Shown piece by piece: positions 1 through 36,131 of a stretch of 36,131 bases of DNA. The position numbers were made by a program, and so were the translations under genes. The DNA is from Streptomyces griseus (GTDB taxonomy: Bacteria > Actinomycetota > Actinomycetes > Streptomycetales > Streptomycetaceae), in the NCBI GenBank assembly GCA_002154345.1, contig MUNB01000049.1, positions 1-36,131 of the forward strand, given 5' to 3'. Numbering within the stretch: the first letter of the stretch is position 1; every line of letters starts with the position of its first letter. The notes under the pieces were generated by a model. It was not told the DNA's origin. It was given only the letters and a program-made list of their open reading frames with translations, and did no database searches.

Positions 1-724
1 TGCCGCGTACGGGGGCGGGCGGGGCGGCCCGCCAGACGCCGTCCGGGGTGAGCGCGAGGACGCCCTCCGGGCCGAGCGAGGCGACCACGGCGTGCGCCCC
101 GCGACGGCGGGCGTCGCCCGCCGCGCGCAGCGGTTCGCGGGAGCCGGTCAGCCGGGCCAGCTCCTCCGCGTTCGGCTTGACCAGGTCGGGGCGGGCGGCG
201 ATGCCCCGGCGCAGCGGTTCGCCGCTGGTGTCCAGGAGCACGGGCACGGCGGCGGCGCGGGCGATCCGGACCAGCTCGGCGTACGCCCCGACATGGATGC
301 CGGGCGGCAGGGAACCGCAGAGCGCGACCGCGTCGGCCCCGGCGAGCAGATCCTCGTACGTCCGCAGGAAAGCGGCCCATTCGGCGGGGCTCACCTGCGG
401 TCCGGGCTCGTTGAGCTGGGTGGTGTCGCCGGTCGAACGGTCGGTGATCGCGAGGGTGCGGCGGGTGTTCCCGGCGACCTGGACGAGGGCGTCGCGCGGC
501 GGGAGCGGGGCGAGGAGGTCGCGCAGGACGGTGCCGGTCGCTCCGCCGGCGAAGCCGGTGACGACGGTGTCGTGGCCCAGCGCCCCGAGCACCCGGGCGA
601 CGTTGAGGCCCTTGCCGCCGGGGCGTTCGATGACCTCGCCGACGCGGTGGCTGCCGTGCGGGACGAGCGCGTCGACGGTGTACGTCACGTCGAGCGCGGT
701 GTTCAGAGTGACGGTCAGGATCAT
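1..724 (-). CDS. PfkB-family sugar-phosphate kinase (1-phosphofructokinase/tagatose-6-phosphate kinase type), 3' end cut by window
   Basis: The reverse strand reads from ATG at 724 as MILTVTLNTALDVTYTV, the typical start of the 1-phosphofructokinase/LacC branch of the PfkB (ribokinase-like) fold. The glycine-rich PfkB signature GGKGLNVARVLGALG follows at about residues 36-50, then CGSLPPG and a KPNADELAELTG segment typical of the family. The C-terminal GAGD catalytic-base motif should lie past the window edge, so about 241 codons are seen of the usual 300-320. Members phosphorylate sugar phosphates in the cytosol using ATP; the substrate cannot be fixed from sequence. It follows nagKA in the same direction, but a strong hairpin (827-860) lies between, so it probably has its own promoter or is read only by readthrough. 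A role in catabolism of aminosugar-derived phosphates is inference from position. Confidence 0.85.
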   Translation of the reverse strand, partial: MILTVTLNTALDVTYTVDALVPHGSHRVGEVIERPGGKGLNVARVLGALGHDTVVTGFAGGATGTVLRDLLAPLPPRDALVQVAGNTRRTLAITDRSTGDTTQLNEPGPQVSPAEWAAFLRTYEDLLAGADAVALCGSLPPGIHVGAYAELVRIARAAAVPVLLDTSGEPLRRGIAARPDLVKPNAEELARLTGSREPLRAAGDARRRGAHAVVASLGPEGVLALTPDGVWRAAPPAPVRG

Positions 725-826
725 CTCTGCCGGCCCCTCCCTCGGTGCGGGGCCCCAGCGGTGTCGGCCCCAGCGGTGCGTGCGCCCGGCTTGTGGCGCG
801 CGATTCCGATGATCATGTCAAAGCGG

Positions 827-860
827 TGGCGGTCGGCCCAGTCCCGCGGGCCGACCGCCA
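827..860 (-). terminator. Hairpin terminator after nagA
   Basis: A perfect 13-bp inverted repeat (TGGCGGTCGGCCC at 827-839, complement at 848-860) with an 8-base loop lies about 55 bases beyond the nagA stop and before the PfkB kinase start. There is no U-run, which is common for Streptomyces terminators. It probably ends the nagKA transcript. Confidence 0.65.
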
Positions 861-866
861 TCTCTT

Positions 867-898
867 CGTTACGTGCCTCGTGCGTTACGTGCCTCGTG
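867..898. repeat. Tandem duplication of a 16-bp unit
   Basis: CGTTACGTGCCTCGTG occurs twice head to tail (867-882 and 883-898) between the terminator hairpin and the nagA stop codon. It is noncoding and looks like a replication-slippage duplication. I see no regulatory family match. Confidence 0.8.
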
Positions 899-915
899 CG
901 GTCCGGCGGCCGGCC

Positions 916-2073
916 TCAGGCCGTCTTCGGCTCGATGATCCACTCGCCCCGGCGCATGACGCCCTTGAGGACGAAGTCCTCGTCGAGGACGACCAGGTCG
1001 GCGTCCTTGCCCGGGTCCAGCGAGCCGACCCGGTCGTAGACGCCGAGCAGCCGGGCCGGGTTGGCGGAGATGGACCGGACGACGTCCTCGACGGGGATCT
1101 CGTCGAGGGTGACGGCCCGGCGGAACGCGGTGTCCAGGGTGAGCGTGGAGCCGGCGATCGAGCCGCCCTCCACCAGCCGGGCGACGCCGTCCTTGACCTC
1201 GACCGCGAGCGGCCCGAGGTCGTAGGAGCCGTCGCCGAAGCCGGCGGCGTCCATCGCGTCGGTGATCAGCGCGACGCGGCCCGCGCCCTTGTGGCGGTAG
1301 GCCAGCTCCAGGACGGCCGGGTGCAGATGGGTGCCGTCGTTGATCAGCTCGACGGTGATCCGGTCGTCCTCCAGCAGCGCGGCGATCGGGCCGGGCTCGC
1401 GGTGGGCGAGCGGCGGCATCGCGTTGAACAGGTGCGTGGCGACGGTCGCGCCCGCGTCGATGGCCTCGACGGTCTGCTCGTACGTCGCGTCCGTGTGGCC
1501 GATCGCGGCGATGACCCCGTGTTCGGCGAGCAGCCGCACCGAGTCGATGCCGCCGGGCAGTTCGGTGGCGAGGGTGAACATCCGGGCGGCGCCGCGCGCG
1601 GCGTCCAGCAGCTTGCGGACCTCGGCCGGGTCCGGGTCGCGCAGCAGCTCCTCGCTGTGGGCGCCCTTGCGGCACGGCGAGATGAAGGGGCCCTCGAAGT
1701 GGATCCCGGCCAGGTCGCCCTGCTCGACCAGCTCGGACAGGACGCCCGCGCGCCGGGCGAGGAAGTCCATCTCGCCGGTGACGGTGGAGGCGACCATCGT
1801 GGTGGTGCCGTGCTCGCGGTGCGTACGGATGCCGGTGAGCACCTCGTCCACGGTGCCGGAGGTGAAGGACGCCCCGCCGCCGCCGTGGTTGTGCATGTCC
1901 ACGAAGCCGGGGACCACCCAGTGGCCGCCGAGATCGATGGTCCGGGCGCCCTCCGGTGCGGTGGCGGCGATCCGGGTGCCCTCGACGGTCACCCGGCCGT
2001 CCTCGACGGTGCCGGTGGGGAGCACCACCCGGGCGCCGGCGAGAACGGTGCTGTCTGCTGCGCGTCCGGCCAT
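916..2073 (-). CDS. nagA: N-acetylglucosamine-6-phosphate deacetylase NagA
   Basis: Cytosolic amidohydrolase converting GlcNAc-6-phosphate to glucosamine-6-phosphate plus acetate. From the chosen start (MAGRAADSTV) the protein is 385 aa, the normal family size. Visible motifs are the metal-site HxH (DMHNHGG, H61/H63), HFEGPF with metal-ligand Glu127, IGHTDA (H193), THLFNAMPP (H214), INDGTHLHP, and ITDAM with the catalytic Asp at about 272. The start at 2073 is preferred over an in-frame upstream ATG at 2130 because it forms a TGATG junction with the nagK stop, giving translational coupling; the longer form adds 19 residues not typical of the family. Its product GlcN-6-P is the known ligand that releases DasR from DNA, so this enzyme closes the regulatory loop with the operator-like sites upstream of nagK. 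Confidence 0.95.
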   Translation of the reverse strand: MAGRAADSTVLAGARVVLPTGTVEDGRVTVEGTRIAATAPEGARTIDLGGHWVVPGFVDMHNHGGGGASFTSGTVDEVLTGIRTHREHGTTTMVASTVTGEMDFLARRAGVLSELVEQGDLAGIHFEGPFISPCRKGAHSEELLRDPDPAEVRKLLDAARGAARMFTLATELPGGIDSVRLLAEHGVIAAIGHTDATYEQTVEAIDAGATVATHLFNAMPPLAHREPGPIAALLEDDRITVELINDGTHLHPAVLELAYRHKGAGRVALITDAMDAAGFGDGSYDLGPLAVEVKDGVARLVEGGSIAGSTLTLDTAFRRAVTLDEIPVEDVVRSISANPARLLGVYDRVGSLDPGKDADLVVLDEDFVLKGVMRRGEWIIEPKTA

Positions 2074-3005
2074 CAGGCGGAAACCTCCGTGGAGAGTAGA
2101 TCCCAGGCGAGCAGCCCCGCGCCCAGGCATCCGGCGGTGTCCCCGAGGGCCGCCGGGACGATGTGGGGCAGCTTCTGGAACGTGATCCGTTCCTCGACGG
2201 CCGCACGCAGTGGTGTGAACAAGGTTTCCCCGGCTTCGGCGAGACCGCCACCGATGATGAGCGTGCCGGGGTCGAGGAGGGTGAGCGCGGTGACGAGGCC
2301 GGCGGCGAGCGCGTCGATCGCGTCCTGCCAGACCCGGATCGCCGCCGGGTCGCCGGACTCGACGGCCTTCGCGCAGTCCGCGGCGTCCGCACCGGGGTCG
2401 CCGGAGGCGGCGGCCCAGGCCCGGGTCACCGCGGCGGCGGAGGCCAGCGTCTCCAGACAGCCGCGCTGGCCGCAGCCGCAGTCGGGGCCGTCCGGGCGGA
2501 CCACGATGTGGCCGATCTCGCCCGCGTACCCGTGGGCGCCCGCCTCGATGACGCCCGCGATGCCGATCGCCCCGGCGATGCCGGTGCCCAGCGGGACGAA
2601 GAAGAAGCGGTCCGCGCCGTGCCCGGCCCCGATCCGGCCCTCGGCGAGCCCGCCGGTGCGGACGTCGTGACCGAGGGCGACCGGGATGGCGCCCAGCCGC
2701 TCGGAGAGCAGGGCGCGCAGCGGTACGTCGCGCCAGCCCAGGTTCGCGGCGTACACCGCGATGCCCTTCTCGGCGTCGACGATGCCGGGCACGGCGACCC
2801 CGGCGGCGACGGCGCTCTCGCCGAGGTGCTCCTCGCCGTGGGCGCGCAGTTCCGCCGCGAACGCGAGGATCGACTCGACGACCGCGTCGGCGCCGCGCTC
2901 CCGGCCGGTGGCCCGCCGCGCCTCGTGGAGGAGGGTGCCGTCGGTCCCGACCAGTGCGGCCTTCATTCCGGTGCCGCCCACATCGAGGGCGATGACATGT
3001 CTCAC
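2073..3005 (-). CDS. nagK: ROK-family N-acetylglucosamine kinase
   Basis: 310-aa sugar kinase of the ROK family. The N-terminal ATP phosphate-binding motif DVGGTGMKAAL (residues 8-18), an Asp in GHD (about 114), EIGH (163-166) and the ROK zinc motif CGCGQRGCLE (Cys176, 178, 183) are all present. ROK kinases phosphorylate glucose, GlcNAc or ManNAc. Direct coupling to nagA by a one-base stop/start overlap, and DasR-like sites in the promoter, make GlcNAc the likely substrate (GlcNAc to GlcNAc-6-P). The start is ATG at 3005. A dre-like site at 3034-3049 sits just upstream, where a repressor would block the promoter. A glucokinase is the alternative on sequence alone. Confidence 0.9.
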   Translation of the reverse strand: MRHVIALDVGGTGMKAALVGTDGTLLHEARRATGRERGADAVVESILAFAAELRAHGEEHLGESAVAAGVAVPGIVDAEKGIAVYAANLGWRDVPLRALLSERLGAIPVALGHDVRTGGLAEGRIGAGHGADRFFFVPLGTGIAGAIGIAGVIEAGAHGYAGEIGHIVVRPDGPDCGCGQRGCLETLASAAAVTRAWAAASGDPGADAADCAKAVESGDPAAIRVWQDAIDALAAGLVTALTLLDPGTLIIGGGLAEAGETLFTPLRAAVEERITFQKLPHIVPAALGDTAGCLGAGLLAWDLLSTEVSA

Positions 3006-3033
3006 GGAAGACAGTTTCGCCCGCCGACCCCCA

Positions 3034-3049
3034 AAAGGTCTAGTCCACT
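3034..3049. promoter_or_regulatory. DasR responsive element-like site 1 (nagK-proximal)
   Basis: AAAGGTCTAGTCCACT matches the remembered DasR consensus ACTGGTCTAGACCACT at 13 of 16 positions, including the full GGTCTAG core. It ends about 29 bases upstream of the nagK ATG. DasR is the GntR-family GlcNAc-utilisation repressor of Streptomyces; binding here is inference. Confidence 0.75.
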
Positions 3050-3155
3050 AGCGCGGTTTGTTGCGGACGCATACAAAATGATGAACGCGTGAAGGTGGAC
3101 CTTTTTGTGCCGTAACGCGACTAATGGGCAACTCGGATCGGGGGGAATCCGGACC

Positions 3156-3171
3156 AAAGGTCTGGACCAAG
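3156..3171. promoter_or_regulatory. DasR responsive element-like site 2
   Basis: AAAGGTCTGGACCAAG matches the DasR consensus at 11 of 16 positions with an intact GGTCT...GACCA pair of half-sites. A direct repeat of GGACCAA (3151-3157 and 3165-3171) overlaps it. It is central in the divergent region, so it could serve either gene. Confidence 0.55.
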
Positions 3172-3255
3172 ATACGGGGAGGGGGTCCCGACTGCCAGTA
3201 CCTGCAAGCCAGTTGTGGTTTGCGGGGCCGGTATACGTTGCCGAAGCGATACTCC

Positions 3256-3271
3256 GGTGGTGTAGACCGCT
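3256..3271. promoter_or_regulatory. DasR responsive element-like site 3 (binding-protein side)
   Basis: GGTGGTGTAGACCGCT matches the DasR consensus at 12 of 16 positions, with the right half (TAGACC.CT) nearly perfect. It lies about 120 bases before the start of the sugar-binding lipoprotein gene and just downstream of a possible -10 (TATACG, 3232), a position suited to repression of that gene. Confidence 0.55.
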
Positions 3272-3392
3272 GGTTCGGCAATGGGGGAAAATCGCAGTTC
3301 GTCCGGACGGTGTCGGACAGGGGGCAGTGCCGCGGCCGGACAGGGGGCCGCCGGCGACGCCGACGCACCGTCCGCGCGATGGCTGAAAAACA

Positions 3393-4676
3393 ATGAGGAT
3401 GGGCGAGGCTGTGCAGCGGCGCTTTTTGGGTCTGACCGCGGTGGTGGCCGCGCTGGGAATGACGGCAACGTTGTCGGGCTGCGGCGGTGACACCGGCTCG
3501 GGCGACGTCACGCTCAAGCTGGTCGCCGCGGACTACGGCACCGGCCCGGAGAACAGCTCCGAGAAGTACTGGAGCGGGGTCGCGTCGGGCTTCGAGAAGG
3601 AACACCCCGGCATCAAGGTCGATGTCACCGTCCTGTCGTGGAAGGACGTCGACCGCGAGGTCGCCGAGATGGTCAAGGCGGGCAACGCCCCGGACATCGC
3701 CCAGATCGGCGCGTACGCGGACTACGCCAAGGCGGGCAAGCTCTACACCGCCGACGAGACGCTCGCCATCCGCACCGCGGCGAACTTCCTCCCGTCGCTC
3801 ACCGACGCGGGCAAGGTCAACGGCACGCTCTACGGCCTGCCCTTCGTCGCCAGCACCCGGCTGCTCTTCTACAACCAGAAGCTCTTCGACCAGGCCGGCC
3901 TGGACGCCCCCGAGACCTGGGACGACATCCAGAGCGACGCCACCGCGCTCAAGGCGAAGGGCGTCGACTACCCCTTCGCACTGCCGCTCGGCCAGGAGGA
4001 GGCCCAGGCCGAGACCCTGATGTGGCTGCTCAGCGGCAACGGCGGCTACACCGACGACGTCGGCTCGTACGACATCGACTCGGCCGAGAACGTCGCCACG
4101 TTCCGCTGGCTGCGGGACAACCTCGTCGGCAAGGGCCTCACCGGGCCGGTCGAGCCCGGCAAGCTGGACCGGGCGAAGGCGTTCGAGGCGTTCACCGCGG
4201 GCAAGGTCGGCATGCTCAACGGCCACCCCACCCTGATGGACGAGGCCGAGGCCAAGGGCGTCAAGGTGGGCATGGTGCCGCTGCCCGGCTCCGACGGCCC
4301 GACCAAGGGCTCCATGGGCGTCGCCGACTGGATGATGGGCTTCAAGCAGAACGGCCACCGCCAGCAGATCGGCAAGTTCCTCGACTACGCCTACTCCGAC
4401 GAGAACGTGCTGGAGTTCGCCGAGGAGTACGACCTGCTCCCGGTGACCGGCAGCGCCTCCGCCGCGATGGAGACCGACAAGAAGCACAAGAAGCTGCACG
4501 AGTTCCTGGCCGCGCTGCCCAACTCGACGCTGCCCCCGTTCGGCAAGACGTCCTGGGCCACCGTCAGCGACGCGATCAAGAAGAAGATCGGCGGCGCGGT
4601 CGCTCCGGGCAGCAACCCCGAGAGCATCCTCGGGGAGATAGCCGCCGAGGCGACGCGGGCCGAGGCCGCCGAGTAG
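3393..4676 (+). CDS. ABC-transporter sugar-binding lipoprotein (solute-binding family 1)
   Basis: 427-aa extracellular solute-binding protein. The N-terminus has a short basic region, a hydrophobic stretch and a lipobox ending LSGC (Cys30), so it should be lipid-anchored outside the membrane. The rest is a family-1 fold: an early LVAADYG strand, FEKEHPGIKVDVTVLSW, APDIAQIG and a late PPFGKTSWATVSDAIKKKI segment. Starts at ATG 3393 or GTG 3411 are both possible; purine-rich sequence precedes both and the signal peptide survives either way. No permease or ATPase gene is adjacent, so it must work with a transporter elsewhere, or act as a sensor. Divergence from nagKA and the DasR-like sites suggest an aminosugar or chitin-derived ligand. 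I recall the same arrangement beside nagKA in S. coelicolor, but cannot verify it here. Confidence 0.88.
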   Translation: MRMGEAVQRRFLGLTAVVAALGMTATLSGCGGDTGSGDVTLKLVAADYGTGPENSSEKYWSGVASGFEKEHPGIKVDVTVLSWKDVDREVAEMVKAGNAPDIAQIGAYADYAKAGKLYTADETLAIRTAANFLPSLTDAGKVNGTLYGLPFVASTRLLFYNQKLFDQAGLDAPETWDDIQSDATALKAKGVDYPFALPLGQEEAQAETLMWLLSGNGGYTDDVGSYDIDSAENVATFRWLRDNLVGKGLTGPVEPGKLDRAKAFEAFTAGKVGMLNGHPTLMDEAEAKGVKVGMVPLPGSDGPTKGSMGVADWMMGFKQNGHRQQIGKFLDYAYSDENVLEFAEEYDLLPVTGSASAAMETDKKHKKLHEFLAALPNSTLPPFGKTSWATVSDAIKKKIGGAVAPGSNPESILGEIAAEATRAEAAE

Positions 4677-4720
4677 CCGCCGGGCGGCCGGTGTCGGGGG
4701 TGGGCGTTAGGTTGGTTGAT

Positions 4721-5077
4721 ATGACCGCCTCCGGCCCTGCTCCCGACCCCGACCCCGGCCCTGCCCCCGCCGGCTCCGAGCAGTCCGATTCCCCGGGCGT
4801 GGATTCTCCGGCCGGGGAATCGTCCGCCGTGCCCGTGCCTGTGGCCGGTGCGGACGAGCTGTCCGTACGGGAGCGGGCGCTGCTGGCCCTGGAGCGGCGG
4901 TCCTGGGCGGGGCCCGGGGCGAAGGAGCGGGCGATCCGGGAGGAGCTGGGGATGTCGCCGGTGCGGTACTTCCAGCTTCTCAACGCGTTGATCGAGGACG
5001 AGCGGGCGTTGCGGGTGGATCCGGTCACGGTGAACCGGTTGCGGCGGGTGCGGGACGCGCGGCGCGGGCGGCGCTGA
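4721..5077 (+). CDS. DUF3263 family protein
   Basis: 118-aa protein with two parts. Residues 1-45 are a low-complexity Pro/Asp/Ala/Ser-rich tail. The C-terminal 70 residues match the actinobacterial DUF3263 pattern: ERALLALERRSW, KERAIREELGMSPVRYFQLLN, then an Arg-rich end (RRVRDARRGRR). The helical, basic C-terminus resembles a small helix-turn-helix domain, so DNA binding is plausible but unproven. The start ATG 4721 lacks a clear ribosome-binding site; a TAGGTT box at 4708-4713 could act as a -10 and give a leaderless mRNA. It follows the binding-protein gene by 44 bases without obvious functional link. Confidence 0.8.
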   Translation: MTASGPAPDPDPGPAPAGSEQSDSPGVDSPAGESSAVPVPVAGADELSVRERALLALERRSWAGPGAKERAIREELGMSPVRYFQLLNALIEDERALRVDPVTVNRLRRVRDARRGRR

Positions 5078-5089
5078 GCGCGGGCCTTC

Positions 5090-5104
5090 GGGGGCTCCGC
5101 CCCC
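5090..5104. terminator. GC hairpin in a Streptomyces-type intergenic repeat
   Basis: GGGGGC-TCC-GCCCCC forms a perfect 6-bp stem between two convergent genes. It is followed by CCTC...GAGG at 5116-5131. The whole stretch (about 5085-5137) resembles short palindromic repeats found in many Streptomyces intergenic regions, and may end both transcripts. Confidence 0.55.
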
Positions 5105-5135
5105 GGACCCCCGCTCCTCAATCGCCGGAGGGGCT

Positions 5136-5828
5136 TTACGTGCCGGAAGAGCTTGAGGTGTCGAGCACCAGGTCCATCGCTCGGTCCAGGCGGTCGCGTT
5201 CGGCTTCGGTCAGGTGGGGGTTCCGCTGCTGGCGGGTGCAGGCCAGGGTCAGGTCGGTGGCCGACGCGCCGCCGTCGTCGGAGAGTTCCGCCAGGAGTGC
5301 CGTCAGCAGCGGCCGTACGTCCGCCCCGGCCGGGAGCGACGGGTCGAGCGCGATCCGGGCCAGGGTCAGCGCCGACATCGCGCGGTCGAGGCCGGGCGGG
5401 CCCTCCGCCGCGGTGGACCAGTCGATCACCACCGCGCCCTCCGCCGTCAGCACCACGTTCTCCGGATGCAGGTCCAGGTGGAGCACACAGTCCTCCGGGT
5501 TCGCCGAGACCCGGGGCGGTATGGCGTGCAGGTCACGCAGCAGCCGGGCGAGCAGCGCACCCGCCTCGGCCGCCCCCACCCGCCCCGCCAGCAGGGCCTC
5601 GGCCAGGGTCGGGCCGGTCAGCCGCTGGAGCACCAGGTCCGTGGGGCGGGCGCCCTCGGCGGGCGGGCCGATGCGCGGTACGGGAAACCCGAAGGCGCCC
5701 ACGTACGACATCACGGCCAGCTCCTCCGTGGTGTCGGTGCGGTCCCGGTAACGGCGAAGGACCCAGGAGCCGTCGAGTGCGTACACGTCGGCGGTGCGTC
5801 CCGAGCCCAGAAGTTGCCCTGTGTGCAT
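5136..5828 (-). CDS. Aminoglycoside phosphotransferase/choline kinase-like protein
   Basis: 230-aa protein with the APH (protein-kinase-like) fold. It begins with GSGRTADVYALDG, a degenerate glycine-rich loop, then VLRRYRD with a likely ATP-binding region. The catalytic loop is HLDLHPENV (HxDxxxxN form) and the metal-binding motif is VVIDWS. It is slightly short for drug-modifying APH enzymes (about 260-300 aa), and the substrate cannot be read from sequence; small-molecule hydroxyls such as macrolides, aminoglycosides or metabolites are all possible. It is convergent with the DUF3263 gene and stands alone. Confidence 0.8.
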   Translation of the reverse strand: MHTGQLLGSGRTADVYALDGSWVLRRYRDRTDTTEELAVMSYVGAFGFPVPRIGPPAEGARPTDLVLQRLTGPTLAEALLAGRVGAAEAGALLARLLRDLHAIPPRVSANPEDCVLHLDLHPENVVLTAEGAVVIDWSTAAEGPPGLDRAMSALTLARIALDPSLPAGADVRPLLTALLAELSDDGGASATDLTLACTRQQRNPHLTEAERDRLDRAMDLVLDTSSSSGT

Positions 5829-6014
5829 GAGGGCGAACCTACCCGGGCGCCCCGCCGAAAGGGAGACGGCTTCCGGCTTCGCCCCATAACGCCGGGGGAG
5901 GGGGGTGAACGGGATCTCCTGCGCCGGGTGTCACCGCCGCTACGGTTTCGGCAATTCCCTGGTCCGGACCAACCCCCGCCGGACCCGGACACCCCCTGAA
6001 CCAAGGAGAGTTAC

Positions 6015-7196
6015 GTGGAGAGAACCACGCTCCGCAGACGCGCCCTCGTCGCCGGCACCGCCACGGTGGCCGTGGGCGCGCTCGCCCTCGCCGGGCTGAC
6101 CGGTGTGGCGTCCGCCGGCCCCGCGGGCACCACCGCAGCGCCGGTCTCCGCCGACAGCCTGTCGCCCGGACTGCTGGCCGCCATGGAGCGCGACCTCGGT
6201 CTGGACGCGGACGACGCGCGCGGCCGGATAGCCAACGAGTACCGCGCCGCCGCCGTCGCCGCCGGTCTGGAGAAGTCCCTCGGCGCCAGCTACGCCGGAG
6301 CCCGGGTCAGCGGTGCGAAGGCGGCCCTGACCGTCGCCACCACCGACGCCTCCCAGACCGCCCGGATCACCGAGGCCGGGGCGAAGGCCGAGGTCGTCGG
6401 CCACAGCCTGGACCGGCTCGAAGGCGTCAAGGAGGCCCTCGACAGGGCCGCGCTGCGCAAGGCTCCGAAGGACGTGCCCGTCTGGTACGTCGACGTCGAG
6501 GCCAACCGGGTCGTCGTGAACGCCGCGAGCACCGCGGCCGGAGCGGCGTTCCTCAGGACCGCCGGGGTCGACAGCGGCCCGGTCACCGTCGCCCGGTCCG
6601 CCGAACAGCCGCGCGCCCTCGCGGACCTGCGGGGCGGCGACGCGTACTACATGAACGGCTCCGGCCGCTGTTCCATCGGCTTCCCGGTGAAGCGCGGCAC
6701 CCAGAACGGCTTCGCCACGGCGGGCCACTGCGGGCGGGTCGGCACCACCACCAACGGCTTCAACCAGCAGGCCCAGGGCACCTTCCAGGGCTCCACCTTC
6801 CCCGGCCGCGACTACGCCTGGGTCGCCACCAACGCCAACTGGACCCCGCGTCCGCTGGTCAACGGCTACGGGCGGGGCGACGTCACCGTCGCCGGATCCA
6901 CCGCGTCCGTCGTCGGCGCCTCGGTCTGCCGCTCCGGCTCCACCACGGGCTGGCACTGCGGCACCATCCAGCAGCTCAACACCAGCGTCACCTACCCGGA
7001 GGGCACCATCTCCGGCGTGACCCGCACCAGCGTCTGCGCCGAGGGCGGCGACTCCGGCGGCTCGTTCATCAGCGGCGACCAGGCCCAGGGCGTCACCTCC
7101 GGCGGCTGGGGCAACTGCAGCAGCGGCGGCGAGACCTGGTACCAGCCGATCAACGAGATCCTCAACCGGTACGGACTGAGGCTGCACACCGCGTGA
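6015..7196 (+). CDS. Streptogrisin C-like secreted serine protease (S1 family, prepro form)
   Basis: 393-aa pre-proprotein starting at GTG 6015 behind AAGGAGAG. Residues 1-34 are a signal peptide with an Arg-rich start (LRRRALVAG) and a VASAGP cleavage region. Residues about 40-202 form the long pro-region of the alpha-lytic protease type, which guides folding. The mature enzyme probably begins near ADLRGGDAYY (residue 203). The catalytic triad is His238 (TAGHCG), Asp266 (GRDYAWV) and Ser347 (GGDSGGS). Six cysteines (219, 239, 305, 315, 341, 368) can form the three expected disulfides. The catalytic domain is very close to my memory of S. griseus streptogrisin C, but the protein stops at RYGLRLHTA, so the Thr/Pro linker and chitin-binding domain of that enzyme are absent. 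An extracellular protein-degrading role is secure; the natural substrate is not. Confidence 0.92.
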   Translation: MERTTLRRRALVAGTATVAVGALALAGLTGVASAGPAGTTAAPVSADSLSPGLLAAMERDLGLDADDARGRIANEYRAAAVAAGLEKSLGASYAGARVSGAKAALTVATTDASQTARITEAGAKAEVVGHSLDRLEGVKEALDRAALRKAPKDVPVWYVDVEANRVVVNAASTAAGAAFLRTAGVDSGPVTVARSAEQPRALADLRGGDAYYMNGSGRCSIGFPVKRGTQNGFATAGHCGRVGTTTNGFNQQAQGTFQGSTFPGRDYAWVATNANWTPRPLVNGYGRGDVTVAGSTASVVGASVCRSGSTTGWHCGTIQQLNTSVTYPEGTISGVTRTSVCAEGGDSGGSFISGDQAQGVTSGGWGNCSSGGETWYQPINEILNRYGLRLHTA

Positions 7197-7265
7197 CCCG
7201 GGGGAGCCGTCCCGCCGTCCTCCCCGGCGGAGCGGGCCCCGGCGGTACGACGTAGGACCAGTGAG

Positions 7266-7289
7266 CGGCCCCGCCGGAGTGCGGGGCCG
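7266..7289 (+). terminator. Rho-independent terminator after the protease gene
   Basis: CGGCCCCGC and GCGGGGCCG form a perfect 9-bp stem with a 6-base loop, followed directly by a T-rich tail (TTTCCTTGTT). This is the most classical terminator in the window. Confidence 0.8.
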
Positions 7290-7379
7290 TTTCCTTGTTG
7301 CGCCAACACCCCTCGCGCAGCGCATCGTTCACAAGCTATTGACACCTTCTCAGCGTCGGCGCAACACTGGCACCGCCTT

Positions 7380-7393
7380 GGAGAGCGCTCTCC
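7380..7393. promoter_or_regulatory. LacI-family operator palindrome (copy 1)
   Basis: GGAGAGCGCTCTCC is a perfect 14-bp palindrome with the central CG step typical of LacI-family operators. It sits 36 bases after a TTGACA -35 box, where bound repressor would block initiation or early elongation toward the DUF1996 gene. The identical 14-mer occurs at 8706-8719 and 19506-19519. Confidence 0.8.
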
Positions 7394-7524
7394 CAGATGA
7401 TCCCGCGGTCCGCCGGCCTCGTGACGCGCAGGGTGGAGCCTCTTCCCAGTCGCACCGTCCAGCTCACCCTTTCCCCCCACCGTGCACCCGATGTGCAGGG
7501 ATGAAGAGCGGCATGGAGGTCCCT

Positions 7525-8640
7525 ATGGTGACAAGACTCAACAGAACGACCCTGGTGTCCGTCCTGATCGTGGCGGCCGCCCTGGCGCTGGTCGCGCTCG
7601 GGCTGACCGCGATCACGAACGCCGGGGCGGCCACCGCCGAGGCGGACGGGCCCGCGTCGGACCGGCCCGCGGCGGCCTCGCACGTCATGCAGGGTCACAA
7701 GATGGCGCCGGCGAAGCCCGTGGCCTTCGGCGACGACCCCGACGGCGACGGCTACATACCGGCGGACCCGCCGGTCACCGGCGTGGAGCCGTCCGACGAG
7801 ATCCCGCCGCACCGCTACTTCCACGAGTTCCAGGCCAACTGCTCGGTCACCCACACCGCCCCGGACGACCCGATCGTCTACCCCGGTCGGGCCGGCGCGT
7901 CGCACGACCACACGTTCATGGGCAACGACACCACGAACGCGAACAGCACCACCGCGTCCCTGGGCGCGGGCGGCACCGCGTGCCTGGCGCCCGGCGACCT
8001 GTCCGCGTACTGGATGCCGACCCTCTACAACGGCGACGAGGAGATCCGTCCGATCGGCCCCCAGACCATCTACTACAAGGCCGGAGTCACCGACTACCGC
8101 ACCGTGCGGCCCTTCCCCAAGGGGCTGCGGTTCGTCGTCGGCAGCCCCACGCAGACCGCCGAGGAGTTCCGCGACCACCCCGGCATGGTCGAGGGGTACG
8201 AGTGCGGCGAGAGCTACCACAACTACGACTTCCCGGCCGCCTGCCCGACCAGCCAGGACACCCAGCTCAACCTGCGTATGCAGGCGCCCAGTTGCTGGGA
8301 CGGGAAGTACCTGGACACCCCCGACCACAAGGCCCACATGGCCTACCCGGTCGTGATGGGGGCCAACCAGGACGTCTGCCCGCCGAGCCACCCGGTCGCC
8401 CTGCCGATGATCGAGTTCAAGATGGCGTGGCCGGTCAACGGTGACATGTCGCAGGTGAGACTGGCCAGCGGCACCGGCCACTCCTTCCACTACGACTTCT
8501 TCAACGCCTGGGACGACGCCACGCTCGATGCGCTGGTCGACCACTGCATCGTCGGCGCGCTCCAGTGCAACGCCCGTGGCTACGACGAGAACAACCCGGG
8601 CGAGGGGGCGGCCCTGGACGAGAACTACGAACTGCCCTGA
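7525..8640 (+). CDS. Secreted DUF1996 domain protein
   Basis: 371-aa exported protein. The start ATG 7525 is chosen because GGAGG lies 5 bases upstream; a longer in-frame extension to 7261 runs through the promoter and operator. Residues 1-40 hold one hydrophobic segment (LVSVLIVAAALALVALGLTAI) followed by Ala-rich sequence: a signal peptide or signal anchor. DUF1996 covers about residues 85-360, with the characteristic HRYFHEFQANCSV, DPIVYPG, GASHDHTFMGN and CWDGKYLDTPDH segments. Many His, Asp and Cys residues suggest metal or carbohydrate binding, but no function is established for the domain as I know it. It shares the LacI-type operator with the following glycoside hydrolase gene, which points to an extracellular polysaccharide context. 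Confidence 0.88.
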   Translation: MVTRLNRTTLVSVLIVAAALALVALGLTAITNAGAATAEADGPASDRPAAASHVMQGHKMAPAKPVAFGDDPDGDGYIPADPPVTGVEPSDEIPPHRYFHEFQANCSVTHTAPDDPIVYPGRAGASHDHTFMGNDTTNANSTTASLGAGGTACLAPGDLSAYWMPTLYNGDEEIRPIGPQTIYYKAGVTDYRTVRPFPKGLRFVVGSPTQTAEEFRDHPGMVEGYECGESYHNYDFPAACPTSQDTQLNLRMQAPSCWDGKYLDTPDHKAHMAYPVVMGANQDVCPPSHPVALPMIEFKMAWPVNGDMSQVRLASGTGHSFHYDFFNAWDDATLDALVDHCIVGALQCNARGYDENNPGEGAALDENYELP

Positions 8641-8675
8641 CCCCGGTCCCGGCCTCGACACCCCCGCCCGTCGCG

Positions 8676-8710
8676 TCTCCCTCCTGGGCGCACCGCGCCC
8701 AGGAGGGAGA
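8676..8710 (+). terminator. Long hairpin between the DUF1996 and glycoside hydrolase genes
   Basis: A perfect 16-bp inverted repeat (TCTCCCTCCTGGGCGC at 8676-8691, complement at 8695-8710) with a 3-base loop. Its 3' arm runs into the LacI-type palindrome at 8705-8720, so the two structures share GGGAGA. It should attenuate or end the DUF1996 transcript. Confidence 0.7.
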
Positions 8711-8720
8711 GCGCTCTCCC
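8705..8720. promoter_or_regulatory. LacI-family operator palindrome (copy 2)
   Basis: GGGAGAGCGCTCTCCC is a perfect 16-bp palindrome containing the same 14-bp core as the other two copies. It lies 60 bases before the glycoside hydrolase start codon. Confidence 0.8.
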
Positions 8721-8779
8721 ATGCGTGCCCGTTCCTTCGGCCGTCTCCACCCGCACTCCCGTGAGGAGCCCTTCCCCCC

Positions 8780-10546
8780 ATGATCACGTCCCGTTTCCGA
8801 CGACCGGCCCGTTCCCGGGGCCGTACCACCGCGCGGCTCGCCGTCGCCGCGCTCCTGGCCGCCGCGGCGGCCGCCCTTCCGGTGCCCACCGCCCAGGCCG
8901 CGGGCAGTGTGGTGAAGGTGACCGGCTCCCAGGGCGCCTGGCAGCTGACCGTGGACGGCGCCCCGTACACCGTGAAGGGGCTGACCTGGGGTCCGTCCGT
9001 CGCGGACGCCGGGCAGTACATGCCCGACGTGAAGTCGATGGGCGTCAACACGATCCGTACGTGGGGCACCGACGCCACCACGAAGCCGCTTCTGGACACC
9101 GCGGCATCCCACGGCATCAAGGTGATCGCCGGGTTCTGGCTGCAGCCGGGCGGCGGCCCCGGCAGCGGCGGCTGTGTGAACTACCTGACGGACACCGCCT
9201 ACAAGAACGACATGCTCGCCGAGTTCCCGAAGTGGGTGGAGACCTACAAGGACCATGAGGGCGTCCTCATGTGGAACGTCGGCAACGAATCCGTGCTCGG
9301 CCTGCAGAACTGCTACAGCGGCGACGAACTGGAGCAGCAGCGCGACGCGTACACCACCTTCGTCAACGAGATCGCCGAGAAGATCCACGCGGTCGACCCG
9401 AACCACCCGGTCACCTCGACCGACGCCTGGACCGGGGCCTGGCCGTACTACAAGAAGAACGCGCCCGCTCTCGACCTGTACGCGGTGAACTCCTACGAGG
9501 CCGTCTGCGACATCCGCGCCACCTGGGAGAGCGGCGGCTACGACAAGCCCTACATCGTCACCGAGGGCGGGCCCGCCGGTGAGTGGGAGGTGCCGGACGA
9601 CGCCAACGGCATACCGGACGAGCCCACCGACGTGGCGAAGGCGGAGGGGTACCAGAGCGCCTGGGACTGCGTCCAGGGGCACCCCGGAGTGTCGCTCGGG
9701 GCGACGCTCTTCCACTACGGCACCGAGTACGACTTCGGCGGCGTCTGGTTCAACCTGCTCCCCGCGGGCCAGAAGCGGCTCTCCTACTACGCGGTGAAGG
9801 AGGCGTACGGCGCGGACACCTCCGGCGACAACACCCCGCCGGTCATCAGCGGCATGACCGTCGACAACGCCTCCGCCGTCGAGGCGGGCAAGCCGTTCAC
9901 CCTCAGGGCGTCCGTCTCCGACCCGGACGGCGACGCGCTCACCCACCAGGTGCTGGTCAACTCCAAGTACATCGACGACAGCGGCCAGTTGACGGACGCG
10001 GACTTCACCGACCGGGGTGACGGCACCTTCGAGGTCACCGCGCCGGACCGGCTCGGCGTCTGGAAGGTCTACCTCAAGTCGACCGACGGGAAGGGCAACG
10101 TCGGGATCGAGACGAAGTCCTTCAAGGTGGTCCCGCCGCAGGTCGGCGGGGTGAACCTGGCATCCGGCAAGCCCGCCGAGGCCTCGTCCTTCCAGCCGGA
10201 CAGCGTCGGCTGCCCCTGCCCGGCGGCCAACGCCGTCGACGGATCCTTCGACACCCGCTGGGCCAGCGAATGGGCCGACCAGCAGTGGATCCAGGTCGAC
10301 CTGGGGGCGACCGCCTCCTTCGACCACGTCCAGCTGGCCTGGGAGGCGGCGTACGCCAAGGCGTACACGATCCAGACCTCGGACAACGGCCAGGACTGGA
10401 ACACCGTCCACACGGAGACGGCCGGCAACGGCGGCATCGACGACATCGAGGTCGCGGGCAACGCCCGCTACGTCCGGGTGAACGCCACCGAGCGCGGCAC
10501 CCCGTGGGGCTACTCGCTCTACGAGTTCGGCGTCTACCGGAGCTGA
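8780..10546 (+). CDS. Secreted retaining glycoside hydrolase (TIM barrel) with Ig-like and F5/8-type C (CBM32-like) domains
   Basis: 588-aa exported enzyme. A signal peptide (residues 1-41, ending PTAQAAG) is followed by a GH2/GH5-like TIM barrel at about 45-345. The acid/base candidate is Glu170 in WNVGNES and the nucleophile candidate is Glu262 in YIVTEGG, on strands 4 and 7 as in clan A retaining enzymes. Residues 353-452 look like an Ig-like module (PPVISGMTV, SVSDPDGDALTH). Residues 456-588 are a discoidin/F5-8C domain (NLASGKPAEASS, NAVDGSFDTRWAS, WIQVDLG, ARYVRVNATERG), usually carbohydrate-binding. The substrate is unknown; beta-glucan, mannan or galactan are all possible. GAGGAG upstream of ATG 8780 is somewhat far (about 12 bases). 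It is preceded by a LacI-type operator and a terminator hairpin. Confidence 0.85.
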   Translation: MITSRFRRPARSRGRTTARLAVAALLAAAAAALPVPTAQAAGSVVKVTGSQGAWQLTVDGAPYTVKGLTWGPSVADAGQYMPDVKSMGVNTIRTWGTDATTKPLLDTAASHGIKVIAGFWLQPGGGPGSGGCVNYLTDTAYKNDMLAEFPKWVETYKDHEGVLMWNVGNESVLGLQNCYSGDELEQQRDAYTTFVNEIAEKIHAVDPNHPVTSTDAWTGAWPYYKKNAPALDLYAVNSYEAVCDIRATWESGGYDKPYIVTEGGPAGEWEVPDDANGIPDEPTDVAKAEGYQSAWDCVQGHPGVSLGATLFHYGTEYDFGGVWFNLLPAGQKRLSYYAVKEAYGADTSGDNTPPVISGMTVDNASAVEAGKPFTLRASVSDPDGDALTHQVLVNSKYIDDSGQLTDADFTDRGDGTFEVTAPDRLGVWKVYLKSTDGKGNVGIETKSFKVVPPQVGGVNLASGKPAEASSFQPDSVGCPCPAANAVDGSFDTRWASEWADQQWIQVDLGATASFDHVQLAWEAAYAKAYTIQTSDNGQDWNTVHTETAGNGGIDDIEVAGNARYVRVNATERGTPWGYSLYEFGVYRS

Positions 10547-10603
10547 TCCGGCGGGGCCGGGAAGGCCTCCGCGCCGTCCCATCCCCGCTGTCGGCGCGGC
10601 GGG

Positions 10604-10643
10604 AGCCCGCGGCGGCCACGGACATCCGTGGCCGCCGCGGGCT
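10604..10643. terminator. Strong hairpin after the glycoside hydrolase gene
   Basis: A perfect 18-bp inverted repeat (AGCCCGCGGCGGCCACGG at 10604-10621 and its complement at 10626-10643) encloses a 4-base loop. It lies 58 bases after the stop codon and before the next same-strand gene, so it insulates the two. Confidence 0.75.
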
Positions 10644-10684
10644 CGTCACGTCGTTCCCGGGCGATGCGGGGTAGCGTCTTCGGC

Positions 10685-11452
10685 ATGGACTTTGGAACCA
10701 CCGTTGAGCGCGCTCAACGCCTCAAGCAACTGCACGCCGACCACAAGCCGCTGGTGCTGCCCACCGTCTGGGACGTCTGGTCCGCCCGGACCGCGGTCGC
10801 CGCGGGCTTCCCCGCGCTGACCATCGGCAGCCACCCCCTCGCCGACTCCCGGGGGGCCGAGGATCAGGAGGGCCAGACCTTCGAGGAGGTGCTCGCCGCC
10901 GTCAGGCCGATCATCGCGGCGGTCGACGTCCCCGTCTCCGTGGACCTGGAGTCGGGCTACGGGAAGCAGCCTGCGGAGCTCGTCGCCGGTCTGATCGAGG
11001 CCGGCGGTGTCGGCCTCAACATCGAGGACACCGTCCACTCCGAGGGCGGACGCGTGCGCAGCACGCAGGAGCACGCGAGCTACGTCGCGGGTCTGCGCGC
11101 GGCGGCCGACGACGCGGGCGTCCCGGTCTGGGTCAACGGCCGCACCGACCTCTTCGCGCACGCGGAGAAGCCCTCCGACGTCCTCGACGAGGTGATCGAG
11201 CGGCTGCGGGCCCTGGAACAGGCGGGCGCCGACAGCGTCTACCCGGTGAAGATCCAGGACAACGACGAACTGCTCGCGGCGGTGACCGCGGCCGTCGCCG
11301 TCCCGGTGAACACCACGGCGCATCCCGTGAAGCACGACCTGGAGCGCTTCCGCCGCCTCGGTATCGGCCGCATCACCTACGGTCCGCTGCTGCAGTTCGC
11401 GCTGACGGACGCGGTGAAAGACATGCTGAAGCCGTGGGCGCCCTCCTCCTAG
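10685..11452 (+). CDS. Isocitrate lyase/PEP mutase superfamily enzyme
   Basis: 255-aa cytosolic enzyme of the PEP mutase/isocitrate lyase (ICL) family. Visible family motifs are PTVWDVWSARTAVAAGFPALTIGSH near the N-terminus, SVDLESGYG (metal-binding Asp and Glu), VGLNIED (metal-ligand Glu and Asp) and VWVNGRTDLF. Members cleave or rearrange C-C or P-C bonds in 2-hydroxy acids or phosphonates; this short single-domain type lacks the KKCGH active-site cysteine loop of true isocitrate lyase as far as I can see, so the reaction is undetermined. The start ATG 10685 is preferred over an in-frame ATG at 10628, which lies inside the terminator hairpin. A perfect 16-bp palindrome lies within codons 7-12. 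Confidence 0.82.
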   Translation: MDFGTTVERAQRLKQLHADHKPLVLPTVWDVWSARTAVAAGFPALTIGSHPLADSRGAEDQEGQTFEEVLAAVRPIIAAVDVPVSVDLESGYGKQPAELVAGLIEAGGVGLNIEDTVHSEGGRVRSTQEHASYVAGLRAAADDAGVPVWVNGRTDLFAHAEKPSDVLDEVIERLRALEQAGADSVYPVKIQDNDELLAAVTAAVAVPVNTTAHPVKHDLERFRRLGIGRITYGPLLQFALTDAVKDMLKPWAPSS

Positions 11453-11473
11453 AGGCGGCCCGGCGATGCGAAA

Positions 11474-11515
11474 AGCCCTCCGGCCGCGGCGAGAGTACGC
11501 CGCGGCCGGAGGGCT
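11474..11515. terminator. Bidirectional hairpin between convergent genes
   Basis: A perfect 18-bp inverted repeat (AGCCCTCCGGCCGCGGCG at 11474-11491, complement at 11498-11515) with a 6-base loop, preceded by AAA on the left. It separates the PEP-mutase-like gene from the convergent beta-glucosidase operon and can end both. Confidence 0.8.
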
Positions 11516-11542
11516 GCCGGGAGGAGCAGGGGAGAAGCGGGA

Positions 11543-12928
11543 TCAGGCGGCCGTCCGCCCGTCCCGGCGTTCCGTGTGCTCCCGGACCAGCTCCGCGTAC
11601 CGGAGCCCGCTGCTCTTGACCGTGCGGCGCTGGGTCGCGTAGTCCACGTGGACCAGCCCGAACCGCTTGTCGTAGCCGTACGCCCACTCGAAGTTGTCCA
11701 TCAGGGACCAGGCGAAGTACCCGGCCAGCGGAGCGCCCTTGGCGACCGCGCGGGCGCAGGCGGCGAGGTGCTCCTCCAGATAGCGGACGCGCTCGGGGTC
11801 GTGCACCGAACCGTCCGCCGCGACGACGTCCTCGTACGCCGAACCGTTCTCGGTGACGAAGATCCGCTCGACGCCGTACTCCTCGGTCAGCCGCAGCAAC
11901 AGCTGCTCCAGGCCCTCCGCGTGGACCTCCCAGTCCATGTGGGTGAGCCGGGCGCCGGGGACGGAGACCTGCCTGGCCCGGGGCGCGGTGCCGTCGGGGT
12001 CGGCGGTGACGATCTGGCGGAAGTAGTAGTTCAGCCCGAGCCAGTCCAGTGGGGCCGCGATCGTCTCCAAGTCGCCTGGTTGGACGGGGAGTTCGACGCC
12101 GTACTCCTCGACCATGTCCTGCGGGTAGCCTCGTCCCAGGATCGGGTCCAGCCACCAGCGGTTGATGTGGCCGTCGGCGCGCCGGGCGGCGGCGAGGTCG
12201 GCCTCGCTCCCGCTCGCCGGCTCGATCGGGCTGAGGTTGTTGACGATGCCGACCCGGGCGTCCGAGGAGGCCGCCCGGATCGCCTGGACGGCGAGACCGT
12301 GGCCCAGGTGCAGGTGGTAGGAGGCGCGCACGGCGGCGGTCAGGTCGGTGAGGCCCGGTGCCATCCGGCCCTCCAGATGGCCGATCCACGCCGAGCACAG
12401 CGGCTCGTTGAGCGTCGCCCAGTCCTTGACCCGGTCACCGAGCCGCTCCACCACGTGCGCGGCGTAAGCGGCGAAGTGCTCCGAGGTCTCCCGTACGGTC
12501 CAGCCGCCCCGGTCCTGGAGCGCCTGCGGCAGGTCCCAGTGGTACAGCGTGGCGAACGGAGTGACGCCCGCCTCCAGCAGGCCGTCCACCAGCCGGTCGT
12601 AGAAGTCCAGGCCCGCCTTGTTGACCGGTCCGTCGCCGCCGGGCACGACGCGCGGCCAGGCGATGGAGAACCGGTACGCGTCCGCGCCGAGCCGCTTGAT
12701 CAGGCCGATGTCCTCGGGGACCCGGTGGTAGTGGTCGCAGGCCACGTCACCCGTGTCGCCGCCGTCGACCTTGCCGGGGGTGTGCGAGAACGTGTCCCAG
12801 ATCGAGGGGGAGCGGCCGTCCTCGGTCACGGCCCCCTCGATCTGGTACGCGGCGGTGGCGACTCCCCAGGTGAAGTCCGCCGGGAGTGCGGTGAGGTCGG
12901 ACACGAACTGCCTTTCTGTGGAGGTCAC
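11543..12928 (-). CDS. GH1 beta-glucosidase
   Basis: 461-aa cytosolic glycoside hydrolase family 1 enzyme. It starts [15 protein letters not shown], then has [11 protein letters not shown], the acid/base motif TLNEP (Glu175), the nucleophile motif VTENG (Glu360) and the aglycone-region [15 protein letters not shown]. There is no signal peptide, so it hydrolyses imported cellobiose-like beta-glucosides inside the cell. The start is GTG 12928, overlapping the upstream permease stop by four bases (GTGA), which indicates coupled translation; a much longer in-frame extension runs through the permease and is not real. It is last in the binding protein-permease-permease-glucosidase operon, the same gene order as the Streptomyces ceb cluster (cebEFG-bglC), though here the neighbouring regulator is ROK, not LacI-type CebR. 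Confidence 0.95.
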
Positions 12929-13818
12929 TTGACGGCTCCTGCGGTCAGACCGGCGACCAGGTAGCGCTGGAGGAGCAGGAACCCGACGACGATCGGGACG
13001 CTGACGACGAGCGAGGCGGCCATGACCTGGTTCCAGTACACGTCGTTCTGCGTGGCGTAGCCCTGGAGACCGACGGAGAGGGTCCGGGTCGCGTCGTTCG
13101 TCATGACGGACGCGAAGAGCACTTCGCCCCAGGCCGTCATGAAGGAGTAGACGGAGACCGCGACGATGCCCGGCACGGCGGCCGGCACGACGACCTGGAA
13201 GAGCGCGCGGACCGGCCCGCAGCCGTCCACCAGGGCCGCCTCGTCGAGGTCGCGGGGGATGGAGTCGAAGTAGCCGATCAGCATCCAGATCGAGAACGGC
13301 AGCGAGAACGTGAGGTACGTCAGGATGAGGCCGCCGCGCGAGCCGTACAGGGCCACGCCGGTGCTGTTGCCGATGTTGACGAAGATGAGGAACAGCGGCA
13401 GCAGGAAGAGGATCCCCGGGAACATCTGCGTGGACAGCACCGTGACGGTGAAGACCCGCTTGCCCCGGAACCGGTAGCGGCTCACCGCGTACGCCGAGAA
13501 CACCGCGATCGTCACCGACAGCACGGTCGCCGAACCCGCCACGATCAGCGAGTTGACGAAGTACTTGGCGAGCGGGACGGTCTCCCAGATGTCGAAGTAC
13601 GGCCGGATCGTCAGCGTGGACGGAATCCACTGGAACTTCCCCGACACGTCCTGGAGCGGCTTCAGCGAGCTGCTGACCATCACATAGACCGGCAGCAGGA
13701 CGAAGCCGGCGAGCAGGGTCAGGACGATGCGCCGGGTCCAGAGGAAGGACTGCGGCGCGGCCATCGGCGAGCGGGCCCGCGACCGGGTGGTGCGGGTCGG
13801 CCGCGTGAGGCTAGACAT
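12925..13818 (-). CDS. ABC sugar transporter permease (MalG/CebG type)
   Basis: 297-aa inner-membrane permease with about six hydrophobic segments. The family-defining EAA loop is [21 protein letters not shown] at about residues 195-215, the site where the ATPase docks. It overlaps the upstream permease by eight bases and the beta-glucosidase by four, so all three are translated as a unit. It imports the sugar delivered by the binding protein at 14836-16146. No ATPase gene is in the operon; the shared multi-sugar ATPase MsiK is the likely partner in Streptomyces. Confidence 0.93.
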
Positions 13819-14824
13819 CGGCGCCCTTCCTTCCGCGCGAGGTGAAGAACAGATAGACGGCCGTCACGACCAGCAGGAAGAGCAGCAGCAGGACCGACAT
13901 CGCGGATCCGGTGCCGAAGTTCCAGGTGACGAACGACGACTGGTAGATGTGGATCGAGATCAGGTCCGCGCTCTCCGGCGCCGACTTCCCGAACAGGACG
14001 TACGGCGTGTTGAAGTCGTTGAACGTCCACAGGAAGAGCACGAGGACCAGCACCTGGTTGACCGGGCGCAGCGAGGGGAGGGTGATCCGGCGGATCTGCT
14101 GCCAGATGCCCGCGCCGTCGATCGAGGCGGCCTCGTACAGCTCGCGCGGGATGTTCTGGAGCCCGGCCATCAGCATCAGGAAGGCGAACGGCCAGCCCTT
14201 CCACACCGAGACGATGATCAGGGTGTAGATGCTGTTGTCGCCGATCAGCCAGAACGACGGCTCGTCGGTGATGCCGAGTTGGTCGTGCAGCACGTGGTTG
14301 ATCAGCCCGTTGTCCCGCTGGAACATGAACGCCCAGGTGATGACGGCCGCGTAGACCGGCAGCGCGTACGGCACGAGGAAGATCGCCCGCAGGACGCCCC
14401 GGCCCCGGAAGCTCTCCTGGAGGAGGATCGCCGCCGCGGTGCCCAGCAGCCAGGCGAACCCGACCGAGAAGAACGTGAAGACGCAGGTCACGAAGAACGA
14501 GTGGAGCAGGGCCTCGCCGATCGGCGCGTCGAAGTCGACGGCGATCCGGTAGTTGTCGAGGCCGGTCCAGGGGGCAGCACCCCAGTTGTTGATGAAGAAC
14601 TGGGTGAGCTGACGGAAGCTCATCACGATCCCGATGACCATCGGGACGATGTGGATGAGCAGTTCCAGCAGGACGGCGGGCAGCAGCAGGAGATAGGGCA
14701 GTCCGCCTTGGCGGATCCGGTCGGGGATGCGCGGCAGTCTCCTGCGCGCACCCCCGGTGCCCCGGCTCGTACCCGCATCGGTCGACTTGTCGACCTCGGG
14801 GTCCGTGGTGACGGTGGCGGTCAT
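13811..14824 (-). CDS. ABC sugar transporter permease (MalF/CebF type)
   Basis: 337-aa membrane permease. A roughly 40-residue polar N-terminus (MTATVTTDPEVDKSTDAG) precedes the first transmembrane span (LPYLLLLPAVLLELLIHIV). Its EAA loop is YEAASIDGAGIWQQIRRITLP. It lies 11 bases after the binding protein gene and overlaps the second permease, as expected for the first-listed of a permease pair. Confidence 0.93.
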   Translation of the reverse strand: MTATVTTDPEVDKSTDAGTSRGTGGARRRLPRIPDRIRQGGLPYLLLLPAVLLELLIHIVPMVIGIVMSFRQLTQFFINNWGAAPWTGLDNYRIAVDFDAPIGEALLHSFFVTCVFTFFSVGFAWLLGTAAAILLQESFRGRGVLRAIFLVPYALPVYAAVITWAFMFQRDNGLINHVLHDQLGITDEPSFWLIGDNSIYTLIIVSVWKGWPFAFLMLMAGLQNIPRELYEAASIDGAGIWQQIRRITLPSLRPVNQVLVLVLFLWTFNDFNTPYVLFGKSAPESADLISIHIYQSSFVTWNFGTGSAMSVLLLLFLLVVTAVYLFFTSRGRKGADV

Positions 14825-14835
14825 GGATCAGGGCC

Positions 14836-16146
14836 TCACTGCTGCATCGTCTGCTGGGCCTTTTCCAGGCGCGCCTTGACGGATTCGTCGGTGACGGGAC
14901 GACCGGCCGCCGCGTCCGCCCACAGCTCCTTGACCGCCGTGCCCACGGCCGTCTCGAACTGCGACTCGTTCGGGACCTGGGGGAGCGGGGCGGCGCTGGT
15001 GGCGAGGGTGTCGCGGAGGACCTTGAGGTCGGGGGCCCCGAAGGCGGCATCGGCCTGTGCGGCCTTGACCGGAGGGATCGAGCCGTAGGTCTTGTTGAGC
15101 AGCTTCTGCTCGGCGTCGCTCGTCATGAACTTCACGAACTTCTTCGCGCCGTCGATGTTCTTGGTGTTCTTGAAGACGGCCATGTTGATGCCCGCGACCA
15201 TGGAGTTGGTCTGCTTGCCCGCACCCGGTACGCCCGAGGGGACCGGCACCGGGGCCGCGCCCCAGTCCTCCGGCTTCATGCCCTGGGCGGCGAAGGTGGA
15301 GGCGGCGGCCTGCCACAGCACCATGGCGGTCTTGCCCTTGGCGAAGTCGGTGAGCGACTGGTTCTGGGCGTACTCCGCGTTGCCCGGAGCGATGATCTTG
15401 TCCTTGGCCATGAAGTCGATGTACTGCTTCACCGCCGCGACCGCACCGTCCGAGGTGAAGGTCGCCTTGCCGTCCTTGTCGAAGAAGTCGGCGCCGTGCT
15501 GCTGGCCCAGGACGAAGGTCTGGTGGATGTTGTTGGAGAGGTTGCCGCCCTCGGCGCCAAGCCCCCACTTGCCGTCCTTGGATATCTTCTTGCCGGTCGC
15601 GACCAGCTCGTCCCAGGTGGCCGGGGGCTTCTCGACGCCCGCCTCGGCGAACATCTTCTTGTTGTAGTAGAGGGCGTACGCCAGGGAGTACAGCGGCACG
15701 GCTGCGGGCGGCTCGCCCTCCTTGCCGGCCGAGGCGACCGCCGAGTCGACGAAGCGGTCCCGGCCGCCGATCGCCTCGAAGTTCTTGTCGTCCCACGGCA
15801 GGAGCGCGCCGGTCGCCTGGAGCGAGGCCGACCAGGTGTTGCCGATGTTCAGCACGTCCGGGCCCTGACCGGAGCTGGTGGCGGCGAGGATGCGGTTCAG
15901 CAGGTCGGCCCACGGCACGACCTCCAGCTTCACCTTGATCCCGGTCTCCTTCTCGAACTTCTTCAGCTCGGGAGTGAGGATCTCCTTGTCGGCCTCGATG
16001 CTGGGGCCCTGGTTGGACGCCCAGTAGGTGAGGGTCTTCGGCGACTCGTTGCTGCCGCCCGAGGTCGTCCCGCCGCCACAGCCGGTGGCGGCTACGGCGA
16101 TGGCGAGGGCGAGGGAGACGGCGCTTGCGGCTCTGACATGACGCAT
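14836..16146 (-). CDS. ABC sugar-binding lipoprotein for the beta-glucoside importer
   Basis: 436-aa extracellular solute-binding protein, family 1. The start ATG 16146 (MRHVRAASAV) has AGGGG upstream; an in-frame ATG at 16200 would add 18 residues before the signal peptide and is not favoured. The signal peptide ends in a lipobox (AATGC, Cys at about 24), followed by a Gly/Ser-rich tether. Family segments include LKKFEKETGIKVKLEVVPWADLLNRI, GPDVLNIGNTWSASLQ, and GINMAVFKNTKNIDGAKKFVKFM. As first gene of the operon with two permeases and a GH1 beta-glucosidase, it probably binds cellobiose, gentiobiose or another beta-glucoside. Transcription starts in the 142-base divergent region shared with the ROK gene. 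Confidence 0.92.
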   Translation of the reverse strand: MRHVRAASAVSLALAIAVAATGCGGGTTSGGSNESPKTLTYWASNQGPSIEADKEILTPELKKFEKETGIKVKLEVVPWADLLNRILAATSSGQGPDVLNIGNTWSASLQATGALLPWDDKNFEAIGGRDRFVDSAVASAGKEGEPPAAVPLYSLAYALYYNKKMFAEAGVEKPPATWDELVATGKKISKDGKWGLGAEGGNLSNNIHQTFVLGQQHGADFFDKDGKATFTSDGAVAAVKQYIDFMAKDKIIAPGNAEYAQNQSLTDFAKGKTAMVLWQAAASTFAAQGMKPEDWGAAPVPVPSGVPGAGKQTNSMVAGINMAVFKNTKNIDGAKKFVKFMTSDAEQKLLNKTYGSIPPVKAAQADAAFGAPDLKVLRDTLATSAAPLPQVPNESQFETAVGTAVKELWADAAAGRPVTDESVKARLEKAQQTMQQ

Positions 16147-16202
16147 GTGAGGTGGCCCCTTTCCGGGGATGGCTGCGTTCGGGAACCGAACGGCCTCCAT
16201 GA

Positions 16203-16225
16203 CTTAATTTATGCCGTGATTTAAG
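16203..16225. promoter_or_regulatory. AT-rich dyad, candidate ROK operator
   Basis: A 23-bp imperfect inverted repeat with outer arms CTTAA and TTAAG (8 of 11 positions pair) stands out as AT-rich in a roughly 72% GC region. It lies between the divergent ROK regulator and transporter operon. ROK repressors such as NagC bind AT-rich dyads, so this is the best operator candidate. It could also contain promoter boxes. Confidence 0.55.
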
Positions 16226-16288
16226 AGGTGAGAGAAGGTCGCGTCAAGGCCTGGGACCGGGGTATGTTCCTGGACGGGAAGGAGCAAC

Positions 16289-17629
16289 ATGGCCGAGCGC
16301 AACAGACGGACCGTGCGTGACCTGCGACGGGGCAACCGGGCGAGGGTATTGCAACGGTTGTATTTCGACGGCCCGCTGAGCCGTCAGGAGCTCGGACCGG
16401 TCACGGGCCTGAGTTCAGGATCCATCAGCAACGTCGTCGCGGAACTCTCCGCCGAGGGCCTGCTGGAGGAGGCCGGCATCGTCGACTCCGACGGCGGCCG
16501 CCCGCGTACGCTGCTGCGCGTCGCCCCGGACGGCGGACTGCTCGTCGGCATCGACATCGGCGAGACCCGGGTCCGGGTCGAGCTGTTCGACCTCTCCCTG
16601 ACCGAACTGGCCCGCACCGAACGGCTGCTGGCCCAGCACGGTTACGACGTCGACCGCATCGTCGCCCATGTCCGCACCGGTGTCGCGGACGTGCTGCGCG
16701 ACGCGGGCGCCGATCCGCGACGGCTCCTCGGCATCGGCATCGGAGTACCCGGCATCATCGAGCGCGACGGGCCGGAGGGGCCCGACGGCACGCGCAGCGC
16801 GGTGGTGCACGGCCAGACCATCGGCTGGCGCGCGGTCCCCTTCGAGCAGCTGCTGCGCGAGGCGGTCGACGTGCCGCCCGAGGTGCCGCTCTTCATCGAC
16901 AACGGCGCCAAGACGCTGGGCCAGGCCGAGATGTGGTTCGGCGGCGGCCGGGGCGCGGGCGCCGCCGCCATCGCCCTCATCGGCTCGGGCGTCGGCGCCT
17001 GCGTCGACCACGGCGACATCCTCGACGAGGATCGCACCAGCCTCGCCCTCGAATGGGGCCACACCACCGTCCAGTTGCGCGGCCGACGGTGCCGCTGCGG
17101 CTCCATCGGCTGCCTGGAGGCGTACGCGGGCGCGGAGGCCCTGCGCGAGCGCTGGCGCGAGGCGGGCGGACCGCTGCCCGAGGACGCCGACGACGAGACC
17201 GCGCTGGCGGCCCTGCTCGCCGCCGCCTACCCGGCACGCCGGGGCGCCGCCCCGGACCCGGTGGCCCTCGCGCTGCTCGACGAGACGGCCGAATGCCTCG
17301 GCGCGGCCCTCGCCGATCTGATCAACCTCTTCCTGCCCGAGCGGATCCTGATCGGCGGCTGGGCGGGCCTGCTCATCGGCCCCCGGCTGCTGCCCGAGAT
17401 CCGCCGGTACGCGAACGAGTACGCCCTGCGCCACGCGGCGGCCCGCACCACCATCGAGATGGGGCGCCTCGGCCCGGACGCGGTCACCGTGGGCGCGGCC
17501 ACGCTGCCGCTCGCCGACTTCCTCACCCGGGGCGGCAGCCGCCCGGCGACCGGCGTCACCGGCACACCGCCGCGTACGGCGGCCCAGGCGGTCCGGGAAC
17601 GCCACCGCACGTCGACATCGACGACCTGA
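16289..17629 (+). CDS. ROK-family transcriptional regulator
   Basis: 446-aa protein with an N-terminal winged helix-turn-helix (about residues 10-75: ARVLQRLYFDGPLSRQELGPVTGLSSGSISNVVAELSAEGLL) and a C-terminal ROK sugar-kinase-like domain. The latter has a GIDIGETRVRVE loop, an EWGH motif, and the zinc-binding CRCGSIGCLE. AAGGAG lies 5-10 bases before ATG 16289. It is divergent from the beta-glucoside transporter/glucosidase operon, so it most likely controls that operon in response to a sugar. Retained kinase motifs mean some sugar phosphorylation cannot be excluded, but the DNA-binding domain makes regulation the main call. Confidence 0.92.
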   Translation: MAERNRRTVRDLRRGNRARVLQRLYFDGPLSRQELGPVTGLSSGSISNVVAELSAEGLLEEAGIVDSDGGRPRTLLRVAPDGGLLVGIDIGETRVRVELFDLSLTELARTERLLAQHGYDVDRIVAHVRTGVADVLRDAGADPRRLLGIGIGVPGIIERDGPEGPDGTRSAVVHGQTIGWRAVPFEQLLREAVDVPPEVPLFIDNGAKTLGQAEMWFGGGRGAGAAAIALIGSGVGACVDHGDILDEDRTSLALEWGHTTVQLRGRRCRCGSIGCLEAYAGAEALRERWREAGGPLPEDADDETALAALLAAAYPARRGAAPDPVALALLDETAECLGAALADLINLFLPERILIGGWAGLLIGPRLLPEIRRYANEYALRHAAARTTIEMGRLGPDAVTVGAATLPLADFLTRGGSRPATGVTGTPPRTAAQAVRERHRTSTSTT

Positions 17630-17890
17630 GCGTGAGCGGGCGCGGAAGGCTCCGGGGCCGGCGGGTCCGTCGTCGGCCGCCCCGCGGCCCGCGCCACCGC
17701 CTCCTGGCTACCGCCCCGCGCTGCCCGGTGCGACCCAGCGCGGGTCCACCCGTCCCAGCCACGCGTCCTGGGCGTCGTCCGGCGGGCGCTCCGGCGGAAG
17801 CGGCGCGAACCGGCAGGCGAACCGCGTCCCCGCGTCGCCCCGGCGCCCTCGGGCTCTGTCCGGCGGACGAGGCGGCATAGGGTCCGGGGC

Positions 17891-18235
17891 ATGCACAGCA
17901 CCCTGACCGAGCACGCGCGTTGTCTCTACGGTGACGAGAACCGGCCCACGCCGGAGTGCGGCCGCGAACACCGGGAGCACTACTTCGTCGAGGAGCTGAC
18001 CTTCGCGGACGCGGACGCGATCCTCGGCATGCTGCACGAGCTGTGCCCGCACGTGGTCGACGGCCTGCTGCCGGTCTGGGTGCGCAACCTCGCCTATCGG
18101 CTGGTGCTTCTGCAACGACCGGACGAACCGGCGCTGATGCGGGAGGCCGCCGAGAACCTGTGGCTGCACGGCCCGGACTGGGACGACATCGCGGCAGAAC
18201 TGACGAGGCGGGCGGACGCGCTGGGAACGGGCTGA
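17891..18235 (+). CDS. Small conserved-looking hypothetical protein
   Basis: 114-aa protein starting MHSTLTEHARCLYGD. It is rich in Glu, His and Leu, with two Cys near the N-terminus (Cys11, Cys23) and a third at 52, and mostly helical C-terminal segments (MREAAENLWLHG, DIAAELTRRADALG). There is no signal peptide or membrane span. I do not recognise a family. Good third-position GC bias and a plausible start support it as real. The 260 bases before it hold no other gene. Confidence 0.6.
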   Translation: MHSTLTEHARCLYGDENRPTPECGREHREHYFVEELTFADADAILGMLHELCPHVVDGLLPVWVRNLAYRLVLLQRPDEPALMREAAENLWLHGPDWDDIAAELTRRADALGTG

Positions 18236-18309
18236 TCGGGAGGGCGACTCCGGCGTGTCCCGGGCAGCCGCCCCGCCGGACCGGTCCCCTCCGGGCGACG
18301 GCGGGAATG

Positions 18310-18384
18310 TGACGACAGGCCCTAGGGCCTGTCGTCAAACCGCCATCTGCCGGGCGACGACGGCAGTTTGACGACAGACCCTAG
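18310..18384. mobile_element. 55-bp MITE-like inverted-repeat element between CTAG copies, plus a partial outward copy
   Basis: Between CTAG at 18322-18325 and CTAG at 18381-18384 lies a 55-bp element whose 19-bp ends (GGCCTGTCGTCAAACCGCC and the complement of GGCAGTTTGACGACAGACC) match at 17 of 19 positions. Left of the first CTAG, bases 18310-18321 are a mirror copy of the same end, so 18310-18337 is a perfect 28-bp palindrome centred on CTAG. The element cannot encode a transposase. Its ends resemble those of the IS5-type element at 35190-36087. It separates two convergent genes and can fold as a strong hairpin, so it may also act as a terminator. Confidence 0.75.
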
Positions 18385-19484
18385 GCCGACCCCCGCACCA
18401 CCAGCTCCGGTTCGAAGATCACGGAGGTGACCGGCCCGTCCGGCCGGGCCAGCCGGTCCAGCAGCAGGCGCGTCATCTCGGCGGCCATCCCCTCCACCGG
18501 CTGCCGGACCGTGGTCAGCGGCGGGCGGCAGGCCAGGGCGGCGCTGCTGTCGTCGAAGCCCACCACCGCCACGTCCCCCGGCACCGAGCGGCCGTGCTCG
18601 CGCAGGACATGGCAGGCCCCCAGAGCCATCAGGTCGTTGGCGGCGAACACCCCGTCCAGGTCGGGGTGTTCCGCCAGCAGCCGTTCCATCGCCGCCTCGC
18701 CGCTCTCCTGGGTGAACTGTCCCTCGGCGGTGGGGACGTACGGGTGCCCGTGGCGCGCCATGGTGTCCCGGAAGCCGGTCAACCGGGCCTGGCCCGCCGG
18801 TACGTCCAGCGGGCCGCTGATTGTCGCGATCCGGCGGCAGCCCCGGCCCAGGAGGTGCTCGGCCGCCAGCCGCGCGCCGTCCTGGTGCGCGAGGTCGACA
18901 TAGCTGACCGGGACCGGCCGCGCCGGGCGCGCGTACAGGACGGCCGCCAGACCGGCGTCCGCGATCAGGGCGGGCAGCGGGTCCTCGGCGTGCGTCGAGA
19001 CGACCAGGGCCCCGTCCGCACTGCCCTGCCGCAGGTACGCCACCACCTCCTCGCGCGCCCGTGAGGTCTCCGCGAACATCAGCACCGGGTGCATCCCGCG
19101 CGGACGCAGGTAGTTGACCACCCCGGTCACCACCCGGCCGAAGAACGGGTCCGCGAACACCTGCGCGGTGAACGACCCCGCATCGCCGGTCCCGTCCCTC
19201 CCGGCGGCCCCGGCGTCGGAGTCCTCCTCGGCCGCCGCTGGCTCGACGCCCGCGCCCGACACCACCAGGGCTACGGCGTCGGCCCGCCGGGTGACCAGGG
19301 ACCTGGCCGCCCGGTTCGGGGTGTAGCCCGTCACGGAGACCGCGTGCCGCACGGCCTCCTGGATCACCGGGTCGACATTGCGCACCCCGTTGATGACCCG
19401 CGAGACGGTGGCGCGCGAGACACCGGCCGCCCGCGCCACGTCCTCCAGGGTGGGTGCTCCGGCCGACCGCAGATCATCCGTCAT
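18381..19484 (-). CDS. LacI-family transcriptional regulator
   Basis: 367-aa regulator. The N-terminal helix-turn-helix TLEDVARAAGVSRATVSRVI (about residues 12-31) and hinge (GYTPNRAARSLV) are classic LacI family, followed by a periplasmic-binding-protein-like sensor domain (DPFFGRVVTGVVNYL, GVFAANDLMALGA, AVVGFDDSSAALACRPPLTTVRQP). It carries an Ala/Glu/Asp-rich insertion at about residues 75-100 between the first sensor strands (VEPAAAEEDSDAGAAGRDG). The operator-like palindrome 22 bases upstream suggests autoregulation, and identical sites lie before the DUF1996 and glycoside hydrolase genes. Its TAG stop lies inside the CTAG bordering the MITE-like element. Confidence 0.93.
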   Translation of the reverse strand: MTDDLRSAGAPTLEDVARAAGVSRATVSRVINGVRNVDPVIQEAVRHAVSVTGYTPNRAARSLVTRRADAVALVVSGAGVEPAAAEEDSDAGAAGRDGTGDAGSFTAQVFADPFFGRVVTGVVNYLRPRGMHPVLMFAETSRAREEVVAYLRQGSADGALVVSTHAEDPLPALIADAGLAAVLYARPARPVPVSYVDLAHQDGARLAAEHLLGRGCRRIATISGPLDVPAGQARLTGFRDTMARHGHPYVPTAEGQFTQESGEAAMERLLAEHPDLDGVFAANDLMALGACHVLREHGRSVPGDVAVVGFDDSSAALACRPPLTTVRQPVEGMAAEMTRLLLDRLARPDGPVTSVIFEPELVVRGSA

Positions 19485-19505
19485 GAGCGCCTTTATAGCA
19501 CCAAC

Positions 19506-19519
19506 GGAGAGCGCTCTCC
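19506..19519. promoter_or_regulatory. LacI-family operator palindrome (copy 3, upstream of the regulator gene)
   Basis: GGAGAGCGCTCTCC, identical to copies at 7380 and 8706. It lies 22-35 bases before the LacI-family gene start, fitting negative autoregulation. Confidence 0.8.
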
Positions 19520-19563
19520 ACGGTCGGCTGCCCGGTACTCCCGTGACGGACCTGCGTCACGTC

Positions 19564-20316
19564 TCAGGCCAGCGAGCCGCCCGTCGTGTCGATCCAGTGG
19601 CCCGTGATCCATCGGCCTTCGTCCGAGGCGAGGAAGGCCACCACGTCGGCGATGTCCGCCGGCGTACCGACCCTCCCCAGGGTGGACAGGGCGGCCGCGG
19701 CGGCCCAGGCCTCGTCGCTGGCGCGCAGCCGGTCCGTGGTGGAGTCGGTGTCCACGAGGCCCGGTGCCACCGCGTTGACCGTGATGCCCCGGTCGCCGAG
19801 CACCTTGGACAGATTCCGCGTGAACACGTCCACCGCGCCCTTGGTCATGGCGTAGGCGATCAGGTCCGGCATCATCGCCGCGTGGCTGAGGCCCGTCGAG
19901 ATGTTGATGACGCGTCCGCCGTCGCGCAGCCGGTCGAGGCCCGACTGCGTGAGGAAGAACGGCGCTTTGGTGTTGACCGTGAACAGCCGGTCGTACTCCT
20001 TCTCGTCGATCTCCGTGAAGTTGCGCGAGACGCCGATGCCCGCGTTGTTCACCAGAATGTCCAGGCCGTCCGCGCGCTGGTCGAAGGCGGCCCACAGCGC
20101 GGCGGCGGCCCCCGGGGCCCCCAGGTCCGCGCCGAGCGCGAAGGCCGTGCCGCCCGCCGTCCGGATGGCGGCCACGGTCTCCTCGGCCGCCGCCTCGTTG
20201 GTGCCGTAGTGCACGCCGACGACCGCTCCGTCCCGTCCCAGCCGTTCGGCTATCCCGCGTCCGATGCCCCTGCTGCCGCCGGTGACCAGTGCGGTCCTGC
20301 CCGTGAGTGAGCCCAT
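19564..20316 (-). CDS. Short-chain dehydrogenase/reductase
   Basis: 250-aa classical SDR. Motifs in order: TGGSRGIG (NAD(P)-binding, about residues 13-20), NNAG (about 90), a catalytic Ser in NISTGLS, and YAMTK (YxxxK) followed by a substrate loop (VAPGLVDTDSTTDRL). It ends with the family-typical ITGHWIDTTGGSLA. It is probably a 3-oxoacyl-ACP-reductase-like or secondary-alcohol oxidoreductase; the substrate is unknown. It is divergent from the TetR regulator gene, whose operator-like repeats lie between them, so it is probably the regulated target. Confidence 0.93.
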   Translation of the reverse strand: MGSLTGRTALVTGGSRGIGRGIAERLGRDGAVVGVHYGTNEAAAEETVAAIRTAGGTAFALGADLGAPGAAAALWAAFDQRADGLDILVNNAGIGVSRNFTEIDEKEYDRLFTVNTKAPFFLTQSGLDRLRDGGRVINISTGLSHAAMMPDLIAYAMTKGAVDVFTRNLSKVLGDRGITVNAVAPGLVDTDSTTDRLRASDEAWAAAAALSTLGRVGTPADIADVVAFLASDEGRWITGHWIDTTGGSLA

Positions 20317-20337
20317 GGCTCCGCCCCTCTTTTTGAT

Positions 20338-20385
20338 TAGCGGTCGCTACAGAAGCGACCGTAACACGTTCAATAGCGGTCGCTA
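20338..20385. promoter_or_regulatory. Repeated TetR-operator candidate between SDR and TetR genes
   Basis: TAGCGGTCGCTA occurs twice (20338-20349 and 20374-20385). Between them an inverted copy of the core (AGCGACCG, 20354-20361) pairs with CGGTCGCT at 20341-20348. The second copy abuts a -10-like TAGAAT (20386-20391) seven bases from the TetR start, so repressor binding would block both promoters. Confidence 0.75.
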
Positions 20386-20397
20386 TAGAATGGGCGC

Positions 20398-21009
20398 ATG
20401 GCGACGAAACAGCGCGGCAGGCCACGGTCCTTCGATCGGGAGGACGCTCTCCGGAAGGCGACCCTGACCTTCTGGGAGCAGGGGTACGAGGCGACCTCGA
20501 TCGCGGATCTGACCCGCGTGATGGGCATCGCCGCACCGAGCCTGTACGCGGCGTTCGGCGACAAGCGCACCCTCTTCGCAGAGGTCGTCGAGACGTACGC
20601 GGACCTCTTCGGTGGTTTCGGCGACCGTGCCATGGCCGAGGAGCCGACCGCGCGGCGCGGTTTCGCGCGGATGCTGCGCGAGGCGGCGGCGGAGTACACC
20701 GCGGCCGGCCGGCCGCACGGCTGCATGGTGCTCAGCGCCGCCGAGAACTGCTCGTCGGACGAGGTGGTGGCGGCCCTGCGCGGCCGACGCGAGCGGAACA
20801 TGACGGAGTTCCGGCGGCGGATCCAGGCGGACATCGACGCGGGCGTGCTGCCCGCGGACACCGACGCGGCGGCGCTCGCCCGCTGTACGGCGGCCGTCAT
20901 CCAGGGAATGTCGCAGCAGGCGCGGGACGGCGCGAGCCGCGCGGAGCTGGAGACGCTCGCGGAGGTGGCCATGCGGGTCTGGCCGGAGGAGTCCCCCGAG
21001 GTGGGATGA
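20398..21009 (+). CDS. TetR-family transcriptional regulator
   Basis: 203-aa repressor. The N-terminal HTH domain covers RPRSFDREDALRKATLTF through SIADLTRVMGIAAPSLYAAFGDKRTLF (about residues 8-55). The C-terminal ligand domain has two cysteines close together (GCMVLSAAENCSS, about residues 108-120), which might make it redox- or electrophile-responsive; that is inference. There is no ribosome-binding site, and the TAGAAT box ends six bases before the ATG, so the mRNA is probably leaderless. It is divergent from the SDR gene and presumably represses it and itself. Confidence 0.92.
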   Translation: MATKQRGRPRSFDREDALRKATLTFWEQGYEATSIADLTRVMGIAAPSLYAAFGDKRTLFAEVVETYADLFGGFGDRAMAEEPTARRGFARMLREAAAEYTAAGRPHGCMVLSAAENCSSDEVVAALRGRRERNMTEFRRRIQADIDAGVLPADTDAAALARCTAAVIQGMSQQARDGASRAELETLAEVAMRVWPEESPEVG

Positions 21010-21061
21010 GGGCCCGCACGTATCCAGGAGTCCATGTCCAGGAGTTCGTGTCCGGAAGTGA

Positions 21062-23718
<2,657 letters not shown>

Positions 23719-23953
23719 GATGTCCCGTCCGGGGCCCCACGTCGTCGTCCTTGAGACTGCACTTCGGCCTACTGCCCCAGTAGTACGCCCGGCGGACCGA
23801 CGTCCTCCTCCCGACGGTAGTCCTGCCGCCCCCAGCCGTCAGAAGTTGTCGCGCGGCGGATACGGTGAGGCGCGAGGACGACACGGCCGGTGGCCGCGGC
23901 GCCGGCGACGCACACGGGCCGGAGACCGACCGGGAAGCGAGGGGGAGCAGGGC

Positions 23954-24658
23954 ATGGACCTGGTGCTACAGGCGTCGGTCGGCGGATTCTTCGCCCTGCG
24001 GACCACCCCGGTGCCCGGCGGCGGACACCGCCCGCTGGAGCGGTTGTACGCGGGCGGGAACGGGCCGCTCGCCGCGCGTGTCGACAAGGTCGCGGCGCGT
24101 CTCGCGGCCCCCGAGCGCAGGGTCGCCGCCTCCATCGCCCATCTCGGTCTCGCCGCCCGGCTCTGGTCCGTCGCCCTGGGCCCGGCCGCGCTCTTCGGGC
24201 GGATCCCCGCCCTGCCGCCCGCCGCCCTCCACTGGGACCCGTCGTCCACCTCGCCGGAGGACCTGTGGCTGTCGGAGGTGACGGAGCTGCCCGGCACGGC
24301 GGCCCGGATCCGCGAAGAGGTCCAGTACGGGCATCTGGCGCCGCTGGCCGAGGCGTTCCGGCGCGACGGGAACATCTCGCCGCGGCTGCTGTGGGGCAAC
24401 GCGGGGTCCGCGCTGGCCGGAGCCGTACGCGAACTCGTCGCCTTCGCACGCGCCCAGGACCGGCCGGACGTGGCCGCCCGGGCCCGCGCGCTGGCGGCCG
24501 AACTCTTCGACGACGGGGCGCTGCGCGGCACCGGCGCCCCGCACGGTCCGGCGTTCCGGCGGCGCAGCTGCTGCCTGTACTGGCGATGCCCGGGCGGCGG
24601 GCTGTGCGGGGACTGCGTGTTCGACCGGGCGCCCGGACCCGCTCGGGCGCAGCCGTAG
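23954..24658 (+). CDS. FhuF-like (2Fe-2S)-binding protein
   Basis: 234-aa protein with no signal peptide. The last 30 residues contain SCCLYWRCPGGGLCGDCVF, which fits the FhuF C-terminal 2Fe-2S pattern (adjacent Cys pair, then Cys-x2-Cys) except for one additional Cys in YWRC. The rest is Ala/Leu/Arg-rich and mostly helical, with weak resemblance to siderophore reductases (LLWGNAGSALAGAVREL). FhuF proteins reduce ferric siderophores in the cytosol to release iron; that role is likely but not proven here, as no siderophore transport genes are adjacent. GGGGGAG upstream supports ATG 23954. It is divergent from the EamA transporter. Confidence 0.8.
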   Translation: MDLVLQASVGGFFALRTTPVPGGGHRPLERLYAGGNGPLAARVDKVAARLAAPERRVAASIAHLGLAARLWSVALGPAALFGRIPALPPAALHWDPSSTSPEDLWLSEVTELPGTAARIREEVQYGHLAPLAEAFRRDGNISPRLLWGNAGSALAGAVRELVAFARAQDRPDVAARARALAAELFDDGALRGTGAPHGPAFRRRSCCLYWRCPGGGLCGDCVFDRAPGPARAQP

Positions 24659-24659
24659 C

Positions 24660-24720
24660 GTCAGGAAGGCAGTCAGTCGGGAAGCCGGTCCCTCGGAAAG
24701 GCAGTCCGTCAGGAAGGCAG
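24660..24720. repeat. 13-bp direct repeats at the STAS gene 3' end
   Basis: GTCAGGAAGGCAG occurs at 24660-24672 and 24708-24720. The second copy contains the STAS stop codon and last codons, so the first may be a duplicated or slipped 3' end. Related GGAAAGGCAGTC lies between them. Confidence 0.6.
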
Positions 24721-25071
24721 GACGCCGTCGATGGCATCGTCCACGGCCGGCAGGACGGGCAGCGCGCTGTCGAGGCCGATCATGTCGATCAGGCGTCGCA
24801 TGAACGGCGACGGGGCGGCCAGCCGCAGCCGGTCGCCCAGCGCGGTGTGGCCCTGGAGGAGCACGTTCACCGTCGTCGAGTCCGCGAAACCGACGCCGGA
24901 GAGATCCACCACGACCGGGCCGGAGCCGTCGTCCGCCGCCGAGGTCAGGGCGAGGCCCAGCGGTGCGACGCTGTCGATATCGAGGTCACCCGACACGGTG
25001 AGGACCAGAGCTCCCCGCTCCTGGCGGGTGGTGATTCTGACGGCTCGGTCTTCGTTGGGCGATGAAAGCAC
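24709..25071 (-). CDS. STAS-domain anti-sigma factor antagonist
   Basis: 120-aa protein of the RsbV/SpoIIAA/BldG type. The STAS core reads ITTRQERGALVLTVSGDLD, VVVDLSGVGFADSTTVNVLL and LRLAAPSPFMRRLIDMIGL. The Ser in ADST occupies the position that partner kinases phosphorylate. The start GTG 25071 has GAGG 8 bases upstream; GTG 25080 is the alternative, and the longer frame to 25314 passes through the promoter. Unphosphorylated STAS proteins free a sigma factor by binding its anti-sigma kinase. Likely partners in the window are the PP2C phosphatase at 25897-27102 and the RsbW-like ATPase at 28055-28555. Confidence 0.88.
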   Translation of the reverse strand: MLSSPNEDRAVRITTRQERGALVLTVSGDLDIDSVAPLGLALTSAADDGSGPVVVDLSGVGFADSTTVNVLLQGHTALGDRLRLAAPSPFMRRLIDMIGLDSALPVLPAVDDAIDGVLPS

Positions 25072-25182
25072 GGAAGGCACCTCGGGCGGGTCGGAAGGGA
25101 GCGGCGAGCCGTTCTGCCGGACGGGTCGGCGTCGTTCCGTCCCTGGTCGCGGCGGGGTACGGGGGCAACGATAGAAGTAACA

Positions 25183-25198
25183 GTTGCCATTTGACAAC
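25183..25198. promoter_or_regulatory. MarR-type operator candidate upstream of the STAS gene
   Basis: GTTGCCATTTGACAAC is a 16-bp dyad (GTTG.CA..TG.CAAC) in an unusually AT-rich stretch. On the minus strand it includes TTGTCA, which with TATCGT 18 bases further makes a possible -35/-10 for the STAS gene. The adjacent MarR-family regulator is the natural candidate to bind it. Confidence 0.55.
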
Positions 25199-25294
25199 AT
25201 TCCCCATGGGGTAACAATCTGATCCGCGACGGTTGCGCGGGTGATCGTCGAAGGTCGGTCGACCGATGGATGCGGAAGCGGGAGCCGGATGAAG

Positions 25295-25810
25295 CTAGGC
25301 GCTGTCGGCGACATCGCCGCGGAGCGGGGTCGCGGCCGTTTCCCCGCGCGGGGAAAGACGCTCCGTAGCGGCGGCGTGGAAGGCCGCGAGGCCCTCGGCG
25401 AGCGAGGCGAGCGCGGCGGGATCCATCCGCTCCAGCACGGCGTTCAGCTCGGCGGCACGCAGGGCCCGGTACTCTTCGAGAAGGGCTCGGCCGCGCGGAC
25501 TCAGCCGCAGCTCCACCTCCCGTCGGCTGGTCGGGCTGGGCGCACGCTGGAGGAGCCCCATCGCCTCCATCCGGTCGCAGAGCCTGCTGACGGAGGGGGC
25601 ACTGGAGCCCAGGGCCTCGCCCAGCGCCCGAAGATTGGTGCCTTCCTGCCGCTCGATCACGAGCAGGGCCCGAAGCTGGGAGGGCGATACGGTTCCCGAA
25701 GCGGCGGATTCCTGGCCCCGGCCCCACAGCACCTCCAGCAGCTCCGAGGCGGCGACCGCGTCGGCGGACGCCTGTTCGCGGCTGCTCGGGCGAAATCCTC
25801 GGTGGGGCAT
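25295..25810 (-). CDS. MarR-family transcriptional regulator
   Basis: 171-aa winged-helix protein. The DNA-binding domain spans SPSQLRALLVIERQEGTNLRALGEALGSSAPSVSRLCDRMEAMGLL (about residues 42-90), then the wing PSPTSRREVELRLSPRGRALLEEY. It sits between a STAS gene (same strand, downstream) and a PP2C gene (divergent). A dyad between it and the STAS gene may be its operator. This grouping of MarR, PP2C and STAS suggests control of stress signalling, but the ligand is unknown. Confidence 0.9.
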   Translation of the reverse strand: MPHRGFRPSSREQASADAVAASELLEVLWGRGQESAASGTVSPSQLRALLVIERQEGTNLRALGEALGSSAPSVSRLCDRMEAMGLLQRAPSPTSRREVELRLSPRGRALLEEYRALRAAELNAVLERMDPAALASLAEGLAAFHAAATERLSPRGETAATPLRGDVADSA

Positions 25811-25896
25811 TCGGCCACTGTGTCACCCGCCAGGCCCGCTTGTCAGCCCGGGCCCGGCCCCTACCACGTCGCAGGACGAAGATTGCGCGAGAGACC

Positions 25897-27102
25897 GTGA
25901 ACAGACGAACGGACATCGAGGCCGCCGTACGGGCCGCCGCGCCGCACGCCCTGCTGGCCACCCTGCGCACGAAGCTCCGCAGCGTCTACGGGGCGCTCGC
26001 GGTGGAGCTCCATCTCGCCGACTACGGTCTGCGGGTCCTGAAATCCCTGGACCGGCCCGAGGGCGAGAGTGAGCCGCTCTCTCTGCACAACAGTCCCGAG
26101 GGCCGGGCGTTCGGCAGCCAGGAGCCCCGCGAACAGCAGGTCCGGCACGACGACGCCGTCGACCACCACCTGCCCGTGACCGTACGCGGCGAGCGGCTCG
26201 GCATCCTCACCGTCCGGCTGCCCCAGGCCCTGTCCACCCCGGAGCTGGTCGGCGAGCTGACCCACATGGCCGACCTGCTGGGCCACGAGATCCTGGTCGC
26301 CGAACGGGACACCGACCTCTACCAGCGCGCCCGGCGCACCACCCGGCTCACGCTCGCCGCCGAGATGCAGTGGCAGCTGCTGCCCGCCCGCGCGTGCACC
26401 GCCGCCGAGTTCGCGATCGGGGCCCAGCTGGAGCCCGCGTACGCCATCCACGGTGACAACTTCGACTGGGCGGCGGACGCCGACGAGCTGACTGTCGCGG
26501 TCACCAACGGCATGGGCGAGGGCATACAGGCCTCCCTCCTCACCAATCTCGCCGTCAACGCCCTGCGCAATGCCCGCCGGGCCGGCATCGGCATCGCGGA
26601 CCAGGCGGCCCTGGCCGACCAGGCCCTCTACGACCAGCACCGCGGCGCCTCCCATGTCTCCACCCTGCTGCTCCGCTTCGAGCTGGCGACCGGGCGGGTC
26701 GGCGTCGTCGACGCGGGTTCGCCGCAGCTCTGGATCCAGCGCGGCCGAACCGTCCGCCGTGTGGAGCTGGAGGCGCAGCTGCCGCTCGGCATGTTCGAGG
26801 AGTCGCGGTACACGGTCCAGGAGTTCCAGGTGGAGCCCGGCGACCGGCTGCTGCTGTTCAGCGATGGCGTCTACGACGCGGTGTCACCGCTCGGCGAGGC
26901 GTACGGCGAACGCATGCTGGCCCGGGCCATCCAGTCCACGCGGCTGCTCCCGGCCGCCACCGTCCCGCGCGCGGTGCTCGGCGAACTGGCCGAGTACCGG
27001 GGCACCGAGACGCCCGACGACGCGCTGGTGCTGTGCCTGGACTGGTTCGGCCGGCAGGAGGATCAGAAGGGCCTGGAAGGCCGGGAAGGCCGGGAAGGCT
27101 AG
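25897..27102 (+). CDS. SpoIIE-type PP2C phosphatase with variant metal motif
   Basis: 401-aa cytosolic phosphatase starting at GTG 25897 (VNRRTDIEAAVRAAAP); an upstream in-frame ATG at 25840 overlaps the divergent MarR promoter. Residues 1-160 look like a GAF-type sensor (VYGALAVELHLADYGLRVL, LPVTVRGERLGILTVRLP). The PP2C/SpoIIE domain follows (about 175-390) with HGDNFDW, TNGMGEG, LLFSDGVYDA and DDALVLCL. The usual DGMGxG aspartate is Asn here, and the first motif is GDNFD, not GDFYD. It would dephosphorylate STAS anti-anti-sigma proteins. Its 3' end has three tandem 9-base repeats encoding GREG-type residues. Its TAG stop interlocks with the opposite gene's TAG in CTAG at 27099-27102. Confidence 0.87.
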   Translation: MNRRTDIEAAVRAAAPHALLATLRTKLRSVYGALAVELHLADYGLRVLKSLDRPEGESEPLSLHNSPEGRAFGSQEPREQQVRHDDAVDHHLPVTVRGERLGILTVRLPQALSTPELVGELTHMADLLGHEILVAERDTDLYQRARRTTRLTLAAEMQWQLLPARACTAAEFAIGAQLEPAYAIHGDNFDWAADADELTVAVTNGMGEGIQASLLTNLAVNALRNARRAGIGIADQAALADQALYDQHRGASHVSTLLLRFELATGRVGVVDAGSPQLWIQRGRTVRRVELEAQLPLGMFEESRYTVQEFQVEPGDRLLLFSDGVYDAVSPLGEAYGERMLARAIQSTRLLPAATVPRAVLGELAEYRGTETPDDALVLCLDWFGRQEDQKGLEGREGREG

Positions 27103-27485
27103 TCAGGGGTGTCGAAGGCGCGGCGGGAGGCCTCGATGTGCGTGAGGTGCTCATGGGTCCAGTCGCACATCACATGGACCGTCCGGCGCAGGCCCTGCCC
27201 CGGCTCCGTGAGGGAGTACTCGACCCGCGGGGGCACGGTGGGGTGCACACACCGCTCGACCAGTCCGTAGCGCTCCAGCATCCGCAGGTTCTGGGTGAGC
27301 ATCTTGTGGCTGATGCCCTCGACCGCGCTCCGCAGCTCGGTGAAGCGGAGCGTGCCCTCGCCCAGGGCCTCGATGATCAGCAGCGCCCACTTGTTGGCGA
27401 CGTCGGAGAAGATCTCCCGCGCCAGCGAGTCCGCGCGCCGCAGATCCGCGTCCTCGGGCGAGCCGCTGAACTGCTTGGTCACCAT
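27099..27485 (-). CDS. HxlR-family transcriptional regulator
   Basis: 128-aa winged-helix regulator with the HxlR/YodB pattern: IFSDVANKWALLIIEALGEGTLRFTELRSAVEGISHKMLTQNLRMLERYGLVER, then the wing (PRVEYSLTEPGQGL). A single Cys lies in the wing region (ERCVHP) and another in the C-terminal helix (HVMCDW); some HxlR proteins sense quinones or aldehydes through cysteines. It is divergent from the RidA-family gene, with a GGTT-N7-AACC dyad at 27542-27556 between them that could be its operator. Confidence 0.92.
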   Translation of the reverse strand: MVTKQFSGSPEDADLRRADSLAREIFSDVANKWALLIIEALGEGTLRFTELRSAVEGISHKMLTQNLRMLERYGLVERCVHPTVPPRVEYSLTEPGQGLRRTVHVMCDWTHEHLTHIEASRRAFDTPD

Positions 27486-27627
27486 CAGGTTCCCCCGTCA
27501 CCGAAAAGTGCGTTCTTCCATGTCAGCTCACACTCTCCTACGGTTCCTGAGTAACCACAAGTGACCGACGGAGGGTCGGTCCGGTGGACCATGGGGGTAC
27601 GACCCCCGGAACGAGGAGGCGGGCAGT

Positions 27628-28038
27628 ATGGCCATCACCCTGGTGAACCCGAGCGGACTGCCGGAGATCGGCGCCTACAAGCAGGTGTCGGTCGCGACCG
27701 GAACGAAGCTGGTCTTCATCGCCGGACAGGTCGCCTGGGACGTGGAGGGCGCGACCGTCGGTGTGGACGACCTCGCCGCGCAGGTCGAGCAGTGTTACGT
27801 CAACGTCGGCACGGCCCTCGCCGCGGTCGGCGGCACCTTCGACGACCTGGCGAAGCTGACCGTGTACGTCGTGGACTGGACGCCCGAGAAGATGCCCCGG
27901 TTCATGGAGGGCGTGGCCCGGGCCTCCGCGCGCCTGGGGTCCACCCCCGTACCGCCCGGCACGCTGGTGGGCGTCGCGGCCCTGGACATCCCGGAACACC
28001 TGGTCGAGGTCGAGGCCACCGCCGTGCTCGACGCCTGA
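27628..28038 (+). CDS. RidA-family protein
   Basis: 136-aa YjgF/YER057c/UK114 (RidA) family protein with GAGGAGG upstream. It has VFIAGQVAWD, QVEQCYVNVGTALAAVGGTFDDLAKLTVYVVD and VAALDIPEHLVEVEATAVLDA. RidA proper hydrolyses reactive enamines and imines from PLP enzymes using a conserved Arg in the segment before the last strands. Here that segment reads PPGTLVGVAAL with no Arg at the expected place, so the deaminase activity may be absent, as in other Rid subfamilies. It is divergent from the HxlR gene and probably its target. Confidence 0.88.
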   Translation: MAITLVNPSGLPEIGAYKQVSVATGTKLVFIAGQVAWDVEGATVGVDDLAAQVEQCYVNVGTALAAVGGTFDDLAKLTVYVVDWTPEKMPRFMEGVARASARLGSTPVPPGTLVGVAALDIPEHLVEVEATAVLDA

Positions 28039-28054
28039 GGGACGCCGGCCCGGC

Positions 28055-28555
28055 TCAGGTGCTGAGCTGGAACTCCGCCCGGATCCGCTTGCCCACCGGC
28101 ACCCGCTCGGCCGTGAGCCGGTCGCACAGGGCCACGACGATCTCCATGCCGTGGCCGCCCAGGCGGGACGGGTCGGGGGCGTACAGCACGGGCATCGCGG
28201 TGCTGCTGTCGTACACCGTGACGCTGATCCGCTGCGCGTTGCCCTCCAGCTCCAGGAGGTAGGGACCGTGGCTGTAGCGGTCGGCGTTGGTGACCAGCTC
28301 GCTCACGGCCAGCATGAGGTCGCTGCGGGTGTGCTCGCCGATCCGGGCGAGGCACTCCACGGCGAGCCGCGTCAGGAAACGGTCGGCGAGCGCACGGGCC
28401 AGCGCGATACAGCCCGGCTCGCCGTCGAAGACCTCGGCGCTGAGCAGTACCTCGGCAGCCAGCCCCTGACCCGGGTCTTCCGGTGGGGAGGTGACCTGTT
28501 CGTTCATGTGCTCCAGCCAGGGCGCCGAGTTGAGGTCGCAGACCTTTTCCGCCAT
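28055..28555 (-). CDS. RsbW-like ATP-binding protein (HATPase_c, anti-sigma type)
   Basis: 166-aa single-domain GHKL ATPase. It has the N-box LAVSELVTNADRYSHG, a VYDSS loop (G1 position), and GGHGMEIVVALCDRL (G2 box). The start ATG 28555 (MAEKVCDLN) has AGGGG 8 bases upstream. Such small proteins act as anti-sigma factors and kinases of STAS proteins, or as relatives with other roles. It lies downstream (49 bases) of the response regulator in the sigma-factor gene set, so pairing with the SigF-type sigma factor is plausible but untested. Confidence 0.85.
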   Translation of the reverse strand: MAEKVCDLNSAPWLEHMNEQVTSPPEDPGQGLAAEVLLSAEVFDGEPGCIALARALADRFLTRLAVECLARIGEHTRSDLMLAVSELVTNADRYSHGPYLLELEGNAQRISVTVYDSSTAMPVLYAPDPSRLGGHGMEIVVALCDRLTAERVPVGKRIRAEFQLST

Positions 28556-28603
28556 TCGTCTACCCCTGGCGAAGGATCCCACTCCAGGAGATCCGGACCG
28601 ATC

Positions 28604-29047
28604 CTACGCACGTCCGGGCAGCCGCACCACGGTCACGAAGAACTCGTCGATCTGGCGCACCGCCGCGATGAACTGATCGAGGTCCACCGGCTTGGTCACG
28701 TACGCGTTGGCGTGCAGTTTGTAGCTGCGCAGGATGTCCTCCTCGGCCGAGGAGGTGGTGAGCACGACCACCGGGATCAGGGAGAGCTCGGGGTCGCCCT
28801 TGATCTGCTCCAGCACCTGCCGGCCGTCGTACTTCGGCAGGTTGAGGTCCAGCAGCACCAGGTCGGGGCGGGGGGCCTCGGTGTACTCGCCCCGCCGGTA
28901 GAGGAAGTCCAGCGCCTCCTGGCCGTCGCGCACGACGTGCAGGGTGTTGCGGATCTTGTTGTCCTCGAAGGCCTCACGGGTCATCAGCTCGTCGCCGGGA
29001 TCGTCCTCGACGAGCAGGACCTCGATGGGCTGGACAGGGGTGTTCAC
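28604..29047 (-). CDS. Rcp1-like single-domain response regulator
   Basis: 147-aa stand-alone receiver. Acidic pocket [10 protein letters not shown] (residues 10-19), phosphorylation site Asp67 (LLDLNLP), Thr97-region PVVVLTTSS and Lys in YVTKPVD. It resembles cyanobacterial phytochrome response regulators (Rcp1/CheY-like) with the extra [11 protein letters not shown] loop. It starts at GTG 29047 and overlaps the histidine kinase stop by four bases (GTGA), so the two form a coupled pair. It has no DNA-binding domain; output must be by protein contact, possibly with the REC-PP2C or kinase. Confidence 0.92.
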
Positions 29048-30675
29048 GAAGGGTCTCCCGGCTGGCTGGTGAGCAGGGCGGGAGCGAGCAGCTCCGCCGT
29101 GGTGTGCGTGGGCGCCTCGGGCGCCACGGGCAGGGTGACGTGGATGCGGGTGCCTTCGCCCGGTTCGGGATCCAGCCAGATCCGGCCACCGTGGAACTCG
29201 ATGATCTTCCGGCAGAGCGCCAGGCCGATGCCCGTGCCCTCGTACGCGTCACGGGCGTGCAGCCGCTGGAAGATGACGAACACCTTGTCCGCGAACTCGG
29301 GCGCGATCCCGATCCCGTTGTCCGACACGGTCAGATGCCAGTCCTCGCCCTCGCGTACGCAGTCGAGCGAGATCCGGCAGGGGACGTCCTGGCGGCGGAA
29401 CTTCACCGCGTTGCCGACGAGGTTCTGCCAGACCATGGTGAGCGCGGTCGCGTCCCCGAGGAGTTCGGGCAGCGACTCCGGCCGCTCGATCACCGTCCCC
29501 GACTCCTCGATCGCGAGGTTCAGATTGGCCAGGGCCCGGTCCAGGGCCTGGTCCAGATCGACCGGCTTCCAGCTCTCCTGCACCCGGCCCACCCGCGAGA
29601 ACGTCAGCAGGTCGTTGATGAGGACCTGCATCCGCTTGGCCCCGTCCACCGCGAAGGCGATGTACTGCTTGCCCCGCTCGTCGAGCTCGTCGCCGTACCG
29701 CTTCTCCAACAGCTGGCAGAAGGAGGCGACCTTGCGCAGCGGTTCCTGGAGGTCGTGCGAGGCGACGTACGCGAACTGCTCCAGCTCCGAATTGGAGCGG
29801 CGCAGCTCCTCCGTCTGCTCCGCGAGCAGGGTCTCGCGGTCCTGCGCCTCGGCGAGTTCGTCGGCCAGCCGCTGCCGCATCTCCTCCACCGCCCGGGCCA
29901 CGGCCTGGACGTCGGACGGCCCCTTGATCTCGATCCGGGTGCCGAAGGCCCCGGAGCTGACCCGCTGGGACGCGCCGCGCAGCCGGTTCAGCGGGACGCC
30001 CACCACCCGGTGGAACAGCAGGCTCAGCGCGACCACGGTCAGCACGAAGACGGCGACCAGCGCGATCAGCACCCGGTCGCGGGTGGTGCGCGACGAGCCG
30101 AGATCGGCCCGAGCCTGGTCGCGGGCCTCGGCGAGATGCCGCTGCTGGTCGCCGTACGCCTGCCGCAGCTGGTCGAAGTCCGCCTTGCTGCGCTGCAACT
30201 GCGCCGCGGTGGCGGCCTCGCTCGGCCCCATCTCCCGGACCGTCCGGACCAGCGGCTCGGCCTTGCTCCGCCGCCACTGCTCCGCCGCCGCGGCGATGGC
30301 GTCGAGATCGTCGGCGTACCGGTTGTCCGGGCCGACCAGGCGGCGGACCTGCGCGAGGCGAGTCTGCTCGGCCTCCTTGCCCGCCTCGTAGGGTTCGAGG
30401 AAGGAGTCGTCGCCGGTCAGCGCGAATCCCCTGATCCCGGTCTCCTGGTCCAGCAGGGCGTTCTGGAGCTGGAAGGACGCCGATCTGGCGGGCTGGATAC
30501 GGTCCACCAGTTCGGTCGTACGGTCGGAGATCCGCGCCATCACGAGCCCGCCGATCACCAGGCAGCCGCAGACCACCACGATGAAGCCGCCGAGCAGGAG
30601 ATGGACCCAGTTCTGCACCGAGAGCCGGGCGGCGAGGCCGCCGGCCGCCGGTTCCCTCGCCGTGTCACCGCTCAT
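29044..30675 (-). CDS. CHASE3-HAMP sensor histidine kinase
   Basis: 543-aa membrane kinase. The start ATG 30675 ([10 protein letters not shown]) overlaps the upstream phosphatase stop by 11 bases. TM1 spans about 24-48; an extracellular CHASE3 domain (about 49-195, [16 protein letters not shown]-type signature) is followed by TM2 (202-224), HAMP (225-277), a coiled coil (about 265-300), HisKA with His307 in [13 protein letters not shown], and an HATPase with N-box [13 protein letters not shown]1 VSDNGIG and G2 EGTGIGLAL. The layout matches bacteriophytochrome-like kinases that pair with Rcp1-like regulators, here with CHASE3 in place of a light-sensing domain. The signal is unknown. Confidence 0.93.
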
Positions 30676-31936
30676 CGGACTCCGCTCCCCAGCCCAGGTG
30701 CAGCACGGCCACATCGTCCGCGAGACCGCCGTAGGGCGCGGCCCCCTCGGCGGCGCCCGCCACCAGGGCGTCGACGAACGCCCGGGCCGGCAGATGTCCG
30801 TTGGCCCGGGCCATCGCGAGCAGCCCTTCCTCCCCGAGGCGGCTGTCCGGACCGTCGCGCCCCTCGAAGAGCCCGTCCGTGAAGAGCACGAGACCCGCGC
30901 CGGGCGTCAGCGGAATGTCGACCGTCGGCCACCGGCCGGTCCCGGGCAGCAGCCCGAGTGCCATCCCGCCCTCGGGCTCCACCCAGGTCACGTCCGTGCC
31001 CTGGCGCAGCAGCAGGCCGGGGTGACCGGCCCGCAGGATCCGGACGTGCCGCTGCTCGGGCGCGAACGCCAGCGAGGTGACGGTGGCGAACACATGCGAG
31101 TCCGAGCGCTCGGCGACCAGGATCTCCTCCAGCAGGGCTATCTGCTCGGGCTGGGACGTACCGCACAGCACGGCGGTACGCCACGCCACCCGCAGGCACA
31201 CGCCGAGCGCGGCCTCGGCCGCTCCGTGCCCGGAGACATCGCCGATCACCGCGTGCACCGTGCCGTCCGAGGTCTGCACGACGTCGTAGAAGTCACCGCT
31301 CAGCAGCCCGTGGACCCGCCCCGGCTCATAGCGGGCGCGCGCCCGGAAACGGTCGTCCCGCAGCAGGGGGACGGGCAGCAGTCCGCGCTCCAGCCGGGCG
31401 TTCTCCTGGGCGGTCAGCCGGTTGGCGCGCAGGGCGGCCGTGGCCCGTTCCACTTCCTTGCGCTGGAGGGCGTAGCGGATCGCGCGGGCCAGCACCTCGG
31501 GGTCCAGGAGGCCCTTGACCAGATAGTCCTGGGCGCCGCCGGCGACCGCGCGGAGCCCGGTGCCGGACTCCTGCAGACCGGTGAGGACGACGATCGCGGC
31601 CTCGCTGTCGGACTCCAGTATCTGGCGCACGGCGTCCAGGCCGTGGACGTCGGGAAGGTGCAGATCGAGCAGGACGCACACCGGGGTGGTGGACGCGTCC
31701 AGGAAGGCGCGCGCCTCGGCCAGGGTCTTGCACCAGGTGAGGGCGGAGTCCAGCTCGCTGTCGGTGAGCATCTCCTCGACGAGCAGCGCATCGCCCGCGT
31801 CGTCCTCCACCAGCAGGATCGACGCGTCGAGGTTCCACAGCGGAGCCTCGGCGGGTTGCGCCGTCCCGACCTGCTGGGAGGGAATTCCGGAGATGCCCAC
31901 AGGACTCGGTGACGTGCCCACGGGCGACTCGGTCAA
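30665..31936 (-). CDS. Fused receiver-SpoIIE (PP2C) phosphatase, RsbU/RssB-like
   Basis: 423-aa cytosolic protein. Residues 37-155 are a receiver (SILLVEDDAGD; Asp91 in LLDLHLP; VVLTGLQES; YLVKG), then a helical linker (about 160-200), then a complete PP2C domain (SGDFYDVV, VIGDVSGHG, AGHPGLLLR, LFTDGLFE, DDVAVLHL). Phosphorylation of the receiver by the neighbouring histidine kinase would switch the phosphatase that activates STAS proteins. The start is uncertain: TTG 31936 lies directly after GGTGGAGGG with almost no spacing; GTG 31921 and GTG 31900 are alternatives. It is the second gene after sigma in the set. Confidence 0.9.
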   Translation of the reverse strand: MTESPVGTSPSPVGISGIPSQQVGTAQPAEAPLWNLDASILLVEDDAGDALLVEEMLTDSELDSALTWCKTLAEARAFLDASTTPVCVLLDLHLPDVHGLDAVRQILESDSEAAIVVLTGLQESGTGLRAVAGGAQDYLVKGLLDPEVLARAIRYALQRKEVERATAALRANRLTAQENARLERGLLPVPLLRDDRFRARARYEPGRVHGLLSGDFYDVVQTSDGTVHAVIGDVSGHGAAEAALGVCLRVAWRTAVLCGTSQPEQIALLEEILVAERSDSHVFATVTSLAFAPEQRHVRILRAGHPGLLLRQGTDVTWVEPEGGMALGLLPGTGRWPTVDIPLTPGAGLVLFTDGLFEGRDGPDSRLGEEGLLAMARANGHLPARAFVDALVAGAAEGAAPYGGLADDVAVLHLGWGAESDER

Positions 31937-32016
31937 CCCTCCACCCCCTCGTACGACGGCGCGGCTCGTCCGGCCTGATCGTCAGGAAGCATAGGCGAGT
32001 GGCGGTGGCCGCAGGC

Positions 32017-32913
32017 TCACGCCTCGACGCTCATCCCCTTGCGCAGCTGCCGGACGATCCTGCTGAGCAGCCGCGACACATGCATCTGGGACACACCCAG
32101 CTCCGCGCCGATCTGCGACTGGGTCATCTCCGCCCCGAACCGCATCTGCACGATCCGGCGCTCCCGGTCGTCGAGCTGGTCCAGCAGCGGAGCCAGGGTG
32201 TGCAGGTTCTCGACGGTCTCCATGGCCGGATCCGTCTCGCCGAGGACATCGGCGTACGCCCGCTGCTCCTGGCCGGAGTCGCTGTCCGCGGAAGGGGTGT
32301 CGAGCGAACCGGCCGAGTAGCCGTTGGCCGCCACGAGCCCCTCGATGATCTCCTCCTCGGGGAGGTCGAGGTGGGCGGCCAGCTCCTTGACGGTGGGGTC
32401 GCGGTCGAGCTCGGCGGAGAGCTGTTCCTTCGCCTTGGCGAGGTCCACCCGCAGCTCCTGGAGCCGCCGCGGCACATGCACCGACCAGGTGGTGTCGCGG
32501 AAGAACCGCTTGATCTCCCCGACGATGTACGGCACGGCGAAGGTGGCGAACTCGACCTCGCGGGACAGGTCGAACCGGTCGATCGCCTTGATCAGGCCGA
32601 TCGTGCCGACCTGGATGATGTCCTCGGTGTCGTCGCCGCCCCGGTTGCGGAACCGGGACGCGGCGAAGCGCACCAGCGAGAGGTTCATCTCGATCAGGGT
32701 GTTGCGGGCGTACTGGTGCTCGTGGGTGCCCTCCTCCAGGACCTGGAGCCGGTCGAAGAAGATCTTCGACAGGGCCCGTGCGTCCTGCGGGGCGATCTTC
32801 CCGGCGTCCTCGACCCAGGGCAGCTCTCCGGTGACGTCCGCTGTCCGCGCACCGGTCCGCTCGTCGCCCAGTGGCGTCGTGGTTCCGGTGGCTCGCGCTG
32901 ACATCGCCGTCAT
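32017..32913 (-). CDS. SigB/SigF-family RNA polymerase sigma factor
   Basis: 298-aa general-stress/sporulation-type sigma factor. Region 2 includes LVRFAASRFRNRGGDDTEDIIQVGTIGLIKAIDRFD and VEFATFAVPYIVGEIKRFFRDTTWSV; region 3 DPTVKELAAHLDLPEEEI; region 4 HTH MTQSQIGAELGVSQMHVSRLLSRI. The start ATG 32913 (MTAMSARATG) has GGGAGGG 8 bases upstream; a longer form starting MTSRAPGRR about 63 bases further upstream also has a GAGAGG and cannot be excluded. Such sigmas are held by RsbW-type anti-sigmas and freed through STAS proteins and PP2C phosphatases. All these component types are encoded within 8 kb. The downstream REC-PP2C is 80 bases away. Confidence 0.93.
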   Translation of the reverse strand: MTAMSARATGTTTPLGDERTGARTADVTGELPWVEDAGKIAPQDARALSKIFFDRLQVLEEGTHEHQYARNTLIEMNLSLVRFAASRFRNRGGDDTEDIIQVGTIGLIKAIDRFDLSREVEFATFAVPYIVGEIKRFFRDTTWSVHVPRRLQELRVDLAKAKEQLSAELDRDPTVKELAAHLDLPEEEIIEGLVAANGYSAGSLDTPSADSDSGQEQRAYADVLGETDPAMETVENLHTLAPLLDQLDDRERRIVQMRFGAEMTQSQIGAELGVSQMHVSRLLSRIVRQLRKGMSVEA

Positions 32914-33156
32914 GGTGTCGCCCTCCCTGCTGTCCAATGTGTCGGACGGTCGCCTGCCCGGTGCCCGCGAAGTCATGCCTCTCTTCTTCCGCTTCTTTTG
33001 CCGATCGTCCTCGGGCCTTTCCGCGTCCCCTCCGCCGGGGACCGCTCGTACACCGCTCGAACGGAGCAGTGGCCCGCGCATGGCAAACTTGGGCGGGGTG
33101 TGTTTCGGCCTGCGGTGAACCACGATCCGCGGCGAGAAGATGACAGAGGAACGGCA

Positions 33157-34641
33157 ATGACGGTGACAGAGGACAGCCCGGAGCTCGCTCCCGGAATCGA
33201 GGAGTTCGGTCCCGGTATCGACCCGGAGCGGCTGGCCGTCTGCCTGAGCGTGCTCGACGAGCTCGACCGGATCGAGGTGGACCACCCGGACGCCATCGCC
33301 GTCCGACGGGCCACCGCCGGGATCTACCGCACGGTGAAGCAGCGTCGCCGCCAGGAGCGCCGCGCCGCGAAGACCGCCCACGACCGGGCCGTCACCGAGG
33401 CCACGGCGACCGGCTCGGCCGAGCGCATCGACGACGAGACGCAGGGCGTGCTGCCCTCCTCCTCCGCCCAGGCCGAGATCGCGGGCATCCTCCAGCGGCC
33501 CCGCTCCTGCTACATCTGCAAGACGCGGTACGTCGAGGTCGACGCGTTCTACCACCAGCTCTGCCAGTCGTGCGCCAAGGAGAACCGCGCCCGCCGCGAA
33601 GCCCGTACCGACCTGACCGGACGCCGGGCGCTGCTCACCGGCGGCCGGGCGAAGATCGGCATGTACATCGCGCTGCGGCTGCTGCGCGACGGCGCGCACA
33701 CCACGATCACCACACGCTTCCCCAACGACGCGATCCGCCGCTTCAAGGCGATGGAGGACAGCGACGAGTGGATCCACCGGCTGAAGATCGTCGGCATCGA
33801 CCTCCGCGACCCGGCCCAGGTCGTCGCGCTGGCCGACTCGGTCGCGGCCGAGGGCCCGCTGGACATCCTGATCAACAACGCGGCCCAGACCGTCCGCCGC
33901 TCGCCCGGCGCGTACAGCGAGCTGGTCAACGCCGAGTCGGCCCCGCTGCCCGCCGGTGAGCTTCCGGCGGCCGAGGTCATCGGCACCTTCGGCAGCGGCA
34001 CGGTCGACCGGGTGGCCGCGCTGCCCGCCGCCCGCAAGGAGACCCTGAGCGCCCAGGAGGTCACGGACCTCGCCCTGGTCACCGGTTCCGCGTCGCCGGC
34101 CCGGATCGCCGCGGGCACCGCGATCGACGCGGGCGGCCTCGTCCCGGACCTGCACGACACCAACAGCTGGGTGCAGACGGTCGAGGACGTCGAGCCGATC
34201 GAGCTCCTCGAAGTCCAGCTCTGCAACTCCACCGCGCCGTTCATCCTGATCAGCCGGCTGCGCCCGGCGATGGCCGCCACCGCGGCGAAGCACGCGTACG
34301 TCGTCAACGTCTCGGCGATGGAGGGCGTCTTCAGCCGCGGCTACAAGGGCGCGGGCCACCCGCACACCAATATGGCCAAGGCCGCGCTCAACATGCTGAC
34401 GCGTACCAGCGCCCAGGAGATGTTCGAGAAGGACAACATCCTGATGACGGCCGTGGACACCGGCTGGATCACCGACGAGCGCCCGCACCCGGACAAGATG
34501 CGCCTCGCCGAGGAGGGCTTCCACGCCCCTCTCGACCTGGTCGACGGCGCGGCCCGGGTCTACGACCCGATCGTGCGCGGCGAGAGCGGCGAGGCCCTCT
34601 ACGGCTGCTTCCTCAAGGACTACGCCCCCGCGAACTGGTAG
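33157..34641 (+). CDS. SDR-fold protein with N-terminal four-cysteine (zinc ribbon-like) motif
   Basis: 494-aa protein starting at ATG 33157 behind AGAGGA. Residues 1-110 are charged and helical (a coiled coil with KQRRRQERRAAKTAHDR). Cys118/121 and Cys136/139 form a CxxC-x14-CxxC zinc-ribbon-like motif (CYICKTRYVEVDAFYHQLC region). A Rossmann SDR domain follows: LLTGGRAKIGMYIALRLL (154-174 region), IDLRD, DILINNAAQT and VNVSAMEGVF. At the YxxxK site the sequence is TNMAK, so the catalytic Tyr is replaced by Thr while Lys and Ser remain. About 110 extra residues lie between NNAAQT and the Ser motif. Enzymatic activity is uncertain. It is divergent from the sigma factor gene, hinting at a stress-linked role. 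Confidence 0.83.
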   Translation: MTVTEDSPELAPGIEEFGPGIDPERLAVCLSVLDELDRIEVDHPDAIAVRRATAGIYRTVKQRRRQERRAAKTAHDRAVTEATATGSAERIDDETQGVLPSSSAQAEIAGILQRPRSCYICKTRYVEVDAFYHQLCQSCAKENRARREARTDLTGRRALLTGGRAKIGMYIALRLLRDGAHTTITTRFPNDAIRRFKAMEDSDEWIHRLKIVGIDLRDPAQVVALADSVAAEGPLDILINNAAQTVRRSPGAYSELVNAESAPLPAGELPAAEVIGTFGSGTVDRVAALPAARKETLSAQEVTDLALVTGSASPARIAAGTAIDAGGLVPDLHDTNSWVQTVEDVEPIELLEVQLCNSTAPFILISRLRPAMAATAAKHAYVVNVSAMEGVFSRGYKGAGHPHTNMAKAALNMLTRTSAQEMFEKDNILMTAVDTGWITDERPHPDKMRLAEEGFHAPLDLVDGAARVYDPIVRGESGEALYGCFLKDYAPANW

Positions 34642-35001
34642 CCCGAACGGCCCAACCGGACCGGCGGACTCCGCGCGGCGACCCGAAACCCGGCTCAGGA
34701 TGATTCCTGGGCCGGGTTTCTGCCGTGAACAGTGGCCGAAAGTGACCTACCGCACACGTTCTATCGAGCGCGGCGGCGCTCATTTGGTTACGCTGAGGCG
34801 AACGGACGCCACCGAGGGGCCCACGAAGGTTCCTCGACCGTCCTGGGACACGGTCGGAAACCCGGCCGCTGTTCCGCCCCGAACCGGCGCCACCGCGACC
34901 GACACATATCACCATCCCTGCCCGCACGGGGCGGTCGCGCGACGGCATCGGTGCCGGAGCGTCGGCGACGCCCTGGGTGACGCGACACAGAGGAGTGCGC
35001 G
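34642..35001. other. 360-bp intergenic region upstream of the small peptide gene
   Basis: After the SDR terminator (34686-34719) I see no gene. Short frames on both strands are Arg/Pro-rich and lack plausible starts. The region must hold the promoter of the gene at 35002; I found no convincing -35/-10 pair. The ribosome-binding site AGAGGAG is at 34989-34995. Confidence 0.55.
34686..34719 (+). terminator. Rho-independent terminator after the SDR-fold gene
   Basis: AAACCCGGCTCAGG and CCTGGGCCGGGTTT form a 14-bp stem with one G-T wobble and a 6-base loop, ending in TTT. It lies 44 bases after the stop codon. Confidence 0.85.
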
Positions 35002-35178
35002 GTGACGACACCGGAACTGACCGAACGCGAAATGCGCCCCGCCGAACGGACCGCCGGGCGGCCCGGCCGCCCGGAGCAGCTGCGGAACATCGAGGTCTGG
35101 GCGAGGTCCGCCCCGATCCGGCTCGCCGGATACGAGGACGACCTCGCCGAGCCGCACATCCTGCCCGGCATCGACTGA
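35002..35178 (+). CDS. 58-aa small protein, possible RiPP precursor peptide
   Basis: The frame starts at GTG 35002 with AGAGGAG six bases upstream, a nearly ideal ribosome-binding site, and ends at TGA 35178. The peptide begins VTTPELTEREMRPAERT and ends GYEDDLAEPHILPGID. The first 30 residues are polar and Arg/Glu/Pro-rich like a leader; the last 20 hold the only aromatic Tyr and His plus a cluster of Asp/Glu, like a modified core. There is no signal peptide, Cys or membrane span. I do not recognise the family and no modifying enzyme is visible before the IS element that starts 12 bases later. A non-RiPP small regulatory protein is the alternative. Confidence 0.55.
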   Translation: MTTPELTEREMRPAERTAGRPGRPEQLRNIEVWARSAPIRLAGYEDDLAEPHILPGID

Positions 35179-35189
35179 CCCCCGAGGCC

Positions 35190-36087
35190 CTAGGCGGTGT
35201 CTTCAAATGATCATCGTTGGTGGATCATGGTGTCGTGATACGTCGTCATGAACTGTCTGATGCTGAGTGGGAGTTCGTCCGGCCGTTGCTGCCCGTGTCG
35301 TTGCGGGGGCGGAAGCGGCTGGATGACCGCAGGGTCCTGAACGGGATCGTGTGGAAGTTCCGGACCGGGACGGCCTGGCGGGATGTGCCCGAGCGCTACG
35401 GGCCGTGGGCCACGCTGCATACGCGTTTTCGCAGGTGGGCGGCGGACGGGACGTTCGAACGGATGCTGCGGGCCGCGCAGGCGAGGGCCGACGCGGCGGG
35501 CGACATCGAGTGGCTGGTGTCGGTCGATTCCACGGTCGTCCGGGCCCACCAGCATGCTGCCGGGGCTCGAAAAGGGGGCTCTGCGACCCGGCCCTCGGCC
35601 GGTCCAGGGGCGGTCTGACCAGCAAGGTGCACCTGGCCTGCGACGGCCGGGGCCGTCCGCTCGGCTTCGTCGTGACGGGCGGCAACACCAACGACTGCAC
35701 CCAGTTCACCGCCGTGATGGACGCGATCAGGGTGCCCCGGATCGGCCCCGGCCGTCCCCGCGTCCGGCCCGATCACGTCCTGGGCGACAAGGGCTACAGC
35801 TCCAAGGCGATCCGCACCTGGCTCCGCCGCCGCGGCATCCCCCACACGATTCCCGAGCGGGCCGACCAGATCGGCAACCGGGCCCGGCGGGGCAGCCGCG
35901 GTGGCCGCCCGCCGGCCTTCGACCGCGAGGCCTACAAGCACCGCAACGTCGTGGAGCGGTGCTTCAACCGTCTGAAGCAATGGCGCGGCATCGCCACACG
36001 CTACGACAAGACCGTCCAGTCCTACGAAGCAGCCGTCACCCTCGCCTCACTCCTGATGTGGGCGTGACATTTGACGACAGAACCTAG
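35190..36087 (+). mobile_element. IS5-family insertion sequence with CTAG target duplication
   Basis: The element lies between CTAG at 35190-35193 and CTAG at 36084-36087. Its inner ends GCGGTGTCTTCAAATG and the complement of CATTTGACGACAGAAC match at 12 of 16 positions. The body of about 890 bp encodes one IS5-type transposase in two overlapping frames. Intact ends, direct CTAG copies and complete DDE residues suggest a recent, possibly active insertion. Outside the right end is another inverted-repeat end (36088 onward), so the insertion happened in a CTAG bordering a related element. Confidence 0.88.
35235..36067 (+). CDS. IS5-family DDE transposase made by -1 ribosomal frameshift
   Basis: The first frame runs from GTG 35235 (VIRRHELSDAEWEFVRPLLP) to TGA 35618. 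The second frame continues to TGA 36067. They join at AAAAGGGGG (35570-35578), where slipping back one base gives a 277-aa protein, the usual size of this group. The N-terminal part holds the DUF4096-like start and GTAWRDVPERYGPW; the first catalytic Asp is in VSVDSTVVRAHQH. The second part holds GRSRGGLTSKVHLACD, the second Asp in VLGDKGYSS, and the Glu in NVVERCFNRLKQWRGIATRYDK. Programmed frameshifting is known for IS5/IS427-group elements; a disabling mutation is the alternative, but no other defect is seen. Confidence 0.85.
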
Positions 36088-36131
36088 GGCCTGTCGTCAA
36101 ACTGCCGCCGTCGCCCGAAGGGCGGCCGGGC
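36084..36131. repeat. Left end of a second MITE-like element, cut by the window edge
   Basis: Directly after the IS right CTAG, the sequence GGCCTGTCGTCAAACTGCC (36088-36106) matches the left end of the 55-bp element at 18326 at 18 of 19 positions and continues with related CGCCGTCGCCCG. It runs out of the window, so its length is unknown; it could be a MITE or another IS end. Confidence 0.65.

Follow-up and report, generated by a model that had tools for sequence, protein, structure and literature searches.

The locus

The window, which is the whole stretch of 36,131 nucleotides from Streptomyces griseus that was analysed, contains three exact copies of the 14-bp palindrome GGAGAGCGCTCTCC, at positions 7380-7393 (O1), 8706-8719 (O2) and 19506-19519 (O3). 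As the sequence-only reading had claimed, these are the only exact copies in the window, and each lies 5' of a gene for a DUF1996 protein, a glycoside hydrolase or a LacI-family regulator, at 131, 60 and 21 bases from the respective ATG (positions 7525, 8780 and 19484).

The DUF1996 gene (7525..8640, forward strand) encodes a protein of 371 aa that matches Pfam PF09362 over the full length of the profile (1-237 of 237, E=1.3e-49, 169.9 bits for a cut-off of 27), and that is judged to be secreted from its N-terminus, by eye. The hydrolase (8780..10546, forward strand, 588 aa) is a GH158-like endo-beta-1,3-glucanase with a C-terminal CBM32 and, again by eye, a signal-peptide-like N-terminus. Its residues 44-387 match PDB 9oro_A, 'Glycoside hydrolase family 158' (E=6.5e-32), and its CBM32 matches the glucanase modules 2rv9 and 4zxe, as well as Pfam F5_F8_type_C. 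In the alignment with 9oro, GNES falls on GNES and VTEGGP on VTEFGP. In a Bacteroides GH158 enzyme, N136 precedes the acid/base E137, and E220 is the second catalytic Glu (PMC7157763); judging from the aligned motifs, the hydrolase appears to retain this Glu pair and the preceding Asn. The regulator, LacI1 (18381..19484, reverse strand, 367 aa), matches Pfam LacI (E=4.2e-14) and Peripla_BP_3 (E=2.3e-38).

Between these genes lie an operon for a GH1 enzyme, ABC permeases and a solute-binding protein (11543..16200, reverse strand) and a gene for a ROK-family protein (16289..17629, forward strand, Pfam ROK E=7.5e-36). The operon has no site of its own, as noted earlier for this beta-glucoside operon, and in related loci no exact site was found upstream of the permease gene permA (39 genes), the solute-binding protein gene (35) or the GH1 gene (43), so that we reject it as a member of the regulon. 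ROK genes of related loci (n=27) had no exact site upstream and one site with one mismatch; the ROK protein probably regulates the transport operon.

Rarity of the palindrome in the genome

A genome-wide search allowing one mismatch had been proposed. It revealed no unrelated exact copy: the genome (7,819,863 bases in 846 contigs) contains GGAGAGCGCTCTCC three times, always within the window, and with one mismatch at three places, for none with the reversed-pattern control. Allowing up to two mismatches, the window holds one extra match, at 20439-20452, inside a TetR reading frame (20398-21009). Shuffled windows gave 0.65 such matches on average and 3 at most, and none of 100 shuffles reached 4. 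One of the one-mismatch copies (C387:91) is taken as a chance occurrence and not as a regulon member, because the adjoining reading frame has no Pfam match. The GGAGAGCGCTCTCC sites, perfect palindromes with a central CG, are predicted to be operators of a LacI-family regulator.

Predicted promoters, the middle site and a hairpin

The predicted DUF1996 promoter (7339..7368, forward strand) comprises a -35 element TTGACA (7339-7344), an 18-bp spacer and a -10 element AACACT (7363-7368), so that, relative to the predicted transcript, O1 would cover about +5 to +19. The layout was scored as TTGACN followed, after a spacer of 16-19 bp, by xAxxxT, with the latter hexamer ending 4-16 bp 5' of the palindrome. 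It is kept at 48 of 52 DUF1996 sites of related loci, versus 0.09% of 20,000 random windows. At the LacI1 gene, a predicted -10 element TATAAA (19492..19497, reverse strand) lies 7 nt from the ATG, a leaderless-like arrangement, and O3 overlaps the upstream part of this predicted promoter. The layout recurs in close site-bearing relatives, in a comparison whose rows were selected for carrying the exact site, and the spacing from O3 to the LacI gene is identical in several of them. Both promoter assignments rest on hexamers conserved across relatives, as a strict sigma-70 consensus scan reported no promoter in 7200-8800 or 19400-19600.

The middle site differs. O2 lies between the DUF1996 and GH158 genes and has no DUF1996-type promoter next to it; likewise, TTGAC was found within 55 bp upstream of only 1 of 26 GH158 sites in related loci. 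It abuts a 16-bp RNA hairpin 3' of the DUF1996 gene (8676..8710, forward strand; fold z=-3.99), the 3' arm of which enters O2. The hairpin shows covariation among 18 sequences, one from the window and 17 from GH158-site loci; the other 9 of these 26 loci differ in sequence there. By one measure of covariation, the number of pairs changed on both sides, 29 of 500 shuffles did at least as well as the observed alignment. No Rfam family matched the window at gathering thresholds, and a known RNA family is thus discarded. Given the missing promoter and the adjoining hairpin, O2 looks like an internal operator.

Since O2 forms part of a covarying hairpin, the question arises whether the three sites could be RNA or DNA structure elements, such as terminators, and not operators. 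We consider this very improbable. Conserved -35 and -10 elements precede the DUF1996 copy by a constant distance, and the exact 14-mer is kept within 500 bp upstream of 48 of the 70 DUF1996 genes in related loci (one more has it with one mismatch), an exactness that pairing alone would not demand. A terminator scan also found nothing in 7200-8800 or 19400-19600, a weak argument because the scan requires a T-run and overlooks the middle hairpin too.

Conservation among relatives

Eighty related loci (L007-L086) were fetched with the hydrolase protein, a sample that favours loci having this gene. They contain 110 exact palindromes, whereas 104 permuted palindromes averaged 0.02 copies. All but three of the 110 precede a DUF1996, GH158, GH55, GH3, CBM32-headed or LacI gene (107 sites), the gene starts being extrapolated from tblastn. 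None of 159 control neighbouring genes had an exact site. An exact site is present in 69 of the loci and only a one-mismatch site in 4; the 7 with neither are L009, L034, L036, L037, L044, L049 and L063, and three of these contigs start within 33 bp of the hydrolase match. The hydrolase gene itself is less often preceded by the site (26 of 74 GH158 genes, and one more with one mismatch). When loci were fetched with the palindrome instead, one per genome from 29 other genomes, 28 of the 29 adjoined the same gene families, among the matches listed; the genome counts themselves are complete. In distant relatives the gene order has changed and the sites still accompany the gene set. Reversed-pattern controls gave 3 matches in 150 genomes and 4 in 200 and, together with the permuted palindromes and control genes, rule out chance recurrence.

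Among 150 Streptomyces genomes, 52 have both the site and a LacI1 homologue, 3 the site only, 8 the homologue only and 87 neither, where presence of the homologue depends on the match threshold and the co-occurrence is inflated by shared ancestry. The expected cross-species conservation is thus seen from the side of the site, as 52 of 55 site-bearing genomes have a regulator homologue, and is less complete from the other side, 8 of 60 homologue-bearing genomes having no exact site. DUF1996 is found in 136 of the 150 genomes. The DUF1996 genome set used for co-occurrence was hand-picked (about 152 bits or more) and includes a siteless subfamily with about 40-44% identity in the loci that were fetched.

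In a sister genus, a genome can carry as many as 14 sites, and some of them stand beside GH16, GH3, GH158 or LacI genes. Three genomes were examined there, for 10 of 14, 8 of 10 and 9 of 9 of their sites; many of the sites examined have no obvious beta-1,3-glucan gene adjacent, and some fall within reading frames.

Which regulator uses the sites?

It had been suggested that the regulator represses itself. For S. griseus, the site at its own predicted promoter is in line with this suggestion. It may not extend to all relatives: among the best 30 of 80 homologue matches, 14 had an exact site upstream, 3 a one-mismatch site and 13 none, and of 45 LacI genes in the loci fetched with the hydrolase, 17 had an exact site and 10 more a site with one mismatch. 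Self-regulation therefore does not look universal.

LacI1 has a paralogue, LacI2, on contig C15, which is 59% identical to it, has the same recognition helix and could also use the sites. Among the 27 LacI helix-turn-helix domains of the genome, only these two combine SRATVSRVING and NRAARSLVTRR. In the vicinity of LacI2 is a second DUF1996 gene, with two near-identical operators in its promoter region, and in some other genomes (L114, L119, L139) the second DUF1996 type carries the exact 14-mer. A scenario in which LacI2, alone or jointly with LacI1, occupies the three sites, LacI1 not being the sole or main regulator, is therefore a serious but minority possibility. However, the exact GG...CC form is found in this genome at the LacI1 promoter but is absent from the LacI2 locus, and in many genomes that carry exact sites, a single LacI homologue passes the threshold.

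The palindrome might also belong to CebR or to the LacI of contig C608, whose sites have a GAGCGCTC core: the centre of GGAGAGCGCTCTCC recurs in the CebR site TGGGAGCGCTCCCA and in sites of the TGAGAGCGCTCTCA type. Yet the CebR-like LacI of this genome has a recognition helix unlike that of LacI1 and its own TGGGAGCGCTCCCA site at its own promoter, which leads us to reject it as the regulator, and the C608 LacI carries SRATASRVVNG. Moreover, the six remaining sites with this core (five TGAGAGCGCTCTCA, one CGAGAGCGCTCTCA) have T or C as first base and A as last, and adjoin other genes. Control by either protein is improbable.

Extent of the proposed regulon and related systems

The small regulon proposed earlier, comprising the LacI gene, the hydrolase and DUF1996, is supported by the conservation and position of the sites and by gene content, and it appears to exceed three genes. 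Near-identical sites occur elsewhere in the genome before two GH55 genes, a GH16 beta-1,3-glucanase gene and the second DUF1996-LacI pair (GH158, GH55 and GH16 were placed from PDB relatives). With the GH158-type glucanase, these genes make beta-1,3-glucan the most likely substrate, and the polysaccharide-use context suggested for DUF1996 can be narrowed accordingly by the putatively co-regulated enzyme families. One observation may not fit: in Streptomyces sp. SirexAA-E, a GH55 laminarinase that has been characterised is reported in glucose culture supernatant (PMC12772271), in conflict with tight repression if its gene belongs to the regulon.

This kind of system is already known, and the link to DUF1996 is the useful part. 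In Streptosporangium roseum, the identical 14-mer was printed in 2012 before adjacent LacI, two CBM32 and GH3 genes, and before a sugar ABC transporter operon (PMC3377646). LacI and CBM32 neighbours are thus common to both species, whereas the ABC operon has no site in the S. griseus window, and the parts of the S. roseum account that we consulted make no claim about DUF1996, GH158 or beta-1,3-glucan. The same paper describes a TGAGAGCGCTCTCA palindrome in Catenulispora before two GH16 genes, maybe endo-1,3-beta-glucanases. The CebR/CelR cellulose regulons are alike in combining a LacI-family regulator, a 14-bp palindrome with the GAGCGCTC core (the CebR operator is TGGGAGCGCTCCCA; PMC4898821) and secreted glycoside hydrolases; in the accounts consulted, they differ at two bases per half-site, in the recognition helix and in controlling cellulose genes, not beta-1,3-glucanases. 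A third system, for beta-1,3-glucan, shares the GH158, GH16 and GH3 families but, in the portions consulted, uses a hybrid two-component regulator and SusC/D homologues and mentions no DUF1996.

The DUF1996 protein

DUF1996 is also a fungal family, and the literature consulted gives it no established biochemical function. Fungal members have the signatures HxH, DxSxYWxP and HxDxxxGW, according to the part of the description consulted (PMC4738358). In our 31-row alignment, which leaves out one locus whose coordinates contained a stop (L099), H78 and H80, D109, S111, Y113, W114 and P116, and H273, D275 and W280 are invariant, whereas Ala mostly replaces the Gly that precedes the last Trp. Most aligned orthologues have a His/Met-rich N-terminus, a pattern defined after viewing the sequences. 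The fold predicted in one model is confident (pLDDT 86.6, pTM 0.86), and a Foldseek search of the PDB gave no match at E<=0.001 (best 0.16), which discards a known fold at that threshold. The matchless confident fold, the invariant histidines and the N-terminus could suggest a new secreted family active on beta-1,3-glucan, perhaps of metal-dependent enzymes, with LacI1 controlling the operon also by way of an internal operator that has no promoter and is joined to a hairpin. We regard this fuller proposal as tentative, with the odds somewhat against it.

Model and implications

In the reading we prefer, at a probability of about 0.85, LacI1, perhaps with LacI2, represses a beta-1,3-glucan regulon through GGAGAGCGCTCTCC, with DUF1996 as a dedicated secreted part. 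The likely substrate follows from the gene set: GH158-CBM32, GH55 and GH16, with GH3 in relatives. The analysis shows the sites and how they are conserved, the promoter layout, the gene families and the co-occurrence; we infer binding, repression, an inducer and a role for DUF1996. GGAGAGCGCTCTCC would be the operator for LacI1 and perhaps be used by its paralogue too. When no inducer is present, repressor bound directly 3' of the DUF1996 -10 element would block initiation, repressor covering the upstream part of the LacI1 promoter would block initiation of its own gene, and O2 would reinforce the block on GH158, by a roadblock or by looping. The inducer may be a beta-1,3-gluco-oligosaccharide, freed by low levels of secreted glucanases and imported, which would release the repressor; laminarin, callose or fungal cell wall beta-1,3-glucan are candidate substrates.

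Shared operators, and a neighbourhood that survives rearrangement, tie one DUF1996 subfamily to enzymes for beta-1,3-glucan, one of the main polymers of fungal cell walls. DUF1996 thereby gains a specific, testable substrate, inducer and set of partners, and the operator set predicts which secreted enzymes Streptomyces may use jointly against beta-1,3-glucan.

A probable shared operator and its conservation

The sequence-only reading had placed the palindrome GGAGAGCGCTCTCC at 7380-7393, 8706-8719 and 19506-19519, with no other copy in the window. All three positions are borne out, and they hold the only exact copies in the whole 7,819,863-base genome. The one-mismatch search that it had proposed yielded just three near-copies (C15:21902, C387:91 and C582:9938, on contigs of this genome), while the palindrome core GAGAGCGCTCTC has 13 matches (control, 0). 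The gaps to the start codons of the DUF1996, glycoside hydrolase and LacI genes are 131, 60 and 21 bases, respectively. The DUF1996 protein (7525-8640, + strand) matches the PF09362 profile over its full length, and the regulator LacI1 (18381-19484, - strand) combines a LacI helix-turn-helix with a sugar-binding-type sensor domain. The hydrolase (8780-10546, + strand) matches the Pfam GH2 TIM barrel weakly (E=3.4e-6) and, in the PDB, 9oro, named Glycoside hydrolase family 158 (E=6.5e-32), whose motifs GNES and VTEFGP align with its GNES and VTEGGP; its C-terminal domain resembles CBM32 modules of a glucanase/chitosanase. Endo-beta(1,3)-glucanases are placed in GH158 (PMC7157763).

Among 80 related loci (1.51 Mb) collected with the hydrolase as query, 69 contain the exact palindrome, 4 a one-mismatch site alone and 7 neither. 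The 110 exact copies compare with a mean of 0.02 for the 104 other permutations of the half-site. When targets were assigned by tblastn as gene starts within 450 bp, 107 copies preceded DUF1996, GH158, GH55, GH3, CBM32-headed or LacI genes, and three had none of these within that distance; the same families adjoin 28 of 29 loci fetched with the palindrome from 29 other genomes. An exact site lies within 500 bp upstream of 48 of 70 DUF1996 genes (a one-mismatch site in 1), and upstream of 26 of 74 GH158 genes (plus 1 with one mismatch) and 17 of 45 LacI genes (plus 10). Most DUF1996 genes without a site (18 of 21) belong to loci L060-L086, where DUF1996 is downstream of GH158 and the site, if any, precedes the upstream genes. 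Control genes of these loci had no exact site in 159 cases (PEP mutase 9, permA 39, SBP 35, ROK 27, S1 peptidase 6, GH1 43), and the beta-glucoside operon (permA, SBP and GH1; 11543-16200, - strand), read as site-free in the window, likewise has no exact site in these relatives; a one-mismatch site occurs at one of the 27 ROK genes. By eye, an AT-rich inverted repeat, CTTAATTTATGCCGTGATTTAAG, is visible at 16202-16224, between the solute-binding-protein and ROK (16289-17629, + strand) genes, and is a candidate ROK operator.

Across 150 Streptomyces genomes, the exact site is present in 55 (123 copies; reversed control, 3) and a regulator homologue (E<=1e-70) in 60; ignoring kinship, 52 genomes have both, 3 the site only, 8 the regulator only and 87 neither. 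In a family-wide set of 200 genomes, 76 genomes from 7 of 17 genera carry the site (reversed control, 4 copies); individual genomes of one sister genus reach 14 copies. There, part of the sites of three genomes was inspected (G247, G204 and G188; L199-L217). Some adjoin GH158-CBM32 fusions, a LacI homologue, GH3 or a CBM32-GH16 protein (L202) whose best matches among known structures carry the names glucanase or beta-1,3-glucanase; further ones stand ahead of GH92 or of a CBM32 protein (L211). For many more, no relation to the neighbours is obvious, or the site lies within a reading frame, such as a GH2-type one (L206).

Further sites and the choice of regulator

On contig C15, AGAGAGCGCTCTCC and AGAGAGCGCTCTCT flank a TTGACA element upstream of a second DUF1996 gene, and LacI2, 59% identical to LacI1, lies farther along the same strand. 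In this second module (4985-7917 of L176, G000:C15:14000-24355), the two operators around TTGACA are followed by DUF1996, then by a DUF305-like small protein bearing the motif HDMPGM, and finally by LacI2. On C582, AGAGAGCGCTCTCC is 70 bases upstream of a gene whose product resembles 4pew and its relatives (E=8.9e-272 over the first 476 residues), and on C13, AGAGAGCGCTCTCT separates divergent genes for a CBM32 protein similar to 4pew and a CBM32-GH16 protein similar to beta-1,3-glucanases. We take 4pew to be the GH55 laminarinase of Streptomyces sp. SirexAA-E. A GH55 laminarinase of that strain is described as biochemically characterised in PMC12772271, which cites a paper dealing with laminarin binding and the active site in GH55.

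The other six GAGAGCGCTCTC cores, on five contigs (C608, C88, C91, C245 and C438; L260, L262-L265), are five TGAGAGCGCTCTCA and one CGAGAGCGCTCTCA. Their neighbours are GH81 with SBP, GH43, GH101, GH3-CBM11/GH1 and one protein without Pfam match; the GH81/SBP genes account for two of the six sites, on a contig that also bears another LacI. We infer that these sites belong to another regulator, and together with their neighbours they suggest a sister regulon told apart by the outermost palindrome bases.

Since an exact site is found at its own promoter, LacI1 is the best candidate for the regulator. Of 27 LacI-type helix-turn-helix domains in the genome, only those of LacI1 and LacI2 contain both SRATVSRVING and NRAARSLVTRR, and the sites are likely common to the two. 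A C344 gene with GRGTASRVING is called CebR-like because TGGGAGCGCTCCCA, the CebR site as given in PMC4898821, lies upstream.

Predicted promoters, a hairpin and a possible mechanism

In 48 of 52 DUF1996 sites of relatives, the operator is preceded by TTGACN, a spacer of 16-19 bp (the commonest layouts having 17 or 18) and a hexamer resembling a -10 element, for the most part AACACT, which ends 4-16 bp ahead of the palindrome; such an arrangement is found in 0.09% of 20,000 random windows. With this conserved spacing, the operator would cover roughly +5 to +19. At LacI1, TATAAA follows the operator and stands 7 nt ahead of the ATG, a leaderless-like layout also visible in close relatives possessing the site. 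For sites of the GH158 type, TTGAC occurs within 55 bp upstream in only one of 26 (L082, where GH158 does not follow DUF1996), and a promoter of another type may serve them.

Between DUF1996 and GH158 lies a 16-bp covarying hairpin (8676-8710), whose 3' arm takes in the operator's first five bases. Aligning the window with 17 of the 26 GH158-site loci (18 sequences), 94.4% of cells are paired; 16 cells changed on both sides, a number reached by none of 500 shuffles, and the covariation score is 0.275, versus 0.166 for shuffled alignments; sliding brought it to no more than 0.109. Pairs with changes on both sides number 5, equalled in 29 of 500 shuffles. The intergenic RNA fold has z=-3.99. Eight loci (L041, L048, L050, L053, L055, L056, L058 and L085) show by eye a different T-rich hairpin-like sequence before the site.

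Given the hairpin and the scarcity of TTGAC at the middle site, the genes for DUF1996 and GH158 seem to form a single unit that carries an internal operator and a hairpin acting in attenuation. Repression, with roadblock or looping at this internal operator, would be released by an inducer.

The DUF1996 protein

Structure prediction gave a confident model (pLDDT 86.6, pTM 0.86), which matches no PDB entry at E<=0.001. Invariant residues over 31 aligned rows include H78, H80, H219, H222, H273 and D275, and of the 25 rows covering an N-terminal stretch, 21 fit a loose His/Met pattern; from these two features, our guess is that the protein might bind metal. The window protein and most aligned orthologues also have a DPDGDGY stretch, which to us resembles an EF-hand or dockerin-type calcium loop.

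Fungal members are reported to be vacuolar, and their loss to heighten sensitivity to metal ions as well as to stress (PMC4738358). One proteomics paper points out that DUF1996 co-occurs with CBM and WSC domains and proposes a connection with polysaccharide degradation (PMC7679414), and a DUF1996-WSC sensor is covered in a review (PMC9148135). Judged by title, none of the papers found that name DUF1996 concerns a streptomycete.

Relation to known regulons

The kind of regulon is already known: in Streptosporangium roseum, the identical 14-mer GGAGAGCGCTCTCC lies upstream of adjacent genes, among them a LacI gene, two for CBM32 proteins and a GH3, and of an ABC operon as well, and in Catenulispora, TGAGAGCGCTCTCA precedes two GH16 genes that may encode endo-1,3-beta-glucanases (PMC3377646). 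Literature searches on the core sequence, on Streptomyces LacI proteins in connection with laminarin or laminaribiose, and on LacI/GH55/CebR, covering mostly papers outside subscription journals, brought up no description of the Streptomyces regulon. Apparently new, within the literature searched, are the membership of DUF1996, the assignment to beta-1,3-glucan in Streptomyces and the way in which operator and hairpin are combined.
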